Below, piece by piece: positions 1-64,000 of a stretch of 64,000 nt of DNA. Every line of letters starts with the position of its first letter. Within the stretch, counting starts at the first letter, position 1. The stretch comes from Cryoendolithus antarcticus (taxonomy: Eukaryota > Ascomycota > Dothideomycetes > Cladosporiales > Cladosporiaceae). The position numbers and the translations under genes were made by a program. Under the pieces are notes generated by a model, which had not been told where the DNA came from, ran no database searches, and saw only the letters and a list, made by a program, of their open reading frames with translations. The stretch covers positions 248,001-312,000 of the forward strand of contig NAJO01000001.1 in the NCBI GenBank assembly GCA_002077065.1, in the 5' to 3' direction.

Positions 1-81
1 TGCTTGCAGTGCTCGGCGGCGAAGGAACGGGGACCTATTGGCGAACGCAAGACGTAGTGTTCAGAGCGGCAGCGCAGTAGA

Positions 82-1083
82 TCATACTTGTCCCTGCACC
101 AACTTCTCACCCTCCAGACTCCCAGCGTCTCTTCTCGACAAATCCCTCAACGCCCTCATCAGCCTTCCCTCTTTCGGCAAATCACTCTCATGCTCCCTAA
201 AGAGCCAATCCAACGCCCGTCTCTCCACCACAACCCTCCCCATCTCAAGCACATCCTTGACATCCACCCACTCGCACTCCAGCACCCTCGCCTCCCGCCC
301 CATAGTCTCTCTACTCAGCGCCCACTCAAACTCTTCCCTCCGCTCTCTGGTAACAAACAGCGTCCTCCCTCCCGCGTGACCCCAGCCCTGCCATCGCAGG
401 AAGTCTTTCGTGTAGCGTTGCAAACTCTCACGTCCGACGTCGTAGATCTCCGCCTCGTCTTCGAGGACGAAGAGCTCGCCTTTGCGGTAGCGGTAGCTGA
501 TCGCAGTCCTCATCGCGCGATCGTAGACCTTTCGATTTAACTCCGTCGCGAAGTCTCGTGGTTTGGGGCCAAATGCCACACCTCCTCCACGCAACATCGG
601 GGACTTCTTGTCGCCCAACCGAGCAGAGCCCGTGCCTTTCTGTGGCCGCACTTTCCGGTTCGAGCCGTGTACTTCGCTGCGGTACTTTGTGCTCGCTGTG
701 CCTTGGCGCGTAGCATCGCCTTCAAAGATCACGGCGCGGTGGAGAAGGTCTCGTCGTAGGGGAAGAAGGAGGTGAGTTGAGGGGTAGGCGTGGAAGGCTA
801 GAGGTTCTAGAGAGGGGAAGGCGTGGGTCGTTATTGTGGTGGTTGTGAGGAAAGGGTTTGTGGGGCGTGATGACTGGGCGGTAGGCGGAGGTTTCGTGAA
901 GGTATCGTGGAGGATGGGTGTTGTTGGGGTTGATGTGAGGTGTGCGGCGGAGTGCGCTTCTGCGAGGATGGACTGGGGGAGGGGGGCTTCAGTAGCCATT
1001 GAGCGGGTAAGTGGGAGGGTTTGAGCGGTGCGGAACCCGGACAGGAAGGTCCTGGCTGGGGCTAATGCTCGTTTAGTTGCCAT
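82..1083 (-). CDS. YML6: Mitochondrial large ribosomal subunit protein uL4m
   Basis: A single-exon gene for 333 residues, read from the ATG at 1083 to the TGA at 82. It should be the uL4 protein of the mitochondrial large ribosomal subunit. The first ~30 residues are rich in Arg, Ala, Ser and Thr with almost no acidic residues, as expected of a matrix-targeting sequence. The uL4 core starts near residue 105 (LPLRRDLLHRAV), with the conserved loop near residues 140-175 containing RKVRPQKGTGSAR and the Gly-rich stretch MLRGGGVAFGPKPRDF that follows. The length suits fungal YML6 orthologues. The gene diverges from the mL38 gene 192 bp away, which is also a mitochondrial ribosomal protein gene. 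Family assignment is firm; the yeast symbol is used by orthology. Confidence 0.93.
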   Translation of the reverse strand: MATKRALAPARTFLSGFRTAQTLPLTRSMATEAPLPQSILAEAHSAAHLTSTPTTPILHDTFTKPPPTAQSSRPTNPFLTTTTITTHAFPSLEPLAFHAYPSTHLLLPLRRDLLHRAVIFEGDATRQGTASTKYRSEVHGSNRKVRPQKGTGSARLGDKKSPMLRGGGVAFGPKPRDFATELNRKVYDRAMRTAISYRYRKGELFVLEDEAEIYDVGRESLQRYTKDFLRWQGWGHAGGRTLFVTRERREEFEWALSRETMGREARVLECEWVDVKDVLEMGRVVVERRALDWLFREHESDLPKEGRLMRALRDLSRRDAGSLEGEKLVQGQV

Positions 1084-1275
1084 GACTGTCGACTCTGTGC
1101 GGTGTGTGAGATACTTCTTGTGTGTCGTTCAATGCCACTACTGGGGGAGGTAAGCTTGAAGTCGCCGCAAAGAAAGTCGCCAAGACTCCCGAGATCTCAA
1201 GATACTTATGCACGTAGACATGCATTGATCACTATACAATCACGCAGAACTTGGAAGAGGGTAGCGACAATTGCC
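1084..1275. promoter_or_regulatory. Shared divergent promoter region of uL4m and mL38
   Basis: This 192-bp gap lies between the ATG codons of two head-to-head genes whose products belong to the same ribosomal subunit. It must contain both 5' leaders and core promoters. I see no clear TATA box. The open frame of mL38 extends upstream into this gap, but only from a GTG codon. Confidence 0.55.
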
Positions 1276-2634
1276 ATGGAGCGATCAGCTAGGCCACTGG
1301 CACGATGCCTGCGATGTACGCGAACGCACAGCGTCTCGCTGCCCATACGAAGGTTCTCGACCTCCCTCCCATCACGACTCGAAACAGCCACAGACACTCC
1401 CGAAGCGTCCTCGGCACCTCCACCGGGAGTCCTGTCAGCAATGAAGAACCCAGAGATGGTCTCGAAGCCAAATCAGGAACGCCGACTGGAAAAGGAGACC
1501 GGCCAATCACCCATCACATCCCGGCGGCGGCGAGCGCTACTCAAGCAGACTGATGGCATTCCCTTTGAGCAGATGCCATATCAATGCTTCCAGGAGGCAC
1601 GCAAGGTGCTGCAGGAAGACCGCAAGGAGAAGCTGGAAGCGATACAACAGCAGCGGGAGAGGATCGCAAGACTGAAGGAGTCAAGGGTTGAACCTCAGGA
1701 CGAGGGTCGCAAGCAGCACCGACTCGACAGTATGAGGCAGAAGCTGGAAAGGTTGAAGATCCTTGCGGATATCAACGATCCGGTTGTGAAGCGGAGGTTT
1801 GAAGATGGCTTGGGTACATGGGAACCTCTTGACGACTAGCTGCGGGTTGGCACTAACAAGTTTGCAGGCGACATGAACAAGCCTATCTACCGCCATCTTG
1901 CCCACAAGAAATGGCTCGCCTACAAACGACCTCTGCTCATGCAGCGCATCACCCAGATGAATGTCATGCCTGACGTCTTGCCTCATGTTGAGCCATCAAT
2001 CTCGACTGAGCTCTCGTTCGCCAAACGCCGCGTCCAACATGGCGATATCGTAGACTCCCGAGTCTCGGAGATTGCACCCAAGATGACCATACAGCCATAC
2101 GACCGAGGTGAACGTCTTTACACGATCGCCGTCGTCGATCCGGATGTGCCGAACGTTGAAAAAGACGGCTTCGACTACCGGTGTCACTTCCTAGCAGCCA
2201 ACATCGCCGTCTCGCCTACAAGCACGAATGTCAGATTCTCGACGCTTGACGCAGAGTCCCAAACAATCATTCCCTGGCTTCCTCCCTACTCCCAAAAAGG
2301 TCTCAAGTACTCCCGCCTTGCGATCTTCATACTCGAGCAGCCGCTGCTCGACCCCTTGGCTCCAGCGACTTCAGCCCAGCGCTCTCAGTCCATAGACGTA
2401 GCTGCCATCAAGGCTGCTGACAGGTACACGCAACGAGACGGCTTCATTCTGCGATCACTTGTGAACTCGCAGAACCTCAAGCCGGCGGGCGTGGACCTGT
2501 TCAGGACGCAGTACGATGAGGGTACTGCAGGTGTCATGCAAAGAGCTGGGATTGAAGGATGGGATGTGGAGTTCAAGAGGAAGAGGATTGAGCCTCTGCC
2601 GTACAAGAGGCTGAAGGGGGAGAGGTATCGATAG
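1276..2634 (+). CDS. MRPL35: Mitochondrial large ribosomal subunit protein mL38 (PEBP fold)
   Basis: Two exons, 1276..1813 and 1868..2634, separated by a 54-bp intron with donor GTACAT, branch CTAAC at 1852 and acceptor TTGCAG. The frame is preserved and the protein is 434 residues. The N-terminus (MERSARPLARCLR) is an Arg-rich mitochondrial presequence, which is why the ATG at 1276 is chosen. A charged coiled-coil region follows (about residues 95-170). The C-terminal half is a phosphatidylethanolamine-binding-protein fold with VVDPDVPNVEKDGFDYRCHF, a recognised hallmark of mL38/MRPL35. The protein is a structural part of the mitochondrial 54S subunit, not a lipid-binding enzyme. It pairs divergently with uL4m and is followed 241 bp downstream by mitochondrial IF-3. 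Confidence 0.9.
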
Positions 2635-2875
2635 ATGAGGAAGGTTGTGGGAGAGCAGGGACTTGTACATAGGATGTATCATATGGTGAGATGCAACTTC
2701 CCCCGGCCACTGTGTAAATCTATCATGTTGGCCTTTTCGGGTGACTGCGGTCTCGATCCTGAGCGTCTCATACAGTCCATGATGCCAAGCCATTGCGACC
2801 TCACTTCGTCCTTTGCCATGGTTGGACAGCATCAAGATTTTGTCTTCTCTGTTTCCACATACACCTGACACAGCA

Positions 2876-3718
2876 ATGGCAGCTCGCACTGTCTGTATCT
2901 CTCGATCGGGACCTACGCCAATCGAAGCTCTCTACCGCAGCTTCATCGTCCCTGCCACCACTCCAAACCCCCTCCTTCCCTATTCCCATTTTCACCCACC
3001 TCGACTTCATCAACAACGACCCTTCAGCACCCACCCCTCCCTCCTCGCTGCTCCTCGTCCAACACCCACAGCCAAGCGAACCCAAAAACATGACTCCGAG
3101 ATCACCGCCCGCTACATCCAGCTCGTCGACCCTTCCACAAACCGCCTCTACGAAGACCACGCAACGCAACAACCCCTTCCCCCGCGAACTCTACGAGGCG
3201 TCCTAGCAACTCTAGACTTCAAAACCCACCGTCTAATCCAAGTCTCCCCCGACGAGCCCCGGAACAGGGACTTCATACCAGTCTGCAAGATCGTCGAGAA
3301 GAAAGACGAGTACCGCCGGGAGAAGCTCCGCAAAGAAGCGCAGAAGGAGTCCAAAGCTCTGCAAGCCAAGACAAACAGCGTGAAGACTCTCGAGTTGAAT
3401 TGGGCGATAGATGGCAATGATTTGTCGCACAGGCTGGATCGGGTAAAGGTGTTTTTGGAGGAGGGGAGGAAGGTCGAGATTGTGGTTGCTAGTAAGAAGA
3501 AGGGCAGGAAGGCTACGGCGGCGGAGTGTGAGGGCCTGCTTGGGAGGGTGAGGGAGGTTGTCGATGGGGTCAAGGGGGCGCGGGAGGTGAAGGGCTTTGA
3601 TGGGAAGATGGGGGGTTTTGGGGTTATGGTTTTGCAGGGGAAGGGGACGTTGGGTGGGAAAGAGGAGGGTGTGTCGAAGCAGGCAGGGGAGGGGGCCGTG
3701 CTTGTGGCGAAGAGCTAG
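2876..3718 (+). CDS. Mitochondrial translation initiation factor IF-3
   Basis: A single exon of 280 residues. The start at 2876 (MAARTVCISRSG) gives an Arg/Ser/Pro-rich mitochondrial targeting region of about 60 residues. The IF-3 N-terminal domain begins near ITARYIQLVDPSTN. A charged linker helix (KKDEYRREKLRKEAQKESK) follows. The C-terminal domain has the expected core: KTLELNWAIDGNDL, then HRLDRVKVFLEEGRKVEIVV. IF-3 binds the small mitochondrial subunit and promotes subunit dissociation and start-codon selection. The C-terminal tail after about residue 235 is Gly- and Lys-rich and less conserved. This is the third mitochondrial-translation gene in a row. An in-frame ATG lies 63 bases upstream, but it would place acidic and hydrophobic residues ahead of the presequence. 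Confidence 0.87.
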   Translation: MAARTVCISRSGPTPIEALYRSFIVPATTPNPLLPYSHFHPPRLHQQRPFSTHPSLLAAPRPTPTAKRTQKHDSEITARYIQLVDPSTNRLYEDHATQQPLPPRTLRGVLATLDFKTHRLIQVSPDEPRNRDFIPVCKIVEKKDEYRREKLRKEAQKESKALQAKTNSVKTLELNWAIDGNDLSHRLDRVKVFLEEGRKVEIVVASKKKGRKATAAECEGLLGRVREVVDGVKGAREVKGFDGKMGGFGVMVLQGKGTLGGKEEGVSKQAGEGAVLVAKS

Positions 3719-4073
3719 GGGGTGTCTGAACGTAGGAGTAATGGGCCTTCGTTCAACCTGGCCTTCAAACGAATCACGTAACGTCACTGGGGCACAATAG
3801 GAGCGAGCGAAGCTATTGAAGAATATGGCGGACGAGGGAATAGTGTGGTACAGCTTTAGTTCGCGGTCTTGCGCCGCATGTGTGGACATCGACTCGCTCG
3901 ACGATCGAAAAGTTACTGCTGGTCGGAATGATGCGCAAGAAGTGAAGGAATTCAAGTGAACCTGCGGCTAGTCCAGCACATCGCGGCTGGCACGATAACA
4001 TCCGCACGTTACTTCCAACACGCAAAGTGCACTTACTCCAAGCCACACTACCACCTCAAACACATACGACAAC
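3719..4073. other. Intergenic, no gene seen
   Basis: A 355-bp spacer between the IF-3 stop and the zinc-finger gene. It must hold the terminator of one gene and the promoter of the next. I see no RNA gene or convincing coding frame. Confidence 0.6.
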
Positions 4074-4955
4074 ATGCTATTTACGCCGCCATTTTTAGAC
4101 AGATATCCCTGTCCCCTCTGCGATGACTCCTTCCGCCGCGAGCGTCTTCGTGCAGACCATCTCCTTCATACCCACGATGCTGTCAACACCTACCTCTGCC
4201 ACAAGTGCGCTTCCACGCATTGCAGCCAGAGCGCACTAGACAGACATTACCGGCAGACGCACTATAGTCCGCTGGCTCGATTGCAGGGGTGCAAATCATG
4301 TCACTTCAAGACCAGTGCGCAGACCGAGATCGCTCGCCATGGAGAGCACGATCACAGTTGCAACAAGTGCTGCGAGCAGTGTGGGTTTCGTGGGTCTAAG
4401 TTCAGCACTGTGGCGGGGAGCGTGCACTTCTTGCACGTGCATGAGACAGCAAGGGGATGTGCACTTTGTGGAGAAGTCTGGACTGAGGGTCAGTCTGCTG
4501 GTCATATGTTCCATCGTTGCTCGGTGCAAAAGCAGACGAGAGGTCAGAGGCGGCTGGTGAAAGCGGAGAGGAGGAAGGCGCTTGAGTTGTCGCGCAAAGC
4601 AGCCGAGCTCGCAAAGGCTGCGGCGGAAGGTAAAGTTGAATGCAGACTTGACCGTGGAGGCCTCGATACTAACAGCCGCATCCCAGGAGCAGCTCTCGCA
4701 GCGCAGCGAATCAACAGTCCCACTTCCAACCTACCGCACAAGCCCACACCCAAGCCTTCCGGCTTCAATTCAGACCATGACGCCTTTCTTGCGCTGCAGA
4801 TGACCGAATTCGCGAAGCTGCCCAAACAGGAGCAGGAAGATATGTTGGATCCAGTGAAGCGGCACCAGAGGGGTGTACTGGGCGCGAAGGGCGAGTATGC
4901 AGACGAGCTGGCTGATGAAGAAGACTATGGCGCACTTGCTAAGTTTGCGGACTGA
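4074..4955 (+). CDS. C2H2-type zinc-finger protein
   Basis: The open frame is 293 residues. The N-terminal half has four or five Cys2His2-type units: CPLCDDSF..HLLHTH, CHKCAST..HYRQTH, CKSCHFKT..HGEHDH, CEQCGFRG..HFLHVH and a last unit CALCGEVW..HMFHRC that ends in Cys. This suggests a nucleic-acid-binding protein; no target can be inferred. A basic helix (about residues 155-185) follows and then an acidic tail. The frame contains a probable 57-bp intron at 4630..4686 (donor GTAAAG, branch TACTAAC, acceptor CCCAG). Because 57 is a multiple of three the frame stays open, so the spliced product would be 274 residues. Orthologous fungal proteins of this layout are usually annotated as hypothetical C2H2 proteins. 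Confidence 0.82.
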   Translation: MLFTPPFLDRYPCPLCDDSFRRERLRADHLLHTHDAVNTYLCHKCASTHCSQSALDRHYRQTHYSPLARLQGCKSCHFKTSAQTEIARHGEHDHSCNKCCEQCGFRGSKFSTVAGSVHFLHVHETARGCALCGEVWTEGQSAGHMFHRCSVQKQTRGQRRLVKAERRKALELSRKAAELAKAAAEGKVECRLDRGGLDTNSRIPGAALAAQRINSPTSNLPHKPTPKPSGFNSDHDAFLALQMTEFAKLPKQEQEDMLDPVKRHQRGVLGAKGEYADELADEEDYGALAKFAD

Positions 4956-5213
4956 GGGTGAGCGCTTATCTGATATGTGGTGTGTGGTAGACAGAGGGCG
5001 ATAGGTGGAGTGGTCGACTGGACAGGCGTTGTTAGCGCACCTTGCATCGCTCCTGCCTTCTACAGTACCTCGTCGTCTGATGCGCTTCATCCACGAACCA
5101 CACAGTCTGAGCTCCACTTCAACATCACTGTTGATGAGAAAGTCCCATATATTGCTAATATATGCTACACTACGACTTCTCGAGGAGGCTGACCTAACAC
5201 ACTACCACGCAGT

Positions 5214-5891
5214 ATGGTAGACGCTTATCTCGCTGTCCCTCCAGCAATCAACGAAGCGATCAAGAGTCTCGATGCGCTCACGCCCGTATCCCATTGCACA
5301 CTGGCACCGCCAACTTTCAACGCAGCCGCGCGCGTCTTCGGCAACAGCGAGGTAGTGGAGACCATCTTGCTCGATACGGTACAACTTGGAAATGCTTCCG
5401 ACATCTGCTGGCTATACATCGTCCAATGAGTAAATAAAAGTTTCGCACACACGATCCAAAATTCCACCGCTTTACAAAGGGTACCGTTTGCAGAGTACAA
5501 CGTCGGCGAGACGCCGAGTCAGGCTTCCGACTTTGCGTACAATCCGCTCTTGGAGCACGTCTGTCAAAGTCATTACTTGGCCGCGTATCCGCCTCTTCCC
5601 GACCGGCCGCTTTCATCGATGGACATACGCGTCTGCGCACGTTGGACACCGTCCGAGCTGATGGCTCTAGTAGACTGGCTGCGAGGCATGCAGGCTCCTT
5701 CATGGGCAAAAGCAAAGTATACAGATCTACCCTGCAAGATGCCCGTGATGGCGTACCTCTGCACCCTGCCGTTCCACGACCTGCAATACTCGTCCAACTA
5801 CGGATCTCATGGTTCGATGACCGAAACCCCTACACTCGGAGACATCGCGATGCGGGTCACGAAGTACTACGATCTGGCCTATCCCCAGTAA
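5214..5891 (+). pseudogene. F-box-like protein, copy A, broken by one in-frame stop
   Basis: This is the first of three tandem paralogues. From the ATG at 5214 the frame runs through an F-box-like N-terminus (AARVFGNSEVVETILLD) to a TGA at 5427-5429. The same frame then continues to 5891 with clear similarity to the intact copy at 6673: NKSFAHTIQNS matches SKTFARTIPES, and the end TPTLGDIAMRV..YYDLA matches DPTIGEVGARIAQMYEIA. Only one lesion is visible, replacing a Thr codon of the intact copy. No intron can remove the stop, because homology runs on both sides without a gap. It is either a recent pseudogene or a read-through case. F-box proteins normally link targets to SCF ubiquitin ligases; here that role is inferred only from the family. 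Confidence 0.7.
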
Positions 5892-6672
5892 ACCGGCTCA
5901 ACACGTGTCCGGCTGTTTTTCATGGCGCCATGCAGCATTCATACCTGCCACAGAAACCTACTGGTCTGCGTAAGATCGGATCACATTGTGTTCGGCCGCC
6001 AGCGACAGCACACATGGATTCTGAACGCAGCTCTCTCTCGTGCCGGGTGTCATCTTAAGTACAGTATCGCTATCAGAAACCCGCGTGCACGATGGATGCG
6101 ACATTGCGAAGCACCTTTCGCTCAGATGGTGGAACCTCGTCTTTGGTGATGAAGCGGACGTGATCGTCTGAAAGCATTGGCGGTTCGGCACTCAAGGCGC
6201 CACGGGAGGGAGAGGCGGCCATCATGCCAGGTACTGCAAGATAAAATCGCCAGGCCATATCGTAGGGTCGTCGCATATGATGGCACAAAGGAGCAATGGA
6301 AAAGCTCCAGGTCCAACTCGTCCACGGCCGGTGACTGGTACTCGTTTCGAACACAGCGCGTGTGCGACATTCTCGTAGCTCGCCGTACTATAAGCTCGCT
6401 TTGTGTCAGATGGCCTGAACTCATTGCATAACATGCTGACACGTCGTGGATCGAAGGAGCCGGCCACCATCAATTTCTGCATCACTCCCTCCCTTGCTCC
6501 TTCCATCTCTGACAAGCTGAGACTTGGCAGAAGGTTCTGGCTTGGAAGCGCCAGCTCACTCGCACACTCAATTTGAATGCAGCGGTCACCCTCGTACATA
6601 TGCAAACTACATCCACATAGATCAGCACTGCTACAGCGATAACAAGTGCCCGAAACTATCACTCCATTCACA
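5892..6672. other. Intergenic between F-box-like copies A and B
   Basis: 781 bp with no supported gene. Long frames on the minus strand overlap copy B and are its shadows. It contains the promoter of copy B. Confidence 0.5.
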
Positions 6673-7425
6673 ATGACGGTCGCCACCGCCAACACGGACT
6701 CAACCTTCGATGCACCACTCGACCGCTTGCAGATCCTCGTAATCACTTCGCCATGGAGCTCAGACCGGACCAGCGCCGCAGCGCGCGTACTCGGCATCCC
6801 AGAGCTACTCGAAAATATCCTCATAATCTCCGCTGAGCTGCTCGAGGCGGAGCTCGTCGCCGACGAATACGGTTCATCCCATTTTGCCCTGTCTCCCAGG
6901 GACATGTGCTGGCTCTTCCGGGCGCAAACAGTGAGCAAGACATTTGCTCGCACCATCCCGGAGTCGCGCCCGCTACAGAAGGCAATGTCTCGGACCTACC
7001 GCCCTGTTCGTACCGATCGGCTGTCCATCAGAGACAGGGACACTATAGGGCTCAATCCACTCTTCTTTCGGCGCTACCTGCAGTCGAAATTCCACGCTAA
7101 GCCACGCATCGACTACGATCGTCAGGCCTATATTGGGCCACGCCTGCGTTTCATGGAGCGCGATATGAAGAAGTTTGCTGCGTGGGTGCAAGCCACAAAA
7201 TGCGAGTCCTGGGCATCGACCAAGTGCACAAGCTCACCGTGCGATATGTACGTAGAGGTGTTCCCCTGGATTGAACATGCTCGTCCCTCTACGGTCAAAC
7301 TCGCAGGTCGCTTCCGCATCGAGGACCCCACGATAGGAGAGGTTGGAGCACGCATCGCACAGATGTACGAGATCGCGCATCCCCGGACGATGATGTGGGC
7401 AGATCCGAGCACTACCACATCATAG
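6673..7425 (+). CDS. F-box-like protein, copy B (intact)
   Basis: A single exon of 250 residues from the ATG at 6673. The open frame extends upstream only to a GTG at 6646. An F-box-like segment lies at about residues 34-85: AAARVLGIPELLENILI, then a loop, then WLFRAQTVSKTFARTI. It is typical of a large, fast-expanding family in Dothideomycetes in which the F-box helix is followed by a short uncharacterised C-terminal region. The C-terminal part contains WASTKCTSSPCDM and ends DPTIGEVGARIAQMYEIAH, features shared with both neighbouring copies. It may act as a substrate receptor for an SCF-type ubiquitin ligase, but the substrate is unknown. It is the only one of the three tandem copies without a disabling lesion. 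Confidence 0.78.
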   Translation: MTVATANTDSTFDAPLDRLQILVITSPWSSDRTSAAARVLGIPELLENILIISAELLEAELVADEYGSSHFALSPRDMCWLFRAQTVSKTFARTIPESRPLQKAMSRTYRPVRTDRLSIRDRDTIGLNPLFFRRYLQSKFHAKPRIDYDRQAYIGPRLRFMERDMKKFAAWVQATKCESWASTKCTSSPCDMYVEVFPWIEHARPSTVKLAGRFRIEDPTIGEVGARIAQMYEIAHPRTMMWADPSTTTS

Positions 7426-8083
7426 GTCAATGACCGTTCGGCAACGGCGGAGCGATGGGCGCTGGGTGCACGCGGTTGATGGAAACTGATCGTCTCGGCA
7501 AGCTACAACGCGAGGAGTGCATGGCTTGACATTGGGGTCGTAGACTCCAGGCCGGCACGCTAGTAGACGACCGGCGCATTGAACAGACAGTGAGATCGAA
7601 GTGAGCCTGCGGACCTGCTGATGGACGGCTGGTGGTGTTTCATGCTCTTGCTATGGTGCATCCACTCTAATTGGTACACGAGCTACGGTTATGCACAGAA
7701 CAGAGCGCTATGCTATGCCTTGACAATGACCGTATCGTCAAAGAGAGCGTCGCGGAAGCGTCCTGTTGCGGTCGGTCGCGAGAGCGGAGGCGGACCGCGG
7801 TCTCATCCTCGAATGTGCTGCTTTGTTCTGGGATGCAGCGAGGTTGGAATCCTTATATTTGCCTCGAGTAGCCTACACATGATAGTATCGAATGCGCCTC
7901 GATACTTAACCATGCCCACAGTAGGCGGTCAAGGTCCTCCATCGTGCCCTCCACGTGAAATCTTGCCAAGCGCATTGACTCAGCTCACGCGTGCTTCACT
8001 AACAATCAACGTTGCAACTTGTCGAATCTTGTATCCACTCAATCTCAGTCCCATGACCCGCACTTTGCCAACCAGCATCGCCT
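7426..8083. other. Intergenic between F-box-like copies B and C
   Basis: 658 bp. Short open frames exist (for example 7621-8112), but their translations have no recognisable domain and no match to the neighbouring paralogues. I see nothing supported here. Confidence 0.5.
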
Positions 8084-8790
8084 ATGCTGCGTTCCATGGC
8101 CACGCCGCGTAGACCTCCAAAGGCGTCGATCAGCGGCCATATGACACACAAGCCTTCAGCCGCTCCCTCCCCAACAGCAATGCCGGCCACTTCAGCGCAA
8201 CATCAGCTGAGTGCTACACTACGCGTCTTTGATATCACGGAGCTGCTAGAACAGATTTTCCTCGCGACACCGATTGCACTACCAGGCCATCACGGCATAA
8301 ACCTGCGCTGGCTTCTTCGCGCGAGCGAGTAAACGACACGTTCGCTCGTACGATCTCGGGATCCACGCAATTGCGTATCGTCATGTTCCTTGCACACAGC
8401 TGTATTGCAACCGTTGGCCGAGCCATGCGCAATCTGTTGCTTTATAAGGTATCGGGATACTTCGAAGATTGCGCCAAAAATAACAAGCTGAAGTCTAGAT
8501 CGCCATCGGATCTCGCGATCGTCCGCATTGCACTCGACCGACCCAGCATGTTGTCTACTTTCCTATCTCCGGCTCGGAATCTGGCACAGATGTCTGATGG
8601 GGTGGCCCGCGGTGATACTTGCTCAGCGATGAAAGTCATGGACAGACCCGGCCGAATGTCGCTGAAGATCGGGTCCTTCGCCGGTTACGAAGACGAGGAT
8701 TGGTCGACTCGCTGCCTCTGGGATCCGACTCTCGGTGGGATTGTGCTCGGCCTGTTGAAGATTGGGGCAGAGCTCGACCGGGCAGTATGA
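8084..8790 (+). pseudogene. F-box-like protein, copy C, frameshifted
   Basis: This is the third tandem paralogue. The first frame (from 8084, or an ATG at 8096) gives an F-box-like segment TLRVFDITELLEQIFL..NLRWLLRASE and then a TAA at about 8330. Homology resumes immediately in the next frame at 8332 (NDTFARTISGS, matching SKTFARTIPES of copy B) and runs to 8790, ending DPTLGGIVLGLLKIGAEL. The simplest explanation is one lost base at 8329-8331. The GAGTAAAC there resembles a donor, but an intron is unlikely because aligned coding sequence continues without a gap. The lesion lies within two codons of the stop in copy A but is of a different kind. Confidence 0.68.
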
Positions 8791-9176
8791 ATCGTATTAA
8801 ATGGCTTGAAAGTAGCTGCGAACCGACAGTATACTCACGCGATTTGCAACTTGCGCGAGGGTCCACTTGCCTGGGAGGGAGAGCCCTTTGTGTGCCACTC
8901 CAAAGGCTCAATTGGGACTGGCTCTTTGTCACTATTTTCGAGCGATAGTGGTACAGTCTGCAGCCATGTCCGGACGCCAACACTTAGAAGAGGGAGTGAC
9001 ACGCATGGGCGGCACTGCCCTATATGCAGAGCACGTCCCTCCACACATGATGGATTTGAAGAAGCGTCTAAGCATCAGGGCCGCTGCTGGAAGGCTGCAG
9101 CTAAGGACACTCTGGTTGGCTTACGCCTTGGCCGGTGAAGGACAAGAGCTATTGGGAGTCGAAAGCTTTGGTCATC
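8791..9176. other. Intergenic, no gene seen
   Basis: 386 bp between F-box copy C and the convergent thioesterase gene. Small frames on the plus strand (8867-9211) overlap the thioesterase 3' end and show no family features. Confidence 0.5.
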
Positions 9177-10229
9177 TTAGAGCTTCCCTTTATCAGGTCT
9201 CTTCAACCTGATCATCCCATCCTGCAGCAATGTAAGGACGTGCACTCCACTCGGCGACCAGATCTTCCCTTCATATGTCGCACGCCCAGTACTCGCCCGC
9301 GTGGTCCAGGCTTCTCTGCAGAACCAATTGCCCTGCTTTGATGAAGCACTTTCCTCCGCCTGAAACAGCATCTCCTCAGCTGGTGCATGCAGGATAACCG
9401 TGTGAGCCAAACTACCCATCTGCGTGAAGGTCTCCGAGACGTCTAGGAAAGTGGAAGACTCGTATAAGCTGTGTATGTCGGACGCATACAAGTGCGCACA
9501 CATATGAAGGTTGGCATTGTCAGGCATGTCGCCAATGGGTCGGTACAATTTTAGCTGTCTTCGCTCCAGAGGCGGGCGATGGGCGTTGAAGGCCGTCATG
9601 TCCGCTTTGGTGTGTTCTAAGCCTGGGAACTTATCGTTCTTTTCTGGCTCCTTCTCCAGCATGCGTCGGAACCAAGGCACATCCATGCCGGGTGCGACTG
9701 GGATCTCCTCGGGTCGCTTGGCTTCGAGCACAGAGCTGTATCTCTTCCAGAGATCTACGTGTTCCTGTACGTCCAAGGTAGATGGCTCAGCAGTCTTGAA
9801 GCTGCAGGTACTGGTGAAGCAGATCCCAGCGGTGGCGACCTGCGTCACAGTCACGGTGCGAGTGCAGTACGATTTCCCATCACGGACATTCTGGACAGTG
9901 TAGATGAAGGGAAGATGTGGGATGCCACCTAGTATGAACCACCCTGTAACGTTCTGTCATAGATGCGTGTAAGTTGACAGGCCATTGGACTGCTGGAAGC
10001 TGGAAGAAGTACTAACGTGTATCACAAACCCTTTGGGCACTGTCTGAGATGCTGCCCATGCGGCTTGAGCGTAGACATGACCGCCAAAGGCGCGCCCCAC
10101 TGCTCTTGGGTGATTGCCACCTGGAGCGAACGGTGGAGCGATTGATCGATAGGTAGTCTTATCGATCGTCTCGAGTTTCATGAGGTCTGCGAAGGGGCGG
10201 TAGACATTACCATCGGCGGGAGAGGGCAT
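9177..10229 (-). CDS. Acyl-CoA thioesterase II (TesB/ACOT8-like, double hot-dog)
   Basis: Two exons on the minus strand: 10229..10017 and 9953..9177, with a 63-bp intron (donor GTTAGT, acceptor GACAG). The protein is 329 residues. The first hot-dog domain has the conserved RAFGGHVYAQAAWAA helix entry, and after the splice GWFILGGIPHLPFIYTVQ and VRDGKSYCTRTV, which are signatures of the TesB family. The second hot-dog domain carries YASDIHSLYES and GSLAHTVILHAP. Such enzymes hydrolyse medium- and long-chain acyl-CoA to free acid and CoA, usually in peroxisomes. The C-terminus ends in GKL, a weak variant of the peroxisomal PTS1 signal, so location is uncertain. The ATG at 10229 is preferred because it opens the typical N-terminus just before the first domain. 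Confidence 0.88.
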
Positions 10230-10676
10230 GATCGCGGTAGGTAATGGAAGGTGAGATAATGGAAACGATCTACCTACGAAGACTGATCTATCCATTGGAA
10301 CGGGAGGACGAGAAGAATGGACGTCGGCAGAAGTGCCATTGGATGCATGCCGAGGTCGAGCTGCATGACGTCTTGAGGCCTGAGGCATTTACATTTTCGC
10401 CGTTGCCATTGACTGCACCTTGCCCATAGTCAGCCTGGTTCTATGATTTGCAAGAGCTTCCTGCCACCCATCTCTCATCCTCATCATCTTACGCAGTCAC
10501 CGCTGACTGCGATGTCGCACCTTCGCCACCGCCAATAACACAGCGCTCAATCGGCCCTCATGCCAGCCATGAAACGCCTCTGCCCGCAAAGGCGCAACCC
10601 AAACACTTCGTAGTAAACATCCATGCTTTGTCAACGACTGCGTTAGCTTCGATACTGTCCGACGTTATCTCATGCA
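10230..10676. promoter_or_regulatory. Divergent promoter region, thioesterase and PH-domain gene
   Basis: 447 bp between two divergently transcribed genes. No distinct motif or RNA gene is recognised; pyrimidine-rich tracts precede the PH-domain gene. Confidence 0.45.
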
Positions 10677-11930
10677 ATGGCTGCCACCTCTCAGCCAGTG
10701 TCAGTCCCACAGGCTCGGCCGGCGGCGAGTCCTTACCCACCATTACCGAAGTCCCTCCAGAACCTCAAGCAGATTGGGCCCTTCCCCAAGACCCTCTCTC
10801 CAGTAGATCCAAACGGATCTTTTGCGTTCGATCGTCTGATCAAGACTGGTCCCCTACTCAAGCGAACCCGCAAGACGAAGACCTGGAAACCCGTCTTCGT
10901 GGTTGTCCGCCCAGGTTTGATTTCTGTGTACCGTGGACCGGAGGACCGGAACCTCAGGCATCAGATCAAGCTCAAGGAGATCACGGCTGTAGCACGGCAG
11001 CGTGATCCGAAGCGACAAGAGAGATGTGTTTTTGGAGTCTTTTCGCCGAGCCGGAACTTCCGGTTCGAGGCCGGGAGTGAGAAGGAAGCGGAGGAGTGGG
11101 TCGATGTCATTCGGCGAGAGGCGAGGATTGGAGAAGAGGAGGAGGAGATGATGGTGCAAAGTCCCACGGGTGGATCAAACCCATGGCAAGGGTTTGGACG
11201 CATTGCAGCGGACGATGGAAGTGGAGGTGCAAGCGGCGGAGGACACGGCGGAGGGTATAGCAGCTCCGACGCCGAAGTCCTCGCGAGCCCGCCATATGCT
11301 CGCAAACGAGATCGCGCTACGACGGCAGCTTCAGCTGCTAGTGCCGCACGCCGCACTTCACACGTGTCCTACAACTACTCTGGCGCCGAACACTCCTACA
11401 GCGACTTCAGCGACTCTGGCTTGACCGCCGCCGCTCGGCTGTCCTCGCTGAATCTAGCCGCGGCAGATGCTTTCCCATCAAGCGCTGCTCGCCCTGCTCT
11501 CACTCAGCGCACACCTAGCCAGCTTTCAGTGTCAGCGATCCCGCCGAGCTCACCAGCTAAGACCTCAGAACCTGCAACGCAACCCCAAGCGCAGCCTCAA
11601 TCGTCCACGAACGTTACTCTTCACTCTACTCCGATCTTACTGCTCTCCCGGCACTCGAAGCTCCGCCGTTGGAAGCGTATGCACCTCACGATCCGCCCTG
11701 TGCACCTAGCTCTGTACAAGGATGCGTCCGAGTACGAGCCACTGCTGCTAATACCTTGGAGCACGATCATCGATGTTGTCGAGATTGATCCTGTAAGCAA
11801 AAGTAAGCAATTCTGCCTGCAGGTCATTGGGGAGGACAGGAGTTGGCGATTCTGTGCGCTTGACGTGGATGGTCGGGAGAAGGTGCTTAGTGTCTGCAAG
11901 GGACTAGGAAAAGGCAAGGGTAGGGGCTGA
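10677..11930 (+). CDS. Dual PH-domain protein (Opy1-like)
   Basis: A single exon of 417 residues. A first pleckstrin-homology domain spans about residues 52-148: GPLLKRTRKTKTWKPVFVVV at its start and a closing helix EKEAEEWVDVIRRE. A Ser/Gly/Ala-rich disordered linker follows. A second PH domain spans about residues 315-410, from LLLSRHSKLRRWKRMHLTI to DGREKVLSVCKG. Two PH domains separated by a disordered linker is the layout of yeast Opy1, a phosphatidylinositol-4,5-bisphosphate sensor that modulates PIP 5-kinase. The basic residues of the beta1-beta2 loop (KRTRKTKTWK; KLRRWKR) in both domains support phosphoinositide binding. The Opy1 comparison rests on layout; the PH domains themselves are secure. 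Confidence 0.85.
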   Translation: MAATSQPVSVPQARPAASPYPPLPKSLQNLKQIGPFPKTLSPVDPNGSFAFDRLIKTGPLLKRTRKTKTWKPVFVVVRPGLISVYRGPEDRNLRHQIKLKEITAVARQRDPKRQERCVFGVFSPSRNFRFEAGSEKEAEEWVDVIRREARIGEEEEEMMVQSPTGGSNPWQGFGRIAADDGSGGASGGGHGGGYSSSDAEVLASPPYARKRDRATTAASAASAARRTSHVSYNYSGAEHSYSDFSDSGLTAAARLSSLNLAAADAFPSSAARPALTQRTPSQLSVSAIPPSSPAKTSEPATQPQAQPQSSTNVTLHSTPILLLSRHSKLRRWKRMHLTIRPVHLALYKDASEYEPLLLIPWSTIIDVVEIDPVSKSKQFCLQVIGEDRSWRFCALDVDGREKVLSVCKGLGKGKGRG

Positions 11931-12120
11931 GAGCGTGGACTGTGGATCACACATTTATCCAAGGGTAGTCAAGGTTGACTGTAAGTGGCTAATGCATTGA
12001 TACAACCAGAGTCTCTGCGGCGCCAGTGTTGCAAGCTCATGAAAGCATAGCAAAGAAACTCTTCGAATCCTGCCACCCCTCCCGGGGCTACTGCGTTCGA
12101 CAACATCATCCTATGAAACC

Positions 12121-13218
12121 TTAAAGATCCGACTTTGGCTGCACGATCAAGCCAGGATGCTTAGGAACCACATCGTGGTAAGGCTTACGCTTCGCCAACT
12201 CCGCCGTACCGAGTGCACCTGCATATACCGGATCAACCTCATCGTCAATCAATGCGGGTGTCTGTCCAAGCATATGCAGCACCTCCGCAACCACCTCCCG
12301 GAGCTGAGCATCTTCTGCGAAGTCCCCGTAGTAGATCAGCTTCGTGACGTTGTGCGAAACACGAGGAAGCAACGACTTCAGTAGTTGCACGCGCACCTTG
12401 TCCCAATACTGTTGATCATCCGCATGGGCGTGCTTGAAGTCTCTCCCAAGGTCGCGCGTTGGGAAACCATACCACCAGCTGTTGTACGCGGTCCAATAGT
12501 CGGCCGTGCGAGTGATCTCGAGCTCACTTGCATAGTAGCCGATGAGATAGTAGACGTCTTCTGGTGGTGGTCGGGTGCCGTTTGTGCAATTCTGGTTCGC
12601 TGTGTAGGGGTGGCAAAGACACAGTCCGTGGCCGGCTACGATGGATTTCTCAACAAAGATCAACGGCTCTCCCATGACCGCGTCACGCGACAGCATCTGG
12701 AGGTACTCAATACCCGCTGCCCTGAAGGCGTCTTTGAGAATGGCGTCTATGGAAGACTCGCCGTAGTGGTGTACCTGATTTTGGCCAGCCAGACTCACAG
12801 CGGCTGCTCTGATCGGCTCGCCGAGTCGTGCAGCTCCCACTTCGACAAGGGATCGGATCATCTTGTCTAAGATCGCCTGGCTGGCGGTCGTAAGGGGCTC
12901 ATCATCGAGTCCAGGGTAGATCGGGTTGACGCAGAGCCAGAAGATCAGGTCATGCCATGCTCCATCTCCGCTCACTCGACCAAGCGCGATGTTGGAGCCA
13001 TTTGCGTACGAGACCGCAACAGCACTGGTGGAAATCAGCGACGTAGTCTTTTATGTTTGTACTACTGGCTGAGGTGCTCACGCATAGTTTGGAGTAAAGT
13101 GAGGTCCAATGGCGTATTCCTGACGGTTTGGCACGACTGCTGCACGCGCGATGCTGCTCAGACGGAACAGGAGCAGTAAGTTCACAATGATCTGAACTGG
13201 GTTGCGGTGAAGTTGCAT
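12121..13218 (-). CDS. Secreted protein, possibly a degenerate actin/Hsp70-fold protein
   Basis: Two exons on the minus strand, 13218..13082 and 13024..12121, with a 57-bp intron (donor GTGAGC, acceptor CACCAG). The product is 346 residues. The first exon opens with a clear signal peptide, hydrophobic IIVNLLLLFRLSS ending at Ala-Arg-Ala. There are N-glycosylation sequons (NGS, NCT, NGT, NVT) and a Cys-rich turn LCLCHPYTANQNC. Near the C-terminus the segment DPVYAGALGTAELAKR resembles the adenosine-motif helix of fungal actin/Hsp70-like ATPase proteins, and KLIYYGDFAEDAQL could be the strand before it. The N-terminal phosphate loop of that fold is not convincingly present, so ATP binding is doubtful. 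Fungal relatives are annotated as hypothetical; the fold suggestion is inference. Confidence 0.68.
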
Positions 13219-13762
13219 GGTGTAAAGGCTGCCCTAGGCTGAGCCGCGGTCATAGACGGGGCAATCAGAGACGAGCTCGTGGTCTTTTAGTCAACGAATC
13301 CTGTTTATATAGCCCACTCTGAAACGCCAGTGTTGCCGCCCGATGTCTTTACTGCGCCGCCTGCATGCATAAGAATTGCATATCGCAGTACGGCGCTCAC
13401 GTCTGCACCACTTGTGACTCGGCGGTCACAGTGTGCGACAGATGAGCAGAAATAACTACAACATCACCTTTTGCTTTCCTTCTCCTCATGATTACACATA
13501 GTCATTTGTATTATGGGAGAAGGCACTCCCGTGCTAGCGCGTAATGATCTCCACCATGAAGTCAAGCCCTACCACGCGTTGGACCCTGTTCGGTACCTAC
13601 ATGTAAGTTACCTACTTAGCATACTTGCATGTATTTTCATCCCTAAATTACATTCACACTTGGTCCATCAACCTTCCTATCCACAGCAATGCTTTGTGTT
13701 GAATCTCAAAGACTCGAGACTCATCTTGGAGGATAGATTGACCTTCTCGCTCGACTCAATGG
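13219..13762. promoter_or_regulatory. Divergent promoter region with possible spliced leader upstream of the ArAE gene
   Basis: 544 bp between two divergent genes. A GTAAGT at about 13602 and a CCACAG near 13686 could bound an intron of about 85 bp in the 5' leader of the transporter gene. A short upstream frame starts at 13513. The transporter start is preceded by an overlapping out-of-frame ATG (ATGGATG, at 13759 and 13763). Confidence 0.4.
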
Positions 13763-16700
13763 ATGCCAAAGATGTCACGTACAGACGATCGAAACGAGCA
13801 TGCTCCGACAGACCACCCCATCGATGGCCCAACGACTGAGTCCACAAAGAGCCAGCGTCTTTTAGCCAGAGCGAAGGCGCTATGGACCAAGACAGGTATC
13901 ACCTGGCCAGTGTACAAGCTGATGTTCAAGGGGGCATTGGCGCCGACCATTGCCACTGCCCTTTTCCAGGCAGACTCCTACTCAACAACTTTCACTACTG
14001 TTGGCTATCTCACGGGCATAATGGCGATCCTCTCGATAGTGATACAGCCGCGGGCAAAGTTCCTCCAGACGATGCTCATCAACGTGCTATTCGTCTGCAT
14101 CGCAGCAGCTGTCGTGATCCTGGCTTTCTACTGTTGTGTGCAGGCACGTCTACACTCCGTCGAGGCAGTCGAGCCTGGGAATGGCGGTTCAGGCACGAGT
14201 GGTACCGCAGCTCAAGGAGCTCAGACAGCTCCCTACAACTCGTCCGCATCGGCAGTCGCTGGAGTATGGCTAATGGTGCTCGTCTATACATGGGCGACTG
14301 TGCGAGCAGCAAAACCACAATTCATGATACCTACGATCGCAGCATCGATCATCACGAACGTTGGTCTTGTCTACGCGCCTCAATTCTCGACCATGACACA
14401 AGCCGAAGCCTTCGTGAAGAAGTTGATGAGTGCGATCTTCACAGGCTTTGGCATCGGCACAGGTGTTTCACTATTCATCTTTCCTGCCACGAGTCGCAAG
14501 GTGGTCTTCAATGACTTCGCAACATACATAACTAGCATGCGATCTGCACTTGCAGCCAATATGACATACATGCACTCCCTTGAGGACAGTGACATGTTCA
14601 CGTTCACGCGGACCGAAACAGCACGGCATCGACTAGTGCAAAGCCCTGAAGCGCAGGCGGTGAAGGCGAAGATGTTAGCTTTGTCTGGTCTTCATGCCAA
14701 GCTCACTGGAGACCTCCCCTTCGCGAAGCGAGAAGTCGCTCTTGGTAGTCTTGGGCCGGATGACCTGCAGCAGATCGCCAAGCTTCTACGCATGATCATG
14801 CTGCCATTGCTAGGACTGAGCTGTCTTTCTGATATCTTCGAGCGAATCACCGAGGAACGCGGCTGGGGTGATGTTCCAGTCGATCTACCTGAAGACACTG
14901 CTGCTCCAGAAGTAGGGACAAAGATGCGTGCGGTTCTAGAGTGGCATGAGCTTACGAGGAAACTTCGTGAACCATTCTCGGACATTGCTGAAACGATTGA
15001 TCAGGGTCTTGAGCATGTTGGTCTAGTCTTGAGCCCAAGGAAGCCCAGCCAGCAGACAGATCTGACAGAAGACTTGGAAGCGAAAGACACCCAACCTCGA
15101 CCAGGCAGCAAGGAATTTGGCACATACTTGGATCGCAGAACCAGTACATTCCACGAGCAGAAGCAAGACATGCTGAAACTCTGGTGCTCTGTGAAAGGTA
15201 TAGAACTTCCAGGTGGCTTCTTCACGGATCCGGACGTGACGGCAAAGTTCCAAGACCCCGAGTGGCTACGTCTCGATCATGACTCTGAGGTACGCCGGAG
15301 GAGTCGACGTCAGCTGTATATATGCTTGTACATGGAGTTCTTGCTCTGGTCTATCGGGCGTCGAGTGTATGACCTAGTGGCATTCGTCGAGCATAAGCGA
15401 CAAACGGGCAAGCTGAACAAAAGGCGACTCGTGGTTCCGGGTAGCAAGCGCTTGCGCAAATGGGCAGTCAGCCTTTTCCGTCGGGATGCTGACACCAGGG
15501 ACGATCAGCAGATCGAAGGCAATGATCAGATGACTACGGTGTACCTTGGCGAAGCCTTCGGCAAGAAGAAGGATCCCATGCATCTTCCGCCACATAATGC
15601 TTGGGAGAGGTTCAGCGACAAGCTTCGCCGCATTCCAGCCTTTCTATCCTCGCCTCCGTCCGTATTTGGGTTCCGTGTTGCGTGCGCTACTATGTGTGTC
15701 GCCATTATTGGCTATCTTCACGACACCCAGACGATGTACACGAAAGAAAGGCTGTTCTGGGCGCAGATCATGGTGGCTATTGGAATGCAGCCGACGGCTG
15801 GGCAAGGTCTACGGAACGCCATGTTACGCATACTCGGGACTGGAGTCTTCATGCTAGCGTCTTTGGTCTGCTGGTACATTGTGGATACAAAGACTGCGGG
15901 CGTTATCGTCTTCTACTTCCTCTTCATCCACGCCGGTCCGTACATCATCGTGAAGTATCCCACACTCACTACCTTGGGCATGATTGGGCCGATAACCATG
16001 ACCTTGATCATAGGTACGTTGCATTAACCTGGCATAACCGCTTTGTGCTGACATCGATAGGGTACGCGCTCCAGGTTCGCAAGGTGGGCGTCGAAGCAGC
16101 GATCTCGAACGGTCAAGCCTACCACCCCGTCTACGTGCTCGGCCCGCTTCGATTGGCGACAGTATCAGGTGGACTGTTCCTTGGCTGGCTCTGGACGGTC
16201 TTCCCCTGGCCCATCAGCGAGCACTCTGAGCAACGCAAGAATCTTGGCTCAGCGCTATATCTCCTGGCGAACTACTACTCAGTCATGCACGAGACAGTAC
16301 GAGCCCGACTTCGCGGCCTTGATGATGACACTACTATCAAAGGCTCTGTCTCTCAGCGGCTCGATAAGGCTCGCCGTACGCTGTATGGCAAGTGCAACCT
16401 GGTTCTCTCAGGCATGCGCCTGAGGTCCGCGGTAATCAAGTATGATGTGCCCATAGGCGGCAGGTTCCCGAGCCAGCAGTTCCAAGACATCATAGAGTCC
16501 ATGCAAAGTACTCTCAACTTCATGGTCCTCGTGAGTTTTGCGTCTACATCCTTCACCGAGATGCAAAGCTCGGGTCCTTCCACCAGTAGCTCCGAGTGGC
16601 TACACACCTTCCGCAGACTGATCGGAGAGACGAACGTCACGAGCCAGTCCATCACGACATTGCTGTCTCTCATGTCAGCTTCAGTGACCAACGGGCAAGC

Positions 16701-17022
16701 TCTCCCGCCATACCTGCGCGTTCCGGAGCCATTCCAGTATAGCCAGCGACTTGACGAGATGGATGCCGACTTGCTCAGCGTACGGCACATTGCCGAGCCA
16801 GGATATGCGAGTTTTGCTGTAGTACAGATTGGCACGAAGTGCATCATCGATGATCTGAAGAAGCTGTTGGCACAGGTCAAGGATCTGGTTGGAGAGCTGG
16901 ACTTCTCGTACCACGTTATTTCCACCAAAGATGGTGCTGCGAACGAGAGTGAGGAGACGTTGACTTACACGAAGAGCAACCCGCCGACGGGTCAGGGCCA
17001 GAACGGCGCTACCAAGACTTGA
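13763..17022 (+). CDS. ArAE/FUSC-type membrane transporter with DUF2421 domain
   Basis: Two exons, 13763..16013 and 16061..17022, joined across a 47-bp intron (donor GTACGT, acceptor GATAG), giving 1070 residues. The N-terminal part (about residues 45-230) has six hydrophobic segments, starting GALAPTIATALFQAD and including MAILSIVIQP. This is the fungal putative ER transporter 6TM N-terminal domain (ArAE_2_N). A long soluble region follows, then a second membrane block (about residues 630-790: VFGFRVACATMCVAIIGYL, MQPTAGQGLRN) of the FUSC type. The C-terminal ~250 residues form the DUF2421 region. The family is related to aromatic-acid exporters and to yeast and fission-yeast proteins linked to brefeldin A sensitivity. 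The substrate is unknown. Confidence 0.88.
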
Positions 17023-17280
17023 TGGATCTGGTTCAGTACCTTTGCTCAGGCTTTGTAGCGCTGTAAATTACAGTTTGGAATGGTTTCGACCCATGTCACT
17101 TCAAGTACCCGAAGCTATTGGCCGAAGCGTATGTGAAGTTCCAGCCATTCAGCTTCGACATAAGACTGACTACCTGGGTTTTGCGATGGGATTCAAAGTT
17201 TCTCGATAACAACCAAGACTACCTGGATAACAGCTATGGCTGACATCCGAGTCCTTCTATGCGAGCTGCCCCGCAATCCA

Positions 17281-18291
17281 CTACAGATCGCCTTCCACGC
17301 TCTCTACGACGTCCTCCTCAGCCTTCTGCACGACCTCGATTTTGTCGTCCGTTTCAGCATCCTCGCGAGCTTCGCTGACATTGTTCGGGTGGCTTTGACG
17401 CTGCACCTGTGCCCCATCGAGCACCTTTTGGACCACCTCAGTCATGAGCGCTCGGAGCTCATCGACGCTCATCTTGATGACCACAGCTTTGGGTGCCGAC
17501 GCATTGCTAATACCGTGCTGCCCGTGGCTCGTCATGACGGCAGCAGGCGCAGGCGTGGACATGATGAGCATCGGATCCACTGCCTCGGGTGAAGGCGTGC
17601 AAACTCGCGACCGACCGAAGCGTGGTGACTCGTGGACCGGCTCGAACGGGAAGTGCGACATCGGAGGTGGTGTTGTATGCTGAATGGGCACACTGGTCGG
17701 CGCCAGGCCGTAAGGCTGCGTGTGAGAGCGACGAAGGTGGTAGCGGTTTGCTACTCGTGGCGATTGCATCTGCGTGCGAATGTATGACGGAGGGCGACTG
17801 CTTGACTTCATACGCTTCGCTGCATGGTGGTACGAGGACTTGGGCGCCGGGGTACCGAGCTTGTGGCCGTCGCGGTGAAAGATCACGCCTGCGTCCGGAT
17901 TCTGCTGACGGTGATGTAGCATACCGCCATCAGGTGGCTCGGAGACCGAGCGGCGGTGAGAGTTGGAGTATTGGTGTTTTAACAGCGAGGCAATGAAGGG
18001 TGCCGGAGTGTTTTCGATGTACTGAAAGGAGGGCGATTCCGTACTTGAGCCGAAGTCTGGGTAGAAGCTCAGCGATGAGTCGGGTGTATATGTCTGATCG
18101 AGGCCGAAAAGGTCGGTATTCGAATTGCCGAAGTCGAGAGGATCACGGCTGTCATTGTCGAGGCCGTTGCTGAATTCGTTGTTGAAGTCATGGATAGTGG
18201 TCAAGTCGATGCTGCGGCGATTGCTTTTGCTGTCGAATGTCGTGTCGAGAGCGGAGTCCGAGAAAGGCGAATTTGCCACATCGCAGGACAT
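17281..18291 (-). CDS. Disordered protein of unknown function
   Basis: A single exon of 336 residues from the ATG at 18291. The open frame continues upstream, but that extension looks like leader sequence. The protein is Ser/Pro/His-rich and mostly disordered. Visible segments are RRSVSEPPDGG (a possible 14-3-3 or basophilic-kinase site, RRSVS), basic patches KRMKSSSRPPS and RYHLRRSHTQ, and PRFGRSRVCTPSPE. One predicted helix near residue 275, VVIKMSVDELRALMTEVVQKVL, is followed by an acidic C-terminal tail. The short conserved helix plus disordered body is typical of fungal nuclear or regulatory proteins, but I do not recognise a family. It converges with the ArAE gene 258 bp away. Confidence 0.6.
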   Translation of the reverse strand: MSCDVANSPFSDSALDTTFDSKSNRRSIDLTTIHDFNNEFSNGLDNDSRDPLDFGNSNTDLFGLDQTYTPDSSLSFYPDFGSSTESPSFQYIENTPAPFIASLLKHQYSNSHRRSVSEPPDGGMLHHRQQNPDAGVIFHRDGHKLGTPAPKSSYHHAAKRMKSSSRPPSYIRTQMQSPRVANRYHLRRSHTQPYGLAPTSVPIQHTTPPPMSHFPFEPVHESPRFGRSRVCTPSPEAVDPMLIMSTPAPAAVMTSHGQHGISNASAPKAVVIKMSVDELRALMTEVVQKVLDGAQVQRQSHPNNVSEAREDAETDDKIEVVQKAEEDVVESVEGDL

Positions 18292-18902
18292 GCTGAAGGG
18301 AAATGGTGGGTTAATTGTTGCACTGCAGGAGGCTGTATGACCAGTCCGCAGCAGATCGCGGTATATGTGCGTGAACATGAGTTCGCAGAAGCGTTCGCAT
18401 GAGCTTGCATGGGTCATGCCCCTGTTTCTTTGTCTGTCGACCCGGATGTCGAAAGGTAAGATATGCATCGAAGATTTCACTTCGGGAAAGTCTGATTTCC
18501 GCCATCGACTAAGATTACTCAGAGGTCACCCTCGCTCCGCATTCACCATACTTCCCGGACTTCCGAGCTCTTGAGCTTGTGGCCACGTACGTCCTTGGGC
18601 GGACAAGAGCTGAACGCAGTGACTGATCGCCTGTCACGCAGTCCCTCGTTTACGGGCGATGATCGATGTCTCAAGTGCAACGGGTAGCCGCGTCGAGCCT
18701 ACGACATGCTCATCTCCAAGACCTCCATGTGTTCGCGCAGCTTCCCGATGCAAGGCGGTGCAAGTCTCGCCACCTGCATCGAGAAGCAAGTCTCGCCTGC
18801 TGTCTCAAACATGCTTGCATTTGATCCCAGGTGCCTGGACCAGCAGCTCATTTCCCGAGTGATCGAAATGCATCCCTCACACTCAGCCGCTTTCACTCAA
18901 CC
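18292..18902. other. Intergenic, no gene seen
   Basis: 611 bp between two minus-strand genes. It includes the promoter of the gene at 17281-18291. No RNA gene, repeat or convincing frame is seen. Confidence 0.5.
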
Positions 18903-19436
18903 TCAATCATCGTCATCATCCCTCTTCTTTCCCCAATTCACCACTTCATAGATCTGATCCATAATCATATCCCCAAATCCCTTCCCAACATCCAATGCCT
19001 CTTGCACATCCTTGTCCCGCTCCACCACCCAATCCTTCGAGTCTCTCGCTGCCTGAACCTCAGCCGTGACGCTTGGTCCGTTCTCCGCCTTCACGGTTCG
19101 CAAAGCCTCCTGAGTATGCTGTCTCACTACATCTGGTACAGCAGATGACGTCTCATCTATTCGTGGCACTGAATGGACTCCCACATGTGTGCCGCGCCCG
19201 GAGAGATGCTGCAGTATTGATCGGTGCGTCGACTCGCGGACCAGGTAGTTGATTGAGTATACTGACGTCCCGCCCAGTGTCAAGGTGAAGAGGTCGAGTT
19301 TACGCGGAGGTAGCAGAGCTATCAAGGGGCAAGCTATTGCGGTGGCTAAGGCGACATTGTGCAATGTTCGGGCATAGTCCGCTGCTGCTGCTGCTTGTGC
19401 CGCAGCATTGGGCGGAGGAGGTTGGGGTGTCGACAT
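18903..19436 (-). CDS. Small two-helix membrane protein (fungal family often labelled 'rhomboid family')
   Basis: 177 residues from the ATG at 19436. After an Ala/Pro-rich start there are two hydrophobic segments, HNVALATAIACPLIALLPP (about 28-46) and LFTLTLGGTSVYSINYLV (about 51-68). A soluble, helical, charged C-terminal half follows, ending KKRDDDDD. Similar short fungal proteins carry the label 'rhomboid family membrane protein', but the rhomboid catalytic GxSG and His are absent and only two helices exist, so protease activity should not be assumed. It is possibly mitochondrial or ER. The ATG at 19472 is in frame and would add 12 residues; the shorter form is preferred. Confidence 0.68.
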   Translation of the reverse strand: MSTPQPPPPNAAAQAAAAADYARTLHNVALATAIACPLIALLPPRKLDLFTLTLGGTSVYSINYLVRESTHRSILQHLSGRGTHVGVHSVPRIDETSSAVPDVVRQHTQEALRTVKAENGPSVTAEVQAARDSKDWVVERDKDVQEALDVGKGFGDMIMDQIYEVVNWGKKRDDDDD

Positions 19437-19654
19437 CGGATTATGTGACAGCTTCCGAGCGGACTTGAGCAATTTGAAACTGATTCGGAAGAGCGATGTT
19501 CGCTGGAGCTCAATTCGAAGGCTTGGAGGCTTGGGAGTTCGTGAAATCGCCGGGCATTGACTCGATGTAGTACGTCAACACGATTTAGGGAGCCCCGAGA
19601 TTGATATTGGTATATAATTTATATCAAGTCAACCGGCTTTACCCGCATGGGTTA

Positions 19655-19750
19655 GGCAATGTAGCAAAGTGGTTACTGCGATTGACTCGAATGTCCTGTA
19701 CACGATATCAATTCCCTTCGGGGGCGTAGGTTCGAATCCTGCCATTGTCG
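19655..19750 (+). tRNA. tRNA-Ser (anticodon CGA) with a 15-nt intron
   Basis: Folded by eye. The acceptor stem pairs GGCAATG (19655-19661) with CATTGTC (19743-19749), one G-T pair, and the discriminator base is G at 19750. The D stem is GCA/TGC, and the D loop contains AGTGGTTA. The anticodon stem is ATTGA (19681-19685) with TCAAT (19708-19712). The anticodon is CGA at 19688-19690, and the intron is 19692-19706, just 3' of position 37, where eukaryotic tRNA introns always sit. A long variable arm (CCC..GGG) marks a class II tRNA. The T arm is GTAGG-TTCGAAT-CCTGC. The long variable arm, the G discriminator and the CGA anticodon agree on serine (codon UCG). Confidence 0.93.
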
Positions 19751-20035
19751 CGTCTCGTCCTTGATGAGACCAGGCTTTTGTTTCCGTCTTGCCCATCGCT
19801 CCCAACGGTCGAATATCAAGGTCGTATGTGCGTGAGGCTCTCTGTTGCATGGCCGGCTGGATCTCTCCGCTATTTTGAGTTCGATAATATCACTTCAAGT
19901 TTTAGCTGATGATACTTACGTCTTCCATTCCTCTTACCACTAGGGAAAAGCGTATCCAACACGATCAATGATTCCAACGACATAAAAGAGCACTGCGCCA
20001 TCAAGGATGACAGGAGTGTGGTACATGGGAAATGC

Positions 20036-21145
20036 TCAACGCTGCGAGGCCTTCTCGTTTGCCAAGTCATCGAGCAGCTTCCGCAGCTCCCCTGCACGCT
20101 CACCATCATAATATGGAATAATGTCTGCCACCCAAGGATCATCCTCTGCGCCTGCTGAGTTCAAAGGGTAATGAAGAGGCTTGGACGACCCGGCTCGCGT
20201 CTTCGGGCCTTGCCCGACGTTCGGGAAAAGCTGCATCGAATCAGTCACGAGACGAATCAAGAGTCCATCCAGGCAACGGCAGACCTTACTCGTTCTGAAA
20301 CGACCCGTTCGGAACGCAACACCACTCATGAATACTACCACAGGTCCGGTATCCTACTCATGTCAGTGCGCGTGCTGGACTCCACTACGATGCGACTTAC
20401 TGTTTTCTTGTACTTGTTCCAGGTCTGATCGCTACCTTGCCTCCACCAGCTTGCAGAAGCCGACGCCTGCGCGACATTGACGGTTTGTATGTCCATCCCA
20501 ATGCGCGCACATGAGGTCTCCGACCGCAGGACGGCGAGTGCACAACTGTCTACGACATACGTCGAAGTGATGAGCCACAGCGTGCGGCGCTCTTCCGATA
20601 ATTCCGTCTCCCAGTCTGCCAATAGCTTCTGCATATTTCGTGGCTTCTTCACCCATTGATATGCCAGCGAATCTCGCTCGAGCTGGTGACTGTTCACTAC
20701 GCCCTCGCTGAGCAATACAGCGCCGGCGCCGCGACCAGTGCGAAAATTCATGCTAAATTTGCCGAGCACTGGGGCGCCCGGTACGCTACAGTCATCAGAT
20801 CTTGGGCACGAGAGAGAGCTCCACCAAGGACACTGACCTTGCACCAGCCTCGACGGCTGTACTAATATCTGTTACGCTCGCAGAATACTTGATCGGCCAC
20901 TCGATGCCATCTTGCGACACAATACGCAAGGCATCTGTGGGCGGGTCCCAGCCCTCTGCTGCCAGTTCACTTGGCTCAGCGTCACCCAAGTGCACAATTG
21001 GCCTCCACTGTCGAGTTTCGGTAAAGTACCCGCATGTTCCAGGCTTCATATGGTTCTCCCCGACCTTGAAGTACAATGCACGACCTTCACCTTGATTACG
21101 AAGTTGCTCAATGTAGACTTCATCCAACCTATCGGCAGCCATCAT
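20036..21145 (-). CDS. Uncharacterised 318-residue protein, possible gasdermin-like pore former, divergent from the caspase/DUF2235 gene
   Basis: Four exons on the minus strand: 21145..20838, 20785..20401, 20353..20285 and 20230..20036. Introns are 52, 47 and 54 bp, with donors GTCAGT, GTAAGT and GTCTGC. The last intron is in frame, so its removal is the least certain step. There is no signal peptide or long hydrophobic helix. The order of elements is: GRALYFKVG, KPGTCGYF, VPGAPVLGKFSMNF, GAGAVLLSEGVV, a helical stretch around QWVKKPRNMQKLL, RRTLWLITSTYVV, and finally GPVVVFMSGVAF. Related fungal proteins are annotated as hypothetical. The order (amphipathic strands, a helix, an LxxVT-like strand and a terminal strand like the gasdermin LAFRV element) resembles gasdermin N-domains. 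That is an inference from layout, not an established homology. The C-terminal ~65 residues are acidic and disordered and could be a removable tail. Confidence 0.7.
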
Positions 21146-21531
21146 GAGTGACGATTGTTTGATCGTTGTGCGTGCATAAAGTCGGACACGACTGCTGGCA
21201 GCTCCCAGGCAAGCTCTACTAAAGGCGGTTGATTATTTCATCCAGCATGCTTTAGTACTCGTGGCAGGCGCCGCTCTTCGGTCAAGATAATGCGTCTACA
21301 GCACGTAGTTCTCGATGCATTAGTAGCTAGCGCCACGGCGGGGCGTGAAGACGGTGGCATGATGCTGAGAGCTACATAAGTGGTCTGACCACATCCCAGG
21401 GCCATTTGTTTACTTTCAAAGCGAGATAGCTCCACGAGCTCCAACATGGTATGACTATCCATATCACTAAGGCTTGAGCTCTCGCATCGCCTCTGAAGGT
21501 TACCATCTGATTATCCGAGAGAGCTCCAACG
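21146..21531. promoter_or_regulatory. Divergent promoter between the putative pore former and the caspase/DUF2235 gene
   Basis: 386 bp separate the two start codons, so the two genes probably share regulatory sequence. No specific motif is recognised. Confidence 0.5.
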
Positions 21532-24500
21532 ATGGCTTTCCGATTTGCTAGTCCACAGCGGTCGTTCTCGCTCAATCAGATGGGACGTATTGGTGATCCC
21601 GATGCCTTCTGTTTGAAGCCATGTAAACATCATCCTGTCACACCTCAATACCCGACCGGAAACGCTGCCAAAGCGTTCAATGACCTTGGTCAAGTTGTCG
21701 CAGCCGTCGCAAAGGGAGTCTCCCGTCTGGAATTCCCTCGACCACAGCATCGCTACTCTTCAGTATACGTATTAATGATCAGCTGGGAGTATGATGATCT
21801 GGGTACGCGAGAGGAAATCGCAAGGCTCGGCAAAGTCTTCAGATCAATGTACAACTACGAAACACATCACTTCCAGATCCCTTGCGTTGACGATCCTCAT
21901 TACGATCTGGAGCGCGAACTGATACGCGTCAAACTGGACCACGGACGAACTCCAGGTAGCCTGCTCATCATTTACTACGGGGGGCACGGAGAAGCCACGA
22001 ACGGGTCACGGAATTGCATATGGAAAGCATGGCAGAGCCGACCGGAGGGAGCGCCTGACCTGCCAACCTCACCCGAAGTGGATTGGACGAAGTATCAAGA
22101 CCGTGTCATGGACGCGAAAGCTGACGTGCTGTTCATACTCGACTGCTGCTACGCAGGGAGTACGGTCCATGGGTTTCACGCCGGCCGTCGGGAGCTACTA
22201 CTGGCCTCTGGAGCACACCAGACTGCTTCCAATGACAACACTTTCACGCAGGCGCTCATCAATGAATTGATTGATCTTCAAGGCCATGAATGCACCGCCT
22301 TAGTGTTACACAGCATCATGGTGCAGAATGCTCCCAAGAACAGATTAGATCCCTCGCCCATGTTCATGGTGGCGACGAAGAAACCTGCGGGTATTGTGCT
22401 TGTTCCTCTCCCGGAAGCTGGCACTGCGGTGCGGAGAGCCTTGTTGGGCGGCAAAGAAACGGGACTCGCGCTCTTGCGACGGCAACGGGAGCAGTATTTC
22501 GATCATCACTGCAGAATCCTGATATCAGTGCGCTTGAAGACCACGGGAAATGTTCCCGTTGCGCAGGCGTGGATCGACTGGTTCAGAGACCATGCGCCGC
22601 CTGAGGTTGCTGGCGTTGACTTTGGACTCGCTATCAGGCCTGAAGCTGCCTATGTCTCGGACTCTTGTCTGCTACTCGCATCGGTACCTGTCGCTGTATG
22701 GAATGCTATGTCGCTCGATCCCGCCATCGTATTCCTGTCCATCATCCGGTCGGAAAACGTTCTAAGCTGTGATGTCCCTCGTAGCCCAGAAGCCATGGAT
22801 TTGAAGCACGCTCTTAGTATTCCCCCTCCTCGACCAACGCCCGAGAACGAGACGGAACTTCAAGACCCCAGCCGCCTTACTCCGTCAGACGCAACGACGG
22901 CGGCTGTTGAACAGAATGCTCCGCACGAAATACCGATGATTCCAATCTCTCGTCGGTTTCTCACTGATACAGCAGCACAAGTTGGTCGGCTTAGTTTGAC
23001 GGCACCAGTAGAAGTAATGGTCCGACTGCGAAGGAAGCTAATCCTTTGCTGCGATGGTACTTGGCCGGATCTTCGGAGGACGAGTCTATGGCCATCAAGT
23101 GACGCAACAAGCGGACATCAGACGAACGTCAAACGCATCGCACAACTGATCAGTCACGAAGATGACGAACATGCATCCCAGCTGGTGTATTACCAGTCGG
23201 GAATGGCGCAGGGTGGCTTGCTGGAGCGACTCCGCCCGCTTGACCTGATGGACAGCGTTCGGGACGCATACATGTTTCTCGTGAACAACTATGCCGACGG
23301 CGATCGGCGCGACCAAGAAGACTCGATCTTTCTAGTTGGAGCATCTTTCGGAGCTTGCGTAGCCCGGATCATCAGTGGTTTCGTGGGCACATTTGGACTG
23401 CTCAAGAAAGTGGCAATGCCATATTTCGATGACATGTTCTTCGACTGGCAAAATGCACGACACTCGAATTCGCCTTCACGCTTTCGTGACAGTTATCCTG
23501 GGTTTGAAGATCATCGAAAAACTCGCGGATGGCCTTCAAAATCATGGAAGTACAGCGACGCAGATCTTGGAGATAGGTACCTGAAAAGCTACTGCCGCGA
23601 ACTTGAGGCCCTTGGCCTTACTCGGCAAGTCAAGATTCAATGCATTGGGGTTTGGGATTCTGCGGTACCTGTTAATTTTGCGTCCAGCTCCTGGTTAACA
23701 GCCTTCCCCTTCGTACCCGACGTGTCGAGCCCACAGGAGTACATCTTGCAGGACAGTATCATCGGAAACCATGTCAAGCATGCCTTTCACGCGCTTGCGC
23801 TGGATGAGAGCCAACTACGACCCGTCCTATGGGAGCGCCCATTAGAAAACGAAACAAGTCTGACCCAAACCTGGTTTCCTGGTACCCATCACGATGTCAT
23901 CGGTCCAAGTGATGGAGATGCAGCAGACATCTCCTTGATGTGGATGCTAGATCATTTGGCTGGTAACAGCCAAGAATTCGACGACGCGAGAGACGCTCTG
24001 AATTGGATCAAGTTTGACGATCCGCTTGTAGTGCTGCAGACAGACTTGCACAGGCGCATGCGCGCCAAAGCCTCTGCACCACTTGGCTGGGGCTTGAGTA
24101 CACTGCATCGGGACCCGGGCTTTGGCAAACGTACACCCGGTACTGGCGAGGCGCTGGACAGGCTTAAGATCGTGAAGCACCATCTACCATACACTAACGA
24201 AAGCGTGCACATGAGCGTGAAGTTCAGAGAAAATGCCCACGGTGCGTCTGCGGAGCCCGACTGGCGCTTTGCGTTTCCAAAGGGCCTGGATGTCCGGCCG
24301 TGGTTCTGGTGGCTCAAGAACATGCTTTGGCATCAGCCCACCACCTATGAACCAAGCCGTCAGGGTCAGCCGCTTCAATACTATCACTACAAGGCAGCGC
24401 CTGATTTCCATCCGTTTCCTACCGGTGGCGATTGGATTCGGTCCCGGGGGATCGGCGCGGAGCGTCTCAGAGAGTATGGTCTTGGTCCCTATGAAATGAA

Positions 24501-24621
24501 GCTTGCCGAAAAGGATTTTGAGGCCATGAGGCGAATGAGGTTCATGGACTCGCGTGACGGTGTATCTACATCGCAGCGCAGCAAAGCAGCTGCCGACGAA
24601 GCTCGAACGATAGTAATCTGA
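21532..24621 (+). CDS. Caspase-like (C14) protease fused to a DUF2235 lipase-type hydrolase
   Basis: A single exon of 1029 residues. Residues ~75-290 form a caspase/metacaspase-like domain: strand VYVLMISWEYDD, catalytic His152 in IIYYGGHGE, and Cys206 in LFILDCCYAGS. Residues ~300-420 match the region that usually follows this domain in fungal proteins (LASVPVAVWNAM). After a linker, residues ~500-900 form a DUF2235 alpha/beta-hydrolase, the fold of the type VI secretion phospholipase Tle1: LILCCDGTW (Asp508), nucleophile Ser605 in VGASFGAC, Asp709 in GVWDSA, and His786 in FPGTHHDV. All catalytic positions of both enzymes appear present, although the usual GFSRGA elbow reads GASFGA. Plausible role: a regulated effector in which a protease and a phospholipid hydrolase are coupled. 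It is divergent from a possible pore-forming protein. Substrates are unknown. Confidence 0.88.
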   Translation: MAFRFASPQRSFSLNQMGRIGDPDAFCLKPCKHHPVTPQYPTGNAAKAFNDLGQVVAAVAKGVSRLEFPRPQHRYSSVYVLMISWEYDDLGTREEIARLGKVFRSMYNYETHHFQIPCVDDPHYDLERELIRVKLDHGRTPGSLLIIYYGGHGEATNGSRNCIWKAWQSRPEGAPDLPTSPEVDWTKYQDRVMDAKADVLFILDCCYAGSTVHGFHAGRRELLLASGAHQTASNDNTFTQALINELIDLQGHECTALVLHSIMVQNAPKNRLDPSPMFMVATKKPAGIVLVPLPEAGTAVRRALLGGKETGLALLRRQREQYFDHHCRILISVRLKTTGNVPVAQAWIDWFRDHAPPEVAGVDFGLAIRPEAAYVSDSCLLLASVPVAVWNAMSLDPAIVFLSIIRSENVLSCDVPRSPEAMDLKHALSIPPPRPTPENETELQDPSRLTPSDATTAAVEQNAPHEIPMIPISRRFLTDTAAQVGRLSLTAPVEVMVRLRRKLILCCDGTWPDLRRTSLWPSSDATSGHQTNVKRIAQLISHEDDEHASQLVYYQSGMAQGGLLERLRPLDLMDSVRDAYMFLVNNYADGDRRDQEDSIFLVGASFGACVARIISGFVGTFGLLKKVAMPYFDDMFFDWQNARHSNSPSRFRDSYPGFEDHRKTRGWPSKSWKYSDADLGDRYLKSYCRELEALGLTRQVKIQCIGVWDSAVPVNFASSSWLTAFPFVPDVSSPQEYILQDSIIGNHVKHAFHALALDESQLRPVLWERPLENETSLTQTWFPGTHHDVIGPSDGDAADISLMWMLDHLAGNSQEFDDARDALNWIKFDDPLVVLQTDLHRRMRAKASAPLGWGLSTLHRDPGFGKRTPGTGEALDRLKIVKHHLPYTNESVHMSVKFRENAHGASAEPDWRFAFPKGLDVRPWFWWLKNMLWHQPTTYEPSRQGQPLQYYHYKAAPDFHPFPTGGDWIRSRGIGAERLREYGLGPYEMKLAEKDFEAMRRMRFMDSRDGVSTSQRSKAAADEARTIVI

Positions 24622-24902
24622 TTCACCATCCAGCCTACTAGGTCTTATCAGTTATCGGCCGGCTACCTGTAGCGATTTTCCTATTGCGATCCCGTGCTTG
24701 GCTTTATGCCAAAGTCGAGGCAGTACCTTACCAATGGTATACTATCGCGGCGAGGTTGATGCTTCACGACGATTGTGCCACAGGGATGCGATCAGTGACA
24801 CGTACGGGCGCGCGCGCTTGCGGGTATGTTCCCCGATAGACAATACAGTACTAGCTGATGCCGGGTGAACTTGGCGTACACACATGGCTGCACCGCTTTC
24901 GT

Positions 24903-26563
24903 TCATTTCACCGAGCGCACAGCCACGACGCCAGTCGAAACGTTGTCTCCGTAGCCACACGCATCTGCCGATGGGTCCTCGATCCAGGGCCTCAACAACG
25001 CCATCACCTGCACATGCCTGATAGTCGGAACCCGGATCTTCATCTCGAATCCCGTCTTCGCCACGGTCGACATATGCGTCAAGTTTCCCGCTGCCATACC
25101 TCCGTATACCTCCCACCCTGAGACCTCAGTAGCCCCATTCCACGATACGTAGACTACCGTAGCATTGCCCTCTGTTCTTGCAACAACATCCGGCCTTGTC
25201 AAGGGACACCCAGTCCAAGCCTGTTTGAAAGCCCGATACGACAGCGTCCCTCTCACACCACTCAGGTACCCACCTCCCGGCCGTGCAACAGCAGCGCCGT
25301 ACTGAACCTTTGACAGCCTTCGACCCGAAAACGAGAACTCCTCGGCTACTGGAATCCAGCCATGTCCAGCAAATGAACCCTCGAGCATAGGTTCGAAGTT
25401 GCCTTGAGCTATAGCGTAGATTGGCTTTGAAGGATCCCGAAGTCGCTGGCTGAGTTCCACGGAGCGAGTAGCTGGATGTACGTTCAGAACTAACCCAGAC
25501 GATGCCATCGTGCCATTGTCAATCGGACAGTTTGAGTTGTCATGCATGTGCAGCACAAAGCTCTCGTTCTCCCTTGGTCTGACTGGAAGTGTGCGGACAT
25601 CATGTTGGTAACAGAAGTTCGTGCCATTGCCAAGGGTGAAGTCTGCGCCGTCCCTGCCCTGGATCCGCCATTTCACGCAGCCGTCTGCCCCGATGGCGAT
25701 GGCGCTGCAGAGGTAGCGTGAGCTAATGATGTAGCCATCTTGGAACGGTGCCACGGAGTTGATGTGGAAGTAGCCCCATGCTTTGCTCTGCGTTGTGCCA
25801 TTGTAGCCCTCACTTCCGAGATGGTACAGAGAGGCCGTGAGTGGTAGCTCCTCGAGGTGGTCAAGGCTGGACCAGCTAAATAGTACTTCGTTGGTAGCGA
25901 TATCGATCTCGTAGATCTGGCAGTCCACGATCCAGCCATCCTCGGACCCGCCCACAGAGGTGAGATCAGTTTGCGTAACGTTGTTGGCGGTCACTAGCAG
26001 AGTGTCGTCGGCCGTGATGTAGATCTCATGAAGGTCGATGTTGGACTCGTAGCTCGCGCCAGGTGTGAGCTCGACAAAGTGTCCTGCAAGAGTGACAACG
26101 GCGATCTCTTCGTAGTGACTGTTCAGGACATGGATTGCGCCATTGCCTCGACCGACGGGCTCAGGGAAGCTCGTACCATTCCAGTAGACGAGCACCTGGC
26201 GTCGTCAATTAGTGAGGCACCGTATAGAACTCCATTAAACTAGATACTTACGTCCTGCCCATCATACTGCTGCACTCCAAATCCAAAAGCATGTCCTTTC
26301 GGTCCATTCCAGATCAGCTCACCATTCGTCAGATTAAGTATTGTTGGTGCTGCTTGGAATGCCGTTGCGCCATCAGGAGCTATGAAGAGATGTTTCCCAT
26401 ACGCCGGTGCACGCCCATCGAATTTGAGCCATGGTGGAGTGTAGTTGACTGTCTGATACTTCTGATACGGCCATGTAGCGTTGCCAGCTGTGTGTGCCGG
26501 GATGATGGTGACTGCACATGATACTGCGATGAAGATACTCGACAGCGTATTAATCAAATGCAT
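24903..26563 (-). CDS. Secreted arylsulfotransferase-family (ASST) beta-propeller protein
   Basis: Two exons on the minus strand, 26563..26252 and 26195..24903, joined across a 56-bp intron (donor GTAAGT, acceptor GCCAG), giving 534 residues. The first ~25 residues are a signal peptide (MHLINTLSSIFIAVSCAVT). The mature part has the fungal ASST layout: APDGATAFQAAPTILNLTNG, DLHEIYITADDTLLVT, GYFHINSVAPFQDGYIISSR, GCVKWRIQGRDGADF and FCYQHDVRTLP, with the conserved His-containing blades DLHE, HINS and QHDV. There are many Asn-X-Ser/Thr sites, in line with secretion. Bacterial ASST transfers sulfate between phenols; whether fungal members have that activity is not known. A beta-sandwich-like C-terminal domain (VVYVSWNGATEVSGWEVYGG) is visible. 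Confidence 0.88.
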
Positions 26564-26802
26564 GACGCCTATCTGACGGCTGAACGACGTAGGTGCCGAA
26601 CGACGTATCAAGGACTAATGTTGTGCTGTAACGATGGAAGTCATCATGATGAGGAAGGAGCTTCCTTGTAATTTCTCTACGACAACACTGTGTGCACATT
26701 ACGCAGCCTGACGTTACACTGGTCTGCCTACATGTCTCGGGAACTACAGGTACTCGTGAACACTCCTGTCAATGTCAATGGCTACAACACGACCGTCGAG
26801 TT

Positions 26803-27982
26803 CTAACGGTGCCCTTTGTAACCCTTCGCACTGCCAAGCGCAAAGTCCCTCTTCACAGTCCTGCCCTCAGCCTTCAATGTGACCTTAAACAGCTTATCCG
26901 CGTTGAAGATGTACATTCCACCAGGCACGAAAGCGAAGTTGTTGACACCCCCGTTCGCCACAGCAAACTTCCCAATCAGCTCGCCCTCTGGGTTCCAGAC
27001 TTGGACGCTACACAGTTTTCAGTCTCGCGTAGTCACACAGGGCATTGTCATGCACTTACCCGTCACCGCAGCCCGAGTACACATTGCCTTCAGTATCAGT
27101 ATGAATCCCATCCGGAAATCCATAAGCACTGTAAGCAAACACTTGGCGATTGTGCAATCGCTTGCCGTCGTTCGTAACATCAAAACGATAGATCGTTGCT
27201 GGATCCGTCAAGTTGTCCTTCTTGGGGAATGTGTGACTACCCGTATCCGTCACGTACACATACTTGAAATCCGGACTGAACTCAATTCCATTCGGTGCAA
27301 TGAAGTCGTCGGCGACAGCCTGCACAACTCCAGTTTTGGGCGAGAAGCGATACACTTGTGGTCGTATCACAGGCTCGGGACGGAAATACTGCCAGTATCC
27401 GTACCGCGCGTCTGTGAACCACAGGTCACCGGTGTGATAGTGTTGTTCCACATCATTGATGGACGAGAAGTTCTTGCCTTGGAAGTTGTTGATGAGTACC
27501 TTGCCTGTACCGGTGCTCGGATCCACGAGCGTGAGTTGCGAAGGATTAGTGAAGTCGCCTTCGTCGCAGAAGACTATACCTTGGCCCTCGCTGCTGTTGA
27601 CGGGCGTACCGACTGGATAGAAGGCTGCACCGCCATTGGCCTCGTTCACGTTGGGATATCGAATGCTCTCGATGGTGTTGTTGTTGCTGATATCTATCGC
27701 GGTGACGTTCACAGGATTGCTGAAGCTGCCGGCCCAATTGCTCGTGGCGTAGAGCTTGCCAGTAACATGGTTGTAGACGCCAGCCTCGTGGAAGGCTACC
27801 CAGGGCGTCTGTATGATCAGCTCTTGGGATGCGTGAGGTCCAAGAATGTTCTTGGCAAATGTATCGCTGTACGAGATGAAGGAGATGTGGTCTGTGGATG
27901 CGTTGGCGATTGTGGCAAGCTGGTTGGCATATGGAATGCTCGTGGCCAGTCTCAGCACATCTACGTATGTGATGTTGACCAT
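26803..27982 (-). CDS. SMP-30/gluconolactonase/LRE-like beta-propeller hydrolase
   Basis: Two exons on the minus strand, 27982..27060 and 27007..26803 (52-bp intron, donor GTAAGT, acceptor TGTAG), giving 375 residues. The six-bladed propeller signatures are present: NEANGGAAFYP, SSINDVEQHYHTGDLWFTD, the metal-site strands FIAPNGIEFSPDFKYVYVTD and FPDGIHTDTEGNVYSGCGDG, and in exon 2 VQVWNPEGELIGKF. The Asn/Asp residues of INDV, PNGIEFS and PDGIHTD are the ligands expected for the divalent metal. Related fungal proteins are lactonohydrolases acting on sugar or other lactones. Other fungal members usually have a signal peptide, but the first ATG here gives only a weak hydrophobic start, so an upstream exon may be missing. 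It lies in tandem with the ASST propeller gene. Confidence 0.85.
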
Positions 27983-28376
27983 GATCGTACTGAGGGCTCT
28001 GTTGTACTGGAGAGCTTTCGATCTGTCTGCGAAGATTGGATGTAAAGAGGATATGTCTACTCAGAGGCAGCGACTCCGAATACTCTTAAGCTTCAAACAA
28101 ATATGTCGACGTTCTCCTCACTTGACCGGCAACAACTCCACTACCATTGACTTCTCCGCATGGCAAGACGTCATGTTGCTTCTTAGTCAGGCACGCCGCG
28201 CCTGAAATGGCGTTTGCGGATAGACTTCGTGGAGCTTGAAAAGCGGGGATCCAGAGCTTGTAAGTGCCGTGCAGAAATGCGAAAGTCATCGGATGAAGGG
28301 TAATGCCGTATGTCTCGTGCACTTACTGCCGCTCTTTCGATCATGGCCATGGGAGGAGAGGAAGCATGCGACAAGA
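27983..28376. other. Intergenic, possible missing 5' exon of the SMP-30 gene
   Basis: 394 bp between the SMP-30 gene start and the MDM10 stop, both on the minus strand. No clear signal-peptide exon is found here, though one would be expected for a secreted lactonase. Confidence 0.4.
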
Positions 28377-29597
28377 TCAGCTCGAGTAGCTGACCTCCAA
28401 TCCCACACTCCCGAGTGCGCGTGTCGTACTCTTCATGTTGAAGCCTGCGCCAACACTGACCAGCAGCTCCTTGACTCTTCCCTCCCATAACAAGGATGCC
28501 TTCCCAGCAGCGCTCATGCGCGCCTTAACAACACCCGTGGCATCTTCCTGCTTCGTAACGAAGTCACTGCTCACAAAAGCTCCTTCGCCTGTAGGTCTGG
28601 GTGCGGTCCTCCAAGCCGACCCTAGCATCTTCCTCGCCCACGCCGTGCTGGACTCCCTCCTCCACAGCTCCAGCCCAATCGTCACGTCAGACTCATAGCT
28701 GTAGACGTTGAAGTCGAAGCGTGTGCAAAGCGAAAGGTCGGATCCTGCCTTGACAGCGTAGCTTGAGCTTAGATTGCCCATCAACGGGTTCAGCGTGAGC
28801 GTCATGGTGTACGGGATCCCTGTGTGAACTGGGAGGGTGGTAAAGCGCAAGCCGGTGCTTAAGCCACCGCTTTTGTTCATCGGACTGAAGTATGCCTCTG
28901 CGCCAACGCTCAGACGACCACTTTTGTGATCCCACGGGTGTGCAGGCGCACTGCTATCGAGCTGACTGTTCTGGTCCCTGGGATCATAGCCAAAGTTGTA
29001 AAGACCGCGAAAGCCGAGCAGAGCGGAGTCGGTAGAACAAAGGTACTCGGTGGTGTACTTGCCTTGATCGTTTTGCAGTTGTGCCAGAAGTGTCCCGCCA
29101 TGCGGAAGCTGAGCGCCAGAGACTGCTCTGATACTCAGCAGGCGTGAGGGTGAAATGCGCCGGAGGTAGAGTGCCTCGAGTGTGCTGCCAGGCAGATACA
29201 TCCGTCCGTACAACAAGGCATCGCGCATCTGCACCACCTTTCCATCTACCACTGTCTCCCATGCGCTCGCATCCTCCGGTTTCCTCAGCGCCTGTAAATG
29301 CCTGTACCCTCTGACCAGGTGGCCCAAGTACACCGCGCTGCTGCGACTCGCAACCTTCACGCCAAGGTTGGAAAACAAGAAGCTGAACGAGCCATCTACA
29401 ACACCCTTATTCCCAAGTGTGTAGCTAGTAGCGAAGTTTGGACTCGACAAAGACGAGACGTGGAGACGAACGCCATTAGGTGTGCGGAAGTCAAGGAGAT
29501 TGGTGGTCGCGGCCGTCAGGGAGGCATAGCTGTTGTCGGTGTTCCATCGCGAGCCCGCGTAGAATGCGGACTGGACATAGTCCATGAACTCGAGCAT
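28377..29597 (-). CDS. MDM10: Mitochondrial distribution and morphology protein Mdm10
   Basis: A single exon of 406 residues. The N-terminus MLEFMDYVQSAFYAGSRWN is characteristic of Mdm10, and the whole chain alternates polar and hydrophobic residues as in a mitochondrial beta-barrel. Other family blocks are LDFRTPNGVRLHVSSLSSPN and, at the C-terminus, LGSVGLEVSYSS, a beta-signal-like last strand. Mdm10 sits in the mitochondrial outer membrane. It is the barrel subunit of the ERMES ER-mitochondria tether, and it also assists the SAM complex in barrel assembly. It diverges from MRT4 with 305 bp between starts. Confidence 0.93.
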   Translation of the reverse strand: MLEFMDYVQSAFYAGSRWNTDNSYASLTAATTNLLDFRTPNGVRLHVSSLSSPNFATSYTLGNKGVVDGSFSFLFSNLGVKVASRSSAVYLGHLVRGYRHLQALRKPEDASAWETVVDGKVVQMRDALLYGRMYLPGSTLEALYLRRISPSRLLSIRAVSGAQLPHGGTLLAQLQNDQGKYTTEYLCSTDSALLGFRGLYNFGYDPRDQNSQLDSSAPAHPWDHKSGRLSVGAEAYFSPMNKSGGLSTGLRFTTLPVHTGIPYTMTLTLNPLMGNLSSSYAVKAGSDLSLCTRFDFNVYSYESDVTIGLELWRRESSTAWARKMLGSAWRTAPRPTGEGAFVSSDFVTKQEDATGVVKARMSAAGKASLLWEGRVKELLVSVGAGFNMKSTTRALGSVGLEVSYSS

Positions 29598-29902
29598 CGT
29601 AGCTGAGGGAATGCCATGGCTAGCACGAGGATATCATCGTCGGCGAATACATGTGTCACGTATAATCTGGAGAGTTCAACAGTAGAGCGCGATGGGCGTC
29701 GGAGGGCACGGACCACTGTGCATATCACTCGAAATAATTTATCGATAGCTGCTTTCGAGATAATGAGCATCTTGTGCAGTTGCATACACCAGCCTTTACC
29801 ACCCCAAGATCAAGACCTAGAGGACTATTCTGGACTTACTGGACCCTCTGCCTCTCAACGGTCCATACACAACACCACCTAACACCCCTCACCACCGCCA
29901 CG

Positions 29903-30637
29903 ATGCCCAAATCCAAACGTCAAAAGCTAATCCACACCTCCACCACCCCCAAACTCCCCCCTCGCCAACGTAGCGCAACGCTCTTCACCGCCATCCGCGC
30001 CTCACTAGACCAATACACGCACGTCTTCCTCTTCTCCGTCGACAACATGCGCAACACCTACCTCAAAGACGTGCGGCAGCACTTCTCAGACTCCCGCTTG
30101 TACTTCGGGAAGACCAAAGTAATGGCCAAGGCGCTGGGCTTGACACCAAGCGAGGAGTATGCGCCTGGCTTGAGCGAGTTGGGAGGAATGTTGAAGGGCA
30201 GTGTGGGGATACTGTTGAGTAACCGGCCGGTGGAGGAAGTGTTAGAGTGGTTTAGTGACTTCGTCGAGTTGGACTTTGCGAGGGCTGGAGCTGTGGCCAA
30301 CAGGACGTTCACAGTCCCAGCTGGGGTAGTGCACAGTACTGGGGGTCAGCAGGCTGTGGAGGACGATGTGCCTCTGCCGCATTCGCTTGAGGTTACGCTG
30401 AGGAAGTGGGGAATGACGAACACGAGGTTGGACAAGGGCAAGGTGGTGCTAGATGCGGACTACACTGTCTGTACGGAGGATGAGGTGCTGGACAGTCAGC
30501 AGACGGCGATATTGAAGTTGTTTGGCGTTGCGATGGCGGAGTTTAGGGTGAGGGTTGTGGCGCATTGGAGTGCTGCAACAGGGGAGGTAACGACTATGGA
30601 GGAAGATGCGACTGTCGCGGCAATGGATGAGGACTGA
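29903..30637 (+). CDS. MRT4: Ribosome assembly factor Mrt4
   Basis: A single exon of 244 residues starting MPKSKRQKLIHTSTT, the basic N-terminus typical of Mrt4. The longer open frame upstream (from 29774) would add an implausible Pro/Thr-rich leader. The protein is related to ribosomal stalk protein uL10/P0: HVFLFSVDNMRNTYLKDVR, LYFGKTKVMAKALG and the C-terminal LKLFGVAMAEFRVRV. Mrt4 occupies the P0 site on pre-60S particles in the nucleus and is later exchanged for P0. The acidic tail (EEDATVAAMDED) replaces the P0 stalk domain. The gene converges with the eL32 gene. Confidence 0.93.
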   Translation: MPKSKRQKLIHTSTTPKLPPRQRSATLFTAIRASLDQYTHVFLFSVDNMRNTYLKDVRQHFSDSRLYFGKTKVMAKALGLTPSEEYAPGLSELGGMLKGSVGILLSNRPVEEVLEWFSDFVELDFARAGAVANRTFTVPAGVVHSTGGQQAVEDDVPLPHSLEVTLRKWGMTNTRLDKGKVVLDADYTVCTEDEVLDSQQTAILKLFGVAMAEFRVRVVAHWSAATGEVTTMEEDATVAAMDED

Positions 30638-30835
30638 AGGCCATAGACTACCTGGCTGGCACAATGATACAGTTCATGATTTGAAAAAGCGAGGCGTTGG
30701 TGGTTTCGTGGCTGTCTATACTCGACGCTGGACCTGCTAGGTAGCTACCAAGCAATGATATCCACTAATGTCGCATCCATGACCACTTCACACTTCCTAT
30801 CTCGAAGCCCTTGCATTCCCAGCCCATGACCATGC

Positions 30836-31451
30836 CTATGACTCGGTAGCGAGCTTGGCCTTGCCGTTGGTGACCTTCACGCCAAGCTGCTTCGCGCGGG
30901 AGACGATCTCTACGCGCTTCCTCGATGAGACAGCATGTGCGATCCTGCGACTTCGTTAGTCCTGACGAAAACCGTAATTGGACATCACAATTCTTACTCT
31001 GCGGCGTAGGTCTTGTTGTGCATAAGGAGGAGGTCGAGGTCGCGGGTGTTGTTGACGAGGAAAGCCTTGTGGCCGGAGGGCATGAGGTGGCGTGTCTTCT
31101 TGTTGCTGCCGTATCCGATCTGCATGAAGGCCATTGTCAGTGCCCGTAATCTTTACAGCCCTATAATCTTTTCCGAGGCATTCCCTTCCTGTCGAATCGC
31201 TTTCTACCGCCTCTTCCATGATGCCAACCGCATTGCAATGACCCAATTCTGCTCCCGATGGGATTTCTTGCATTGTTTTAACGCACCTTTGGCATAACAG
31301 CCTGTCCCTTGAACCGTCTCCTGACTCTGTTGTCGATACCCTTTGGCTTCCTCCAGCTCGGGTCGACACGCATGAAACGGTCACTCTGATGGCGCTTGAA
31401 GCGCTGCGTGCGCTTCTTCACGATGGGGATGTGCTTCGTGGCGGACGTCAT
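30836..31451 (-). CDS. RPL32: Cytosolic ribosomal protein eL32
   Basis: Three exons on the minus strand: 31451..31287, 31119..30998 and 30944..30836. They give 131 residues, the normal length for eL32. Exon 1 encodes [18 protein letters not shown] and [17 protein letters not shown]. Exon 2 encodes [19 protein letters not shown] and [17 protein letters not shown]. Exon 3 encodes [18 protein letters not shown]. Introns are 167 bp (donor GTGCGT, acceptor ATGCAG) and 53 bp (donor GTAAGA, acceptor TCGCAG). The first intron is the second longest seen in the window; only the 299-bp gap in the broken DUF4246 gene is longer. Long 5' introns are common in fungal ribosomal protein genes. The exons are too short for simple open-frame searches. 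Confidence 0.94.
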
Positions 31452-32181
31452 CTTGAAGAAATGCTGTTAGTAGTGCTCCAGGTTTCGCAGCAGTCGGATG
31501 ATGGGTGACGATGCGTCTGAATGAGTCGTATGCGATGGATAGATTGTGTGCGTACCTTTGCGGTGTGTTGTGTGCGTTGTCGGCGTCGCTGCAGTCGACT
31601 GTCGCTGGTGTGAGGTCGTCGATAGTGCGGCACGAAAATCGATCCGCAAATGCCAAGAGTTGTCTCGGCTGACTTTCCTCATAGAGCGCTCCTTCCTACC
31701 ACCTCGTGAACATCACTTTGACCTACATGTTCTTGTTACGTACGTGCCATCATCGACGCATATGTTGCGAGTGATGGCTTGTTATCTCATCATCGGTACG
31801 GCATCTCATGAGTCGATATACTTGGGCCCGAACCTGGCTCGGTAAGACTACAACAGCCCTAAGCTGTACTCGACTGGCTACCATACACGAGCTCACACTT
31901 CCAACGCCCCAAATCGTCCCATGCCCAGAGATGGCATGCGATTATGAAGCCCTCGTAAATTGCTTTTCGAGCGGCTCAACATCATCAATGCGTCCATAGA
32001 CCTTTTTTCCTCCATCACCCCTGCTGCAAGGTACCATCAGCCACACGCAGCCATCTTCTCGTAAGCTCTCTGTCAGCAGTCAAGGTACCGTATAAGTTCT
32101 CGCGTCTTCCTCAATTTCTCGCACCTCGTCTCTGCGGAAATTTCCGGGGACATCCGATCGTCGTCTCACGTTCTGGGCATA
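31452..32181. promoter_or_regulatory. Divergent promoter region, eL32 and MDR oxidoreductase
   Basis: 730 bp between two divergent genes. It holds the eL32 promoter and, at its right end, a CGG-N6-CCG palindrome listed separately. Short open frames here are not convincing. Confidence 0.5.
32135..32146. promoter_or_regulatory. CGG-N6-CCG palindrome, candidate Zn(II)2Cys6 factor site
   Basis: A perfect 12-bp palindrome CGGAAATTTCCG ends 35 bp before the ATG of the oxidoreductase gene. Inverted CGG triplets with a fixed spacer are the usual sites for fungal binuclear zinc-cluster regulators (six-base spacing is used by yeast Ppr1). The element is short and could occur by chance. Confidence 0.35.
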
Positions 32182-33217
32182 ATGGCGAACGACAATACAA
32201 TGGAAGCACTTCGGGCCAACAAGTCCGAGAACGGCAAGGTGACACTAGTAGTGGAAGATGTACCCATACTGAAGTCAGCGGGGGGCGAGGTGCTTGTCAA
32301 AATCCGAGCATCAGCAGTGCAACCCTCCGACGTTTTGAACTCGAAGGGCCTCTTTGCCACTACGACCTACCCCCGCACGATCGGTGAGTTCTCGATGCTC
32401 GAACAGGCACGAACGGCAACATGATCGCCATAGTGCTCACTCTCACCCAGGCCGAGGCTGGTCCGGCACTGTTACCGCTGGTCCTGACGACTGGATTGGC
32501 AAAGACGTCTTCGGCACCTCTGGCATCAGCATCAGCTTCACGCATGATGGTGCGCAAGCAACGTACGCCGTCCTCCCCGTCAATGCCCTGACCATGAAAC
32601 CCTCCTCCCTCTCCCACGAGCAAGCAGCTCTCCTCGGAACGCCCTTCGCAACCGCCATGATCATCCTTGCCCGTGCTACCGCAAAACCAGGCGAGAACGT
32701 GCTAGTTCTAGGCGCCATGGGAAATGTAGGAAGCTGGGTGATGCAAGCAGCGCGCGCCATGGGCTGCAAAGCTATCGGCGTCGGACGTCACGGGACAAAC
32801 ATCAGTAGCACTACTGACCCTACCCTGAGTGCAGCGAAAGCGCTGACAGGTGGCAAGGGGCTGGATGTCGCAGTTGACACCATCGGCGACTTCGCACTGA
32901 CTAAAGCTGCATTCGACATCCTCGCGCCGAACGGCAGGCTCTGCACGATCACTGCTCCAAGATCCGGCGGTACGGAACTCCCGCTCGACATTCTGTCGCT
33001 GTATAGTAGACAGATCAGTGTAGTAGGATGTAACAGCATCGGCTTCAATTCGCAGGAAGACCTGGCGGGGATGTTGAGGGAGAAGCTGGTGCCATGGCTT
33101 GACGAGGGGAAGCTTACGGTGCCTGACCTGGGAAGTACGGAGAGGCTGCCGATTGAGAGGGCCGTGCAGGCTTATGATGGGAGGGTGAAGAAGGCTGTGA
33201 TCGTGTTTGATGAGTGA
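32182..33217 (+). CDS. MDR-family NAD(P)H-dependent oxidoreductase (quinone oxidoreductase-like)
   Basis: Two exons, 32182..32383 and 32451..33217 (67-bp intron, donor GTGAGT, acceptor CACCCAG), giving 322 residues. The GroES-like N-terminal domain has EVLVKIRASAVQPSDVLNSKG and, across the splice, PRTIGRGWSGTV. The Rossmann domain has GENVLVLGAMGNVGSWVMQA, the AxxGxVG-type dinucleotide loop. The structural and catalytic zinc ligands of alcohol dehydrogenases are absent, placing it with zinc-free quinone oxidoreductase or enoyl-reductase-like members. LDVAVDTIGDF and RLCTITAPRSGG follow the usual order of the family. The substrate cannot be inferred. A zinc-cluster-type palindrome lies just upstream. 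Confidence 0.87.
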
Positions 33218-33332
33218 TGCAAGTCGTGTGTGATGCATTAAGCTACATGATCTCGATATTCAAGTGTGGGTTCTCCAACAGCATGACTGTCGCCGGCTGA
33301 GCGTAGTGCAGAGTCACACATTATCTCAGTCA

Positions 33333-36300
33333 TCATGTAAATTCCACTCCTCTCCCTCTCAGAAATCCTCCTAGCAAATCGTCCAATTCCTTGTTCATTC
33401 CCTCAAGCCCGCGTCTCTGATCCTGGAATAGACCCTTCATCATCGGATGCTCCGCACTGACAGCCTTCACAGGCTCAGCATGGTGCTGGATGATATACAG
33501 CATATCCTTGACCTCCTCTGCATCCAGCCACGCACGTAGCGAAGCGTCATTCCAAGGTTGCGGTGCCTGAGGTTGAGCTGGGGGGGTAGTCGAGGACGTG
33601 GTTGTCGTTGGCGATGAAGGCAAGGAGGGCGAGAGATCTCGTGTAGGCGCCAGACGCGTTGGAGCATGGGAGTGCGTCTTCGTTGCAGTGGGCGTGGCGT
33701 CAGGATCCGTCTCAGCTTTGTTCACCACCTCGCGACCCGCGACATCCTCGCTTGAGGGCCGCTCGATCAGGCTGGGCGACGTAGACATGCTCCTCTCGTC
33801 TATCGGGCTCTCGTCGCCTTCCGCGTCACCCAGCTGAGGGATATGAATATTCTCGGTGCCATGCATGAACGTCCCGCTAGGCCCGCCACTGTTGATCTCC
33901 ACGGGGCTATCGCTCAGCCTCTCCTCATCTATACTGCTGCTCTGCCGTTCCAGCTCCTCTTTCTCGAGGAACGGGTTCACGCCTGCCTCGCTGGCGGGCG
34001 AGTCAAAGTCATCGAGCTCAACGCGCTGTTTCGTGCGTTGCGCTTTCGGGGGCTCGGCGACAGCAGGACCCATGCCGAGCATGTTTGCGACAGTCGACAT
34101 CGCAGATTGGGGAGCCGGGTCTTGAGGTGCGGGTTGAGGTGTAAGAGTGCGTTCGATGTGGTCTTCTAGGCCCGTGGCCATCTCGACCGCGCCAGTGGAG
34201 CCCTCAAGCTCGGCTACGAACGCGCCTGGGGGTTGAGGAGTAGCGGCTTGGCGTTGAGAAGCGGAGGCTGAGGGCGTGATGATCGGTTGTTGCTGTTGTT
34301 GTGGGCGTGCTCGAGGGCCGTCTTGTGGGGCTGACTTGGTATCCGCGGCTGCAAGAGCGGCCATTGGAGCTACTCGGTCAACTGGTGAGGCTTGGATAGG
34401 ACTCTGCGCAGCTTGTCGACCCATCTCCAGTGACGCCTTCTCAGCATCGCTTTCGTGGTCCTCCTTGCCGCCAGTCCGCTTCTCCTTCTTCTTGCTCTTG
34501 AAAAGTCCAGAAAGCATACCGCCCTTCTTGTCTTTCTTCTTGTCTTTGGCAGAAGTTTTGATCTTCTCCTCCTGCGGGGAAGGTGTCTTGACTAGACTCT
34601 CCATGCTGTTGTTGCGCGTGCTCTCCGTCGAGCTAATTCTGGAGCTTGCATCGTCACGCAGTAGTCCGGGAGTCAACGAGATCTTGCGTGTCTCAATCGA
34701 GTCGTCCTTGAGGAACGAGTCTGTGTTGCGTGGCGTGCCTTTCCGTGACTTGAGCGGTGCTGCCTCTGATCGATCCACCAATTTCGGACTGAGCTGTGGA
34801 TCCTCGATCGACGACCGCTTACTGTCGAGACTCGTCTTACTGATGCCATCTGATGACGGTCCTTTGCCAGTCGAGTCACCGCTATACCGCCTTGTGGCAT
34901 GAACATTAGCTTCCTCGGGGGCGTTCCGCTCTTCGACTTCTGCTGGTTGCCCTCGCTCGGGCTCTACTTGCTGTGCAGCTGCTGCATGTGAGTCTGCAGG
35001 GGCATGTTCATCCTCGTCGGATGAGTAGTCGTAGTCAGATGCCTCAACGTAAGTCGGAGCAGCGAACTGCACCGTCTTCGCATTACGCCGACGGATCGCC
35101 TTCTTAAGAGGATTCTTAGACTTCTCTGGGTTGTCACCGAGCATTGTTTGTGAGAGCTGTATCTTGTCAGTACAATGGTTGCAATCACAATTTGGGAGTC
35201 CTGCACTCACATCGATATTCCGATGCTTGTTCAATCGGGCAAGTCGTTCAGTTGGCGTCTCAATATGCTCCGCCGGTAAGTATCCTGTGATTACATGAGC
35301 CATCCATTCGAGGCACCTGGTTTCGCTATTCCGTGCATCTACTCACCAATGCTACTATCCTTTACAACCCTTACAAGCCACCAATACGAATTACTATCAT
35401 CAAGCAGCACCATTGTGTCACCCTTAGTGGCATTCGCTTGGCCCTCGACTGTAGCAACAAAAGTATGCAGCGCGTAGACGAACTCGAAGTCGATGTCTTC
35501 TATTTCACGTAAGCATTCGCCGCCGTAACCGGAGTCTATGAAACGGGGGGAGAGGAGAAGGAAAGCGTCACGTTCGTCGTCGATGTCGTCGTCCGGGGAG
35601 AGAAGAGGCAATCCATTTGCTGGGGAGACGTCCAATAAAGCGGAGTAAGAAGATAGGGAGCTCGGGTCCTGCGGAAGGGGCGAAATGGGTGACGCTGCAG
35701 ACAACAGAGGGTCGTGGGTGGGGAGGAGGACATCCTGGAGGTCAACGCTATGGAAGCTGTTCTGGCTGGCAGACTGGCGGAGGGTCGGGATCGTGAGCCT
35801 GGGAAGCGATCTGGCGAAGGAATTGTCCCCGTACGGACGCAGGATCGAAGTACTCCGCAAAGGAAACGCCTCGCTGCGCAACGGTCGCAGCCCAGATCCA
35901 GCGTCATCATTTCCCAGCTTGCCTCCCCAATCGTCCACACTCTCGCTCTCATCCAGATCTAATTCAGTCCTCTTGGCTAGTCCTGAAATGCTTCCGGTCC
36001 CAGCTTCCCGATCCCTTGTGATCTCCAGTCCAGACCTACCCTCGCCCATGGCTCTCACTTCAGCACTCACAAAACGCCCGAACCTCGCCATACCCACCAA
36101 CGGACTCTCCTCAGGCGTATGCAGAGTCGGGCTCAGCCAATCATCCCTCGCAGAAGTCTCCAGTGTCAATGGCAGGTGCCTCGGCGCATCCATATACAGC
36201 AAAGAGTCCAGTGACAGATCTTCTCCTCTGACAGGCGACATCGCAGACGAGTAGTTGATACCCGCCTGCTCGGCATGTGCGCGTTGAGAAGATTTCCTCT

Positions 36301-36738
36301 TCATGGTTCCCCTTCCAGATAAAGAATTCCCACACTCACCATCGTCAATACTCGGACTACTGCTGATCCGATCCATCATATCGTCGTCGCTGCCCTCGCC
36401 AGCCTCCTCGCCAGTCACTCCCTCCCCTTCGCCCTCCTCTTTCGCAGCTTCCCCGTTAGTCGCAGGGTCGTTGTCCTGCTGCCCGTTCTGACCAGCCATG
36501 TTCCAGGCGTCGGCCAATACTTGCTCTTCGGTGTGCCGCTCAGCAGCAACGTGCTGGTACTCTGCTGCTTGGTGGGGCGCGATAGTGGAAGGCGCGGGAT
36601 GTTTAGTATGTTCGGCTGCGGTGGGGGCCGAGGGGTCTTGGAGGTCGATCGTGTCTACGTAAGTTCAGTATGCCGGATGTTGTAGTGGCCGTAGAAGGAG
36701 AATAGCCTACCCGCTCTCACGATGTTCGGTCGCAACAT
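33333..36738 (-). CDS. Bud14-like SH3-domain scaffold protein
   Basis: Four exons on the minus strand: 36738..36711, 36654..35347, 35284..35211 and 35156..33333, for 1077 residues. The first exon is only 28 bp (MLRPNIVRA) and joins to DTIDLQDPS; this start is characteristic of the family. Introns are 56, 62 and 54 bp; the last keeps the frame open and can hide in an open-frame view. The SH3 domain is near residues 399-455 (FEFVYALHTFVATVEG, DDSNSYWWLVRVV, GYLPAEHIETP), followed by LARLNKHRNID and a basic KKAIRRRNAKTVQF segment. The rest is long, charged and disordered. A short helical C-terminus includes WNDASLRAWLDAEEVKDML. Yeast Bud14 targets the Glc7 phosphatase to polarity sites and restrains formins. 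The ortholog call rests mainly on the SH3 region. Confidence 0.85.
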
Positions 36739-37475
36739 GTTCGCGGTTTCACCTCAGCCTGGCCGAGTGGCCGCGTCTCTGCCTTGCAGTCCCTACACGC
36801 CGTGCCGGGGCGTGAATAGTTCTCAGTGCGCGAGCAGTGCGCTCATCGATCTATGCGTATGGCCATGCAATGGTGCGGCGAACTTGCGACAATGACAGAA
36901 TGTCGATCGGAGCGAATGCTAGCAATGGCTGGCGGCGCGTAATCTGTACTACAATCAAAGGGTCGCACGAAAGAATGGTGGATGGAAAGGGGGAGATAAC
37001 GAGAGATGACAACGGTTGTACAACAATTCAATGGCAAATGTACGACTGCCAGACGATCAACCAAATACGTGAAGTCGACCCCTTCCCCGTTTCAAGATAT
37101 GGAAAGCACGATTCATGGCACTGATTGCCTGCGCTGCACTGTGATTGGTCGATCTGCCGGCTCCTGGCACCCTGGTTCGAATGATCGACCGGGGCGGCGG
37201 CTCCTTCATTCCCTGTCGCTCACGTGTTGCGCGTGTTCGAGATGCTGTTGAGGGACCTGGGGGAATTGAATATTGTACACACTGGCAGGAGGGCATGGGT
37301 TTGGCAAACGTGAGATGGCAAGCAACAGTATTTGCTACCTGCACGTCATCTTCTATGTTCGCGACAGCGGCTGTAGTGTTCCTCAGGTGCAGTGAGGCCT
37401 TCCACCGAGTCTCGACGTAGACCGTCACGTCTTCCTTCGCCCCCAACCCGGGCCAGTGCCGCGAGCAGAGGCACT
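36739..37475. other. Intergenic, no gene seen
   Basis: 737 bp upstream of the Bud14-like gene. A stretch at 36755-36790 resembles a tRNA D-arm (GCCTGGCCGAGTGG), but no T-arm or acceptor pairing follows. Nothing else is recognised. Confidence 0.5.
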
Positions 37476-40000
37476 TCATCCGCGCATCGTCTGCTCCAAC
37501 CTGGCCATGAACTTCTCGCGGCTGGCTGCATCCATGACGCCAAGCATCTTAGCCGGAAGCTGACTCGAATGCCGAGAGCTAGACCGCTGAGCACCTTGTG
37601 GACTAAACGCAGGTGCCCTCGCGCTCAGTCCTCCAGTCGTAGCCGTGCGAGGCGGAGTGCTGGGCGTGTTTTGAGCCGGCTCAGGAGCAGTGGCCTTGAA
37701 CAGTGGGCTTGATGAAGATGAGGTCGTATAGGCCGATGTAGCCGGGTCAAGCCAGGTGCGATTGGTGACATCCGTCAGGCCTGGCTGGAGTGAACCGTTC
37801 GTGGTGCTGGCGCTGACTGCGAATGCTGGGGCCAGAGTGGCATTTGTAGTTTGCTGAGCACCTGTGGGCATCTTTTGATCTGCAATGTCGACGGCAGGGG
37901 TGCTCTTGATAGTCACTGCCGACCCTTTCATGGAGACTCTGTCCGCCCTACCACTGTTGCCTTCGACGCTCTCTGACGTTCGCATACAAGGTCCAGGTTC
38001 AGGGCCTGCCGCACTACCAGCAGAGCTCCTAGGCAGGACGACAGTGCTCTGCTGAAAGCTGATCGAGGGCTTGGAAGTAGGACCGCTAATCATACTGAAC
38101 GGCTGGACGACCCTCTTCTTGTCGCCATTCGGAGCGATGCCAGCTTCTGCCAGGCTCATAACTCGCGGCGGACTGGAAGGTTTGTTGCCGGGTCCACTGG
38201 CCGCGTCGATCTGTGCAAGCGCTGAAGCAGGAACACGCCCGGTGAGTCCGCCAGTGCCTCGAAATGGCTTATACTCAGAGGAGACGGTCACAGTAGTCTT
38301 AGCCTTCGACTGGGCCCAATCTGGCTCGCTGTCGAGCCAAGAGCTCGACAAAGGTGTTGCCGATGGTGCACCGGCGGTTGCCGTAGCTGTAATGTGTTTG
38401 CCTTTCGCATGTGGAGCCACAGCACTACCGCTGGAGTCCCATGCGTCGCCAGGAGAGAAGGACGACGAAGGAGCGTTGACCTTACCGCTCATCGACGCCG
38501 ATGAAGCTGAGTGATTCGATGTGTTCGATGATAGAGAGGGAGGAGTCACGGGCGACGCCGGTGCGGCCTTCGACGCGATGGACTTCGCAGCACGACTGGA
38601 AACCTTGAAGGTTGCAGCTGGGACGGTAAGGGTGGGCGATGCCTCCAGAGAACGGGATGATGTAGAGGCTGGAGCACGCTTGGGCCTTGCGGGTGCTTTG
38701 GCTGCATCATCATCGATCTCCAGTGGGTTCGCGATGGAGGATCTAGGAGTCTGAAGGGTCACCTTTGCCGCTCCTGCTCTGGTTGCAGCAGGCGGTGGAG
38801 GCAGTGGCTTCGTCAGATCTGGTGCGGGCGTACCCCACGAGCCTGCAGCTGGGGTGGCCCCAGTTGCGGTGGGAGTTGCTGAAGCGCTCTGTTGTTGCTC
38901 GCCCGCAACTGCCTTCGACCCGTGTTGCACTAAAGTCCTATTGCTCCTTCCTTTCACCGGTGCGAGGCTGGTCTCGATACGCTCGGTCGTGTTGGAATTC
39001 TCTGACTTCAAACCTGCATTGTCGCGTATGGCGTGGGAAATGCTGAAGTCGTTCGCGTTGTTGATGTCTGTCCAGCCGCCTTCGTGGGTACTGGACATAG
39101 GCTTCGAGGTGCCGTTGACTTTGGAAAGCCCTGCAGACTTGGCGTCTGAAGAAGGAGAGGGAGGAGGGATCTCTATCCACATCACGGGCTCCGGTGTATG
39201 CACTGTTTCTTCGTTGCCCATCGTAGCCACCTTCATTGACGATAGCCGCTTCTGATTTGCAGATACAAAGCCTTGTCCTTTGGGGATCATCAGCTCCAGC
39301 TTCTCGCCATTCTCAGTCTGGACTGGAAGGGTCTGACTCGTCTTCGGCGCCTGAAGCGGTGGAGCACTTCGCTGAGACGCTAGGTCGTCAATCTGATGCT
39401 GAAGCTCCCCGATGAGATTCTCGGCAGACTTCAAGCGGTCGTTCAGTTGCTTGTCCACCTCCCCAATATGACAGGCGTTGAGCATGGCCGTCAGTGCGAT
39501 CTGCTCTTCCGTGCCACGAGCCTCTTCGGCGAGTAGCTTCATCACCGAAATACAAGCTTCTTTGAAATCCCCAACAAGGTTGCCGTCGTTCTCGACCACG
39601 GCCTTGTGTGCCTTTGACTTCAGCCCTTTCATGAGCTTCTTGACTGCGAAACGGGGTCAGCTGCTACCTAGCTCTACGCTCGGTGGGGACTTCACTCACT
39701 GCCTGCTTGTGAGGCAGTCGCCTCGTCGCTATGACGAGTGGCACACGCTTCCAATACGTGCTTCATGTGCAGTACATCCTTTTGCTGCCGCACCTCCGAG
39801 TTTGCGAGGCGAACGAAGACATTGTCGAATAACTTCTGACAGTGTCCTTCGCGGTAAGCCTCGTATAGCAACATGCCTTGCATTATGGTGGCCGGTGGCA
39901 GCTGACCCCCGAGCTGCTCGTCAATCTTCTTCATCGCGTCGACGCTGTACTTCTTCGACACTGCAGACGAAACGCTGTGAATCCTCGGCGACGGCGCCAT
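37476..40000 (-). CDS. Uncharacterised 822-residue protein, helical N-terminus and disordered body
   Basis: Two exons on the minus strand: 40000..39700 and 39643..37476 (56-bp intron, donor GTGAGT, acceptor TCGCAG). The first ~190 residues are helical: SKKYSVDAMKKIDEQLGGQL, MQGMLLYEAYREGHCQKLFD, a Lys-rich IKKLMKGLKSKAHKA at the exon junction, and DFKEACISVMKLLAEEA. A coiled coil (NDRLKSAENLIGELQHQIDDL) follows at about 165-190. The rest is Ser/Thr/Pro/Ala-rich and disordered, with a short C-terminal helix (REKFMARLEQTMRG). It looks like a fungal scaffold or regulatory protein. I recognise no named family. It diverges from RNR2. Confidence 0.75.
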
Positions 40001-40956
40001 CCTGCTGGTTGTCCTGGTGTACCAGATCTTGACTTGTGTAGCTGAGTGAAATATTGTGTTTGTTTACGACAGGAAGCTTATAGAAAATTTTGGTGGGCCT
40101 CGCCGAGACCATGTTCGGGCAGGAACACAGCGACGCGTGAGAATTGAAAGAAGGAAGGAAGGAGCAATGACAGCTCTGGTCTTCATGCATGGAATCCGGC
40201 GTCCTTACATAGTACTTACTTCACAGCAGCATCAATCTGATCGTATTGCCACGGACATCTAACAAAGTAGCCTTGAGCAAGTCATGCAGATCGACAGACT
40301 TGCTCAAGCAACTGCTAGAAGATCACCCTTCGAGAGTGAGCTGATCATAGCGATTGAGTTGTCCACTTCTTCCAGCAGGGCTGCTCAGATAGTAACACTC
40401 AGCACTGAATATTGGCGTCGGAGCGCTTACTACATGTACGAATGTAAGTTTCAAACCCGTTCAGCTTCGCGCGATCATCGCAGCTCATCTGTCACACATG
40501 AACCTCTCTTCTAGAGACGACTGTGTGAAGCAGCCGAGGAATGTAAGGGCTCGAGCCGGGACTACAAGGCGAGCAGGCTCAAGGGCGGCAAAGCATGCCA
40601 TGGTGTCTGACATGAGCCATAGCATCACACCGTTGCTAGCAACGGTAGAGATCGGTTCGCTTGGTAAGTTACAGAGCATGAGCAATAGTACGAGTGCTGA
40701 TGTCACGCTGGGCACGCGAACAAGGCAGTGACGGACAAAGACGCGCTTATCAGATCAATCTTGATGGCGGGAGAGTGCTTGGCAAACAACGCGTGCTTAG
40801 CGTGTCGCGTCTTCGAGATCCATAAAGTTCATCGAGGTACCTCGTCTTTGTCTACACGACCACCACCAACCCGACATTCTCTCTACATCTTCGCTCATCT
40901 GCCATTGACTCATACGACCGATACCTCCAGCATCATCACATACTCCAGCCTTCAAT
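40001..40956. promoter_or_regulatory. Divergent promoter region of RNR2 and the 822-residue protein
   Basis: 956 bp between start codons. The right end holds an MluI cell-cycle box (listed separately) and other CGCG-containing words near 40740 and 40805. No RNA gene or coding frame is supported. Confidence 0.5.
40789..40794. promoter_or_regulatory. MluI cell-cycle box (ACGCGT) upstream of RNR2
   Basis: One exact ACGCGT lies 163 bp before the RNR2 start, with related CGCG words at about 40740 and 40805. In yeasts this box binds the MBF factor and drives G1/S expression of DNA-synthesis genes, including ribonucleotide reductase. A six-base match alone is weak, but the gene context fits. Confidence 0.5.
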
Positions 40957-42342
40957 ATGAGCATACAGATCACGCCTTCGAAGAAGGTTCGCTATGACAT
41001 CAGTGCCACCCGAGCCTTCAGCATATACACTGACAGCAAGACCAGGCTGCATCCGCTCTCGAGACGCTGCAAATGGAGTCGCCGATCAAGATGCCAGTGC
41101 TTGACCCCGTAGCAGACAAGGAGAACATCGAGGCGAAATACGAGGCGGACGAGGTGGCCGTACCCATTAAGGGCATTCCCGTAGCAGACGAGACACCCGA
41201 AGAGGCTGCCGATGCGATACGGAAGCGTATGGAGCTCGACCCCAGCTACGAACCCATCCTGGCGGAGAACGGGCAAAGATTCGTGCTGTTCCCCATACGG
41301 TACCAAGAGGTCAGTCGCGTCCCGAACACGCGCCTTCACGCGTTAAGTGGTCATTGCTTTCATCTACTAACATCGACCACAGATATGGCAGATGTACAAG
41401 AAGGCAGAGGCATCATTCTGGACAGCAGAGGAGATTGATCTGTCGAAAGATCTGCACGACTGGAACAAGCGTCTCAATGATGACGAGCGATTCTTCATTT
41501 CACATGTGCTTGCCTTCTTCGCCGCATCAGACGGCATCGTCAACGAGAACCTGGTCGAGCGATTTAGTGGCGAGGTGCAAATCCCTGAGGCTCGCTGCTT
41601 CTACGGCTTCCAGATCATGATGGAGAATATCCACTCCGAGACCTACTCACTACTTATCGACACCTACATCAGCGAACCTCGCCAACGCACATACCTCTTT
41701 AACGCTATCGACAATATCCCGTGCATCCGCAAGAAGGCCAACTGGGCACTAAAGTGGATCAGCGACGACGCATCGACCTTCGGCTGCCGTCTCATCGCCT
41801 TCGCAGCTGTCGAGGGCATTTTCTTCTCTGGTTCGTTCGCCGCTATCTTCTGGCTCAAGAAGCGCGGGCTGATGCCCGGCCTCACCTTCTCCAACGAGCT
41901 CATTTCCCGTGACGAGGGCATGCACACCGACTTCGCCTGTATGCTGCACGCACATCTCCGCAACAAGCCATCACTCGACCTTGTCCACCAGATCATCACG
42001 GAAGCTGTCGAGATCGAGCAAGAGTTCCTTTCAGACGCCCTACCCTGCGCACTTCTCGGCATGAACGCCAAGCTCATGTGCCAGTACATCGAGTTCGTCG
42101 CTGACCGCCTACTCCTCGCACTCGGCCACAGCAAGTACTACAACGCCACCAACCCCTTCGACTTCATGGAGAACATCTCCCTCGCCGGCAAGACGAACTT
42201 CTTCGAGAAGCGCGTAGGTGACTACCAGAAGGCTGGTGTCATGGAGTCGCACAACAAGAAGAAGAACGATGCTGCTGACAAGGAGGCTGGCAAGGCACCC
42301 GCTGTCATGATCGGCGACTTTGCTTTCGAGGAGGACTTTTAG
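40957..42342 (+). CDS. RNR2: Ribonucleotide reductase small subunit (R2)
   Basis: Three exons: 40957..40986, 41046..41309 and 41383..42342, for 417 residues. The 30-bp first exon ([10 protein letters not shown]) joins to [15 protein letters not shown], matching the usual fungal N-terminus; the third exon starts [20 protein letters not shown]. The diiron ligands Glu179 and His182 and the radical Tyr186 are in [11 protein letters not shown]. Further ligand helices are [13 protein letters not shown] and [13 protein letters not shown], and the C-terminal FEEDF is the peptide that docks on the large subunit. The enzyme supplies the tyrosyl radical for making deoxyribonucleotides, with the large subunit encoded elsewhere. 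Introns are 59 and 73 bp with clear branch sites. An MCB element upstream suggests S-phase control. Confidence 0.95.
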
Positions 42343-42957
42343 ATGCGACGCGCTGACTGTAATGTGTTTATGGTGTTGGATTGTACTTGCTGGATTGCGT
42401 GGCGTTGGGGCCCGATGGGAAGAAACGGGAAATATCCCTCTCCTGCGCTGTGCTTCTATAGATGCATCTGGAGGCGCTCGCGCTGCGTGTAAGACAGCGG
42501 AAGAATATCATAAGTCATGAAAGCTCTGCCTCATAACAATTTCACACCATTAGCCTGTGCGGAGATCCACTGACCAATTGACGCACCTCATTGCAGTCGC
42601 GTGGGAGGTCCTGCGCGCGTGCACGGTTACATGCATGACGTGAAGTCCCAGATGTCTCGCATCTTGACCGGAGCGATGCGCGATCCTGCTTACATGCATG
42701 CCAATGCAGCGGCGGGGATGCTTTGTGAGCCAAGATGAGAGCGTAGTGAAGCAGTTTCAAAGGTTCCTCCTTTTCATCTCCATCTCGTATCTTCACTTCC
42801 GCTCATCGTACCTTGCTTATCCATCAGGCGCCGGACCTGCGAAACATCCCTCCGCGAACAGCCGAAGTCACCTCATCCCGCATACGCTACAGTGCGGCGC
42901 GCATTCGCAATCGACTCTCCCCATGGCCTCCGGACCAGGACGTATTCTTCCTAGATC
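42343..42957. other. Intergenic between RNR2 and the WD40 gene
   Basis: 615 bp. The right end (from about 42900) may contain additional N-terminal coding sequence of the WD40 gene in another frame (PPDQDVFFLDHAPPLHH), but no splice that joins it cleanly was found. Confidence 0.4.
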
Positions 42958-45944
42958 ATGCCCCTCCCCTCCATCACTCTTACGAACCCGCAAAACCTCG
43001 ACTCCGCGCCCTCGCTCGTCTTAAGTCCGAATAGCCCCGCGAAAAGCCCTACGAAGTTGGCCAGGACGTCGATCAGGAACACCGCAAGCTTTGAGCTAAA
43101 TCGCACGGGCACGTGGGACAGACGTGCGGATGTGAAAGCTACCGACAGAGTCCGGAGTGCGGAGCGTAAAGGCATGGAGGGAGGGGATATGAGTGGTAGG
43201 TACGCTTATTTGGTCGCTCGAGTGGTCATGGTAGGGGGGAAGGCTGACCGAGTATGAGGGCAGACGGACGGGGAAGTACGGGTACGAGGCAAGGGGTGGT
43301 AGAGACTGGCGCAAAGCCTAGAATCAGCAGCCCGAGGAGACCAAGTCCTGCCAGACATGACGGGACTACCGAGAAGGAGGAGGCAAGTGTTGATCCGTTA
43401 TCGCAAGTAAGCGGCGCAGCGTAATCGATGCCAAGCAGGCACATCAGCTGACTGCGAACAAAGCAAATTCTCGAGCGAACGCATGGCGCGCCACCGGCAC
43501 CTTCAATCGCACCTTCGATGACCTCGGACGGCGCATCAATCACGGATGACGGGCGCAGTCAATCTTTCATCTCGAGCGCACAGCCTTCGCAGGAACGGCG
43601 AGACACTGGATCACTCGCGGCAAGAGACCTGAAGAAAGGCGTTAAGGCTGTGTCTTTTCTCAGTCGCCTCATTGGTGCCAAGAAGAAGGACGCAATCGCT
43701 GAGGAGGTCATTCCGAGCGATGCGGCGTCGCAGATCGGTAGTATCCGCCCTGAGGGTGCGATGGCAAGCGTCTTCGCCCAGTCGACCGACAGTCTGAGCT
43801 ACAGCACACGACAGCCGCAGATGCCCGCGTACATCAAGATGCGCGCGAGGAACAAGCCGAAACCAGAGTTCAACCGACTGTTCCTCGCGCAGGAGCTGAG
43901 CTGTAGTAGACAGAGGAAGCTCATACGCACTGACAGTAACAAGTTACGACGTAAGGGCCTAATGATGACTCCGCAAGACACTGTATGGGCTATGGAGTTC
44001 AGCAAGGACGGGAAGTACCTTGCAGCTGCTGGCGCTGACACTGTTATTCGAGTCTGGAAAGTACTGGCTAGCCCCGAAGATCGGCAGAAGCACGAGGCGC
44101 AAGAGGCGGAGGAGCCTTTGTCGGAGCGCAAACTGTGGGAGCACCTTAAGGCGCCAGTATTCGCTAGTAAGCCTATTCGAGAACTCGAAGGACACTCTGC
44201 CACGGTGTTCGACCTCAGCTGGAGCAAGAATAATTTTCTGCTTTCTTCGGCCATGGACAAGACTGTACGACTCTGGCACGTGTCACGGCAAGAGTGCCTA
44301 TGTACATTCAAGCACAACGACATCGTCCCTTCGGTAGCGTTCCACCCTCGCGATGATCGCTTCTTCCTGGCTGGCTCACTGGACTGCCGACTGCGGGTCT
44401 GGTCGATACCGGACAAAAGTGTAGCATTCTCGACTCAGGTACCCGATATGATCACCGCAGTCGCATTTACCCCGGACGGCAAGTCAGTCATGGCTGGTTG
44501 TCGCAATGGACTATGCATGTTCTACGAGACTGAGGGTCTGAAATATCAGACTCAGCTTCAGGTGCGGCCATCTCGAGGTACCACTCCGAGCGGCATGAAG
44601 ATTACTGGTATACAGGCTTCACCGGCCGCAAATGGTGACGTCAAGCTACTCATAACAAGCAATGACTCTCGATCTCGCCTATACAACATGCGCGACAAGT
44701 CACTAGAGCTTAAGTTCAAGGGCAATGTCAACGATTCTACTCAGATTCGGGCGCAGCTCAGTGACAATGGTCGCTACGTGGTCTGCGGCAGTGAAGACGG
44801 CAAAGCTTTCGTCTGGTCTACGGACCCGTCAGATGGCGAGACACGCGAGAAGCGACCGATGGAGTACTTTGAAGCGAATGAGCAGATGACGACCGCTGTC
44901 TGCATGGCTCCGACTAACACTCGGTGTCTTCTTGGCAAGAGCGAGGATCCGATCTACGACCTCTGTAATCCGCAGCCATTCACAATGCTCAACTCGGCAG
45001 GCGCAAATGGCAGTCAAGCCTCCTCGCGACCGGCGACAGCCACAGGCGACTCTTCGCCGATGCATGCTCACGACGACAGCGGCTTCGTGAAGCCAAAGGA
45101 GAGCGCTAGCTACTTGACTAAGGCCACCCACAAACAAGGCAACATTATTGCCACCGCAGACTTCACGGGCAAGATTCGCGTCTTTCGCCAGGACTGCGCA
45201 TGGCAGAAGCGCAAGCCTGAAGACTCCGACCGCGCTTCAATCTTTGGCAGCAGACGGAACGTCTCTGGCGCTCAGTCCAGCAAAGCCGCTTCCATCACTA
45301 CACGAGGCAGCGAAGTCAGCCTTGCTAATGCTGGCGCACGGAAATCCTCGTCTTCTCAGGTAGCATCCTCCGATCGAATCCTGAGCTGGCGGCAAGGCGT
45401 AGGTGACTCGTCTTCGGTCACGCGCGCAGCTAAATGTAGCAACAAGCGCACAAGTCGGAGCACATCGCCACGACGAAGTATGGGTCAGGACTCAGCCAGG
45501 AGCACGCCGAAATTAGCCATGACGTCCATCTCAACTTCCCAGCCGACGAGCGCTCCGAGTAACGCGCCGACGAGTCTCGATGTCGGTGAGCGTGCGGCAG
45601 CGGCAGTCAAGGCTGCTGCGCCGCAGCCCGCTTCGCCAAAGCAGGACAAGCCGCCTGACAATCCGCTACTGCTCGGCGCGGGTGCCAGAAGCGATCTGTT
45701 CTGGGACACGGCGCGCTGGAAAGCGCAGGTTGCGCGAGCAAAGAACGTACATTCGGAAGCTGATGTGCCGGAGGATCTTGTCGCTTCGAGGTCCAACAGC
45801 GTGAGTGGCAATGGCTTGCTGGCTGTTCGGCCACCACTGGACTCGAAGCCGAGTTTTGTCAGTCAGTTGAGCGATGAGCGGAGTAATGAGACGGGAGATG
45901 AGGATGAGGTGTATGAGGAGGCGGATGACGGTAGTGGGAGATGA
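42958..45944 (+). CDS. WD40-repeat protein (WDR44/Dgr2-like)
   Basis: Three exons are proposed: 42958..43199, 43253..43406 and 43464..45944, giving 958 residues. Junctions use donors GTACGC and GTAAGC and keep the frame (DMSG-S-MRADGRG; DPLSQ-QILERTHG). The N-terminal ~290 residues are disordered. WD repeats start near residue 300: DTVWAMEFSKDGKYLAAAGA, RELEGHSATVFDLSWSKNNF, ILSS-type DKTVRLWHV and SLDCRLRVWSI, continuing to about residue 680. The C-terminal part is Ser-rich and acidic. Layout and repeat spacing match fungal relatives of human WDR44 (a Rab11 effector) and yeast Dgr2. The start is uncertain: a neighbouring frame just upstream also looks coding. Confidence 0.82.
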
Positions 45945-46250
45945 GGCTGATCGCTGCGCTGTAGCTGAAGATAGTCTACGACAGTCACGATCGTGATCAC
46001 GCTAACGGAGTGTGGGACATCAATCCGTTGCTGTGGGATTACCTTATGAAGTAGTGTTTACAAGAGCTGAGCTCGCATAGACAACACCGATGCCTGGACG
46101 AATGAACGCTCTGCAAAAGACCTCGGCATTGCAGAGTGCCTGAACCTCTCCAATAGTGAAACGATCATTTATCAACTGACCTCACTCCATGTATCTCCCC
46201 TCTCGCAATTGAGCTTCCGACACCTCTAGTACCCACCTATCCTATCCAGA
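45945..46250. other. Intergenic, no gene seen
   Basis: 306 bp between the WD40 gene and the MAPEG gene, same strand. Nothing is recognised apart from presumed terminator and promoter. Confidence 0.5.
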
Positions 46251-46762
46251 ATGTCGTCGTTTCTGAACAACTCCGCCAATCTGGCCGGCACAGCCACGCC
46301 ACTGCTAAAGCCTTTGACCACGCTCGGCCTCTGGTCCATTGTCAGTAGATCCAATCGCGCAATCCCAACACTACCGACTAACAACACGACCAGGTAATGG
46401 AAGTATGGATGTACACCCTCCGCATCCCCGCCATGGAAAAGTACAACGTCAAGCCCGTTCCCACGCTCTCGGCCGCCACGCTCGAGAAGTCTCTCCCAGC
46501 GCACGTCCAGTGGCCAGCGCAGAATTACAATCACTTGCACGAGCAGCCGACGTACTTCATCGCTGCTATGCTTACCTTGACGTTGCTGGGCGTGAGGGAC
46601 CAGGCTACGGTGAACGCGGCGTGGGCGTATGTGGGTCTGCGAATGGCGCATAGCGTCGTGCATGGGTCGAAGAATGTGATTATGGTGAGATTCTCGCTGT
46701 TTGCGGCGAGCTCAGCGGTGTTGGCTGGGCTGATTGGACGGACGGCTTGGATCTTGTACTGA
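46251..46762 (+). CDS. MAPEG-family small membrane protein
   Basis: Two exons, 46251..46340 and 46394..46762 (53-bp intron, donor GTCAGT, acceptor ACCAG), giving 152 residues. Four hydrophobic segments are visible: TTLGLWSIVMEVWMYTL, YFIAAMLTLTLLGV, WAYVGLRMAHSVVH and FAASSAVLAGLIG. The segment VQWPAQNYNHLHEQPTYFIA matches the conserved MAPEG loop (the ExxxxNxxEQ-like region), and RMAHSVVH matches the helix that follows. MAPEG proteins include glutathione transferase-like and leukotriene-synthase-like enzymes of the ER membrane; this branch has no assigned reaction in fungi. The usual Arg of the RVxHxxxH helix is kept. Confidence 0.8.
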
Positions 46763-47163
46763 GGCGTGTCGCTGCGATTTGATGCGGTTTGGAAGGGGTG
46801 GGGGCCATGCGGGGGCAGTTTGCGGTACCTCTTGTCTCATACGTACAGTAGCTGCACTACTCGTTTCCAAGTTCATTACTTGCATCCTGCTTGGGTGCCG
46901 GGCGCAAGAGCATCCTCGACATCGTTGACGATAGGATCGTTCCATGTTGATAATGCGGGAAGCGTTATTCCTGCAGGCTGCCGCCAGGCGGTTGCATCAC
47001 TCCTTGGTCGCGCCCTGAAACGCCACAGGCTTCGCTACCTGCGTGTGCTGGCTGAGCGCGTGATTCGTATCAATGTCAACGGAGGCTTCATAGATCGCAG
47101 AAGTAGTCGGTGTAACTTCTCATACTGGCGCCTGCGCGCGACTAAGCGAACTCTGCACACATC
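46763..47163. other. Intergenic, no gene seen
   Basis: 401 bp between the MAPEG gene and the DUF4246 pseudogene. I see no feature beyond a presumed promoter. Confidence 0.5.
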
Positions 47164-48900
47164 ATGGCTGCTCTCAACCACGAGCAACAAGCCAAGCTCG
47201 AGGCACGGAACTACAAGCCATTCGACAACTCCGGCACAGTCCCTCTGAATGTTCCTGGAGCTGGTTGTACCGTTGAGGCGGAGCTCGACATCTCTGAACG
47301 CTTCAGGCATGGAGTCAACGATTTCCGACAAGATCGGTTGGTCGTCCGCGAAGTCGCGATGCTGGCCGTCATGGACGCGATCACAGACAAGGATTCCTGG
47401 ACTGACAAGGTCTTCGATGAGACCGTTGTTGCAAAGTGGCGTGTCGAAGCCATGGCGATGCCATTGATTTCTGAGCCGGCATGGGAGTGGTGTGTTCTTG
47501 AGCTGCGAGGTAAGGCTAAGCTGGCGAAGGAACGAGAATTCACTACCACACTGGAGACTGGATCCGCTTGTGCGAAAGCTGATGGTCTTGTCGACGAGCA
47601 TTGGAGAATAGAGCTAACAAGGAAGGCAAGCTCGTTACTTCATCTTCACCCTGAACACAAAGACTGGCATCCCGATTCCAACGAGCAGGTGTTGAATCTG
47701 GTCCATCCTTCACTGTTCCCACTCGTCTACGGGCGCACTGCGATTCTTCAACAAGGGCAAGTTGGACTCCGTGACTGTGTCGACTATGTCGGTCGAGGCA
47801 TCCCGGTTGAATAACGGTTATCAGAGCTTCCTGGAGACGGACGGAGGGCTCAGGATGGAGACACATTCTCACTCAAGTTTCAATGGCGGCCTGCAGAGGT
47901 AAGATTTTGCAACGGCTCCGACACTGAGGTGGAAATTACCTCCTACATCAATAATCTGCATCCAGTCGAGCACGATAGTCTGTATCGGACGATCGGCAAG
48001 ATCATCAGCAAAGCCATTCCAATGTGGAACGAAATTCTGGTCAAAGACTACAACAACCGATATCCGCTACGCATCACGGTGGAGGGCGCAGTCTTCGAGC
48101 CTCTGTCCTACCCGAACGAACTCGACGATCTCGTAGATGCGGATATATCGGATCCTACCGCTTTTGCTGCAGCCTTGAGGAGAGCCAGGGCGTACATGAA
48201 CCTCCCTGAGCAGCCACGCGACATCAACTCCGCACTGCACTTTGCATCAGATGGCGATGACGAGATGCCGGACTTTGAGTCAGACTTTGCTGGTGAGATA
48301 GATCGAGCGCTGAGGTGGAAACACAATCGGTTGCGGAAAATAGTACATCCAGAGCCAGGCACAGACTACACCTATGAACAGTGGAAGGAAGGCAAAGCAC
48401 CCCGACCTGACCCTCCGAAGCTTCATTATCTCGGAGGTGAGAAAGCAGGCTTCCATCACGAATATCAGACAGTGCGTCTTGAAGGGGACTTTCAAGAAAA
48501 AGGCCTACAGGTCATCATCAAGCTGGCTGGTATCGAGCTGACGCCGGAGAAGCCGGTGTTTGAGGGTGGCAATTGGCATCTTAAGGTATGGCACCAATTC
48601 CTTGCTCTTAGCCGCCCACGCGAGTCATCAAAGAAGCGGAACGCTCAGCGACTCTTTGTGAAGGTGAATGCTAAGACATACGACACCGCGACAGTGCAGA
48701 CGGAGCTAGGTCATCAGTGAGAGTGAGGACTGCCTTTTCGTGGGATTTTCCACGGCAGCACTAGCAGCGATTCGTTATCGCGGCGCGACGTACACTAACA
48801 GTGTTGACAATGAGGACCCCTCGAGTGGGCCGCTTGTTTTGTCATTCGCTTGCCGCCCTATTGCATACACTGACGCGACCATAGGGCATGATGAATGAGC
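47164..48900 (+). pseudogene. DUF4246 protein, broken by an in-frame stop and a decayed 3' end
   Basis: From the ATG at 47164 the frame encodes family blocks up to HPSLFPLVYGRTAIL and DCVDYVGRGIPVE, then hits a TAA at 47812-47814. The same frame continues without a gap: DTFSLKFQWRPAEV, then VEITSYINNLHPVEHDSLY and PVFEGGNWHLK, all DUF4246 hallmarks. The family normally continues WHxEGxxNE. Here a GTATGG donor follows WHLK, and the next matching piece (GMMNE) is 299 bp on, at 48885-48899, followed by another donor-like GTAAGC. The downstream third of the domain is not found. Family members are fungal proteins of unknown biochemistry. The CAA-to-TAA type of stop would fit a C-to-T change in CpA, the context of fungal RIP, but one site proves nothing. 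Confidence 0.75.
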
Positions 48901-49027
48901 GTAAGCGATGATATTGCCAATCATGACATGTGATGCTGACAAAGTACCGCTTGCAGAGATTTGGTGCTAAGAGCAACATCTGGAAGATGTCGACGGTCCT
49001 TCTCTGCCAACGCCGTGGACTGTTCTC

Positions 49028-49991
49028 CTATGTGAGAGCTGAAAGGCTCCTCATCCGAGCCCTACCAGTGACACGTGCCCCGCGCGATGGGAGGTCGCTC
49101 ATCTCGCCCAGATTCAGCACGCAGAGACTGTCGTTTGACATTGAGCCCTTCCAGTTGTCGTAAATCTGCTCGCAGTTGTCGGTCTTCATGCGGAACCACC
49201 AGGTCGGCGTTGCAATGTACACGAAGATTGTGCGGAGGCAGACTTGCCATTTTCCATCGTCAAACTCGTCGCGCCAGATGCGTTCAAAATCTACGCTGCT
49301 GTCCTCAAATGGGAAGACTAGCTTTTAGATGACTAGAGGAAACTCGTCGAAAATCGTGCGTAGGAGGTTGCCCGTGTCCTTCTGGCTGGCCCTGCGCCAT
49401 GCCTCTGGACCTCCAGAACCGGCGACGAGCGACTTCATGCCCTACACAACTCGATTAGCGATAGGCGATGTACTTTGTGGATGTAGTACGTACCTGGAGC
49501 AGGGTGTCGCAGGTCTTACGCTGCGCATTCCTCTTGTAGTCCATCACCCGCTTCTTGTATTCGGCGTAATTGAAATCGTCGACGCACGACCAGCCCTCCA
49601 GGATGTCGTCGATGAGCCCATCATCTAGGTGCTTGGAGAACATGAGCTGGCCGTAAATCACGCGCATCATCTCCGGAGCTAGATCACGTTTCATCTTCGG
49701 TTTCGATAGCTCATGAGCGGTGCCGAAGTGAATCACGTTCAGGCCATCACCGCTGCGCTTCAGGCGATTTGCATGCTCATAGTCGTAGGCCACAGTGCGC
49801 GCTCTCTCATAGTTCTCTTGGGTGGCGTCGAGCGCGGGATCGCCGTCGGTGGGGGATCTGTGGAATTGGAGGAAGGGATTCGCCGCCGGCCAGCTCAGTG
49901 GACCGAACCCTTGGGTAATCGCGAGCGAGCGGGCGGCAGTCTGGGTGTGCTCATACTGAGCAACAATACGCTCGATCTCGCGTGCGCTCAT
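49028..49991 (-). pseudogene. Uncharacterised gene with an internal stop (or a 204-residue short form)
   Basis: Exon 1 is 49991..49494 and exon 2 starts at 49441 (52-bp intron, donor GTACGT, acceptor TGTAG), joining CDTLLQ to GMKSLVAGSGG. The frame meets a TAA at 49325-49327 after FDEFPLVI, giving 204 residues. The same frame then continues for about 98 residues of protein-like sequence (FPFEDSSVDFERIWRDEFDD, VYIATPTWWFRMKTDN) to a TAG at 49028. No splice removes the stop. Either the gene was recently truncated or the downstream part is lost coding sequence. No family is recognised; the N-terminal part is helical and charged (MSAREIERIVAQYEHTQTAA). It is convergent with the broken DUF4246 gene, which suggests local decay. 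Confidence 0.6.
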
Positions 49992-50454
49992 GTTTACGAT
50001 GATTTGTGAGAATGCGTTCGTTGTTTGGAAGGAAGTCGCAAAGATAAAGAACGAGAATACAGGCGCCGATCTGTCAAGTCAGAGGACATCGTGTGGAGTT
50101 GTCTAGGAGGTAGTGCAGCGCCGTTAGTTGGGTCGGTAAAGCTTGTGAAACCACATGTAAGAGGCGCAGTGTAGAGCAGTGAAGAGCCAGGCCGTCACTT
50201 CGAAGTCAAACCGGCTTCACTTGAAAAGCGTTCTCTACCATTTGGACCATCACTGCGAAGCATTTGCAGACTCGGTGAGGTAGTGCGCGGTAACATTAGA
50301 TGAGCCAGTAGCGAAGTGCACTGATGAGCAAGTCAGCAAAGTCTCTCATCTTGTGTCCAATGCAGACGAGGCATTCATACACCCCATTCAATCCAAAAGC
50401 TTGAAATCATGCAAGGTCTATAGTGTATAGATTCAACCACTCTGCTTGACCTCT
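49992..50454. other. Intergenic, no gene seen
   Basis: 463 bp between two minus-strand genes. No open frame, repeat or RNA gene is supported. Confidence 0.5.
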
Positions 50455-51451
50455 CTAAGGCTTCTCTTCCAATCTTGCAACAGGCATAAGCACATACATC
50501 GCTATCCCAGCCAGGATCTTAATCCCAGCAGATATCCATAGCACGCTCGGCAGCCCTCCTCGGCTACGCATCAGCCATCCACTCACAATAGCGCCAACAA
50601 GCAAGAGCATCACAGCTGCAGCCCTGCGATCACGCTTCACATTGTTCAGCGCAAAAAGTCGGAAGTCGCCCATCAGATCGCAATATGTAGACGTCAAGAC
50701 GTTGACGGGTAGCTCGTTGTAGCCTAACAATCTCGAGCTTGCAATCTGCATCCCACTCTGAAAGGCCAACGGCGGGAGCAGACTAACGATCTGGATGTTA
50801 TGCAGAACGTCTCGCGGCTCTGGCGTGGTCCGGGAGGTGTTACCTGGGTTCTGAGGTATCAGATTCGGAGCTGTAGCGAGCGCAGCCGCAATCAGGATCA
50901 GTAGACCTTGACCCAAAAACAGTGTCGATAGCCAGAGTCGATTGCTGTAAGGACCGTCCGGGCTGATGTAGGCTGATATGCGGAACGTGAAGATTGCGCC
51001 GATCAGAAAGGTGGCGATTGAGATTAGGGTTGTAAGCCAGGCGTAGGGATTCGCTGGCAGACCGGCGGTGGAGAGGCCAAGGATGACGGTGTTCCCTTAC
51101 TGGTGGTCAGTATCGCGAGGCCGTACCTTCCAGCCAGATAATAATCTTACCCGTCTGCATGCCAACGAAGATGCCCCAGTTGCCGAAACTTGCCGCATCG
51201 ACGAGGCCCGTGACAAGACAACAAGCCAGTAAAGCATAGTCGCCTCCCGGCTTCTCGACAGGTCCCAAGATCCGTCGTCGAGAAAAGAAGCCGACTCTTC
51301 GCGCACTTGAAGTGGCTACGATTTTTCTTGAGTCGACTTCATCTTGAATTGCCGTTGATCGGTTGGCCCCTGGGCTCCCCGTCGCGGTGTTCTGCTCGGC
51401 CGTTGGTCCAGACGAGGTTGGCAGCGCGGGCGCCATCATGCCCGACGCCAT
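50455..51451 (-). CDS. DUF1275 (YoaK-type) membrane protein
   Basis: Two exons on the minus strand, 51451..51151 and 51095..50455 (55-bp intron, donor GTAAGA, acceptor AGTAAG), giving 313 residues. The N-terminal ~70 residues are disordered. Six hydrophobic segments follow, beginning YALLACCLVTGLVDAASFGN. The conserved WGIFVGMQTGNTVILG spans the splice and contains the family's MQTGN motif. Other family elements are ASSRLLGYNELPVNVLTSTY, DLMGDFRLFALNN and a last helix VLWISAGIKILAGIAMYVL. The reaction or substrate of this family is unknown; fungal genomes hold many copies. The upstream in-frame extension before 51451 looks non-coding. Confidence 0.88.
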
Positions 51452-52050
51452 TATATCCGTGTCTCGTATTCTGAGTTTGAAGATTGGACCTGTAGTGACT
51501 TCAATCGCGCGGATGCTACGCGCAATGGCTGTGGAATGAAGTGAGGTTGAGTGACTGCCGACTTTCCCGCAGCAGCCGCCGGAGAGGCAAAGAAAAGGGC
51601 GACAAAAGGAGATGATAGGCGCACTTACCTGCCGCGCCGGCAAGTGCTATCGAATGAAATTACTGATCAGATGGGGCCGAACACGTTGGATTGATTTGAG
51701 AGCGATGAAGCAATCATGATGAGAAATTGCGTGGAGACAAGGTAGGGAAGCCGGCAGAGATTAGAACGCGACAGATCGATTCCACTACGCGCGATGACCA
51801 TCTCGAATGCATAGCGTATGGCAATACATGTGCGTTGGGGGCGAGATCGAGAGGACACGCCAATGAACGGAATACAGATGTTCTTGTATCAGCGGAATGT
51901 CTTACTAGGTATAATCGGCTGCAAAGACTCATATACTGTGGTGCACACATGTGTGTTTATGCGTATCATCCAATCCCACACCCAGCAAGGCATGCAACAC
52001 TACGCTTCCTTATCATACAGATTCAGACGCAATGATCTTGACATTCCGCT
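51452..52050. other. Intergenic, no gene seen
   Basis: 599 bp with several short overlapping frames on both strands and no recognisable protein family. It holds the DUF1275 promoter and the uL15m terminator. Confidence 0.45.
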
Positions 52051-53053
52051 CTACCATATCCTGTTCTCACCCTTCGCAGCAACTCCCTTGCCCTTCGCTG
52101 AAGCTCTCCGTCGTCCAGGCGGCACGATGCCCGGGGTGTTGAAGAATAGCGAAGGCCCATGTCCTGCTTCCACCAAGTGCGACAAGTATCCTCGATGTGC
52201 CTCATCGCGGTAATACTCGAGATCCTTTCTGCTTGTCGGATCCGGCAGTCTGTACCTGTACTTTGTCCGATCCTCGCTGATCGTCTGCGCAACTGCCTCC
52301 GCACCCTCCATACCAGCCGGCGCCATCTGTATCCTGCTTTGCAGCGAGTGCATGTCGTCGGTCTCACCGCGTAGTATGCGGCCGATGGAGGGCTTGGTGT
52401 AGAAGCGTGTTGTGACAGTGCCACCAAGCTTCTCAATGGCTGCGATTGCGTCGGCGCTGGCTCGAGATACTACTATGTTGATTGGCGTCTTGAGCTCGTG
52501 CTTGCCTCGCGCGAGGAGCTTGATGCCGTCTTTGATGCCGTGTATGCATCGTGAGTCGTGCAGATGTCGTAGGGTGATCGGCTTCGATGGGTCGAGTCGG
52601 CCCTGATTGATCCAGTATTGTATGCGGTCGAGGTTCACCGGGCTCATCTCAACGGAGAAGCTATATGACTGTTAGTAATGATCGTCCGCGCTCATGGATG
52701 GCAACATACTTGTTCACAAAGCCCTTCTCCGGGTTGATAACCTCATCCTTCGTCTGACCACCGTTCATTCCCCAAGGTACCTTGCCATGTTGCTTCTGCC
52801 CATTCATACCCCTCCCGGACGTCTTCCCCTTTCCTGAGCTGGGGCCACGACCTCGCCGTATGCGATGGCCATATGCTGCTTTGACATCGGACAGGGAGGA
52901 GAGGATTGATGCCGCACGCTGCTGCTGATGGAGTGCAGGGTACAGGAAAGGCGCAATGGGCTGGTATGGCGGTACTGGCGCGACTCGCGCCGCTCTGCTG
53001 AGCAGCTGAAGACGGGGAGGCATACTACCATCGAGGCGGAAGATAGTAGGCAT
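52051..53053 (-). CDS. MRPL10: Mitochondrial large ribosomal subunit protein uL15m
   Basis: Two exons on the minus strand, 53053..52710 and 52660..52051 (49-bp intron, donor GTATGT, acceptor ATATAG), giving 317 residues. An Arg/Ala/Pro-rich targeting sequence is present; translation could start at 53053 or at the second ATG (53023, MPPRLQLLSRAARVAP). The uL15 core is clear: HRIRRGRGPSSGKGKTSGRG, WGMNGGQTK, SPVNLDRIQYWINQGRLDP and PINIVVSRASADAIAAIEKL. The C-terminal extension after about residue 240 is the usual mitochondrial addition. It is the fourth mitochondrial-translation gene in the window but is not clustered with the first three. Confidence 0.92.
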
Positions 53054-53796
53054 TCTTTGCTATGGTGGAGGCGTAGGTGTGAGGCTCTAAATACTGGCCT
53101 GAGGCAGCATCACCGACGCCGCACTCCATTTGCACCACCGAGTCCCGGCGTCGTTGTCGTATCATGGACACGATGCTATGGATCTCGCATGATGACCGCA
53201 CACCTGGAAGATCACTCTGTCGCTCGATGGAGCAAGTGTTGTCGCGGCTGGCGTTGATGCGGGTATCATGCTTCGACGAGGCGGCCATCTCCAGGTACAT
53301 GTGCACTCCACGGGACCGCGAGAAGCAGCCCGATGCCTGCGCTTGTGACACGAGGCTGAGCACCCGCTTCGTGGGCGAGATCTGCGTTCTCTGGCGTATA
53401 AGTACAGCACCCACCTGTCGCGCCTAGGCAGGTGTGCAACAAGCCAGATTCTCCAATCACCAGTACAACGAAGATGGCAATACTACGCATGCGAGCGCCT
53501 ACGTGCGGTCTTCCATCGTCTATCAGAGAGCTGTCAGGTAATGGATCTTATCTCATTTCTTCGCTGCAGGGCTGCACAGCGCGTGCCGCTACTGGGTGTA
53601 TGCCCGCGTCCTTAGCGACAGCCCATTCGCCACGCAGCTGCGCTTGTTCAGGACGGTGTTCTGGACCTCATTGCTTTCAGCCTCTCTAATTCTTCGAACT
53701 CCACTCGAGCGTCCTGGTACCCATACTTTGATGCTGTGGGTGCTTCCTACACTCTAACAGGCACGCGACCCTCTTTGATCCGCCACTACTAGTGCC
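53054..53796. other. Intergenic, no gene seen
   Basis: 743 bp between divergently oriented genes (uL15m minus, surface protein plus). Short frames at 53164-53490 lack any family features. Confidence 0.45.
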
Positions 53797-54775
53797 ATGC
53801 ATCGGCTTGCCATTCTCGCCGTAGCACTCGTCGTTGCTTGCACCACCGCGCAAAGCAGCTGTCGCTTTCCCAACGGCACATTACTCCGGGACACGCCTGA
53901 GTGGAACATATATCAACCGTGCTCAGCAAACGATGGACCTACACCTATGTGTTGCGCTCTAGCTCGTTCTAACCAACCTTACGGCCAAGATGCTTCGGGT
54001 TTCACGCAGGATCAGTGTTTGCCAAACGGGCTTTGTCTGAATGGTGCGACCACCGACCCAGGGGACCGAATCACAACTTATGTAAGTTACGACCATCATC
54101 ACACTTTTTGACGATAACTAACGCCCTGCAGTTTGTGACTACTGTACTGAGTATGGCAAATCAGATAGCGTTGCGAAGTGCGTCAATGCTTGCAGTGGGA
54201 ATCTTACAACCAACATGACAACATGCGACGGCACGAAGAACAGTACTGATTGGTGTTGTGGGAAGACCACAGACTGCTGCTACACAGGTACCGGAGTCGT
54301 TTCACTGGGGCAGTCCCTGGGCGGCGTAATCTCAAGTACCTCCAGTAGCTCGAGCGGAACGGTAACATCGACATCCTCGCCTCCGTCGACAAATTCACTA
54401 ATGGTCGCATCGGCGTCTGTTACATCTGCGTCTATCGAGTCTGCGGCCCCGACAGCATCTCACGGCTCTACGCCAAGCTCGACTGGACCTAGCGGAGGCA
54501 CGATTGCAGGTATTGCCGTCGGCTCAGTGATAGATGTGGCTTATATCGCAGCAGGGCTGTTTTACGTTCTCAGAGTGCGCCGCGCGAAGAGAGTAGGCTA
54601 CGGCGCGCCAACTTCTGCTGAATTCCCCTACATAGCAGAGGCGCCTGGTCAGAGTCAGAACGCGGCATTCCAAGACATGGCGACGGTAAACAAGCACGCT
54701 CGGCTTGCGGAAATGCCTGGATCATTGCCTGTCGAGCTGCATGGTGATTCGGGAGGTCGTTCGTACAAGCCTTGA
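53797..54775 (+). CDS. Cys-rich single-pass surface protein, copy 1 (tandem splice donors)
   Basis: Exon 1 starts at 53797 with a signal peptide (HRLAILAVALVVACTTAQ). The Cys-rich ectodomain carries CRFPNGTLLRDTPEWNIYQPC and CCALARSNQPYG..CLPNGLC, then after the intron YCTEYGKSD and WCCGKTTDCCYTG. A Ser/Thr-rich stalk, a transmembrane helix (GIAVGSVIDVAYIAAGLFYVL) and a short tail follow. The strong donor GTAAGT at 54082 joined to exon 2 at 54132 shifts the frame and ends at 54218 (about 123 residues, soluble). A second donor four bases on (54086) restores the frame used by copy 2, giving 310 residues. Coordinates given are for the long form, exons 53797..54085 and 54132..54775. Family members look like wall or surface sensors; ligand unknown. 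Confidence 0.72.
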
Positions 54776-55742
54776 CCAACACTTTGGTTATGGCTGTACA
54801 TATATATCTGTGAGAGGATCACACCGATTCATAACTTAAGCCAGTTGCTGCCATCGTTCCTTCGCTCAAGAACCCAGCAACTTTGCCATTCGACTTCCCC
54901 TCGCTCGTCCTGTGTCACGCTCACACAACGCACCCTTAATCGTGATGCGCATTGAATGACGAACTTCAACCTACTCCACACGGGATGATGCCTCAGGCAT
55001 CTGCAGACGAGATGAAGTGGGAAACGCGCTAACGAATCATTCTCCGACCCCGAACATCGTCTCTGCACTCAGCCCCTCTGTGCACATCAATTCCCATCAT
55101 GGGCCCGCATATGCACCCGCGGTGGTACATGTACTCACCTGCTGAGCGGTTCAGCCCTGCAAGTACTACCACCAGTCGCGCAGTACCAACAGCGTACCGG
55201 TGAGAGGCCGATGCGCCACTGAATGAATTCCCGCTACCACGTCTTCCCCTTCCAGCAGACCTACGGACCAATCACACGATCGCGTTGACACTGACGATGC
55301 GCGACGGGCAGAGGTCCTGCTCACGGCCGGGTGATATCAATCCGCGGTACGCCGATCGCTGAAGCTCACTGGTTGGCCCTACCTGTGGTTGGAGGCGAAC
55401 AGCACTCATTTGCCTCACCCAGGAAGGGCCTCCTTCACGTTTGAGCGTGTCGCACCGATGTTTCTGAGACTCTCACGTTCTCGATGCTAATTTGCAACGC
55501 GCATCTATCATATAACGTGCATACGAGGAGAGCCAACCGCTTTTTCGATCGTTGCCTGAGGTGCGCAGCTGAAGCTGCGTACCTCTGTCTGGCAGGCGGT
55601 GCTTATGCCGCAGCGTCAATAAGAACTTTTCCGCCCCGGTCGACAGATACATACCCCTATCCGTCGCTATGATATGTTGTTTCACCTCACGAGTCCTTTG
55701 CACGTTTCATTTTATATACAGACATTCTCCCCTCTCATAACG
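54776..55742. other. Intergenic between the two surface-protein paralogues
   Basis: 967 bp, the longest gene-free stretch in the window. No open frame, RNA gene or repeat is supported. Confidence 0.5.
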
Positions 55743-56860
55743 ATGCTTTCGCATGGCGCTATAGTTGTTGCATCACTCATCCTTGTTGCAGCTGCGCAGA
55801 ACACATGCCGATTCCCAAACGGGACTCTGCTCCCAGATAGCCCGGAATGGAATATCTACCAGCCCTGTCCCACAGGTCAGGGTCCGTCAACCATCTGCTG
55901 CGCGCTTGGACGATCCAATCCTCCGTACGGTAGTTTATTACAGGGCTTCACTCAAGACCAATGTCTCCCGAACGGACTCTGTCAGAATGGACTGACCATG
56001 ACCGATGGAAAGCAGGTCACCACATGGGTGAGTGGGTCTTCTGTTCAAGTTTGGAGATGGCAGCTGATGCGTGCTAGTTCGTCGACTATTGCACGGAGTT
56101 TGGACAGTCGGACAGCTCCATTAGTTGTATCAACACGTGTGCTTCGGAAGCTACCAGTAACATGACGCCATGTGACGGTACTCAGAACAGCACGAGATGG
56201 TGTTGTGGAATCGGCACAGACTGCTGCTATACCGGAATAGGAGTCGTCGTTCTGCAGCAGGTCTTCGGAAGTGTGGCTGCCAGTGCGATTACAAGTGCGA
56301 CTTCGAGCGCACCTTCCAGTACATCCTCCAGTGCGGCTTCGAGCGTTCCAGCGACTACAAATCCGATCGCGACTTCGAGCTCATCTCCGCAATCGATTTC
56401 GAGTACTCCGTCCAGTGCGTCGTCAAGCGGATCGAACCCTCTGACTAGCCAAGCGTCAACCGAATCAAACCTTCTCACTAGCCAAGCGTCAGTCTCAACC
56501 TCTTCTACAATCTCTCAGACGACCTCAGCCGCGTCTCCTATGACCTCGAGCACGAACGCGTCGACTTCGAAGACACTCAGCGGCGGCGCAATAGCCGGTA
56601 TCGTCATTGGCGTAGTCGCTGGTCTAGCACTTGCAGCAGCAGCATTTCTACTTGCACGGAGTGCCCGTCGTGACAGGCACGCTGAACATATAGCGCCATC
56701 AAATGGTGGGCCCTCGGCTCCTGTGGAAGCTCCGGCCTACAGTCCACGACCCGCTATGCAGGAGCTGGGCGCATTGGGCAAGCAAGACTATGTGCCAGAG
56801 ATGCCTGGAGCACCACCAAGCGAGCTGTACGGTTCCACTGCTTCGATTGCACACAAGTAG
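55743..56860 (+). CDS. Cys-rich single-pass surface protein, copy 2
   Basis: Two exons, 55743..56027 and 56078..56860 (50-bp intron, donor GTGAGT, acceptor GCTAG, phase 0), giving 355 residues. A signal peptide (LSHGAIVVASLILVAAAQ) is followed by the same ectodomain as copy 1: CRFPNGTLLPDSPEWNIYQPC, CCALGRSNPPYGS, CLPNGLCQNG, then FVDYCTEFGQSD and WCCGIGTDCCYTGIG. The stalk is about 115 residues of Ser/Thr/Ala, with a twice-repeated LTSQAS unit. The transmembrane helix is AIAGIVIGVVAGLALAAAAFLL, followed by an Arg-rich stop and a cytosolic tail ending MPGAPPSELYGS. The tail resembles copy 1 (MPGSLPVELHGD). The heavily O-glycosylatable stalk suggests a cell-wall-spanning sensor; that is inference from layout. 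Confidence 0.82.
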
Positions 56861-57765
56861 ACTCCGGGTGATGTGCTGTAACATACTGAAACGATGAAGC
56901 TACTACCGCACCGCTGAGGGTCCTATGGGCCTTGTCAGCTGCAAACAAAGGCAGTACACTGACCATCAATGCTAGCGACGTTCCACCATCAGGGCAAGAC
57001 TCTGGTGTGTTTGCTGTGCATGTGCAGTCGACAGCCTCGATATCAATTTCCAATGGACTGGCCATGCAGCCGAGCACGCGGACGCCAAGCGATGGAGTGG
57101 AAGGACCTATGGCAGGGTCGAAAAGCTCGCTGTCAAGAGAAGCAGTACGGTGGCTCTGTTACCCTTCCTGCTAATGGTCTCGGCGTTGGTGACGGCCTGT
57201 TGATTGAACGGTGACGCATAGACTACTTCTTCCAATCATGACCACACTTCCTCGGCGCTAGGCTTGTCAGATACCAATCTATAGGGCAGTCGAACATCTC
57301 GAGTTCATGGCGCGTGATGTTCATCATTTGCGAATGAAGGCGAATCCAGGAGCACGTCGTCGCGTGGGTTCGTCCCGTCGCCTTACCGCACCTTATTTCA
57401 TCGACTTACTTCCAACCTCTCGTGTTGCCCTCACTGGCATTGACAAGTCACCACTTATGGTTCAAACGTTTTCACAGCGTCGACGAAGAACGGTATGGAG
57501 ATGCAGTGGGGGCTTAGCTCTTGGTGGCGCAATGGCTGCAGATCACTAGCCCGAACTCCACCCCTGCACGCGAAGCTGCAGGTATGGCGAGTAGAGTCGC
57601 AGGATTCCGAGCCTGCAGCAAAATAGAGGCTGAACAATACAGCTTGTACGCTATTGCAAGCCTTGTACAACCCCTTCGGCGAGGCTGCCGAGTTGTTGGC
57701 GCACTCACGATCATGCATGTTGTTGTGAGTCGTCTTCATTCCGTTATGCTGTCGCGATAGACGCG
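56861..57765. other. Intergenic upstream of the GTPase/patatin gene
   Basis: 905 bp. Short frames occur on both strands without family features. It contains the promoter of the large gene at 57766. Confidence 0.5.
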
Positions 57766-60700
57766 ATGGGATCCCTTGATTTTCCGTCTCTGTCCTTCGG
57801 CGACTTCTCTCTGCCTTCCTTCGAGCTGCCGCCTTTGACAGCCAAGCCAGCGTCTGACGATGGTCCAGAGTCTGGCGAGGAAGAAGACACTCCTCGGGAG
57901 TCAAGCGATGGTGGGTCGTGGGTGGAGCAGAGCACAGCTGTGAGCACGGGAGAGACAGATGCGACGGAGCTCTCGAAGCAGTCAAAGGAGGGGCATACAC
58001 ATTCAGACCAACAATGGGACACTGCACCGCCTCAAGGAGTGCAGCCAGCGCTGAGCAGGAGATTCTCGTATGAGTCTGGTGGCGACAATGACCTCAGTGT
58101 TGTGACAGGCGCCGATGAGGAGGTGCCAGGTGAGGTCACTGGAGCCAATGGCAGGTCCACTGCAGAGCTGCCTTGGGCAGAGACGCCGCAAGATGAGGAC
58201 GATGCTGAATTTCAGCGCGTCCTTGAAAATTCGCGACAGACGGCGGCAGAAGACGAGCGACGACGGTCGCGTTATAGTCAGCGACATGCTTACCGACCAC
58301 ATGTTCCTGCTTCGCCAACTGAACGAGATGCCCAGTACAATGCACCACTACATAGAGCACCCTCGGTATCACCCATGGTCTCGGACGACTACTCAACGTC
58401 CTACTCGGGCCCGCCCGTCCATGGTGCACTATCAGTATCACCAATGGTCTCTGATGACTACACAGCGACCTACGCGAGCTCGACCTTTCCATCTGTCCCA
58501 GGAGTCTCGCCAATGCATAGTGCGGACTACTCACAGATTGATTCGCGGCCGTCTGCCATGAGTACCATTGCATCTCTTCCCACGCCACAAAGCATCGGAC
58601 GTACTCCTTCCACGTCCAACAGGCAGGGATCAATAAGAAAGAACGCCGCCACTGCACGACCATCTTCACCACTTGCACGAGAGGCAAGCGCTAGAGCCTC
58701 TCGATCACGTCCACTCAGCAACACATACCGTCCGACTCGGATACCCTTGTCCAGCAGCCCGAATAGGATGGACGGTGGCATGCGATCGCCACAGCTCATA
58801 ATTCCTGACGAGAGCCGTCGCCCACGAGCAGGCTCGTACAACAGTGCACGTATGCAGATTAGAGACTCGTCCAGAGCACGCAGTACGACCTCGGGAGCCA
58901 CATCAGGAGAGTTGTGTGAGGATTGCCAGCGCGTTGGCCCTCGCCGATACTACTGCAACGTCTGCACACTTGTATTCTGTGATACATGTTGGGACCGACA
59001 GCTGATTCACAGATCGAAGCGATTGGCTGTGGGAGCAGGCACGATACCGCATGAGAAGACCGATCAATCGGTCGCAAGGAAAGTGCGCGATGTGCTTACC
59101 CCGGATCTCAGGGATGAGGAGCGAGAGCAACTGCATATTGCCGACATTGACACCACCTGGTTTGGTGTTGTGCGTGAAGGTCACGAGCGACCACTGTTCC
59201 GCGACTATGGCCGCTATGCAAACCTCATTGCCGGCGCCAAAGACTTACGGATGGAGTCTGCTACGGCTTTGTCTGCGACATCTGATCATAGCGAGACTCT
59301 GTACCCGAGTTTGGTGTCCTTTGTCGGCCAAACAGGCGCTGGGAAAAGCACACTGATCAAGCTTTTGATCGATCTGAAGTCTGAGGAAGACGAACGGTTT
59401 CCCACGCCAGTCGTGGGCGCTGTCGGCAGAGACGTCGCCACTTCCGAGGATGTCCACCTTTACCTGGATCCGGATTCGTCTGAGTCTCAAGCACCGCTTC
59501 TGTTTGCTGATTGCGAAGGACTCGAGGGTGGCGAGCGAGACCCAATCGGCGCCAAGCTGAAACGCAAGATGGAGTCCGCTCAGCCCGTTGGGCCTGGTGG
59601 CCGTCGCAAGCCTCGCCTCAAACATACATCAGAACGTGAGCTGATCTGGGCGGACACGCCGAAGAAGCAATCACGAGAATTCGCTGTGGCCCATCTGTAC
59701 CCTCGACTACTGTATACTTTCAGCGACGTCATCTGCTTCGTGCTGCGAAATCCTAGGTAAGACCCAGCTCGCTCGGATGCAACCTTGGCTGACTATGACA
59801 GGGTAATTGAGAGCGTATTGGAGCGGCTTGTTGATTGGGCTGCTGCTGCGCTGGAAAAGGTTTACTTCCTGACTGTCCTGCTCCAAGTAGCCACTCTGTA
59901 CTGACGGTTTCAGTCATCGAACCAACCGGTCCTGCCGCACGCAATTCTCGTCCTCAATGCTAGCGAAAATGACATTCCTGAAGACCTCTGGGACGTCGAT
60001 AACGCTACCGAGTCTCTGATGGAGTCGTTGGCGAGAACGGTATACCAGAACAGTAAGTTCTCATTCACCTCTCGAGAAAACCTGAGGGCACTGACTCAGG
60101 ACCCAGGCACCTTCAAACGCTATGCACAGTTCTGGCGAGAGAGGAATCGTTCCGTGGAAAGCGTTCAAGACCTGGTGCTATCGTATTACAGCTCCTTGCG
60201 GGTCGTGCGCATCCCGACTACTGGCCGGCCCAAGCTCATCCGTGAGCAAGTTGAGAAGCTCTCAGATGGCATCAGGTGGGCTAGTAAGCAATCGAGAGAG
60301 CGGAAGCTTGAGCTCAGGATGCTTCTTGACGCTGACGATTTCGCGCCTTATCTGTCCAATGCTTTCGATCACTTCGCTGAGAATCTGAACACGCCCTTCG
60401 ACTTCGTTCAGGCGTCATTCGTCAACTCTCCTATCCCTAACGACTTTGGAGGCAATATTCTGAAGCTTGCCTTGCAAGTCATGGAGTGCTGGGTAGATGT
60501 TGCGAAGGCTGCGCCGATCTTTGAAGAATTGAGTTATCTAGTGGCGTCGAGTATTCTCTTGGATGCTGCGCGGCATAAAATACGAGGGACGGCTGAGCAG
60601 ATCTTTCCTCAGTACCTAGAACACCTGGACAACGCACTGGAAAACTTCTGCGATCGACATTGGCCCTGCGAATATTACGATCCGAAGAGACAAGGTGGCC

Positions 60701-63415
60701 GCTGTGTCAACGTACGCAGTGGGCACGGTGCGAAAGGTCACCAGTCGAAGTCTGGGAAGCTACTGGCCGCCGGTGACTATGTCTCAGAATTCTCCTTCCG
60801 CGACTACCAGCGAGTCTTCCAGGAAGACACCTATCGCATGCTGGTGCGTCTCCGAGAACGTGTCCAGGACAAGGAGCGCAATGGTAACATGCCAGAAGAG
60901 CAAGCTGCTGCCGAAGTGCATAAGGAGATGGTGCTTCCGTACTTCTTCCAGCACGCCTCTCGTGGTAACGTGCGATCATTCGTAAGTCATACGATCTGCT
61001 ACAGCTGCCTGTTTGAGTCTCCTGAGCACGCTTTACCTTGTGGGCATATTATCTGTACCACATGTCTGCGGACATATGGCAAGTCACATCTAAACCGATA
61101 CGTGGAGATACCTGAGTGCCCAATCGAAAAACGCGAGCGACGATTCCGATCTGCCTGGAAAGTCAATCTGAAGCCTGCGAGCTGCGGCGTTCGACTGCTC
61201 ACTCTTGACGGCGGAGGTGTTCGAGGCATAGTCGAGCTGGAGATACTTAAGCAGCTCGAGCGTGAGCTGGGTGGCCGAGTCAGCGTTCAAAGCTTCTTCG
61301 ACCTGATCGTTGGTACGAGCACTGGCGGCATCATCGCACTTGGACTCACAGCCCGCAACTGGACCGTCGAGCAGTGCACTCAACACTTCGAGGCGCTATG
61401 TGCGAAGGCATTTACGCTTCGTAAGGGCATGAATATGCCAGGCGTGGGCTGGCTGGTCTCGAACTACAATCACTCGATGTACGAGACGCAACCTTTACAA
61501 GAAGCGTTGATCGAGGCATTCACTGAAGATCAGTACCTATTCGGTGGGCAGCGATCTGAATCAGGCACAATGGATGTCAAAGTCGCGGTAACAGCGACTT
61601 CAGCGGCAGGAAGCGCGGTGGTACTGGCAAATTACAATCGATTTTGCACAGAGAAGCTGTCGTACATGTTTCATCGGCCTGAGAAACGCAATGGTGAGCT
61701 CAAGACCTGGGAAGCTGCACGAGCAACTTCAGCAGCCCCAAAGTACTTCAAGCCACTGTGCCACGAAACGTCGAAGCAGATCTTCTCAGATGGCGGCATC
61801 TACCACAACAACCCGATACACATCGCAGAACGGGAACGTCGTCTCATCTGGCCGACCGTGGACGAGCAAGGTCCAGATGTTATTGTCAGTATTGGTACTC
61901 TGTTCTGTCGGAAGGTGAAGGAAAAGAAGAGTATGAGGTGGACCTCCTCGCCCCGAGGTATTGTGGCCCACGGACGCTTCTTGACAAAGTTGGCCAATGA
62001 CCACCTGCACACGTCTTTAGACTCGGAGAAGACCTGGAACGAGTTCCTCAACATACGAGCACCGCGTGGCAAAGAGAAGGACCGCTACATTCGTATCAAT
62101 CCTGAGATCGACGAGCATCCGCCCAAGCTCGATGACGTTGGTCAGATGAAGAAGCTGCAAGAACGCACGAGATTGCTTGTTGCGGATGATCCACGGATCA
62201 AGGCCCTTGCCAAAAGACTTGTGGCTACAAGTTTCTATCTGGACATCGTTGGCGATGTGCGAGAAGACGTAAAGGGAGATTTGTACGAGGTCACAGGTGC
62301 GTTCTGGTGCAGACAATATCGCGCTGTCATCTGCTAATATCCCACTTGCAGGCTACGTTCACAATCGCTTCATTGTGGGCCACGAGATCTCTGAATTGGG
62401 GAAATTACTAAAGGCATGGGCTACCGCTGGCCACGCCGCTCATCTACTGATCACTGAAGTCGACGACGGTATCCATCTCCCGCAAGAGATGCTGTTTGAC
62501 TCGAAGGTTATCAACCGTATGATCCAACACCAAGTCTTCCGGATGGACCCTGTGACTATTCGGCGATCTACCAAGTTTGCGAAGACTGATATCTCGCTGT
62601 GCTATACGAAGGGCACATACTACCCCATCAGCGGTTTCCCACGACTTCTTCATGCCGACAAACCGGTCGTTACTGGTTTAGTAGGTCGACATGCGCTGAC
62701 GGTGGCGAGCTCAGTTCGGTGGGCTTCACGAAGCAGATCCCAGCAGCAAAGGCGATTCGATTGGACGCCCCCGGACATCCTGCCGCCACTGGGCGTACAA
62801 GACATTCTTGCCAGCTACGCCAACCCGATGCATTTGCTTGGAAGTGTGACAGACGAGAATCTACTCATGATGAAGTCCCGCGTTGGAGTTGCCGGCATGA
62901 CTGGGCGTGAATCGAACGCCTATCTCTACCAAGCAGATACACACACGACTGCTGGCGCCAGTGCTTACAGCGAGCTGGAAGGCACATCGGCACGTTCGGA
63001 ATTACCTGCATCGCCTGCCGTGCAGCTCCGCGAAGACTTGCCGAAGCTGATCGTCGAGCTACCTGCTACGGAAGCATCAGAGATTCCGAAGTACTGGATG
63101 GCGGATGACGACTGGTCGGAAGCTCGCATGCCTCAGCCACGGGCTGTGGGAAGTATTTATATGAGTCTCTCGTGCGGTGATGTGCTTGAAGTGAGGAAGA
63201 TGCCAGCTGATGGTGAGTGAAATGATTCGATCACTTCCAATGACCTCGTAAACTAACTTCATCAAGGTACATGGCTTGTGTACCGGCCCTCTGACCAGCG
63301 CGAAGGCTGGGTGCCTAGCTCTTGTCTACGGCCGCTGGAGAACCACCGCCCGATCGCAAACCACTCGCCTAGATCGCCATACTCGAATAGTCCCATCGAT
63401 GGGCGGCCATGGTAA
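57766..63415 (+). CDS. Zinc finger-GTPase-RING-patatin phospholipase-SH3 protein (1813 residues)
   Basis: Five exons: 57766..59756, 59802..59859, 59914..62296, 62352..63212 and 63267..63415. Introns are 45-55 bp and all joins keep the frame. Residues 1-380 are disordered with three 23-residue repeats (200-255). Residues 384-415 form a B-box/ZZ-type zinc finger (C384, C387, C397, C400, C405, C408, H415). A P-loop GTPase follows: GQTGAGKST at 521-529 and a DCEG (DxxG) G3 motif at 582. A helical region leads to a RING-type finger from C1045 (CYSC..CGHIICTTC). The patatin domain has LDGGGVRG at about 1115, nucleophile Ser1152 in GTSTGG and Asp1309 in DGG. Residues ~1743-1785 form a C-terminal SH3 fold (SCGDVLEVRK, EGWVPSSCL). 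Probable role: a GTP-gated phospholipase effector with protein-interaction and possible ubiquitin-ligase modules. Function is inference; fungal relatives carry only generic lysophospholipase names. Confidence 0.87.
58363..58530 (+). repeat. Three 23-residue coding repeats (SVSPMxSxDY)
   Basis: Within exon 1 of the GTPase/patatin gene the ten-residue core SVSPMVSDDY occurs at residues 200-209 and 223-232, and a variant GVSPMHSADY at 246-255. The period is exactly 23 residues. Ser-Pro in each unit could be a proline-directed phosphorylation site. Confidence 0.8.
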
Positions 63416-63729
63416 TGCGTTGGCTTTGCATGCGTGCTCTAATGCATCTTGTTCATCTTCGCTACACGGTTGGACCGGCGTATACTTACATCATAGCAAG
63501 CACGATCTACACTGAATGCGCTGAGCTTGAGAGTCTGACGACAGACGTGGTCACTCATAGCACAACGGGTGTATAGAAAAGCTCGGCGCAGCGACGAGTC
63601 GATACCCAGATACGTAATCCAATGTCAATGCTGACGACCGCTCTACACAATCTGATCTTCACTCAACTTCCTCACTGTTTCTCCCCTCTCGGCTCATCGC
63701 ACAACCTCTTCAATGTTTCCACCTCTTCT

Positions 63730-63987
63730 CTAGTCCTCGCGCCTCCGCTTCGTCCCCTTGATGGGCTTCGCACGCCCTCCTATAGGGGCTCCAAGCTCAG
63801 GATTCGGTAGGATCACTGGCTCAGGTCCGACCTCCACACCGCGCTGATTCGCATAAAACCACTCCTGATACGCCACTGCCGAATCCAAATGGGCCTGCAT
63901 CTCGGGTGAAATGTCCTTCGACTTCTTGTTGTTCCGCTTCTTCTCAGTCTTCTGCGATCCCTGCTGCGACGCGTTGACACCGGCCAT
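63730..63987 (-). CDS. Small basic protein of unknown function
   Basis: 85 residues from an ATG at 63987. It has a Lys-rich start (KTEKKRNNKKSKD), a short helix (SPEMQAHLDSAVAYQEWFYA), a Pro-rich middle and a basic end (KPIKGTKRRRED), consistent with a nuclear or nucleolar protein. I do not recognise a family. Coding bias and the well-formed start support a real gene. It may extend beyond the window edge if an upstream exon exists. Confidence 0.55.
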   Translation of the reverse strand: MAGVNASQQGSQKTEKKRNNKKSKDISPEMQAHLDSAVAYQEWFYANQRGVEVGPEPVILPNPELGAPIGGRAKPIKGTKRRRED

Positions 63988-64000
63988 GACAAGAGCCTCG

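What the first reader, a model, noticed from the sequence alone, without database searches (positions are those of the whole stretch)
57766..63415. Zinc finger-GTPase-RING-patatin-SH3 megaprotein
Five recognisable modules occur in one 1813-residue chain: a B-box/ZZ-like finger, a P-loop GTPase with G1 and DxxG, a RING-like finger, a patatin with intact Ser/Asp dyad, and a C-terminal SH3. It has the logic of an NLR (disordered or sensing N-terminus, nucleotide switch, lipase effector) but uses a GTPase instead of a NACHT/NB-ARC module and has no repeat sensor. It could be an undescribed class of switch-controlled phospholipase.
Basis: partly seen in the sequence, partly recalled or inferred. 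Interest (0 to 1): 0.88.

Follow-up and report, generated by a model that had tools for sequence, protein, structure and literature searches.

The report
Fungal GTPase-phospholipase fusion protein
A fungal gene encodes one long protein that joins zinc fingers and a membrane-remodelling-type GTPase to a fat-cutting enzyme; the design is shared by many filamentous fungi, its function is untested, and it may be a GTP-controlled phospholipase.

The parts
57766..63415 (+). Whole gene: exons 57766-59756, 59802-59859, 59914-60053, 60108-62296, 62352-63212, 63267-63415; 1795 aa plus stop
   Evidence: Splice model checked against 120 homologues and a second genomic copy; dN/dS 0.032
57766..58905 (+). 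Low-conservation, Ser/Pro-rich N-terminal region (residues 1-380), probably disordered
   Evidence: Few homologues align here; dN/dS 0.19 between the two copies
58915..59010 (+). B-box/ZZ-like zinc finger, Cys384...His415
   Evidence: Each of seven ligands kept in 130-139 of 169 aligned homologues, the rest nearly all gaps; Pfam zf-B_box E 0.0075, below cut-off
59302..59994 (+). GTPase domain (residues 513-710): G1 GQTGAGKS 521-528, Thr559, G3 DCEG 582-585, G4-like position LNASEND 697-703; interrupted by introns 1 and 2
   Evidence: Conserved motifs; AlphaFold model of relative P0029 matches GBP/atlastin
59757..59801 (+). Intron 1 (45 bp)
59860..59913 (+). Intron 2 (54 bp)
60054..60107 (+).
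   Evidence: Residues absent from 120 of 120 aligned homologues; 104 bp in the second copy
59995..60648 (+). Helical middle region after the G domain (residues 711-910)
   Evidence: Long helices at mostly high pLDDT in the models of relatives
60667..60744 (+).
   Evidence: C, C, H, H kept in 161-163 of 169 aligned homologues, most of the rest gaps
60997..61128 (+). RING-like finger (residues 1027-1070), seven ligands, eighth replaced by Glu1070
   Evidence: zf-C3HC4 E 0.0016 (below cut-off) in Zymoseptoria relative P0007
61201..61824 (+). Patatin-like phospholipase core: GGGVRG, Ser1134 (61318-61320) in GTSTGG, Asp1291 (61789-61791) in DGG
62224..62641 (+). Conserved C-terminal domain ending in PISGFPR (residues 1436-1556), split by intron 4; perhaps what new Pfam PF28431 describes
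   Evidence: Alignment; the 39 homologues that carry PF28431 all extend through it, but so do many without it (inference)
62297..62351 (+). Intron 4 (55 bp)
63155..63337 (+). C-terminal SH3-like domain (residues 1728-1770), split by intron 5
   Evidence: SH3_2 E 6.9e-4, below cut-off; Cladosporium relative P0003 E 1.4e-5, over cut-off
63213..63266 (+). Intron 5 (54 bp)

Best explanation
The gene encodes a large GTP-switched phospholipase. A dynamin-superfamily G domain of the GBP/atlastin/RNF112 type with a helical middle region is joined, through a Cys/His motif and a RING-like finger, to a CapV-type patatin domain and a C-terminal domain. Shown here: the gene model, the conservation, the predicted folds (in relatives) and the intact active-site residues. 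Inferred: GTP binding makes the G domains pair, as in RNF112; pairing brings patatin domains together or frees their active sites at a membrane, as filament formation is associated with CapV; the enzyme then cleaves membrane phospholipids. The fingers may link the protein to ubiquitin, and the variable ends (SH3-like here, SPRY in two lichen fungi) may bind the trigger. A role in stress, non-self or cell-death responses is plausible but unproven.
Against: No biochemistry or expression data. 20 of 147 relatives, and the paralogue pair L018/L019 of this genome, have lost the catalytic Ser. The G4 position reads LNASEND, not RD or NKxD. Sequence profiles do not single out a GBP-like match: P-loops of a septin and an ABC transporter score higher than Sey1. 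In RNF112 the E3 and GTPase activities are reported as unrelated, which speaks against finger-switch coupling by analogy. Folds were predicted for relatives, not for the window protein. CapV control by cyclic nucleotides has no counterpart shown here.
Confidence: 0.5

Rival explanations
1. It is primarily a membrane-remodelling or scaffolding dynamin-like protein; the patatin domain is a lipid-binding anchor and its catalysis is secondary.
For: P-loop kept in 147 of 147 while the nucleophile is lost in 20, at least 4 changes of state on a FastTree tree; the own-genome paralogue pair reads GSGYGG at the nucleophile and keeps the P-loop.
Against: 127 of 147 keep both Ser and Asp; patatin dN/dS between the two copies is 0.002.
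Confidence: 0.25
2. It is an NLR-like immune receptor in function: the ends sense a non-self cue, the GTPase oligomerises, and the lipase kills the cell.
For: Ends vary: SH3 over cut-off in Cladosporium, SPRY (E 7.9e-21 and 5.8e-14) with a sub-cut-off ankyrin match in two lichen fungi. Four members listed for Ascobolus immersus. In Podospora 6 of 9 patatin genes rise during incompatibility (PMC3689799, passages), but which belong to this family is unknown.
Against: No NACHT, NB-ARC or repeats in this protein; 67 further relatives, chosen without the two SPRY proteins and P0003, show no other recognised end domain at E<=0.001; the core evolves slowly between the two copies, unlike a fast-changing receptor.
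Confidence: 0.18
3. It is a housekeeping lipid-remodelling enzyme (iPLA2/patatin type) whose GTPase only places it on a membrane such as ER or lipid droplets.
For: Wide occurrence in Pezizomycotina; patatin close to iPLA2-beta in fold; atlastin and Sey1 work on ER membranes (established knowledge).
Against: Repeated loss of the nucleophile fits poorly with an essential metabolic enzyme.
Confidence: 0.2
4. Two adjacent genes (GTPase and patatin) fused by mis-annotation.
For: Some database entries hold only the GTPase half; several lie on short contigs and may be fragments.
Against: The fusion is continuous in most of the 120 listed homologues; helical region, Cys/His motif, RING and patatin share one 2189-bp exon here, and the G domain joins it through short conserved introns.
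Confidence: 0.02

Closest known systems
RNF112 (ZNF179/neurolastin), human brain dynamin-like protein
   Different: RING is N-terminal in RNF112; no patatin; 11-12% identity in the structural match; B-box and Cys/His motif not looked for in it
Guanylate-binding proteins and atlastin/Sey1 (dynamin superfamily)
   Same: Predicted G-domain fold, G1 and DxxG motifs, a helical region after the G domain
   Different: G4 position LNASEND instead of RD; no Arg in the P-loop (also absent from the own-genome Sey1, GSQSTGKS); fused to fingers and lipase
CapV-type effector phospholipase, plant patatin, iPLA2-beta
   Same: Patatin fold over about 300 residues, Ser/Asp dyad, glycine-rich oxyanion loop; PADLOC effector phospholipase E 1.1e-37
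   Different: GTPase and fingers fused; some relatives have lost the nucleophile; cyclic-nucleotide control not looked for
Fungal patatin NLRs such as PLP-1 (patatin-NB-ARC-TPR)
   Same: Patatin joined to a nucleotide switch in a filamentous fungus
   Different: Switch is a dynamin-type GTPase, patatin lies C-terminal to it, no TPR repeats
Orthogroup OG0000027 of a Sordariales NLR survey (PMC12258605, section 29)
   Same: [quoted passage not shown] the weak Pfam hits here include MMR_HSR1, RsgA_GTPase and, in relatives, Dynamin_N
   Different: The passage does not mention patatin, so identity with this family is a guess

Membership tests
NLR / STAND receptor | NB-ARC, NACHT or other STAND NTPase module | tested here: not met
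   No such Pfam hit up to E 10 in the window protein (HMMER filters drop most hits above 0.1); G domain of a relative models as GBP/atlastin type. One relative, P0009, has a weak nSTAND1 match at the P-loop, E 0.17
NLR / STAND receptor | C-terminal superstructure-forming repeats | tested here: not met
   None in this protein; a sub-cut-off ankyrin match in two lichen relatives; none in 67 others
Dynamin superfamily, GBP/atlastin/RHD3 branch | G-domain fold | tested here: met
   [not shown]
Dynamin superfamily, GBP/atlastin/RHD3 branch | G1 GxxxxGKS/T and G3 DxxG | tested here: met
   Lys-Ser 118 of 118; Asp 120 of 120, Gly 119 of 119 aligned homologues
Dynamin superfamily, GBP/atlastin/RHD3 branch | RD motif at G4 (recalled as the branch's motif) | tested here: not met
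   LNAxE at the end of the corresponding strand, Asn in 120 of 120; position assigned by order of strands, not by superposition
Dynamin superfamily, GBP/atlastin/RHD3 branch | Sequence-profile similarity | tested here: inconclusive
   hhalign with own-genome Sey1: 72 columns G1-G3, probability 45.7; a septin piece and an ABC transporter score 89.4 and 80.0 over 21 and 29 columns; dynamins 0.9; reversed Sey1 0.2
Dynamin superfamily, GBP/atlastin/RHD3 branch | Nucleotide-dependent G-domain dimerisation | not testable with these tools
   Needs protein
Patatin-like phospholipase | Patatin fold with glycine-rich oxyanion loop, GxSxG Ser and DG[AG] Asp | tested here: met
   [not shown]
CapV-type effector | CapV-like catalytic domain | tested here: met
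   Profile search of PDB: CapV best, E 1.2e-27; PADLOC PDLC00758 E 1.1e-37
CapV-type effector | Activation by a CD-NTase cyclic nucleotide | not tested
   No search for a CD-NTase was made
RING E3 ligase | Eight zinc ligands in C3HC4-type spacing | tested here: inconclusive
   Seven of eight conserved; the last is Glu here, His or Cys in many other relatives
B-box/ZZ finger | Paired Cys/His ligands and profile match over cut-off | tested here: inconclusive
   Ligands conserved, E 0.0075, below cut-off
SH3 domain | Profile match over curated cut-off | tested here: inconclusive
   19.7 bits against 21.8 here; 25.1 in Cladosporium P0003; no SH3 hit in P0004 (E<=0.05), P0006 or P0007 (E<=1)

The most novel reading that the evidence does not exclude
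An unrecognised fungal immune or cell-death effector class in which a GBP-like GTPase (animal cell-autonomous immunity) and a CapV-like phospholipase (bacterial CBASS immunity) work in one chain: GTP-driven assembly on a membrane turns on lipid cleavage, RING-type fingers tune it, and interchangeable ends (SH3, SPRY) choose the trigger. Pseudo-lipase paralogues would act as regulatory partners.
Probability: 0.2. Interest if true: 0.87.

Novelty: new variant of a known kind. Interest (0 to 1): 0.62.

Why it matters
If the GTPase gates the lipase, filamentous fungi would have a second, non-NLR way to couple a nucleotide switch to membrane lipid cleavage, built from parts used separately in animal (GBP) and bacterial (CapV) immunity. 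The fusion is common and several genomes list more than one member, so it can be tested genetically, and surveys built on NACHT/NB-ARC profiles would pass it by. It also shows that public annotation can drop whole zinc fingers from such genes.

Tried and rejected
Bacterial origin of the GTPase: a scan of genome contigs with the five-sequence alignment A2 used two peptide patterns; 75 stretches matched a pattern and none was confirmed. The scan is weak, so this is only absence of evidence.

Sequence-only proof that the G domain is GBP/atlastin-like: hhalign against two own-genome Sey1 copies, two dynamins, three septin pieces, an ABC transporter and reversed Sey1 did not favour Sey1 by score.

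Own-genome GBP-profile matches L028/L029 (17 bits, below cut-off) turned out, by reading the sequence, to lie in ABC transporters.

Transposon cargo: the ToxhAT patatin gene is patatin-TPR, an NLR type (PMC6737239, passages). I dropped this line without testing the locus for a transposon, because the gene has a counterpart on a second contig.

Fold of the C-terminal domain: it was modelled inside P0164, but the patatin domain fills the match list, so its fold is barely tested. P0074 was dropped as model target because its patatin lacks the glycine loop and nucleophile region.

Taxa beyond Pezizomycotina: the two searches list only the best 120 of 608 and of 698 hits; the unlisted hits may include patatin-only proteins, so 608 is not a family size, and distant taxa cannot be excluded. 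Organism groups are read from names by memory, not looked up.

Literature: ten paper searches, all answered; seven aimed at this architecture, three at Starships, RNF112 and CapV. Long result lists were cut (for example 20 of 241). None of the listed titles and abstract starts describes a GTPase-RING-patatin fungal protein. I read abstracts, passages or one section, never a whole paper; most subscription journals are not held.

On re-checking the calls I lowered the NLR-like rival from 0.20 to 0.18 and the novel case from 0.22 to 0.20, because the ankyrin matches are below cut-off and SH3 is over cut-off in one relative only.
Full report
Gene and genome. The window is part of a 47-Mb, 149-contig genome. 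A database protein, B0A48_00129 of Cryoendolithus antarcticus, lies on a contig of the same length (1,805,414) and is identical wherever it aligns apart from one junction residue, so the organism is very probably that Antarctic rock fungus (inference). Aligning 120 homologues showed that 18 residues (731-748) exist in none of them; they correspond to a 54-bp GT-AG intron at 60054-60107, and the matching stretch in the second copy is 104 bp. The corrected protein has 1795 aa and five introns. The public model instead removes 249 residues including the B-box, 34 including most of the RING, 4 at an exon start and the 18 of intron 3. The B-box and RING are conserved in homologues and carry no amino-acid change between the two genomic copies, with 13 and 14 synonymous changes, so the public model is very probably wrong there.

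Second copy and paralogue. Contig C62 holds a full copy (L009): dS 0.60, dN 0.019, dN/dS 0.032 overall; patatin 0.002, G domain 0.008, helical region 0.018; N-terminal tail 0.19 (dS above 1 in the G domain is rough). Seven other pairs compared, on their longest open frames, have dS 0.35-0.91, so the copies are old and look like a genome-wide duplication or hybrid origin (inference from eight pairs). A more distant pair, L018/L019, is 37% identical over residues 382-1559; B-box, G domain, Cys/His motif, RING, patatin and the PISGFPR domain are recognisable by eye, but it reads GSGYGG where the lipase Ser should be, with P-loop GVTNAGKS intact.

Family. A search with residues 380-1340 gave 608 proteins at E<=0.001, of which the best 120 were listed, covering 58-100% of the query region; a search from Ascobolus member P0116 gave 698, 120 listed. 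The unlisted hits may include patatin-only proteins. The named sources in both lists are Pezizomycotina by my reading of the names; unnamed metagenome entries were not placed. Of 169 homologues of at least 900 aa, 22 lack letters in the needed columns and were dropped. In the other 147 the P-loop is intact in 147, Ser and Asp are both present in 127, and Ser is lost in 20 (18 Gly, 1 Asn, 1 Pro), with Asp also lost in 10 of those. On a FastTree tree of the G-domain and helical region the Ser state changes at least 4 times (the tool warned of long branches). The switch is thus more strictly kept than the lipase chemistry.

Fingers. The B-box/ZZ and RING ligands are conserved. The eighth RING ligand is Glu in this protein and its near relatives, His or Cys in many others. 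I propose a metal site; nothing here proves it.

Ends. The C-terminal domain ending in PISGFPR is conserved. The 39 homologues with the new Pfam family PF28431 all extend through it, so PF28431 may be this domain, but many homologues without that label also extend there, and the model is not in the local Pfam. SH3 is over cut-off in Cladosporium P0003; SH3-like tails can be seen by eye in P0004 and P0007 although Pfam did not report them. Two lichen relatives carry SPRY (E 7.9e-21, 5.8e-14) and a sub-cut-off ankyrin match. Scans of 67 other relatives found no further end domain at E<=0.001.

Mechanism and relation to known systems. The best-supported reading is a GTP-controlled, membrane-acting phospholipase. 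G-domain dimerisation is shown for RNF112, where however E3 and GTPase activities were found to be unrelated (PMC12012479, abstract and passages). Patatin plus nucleotide switch as a killing device is shown for the fungal NLR PLP-1 (PMC12881547, passages). Both are analogies. It is not an NLR by the tests made. One survey of Sordariales NLRs excluded an orthogroup whose GTPase-type Pfam overlaps resemble those seen here (PMC12258605, section 29); whether it is this family is unverified. In Podospora 6 of 9 patatin genes rise during incompatibility (PMC3689799, passages), again without identity to this family being shown.

Verdict.

Noticed in passing
L018 (contig C139) and L019 (contig C58): Paralogue pair with the same order of modules in one open frame of 1639 codons, with the lipase nucleophile lost (GSGYGG) and the P-loop intact.
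   Followed up: partly
window 57766-63415 against L009, and pairs L030/L031, L018/L019, L011/L012, L015/L016, L013/L014, L034/L035, L036/L037: The genes compared come in two diverged copies (dS 0.35-0.91), suggesting a duplicated or hybrid genome.
   Followed up: partly
C-terminal tails of the family; window protein residues after 1560: Short ELP/ELx motifs recur: 0.95 per last 250 residues against 0.17 after shuffling, in 129 homologues; 87 of 129 have at least one. The pattern was chosen after looking at tails and the homologues are related, so this is a lead only.
   Followed up: partly
window 56078-56860: Neighbouring frame on the + strand: Ser/Thr-rich stretch, one hydrophobic segment and a tail; only a weak Pfam hit (CYYR1, E 0.0019, below cut-off).
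   Followed up: no
L025 (contig C23, 25 kb): Partial match to the same family: residues 960-1466 in pieces at about 28-32% identity.
   Followed up: no
database protein P0001 (B0A48_00129): Public gene model drops the B-box and most of the RING as introns.
   Followed up: yes
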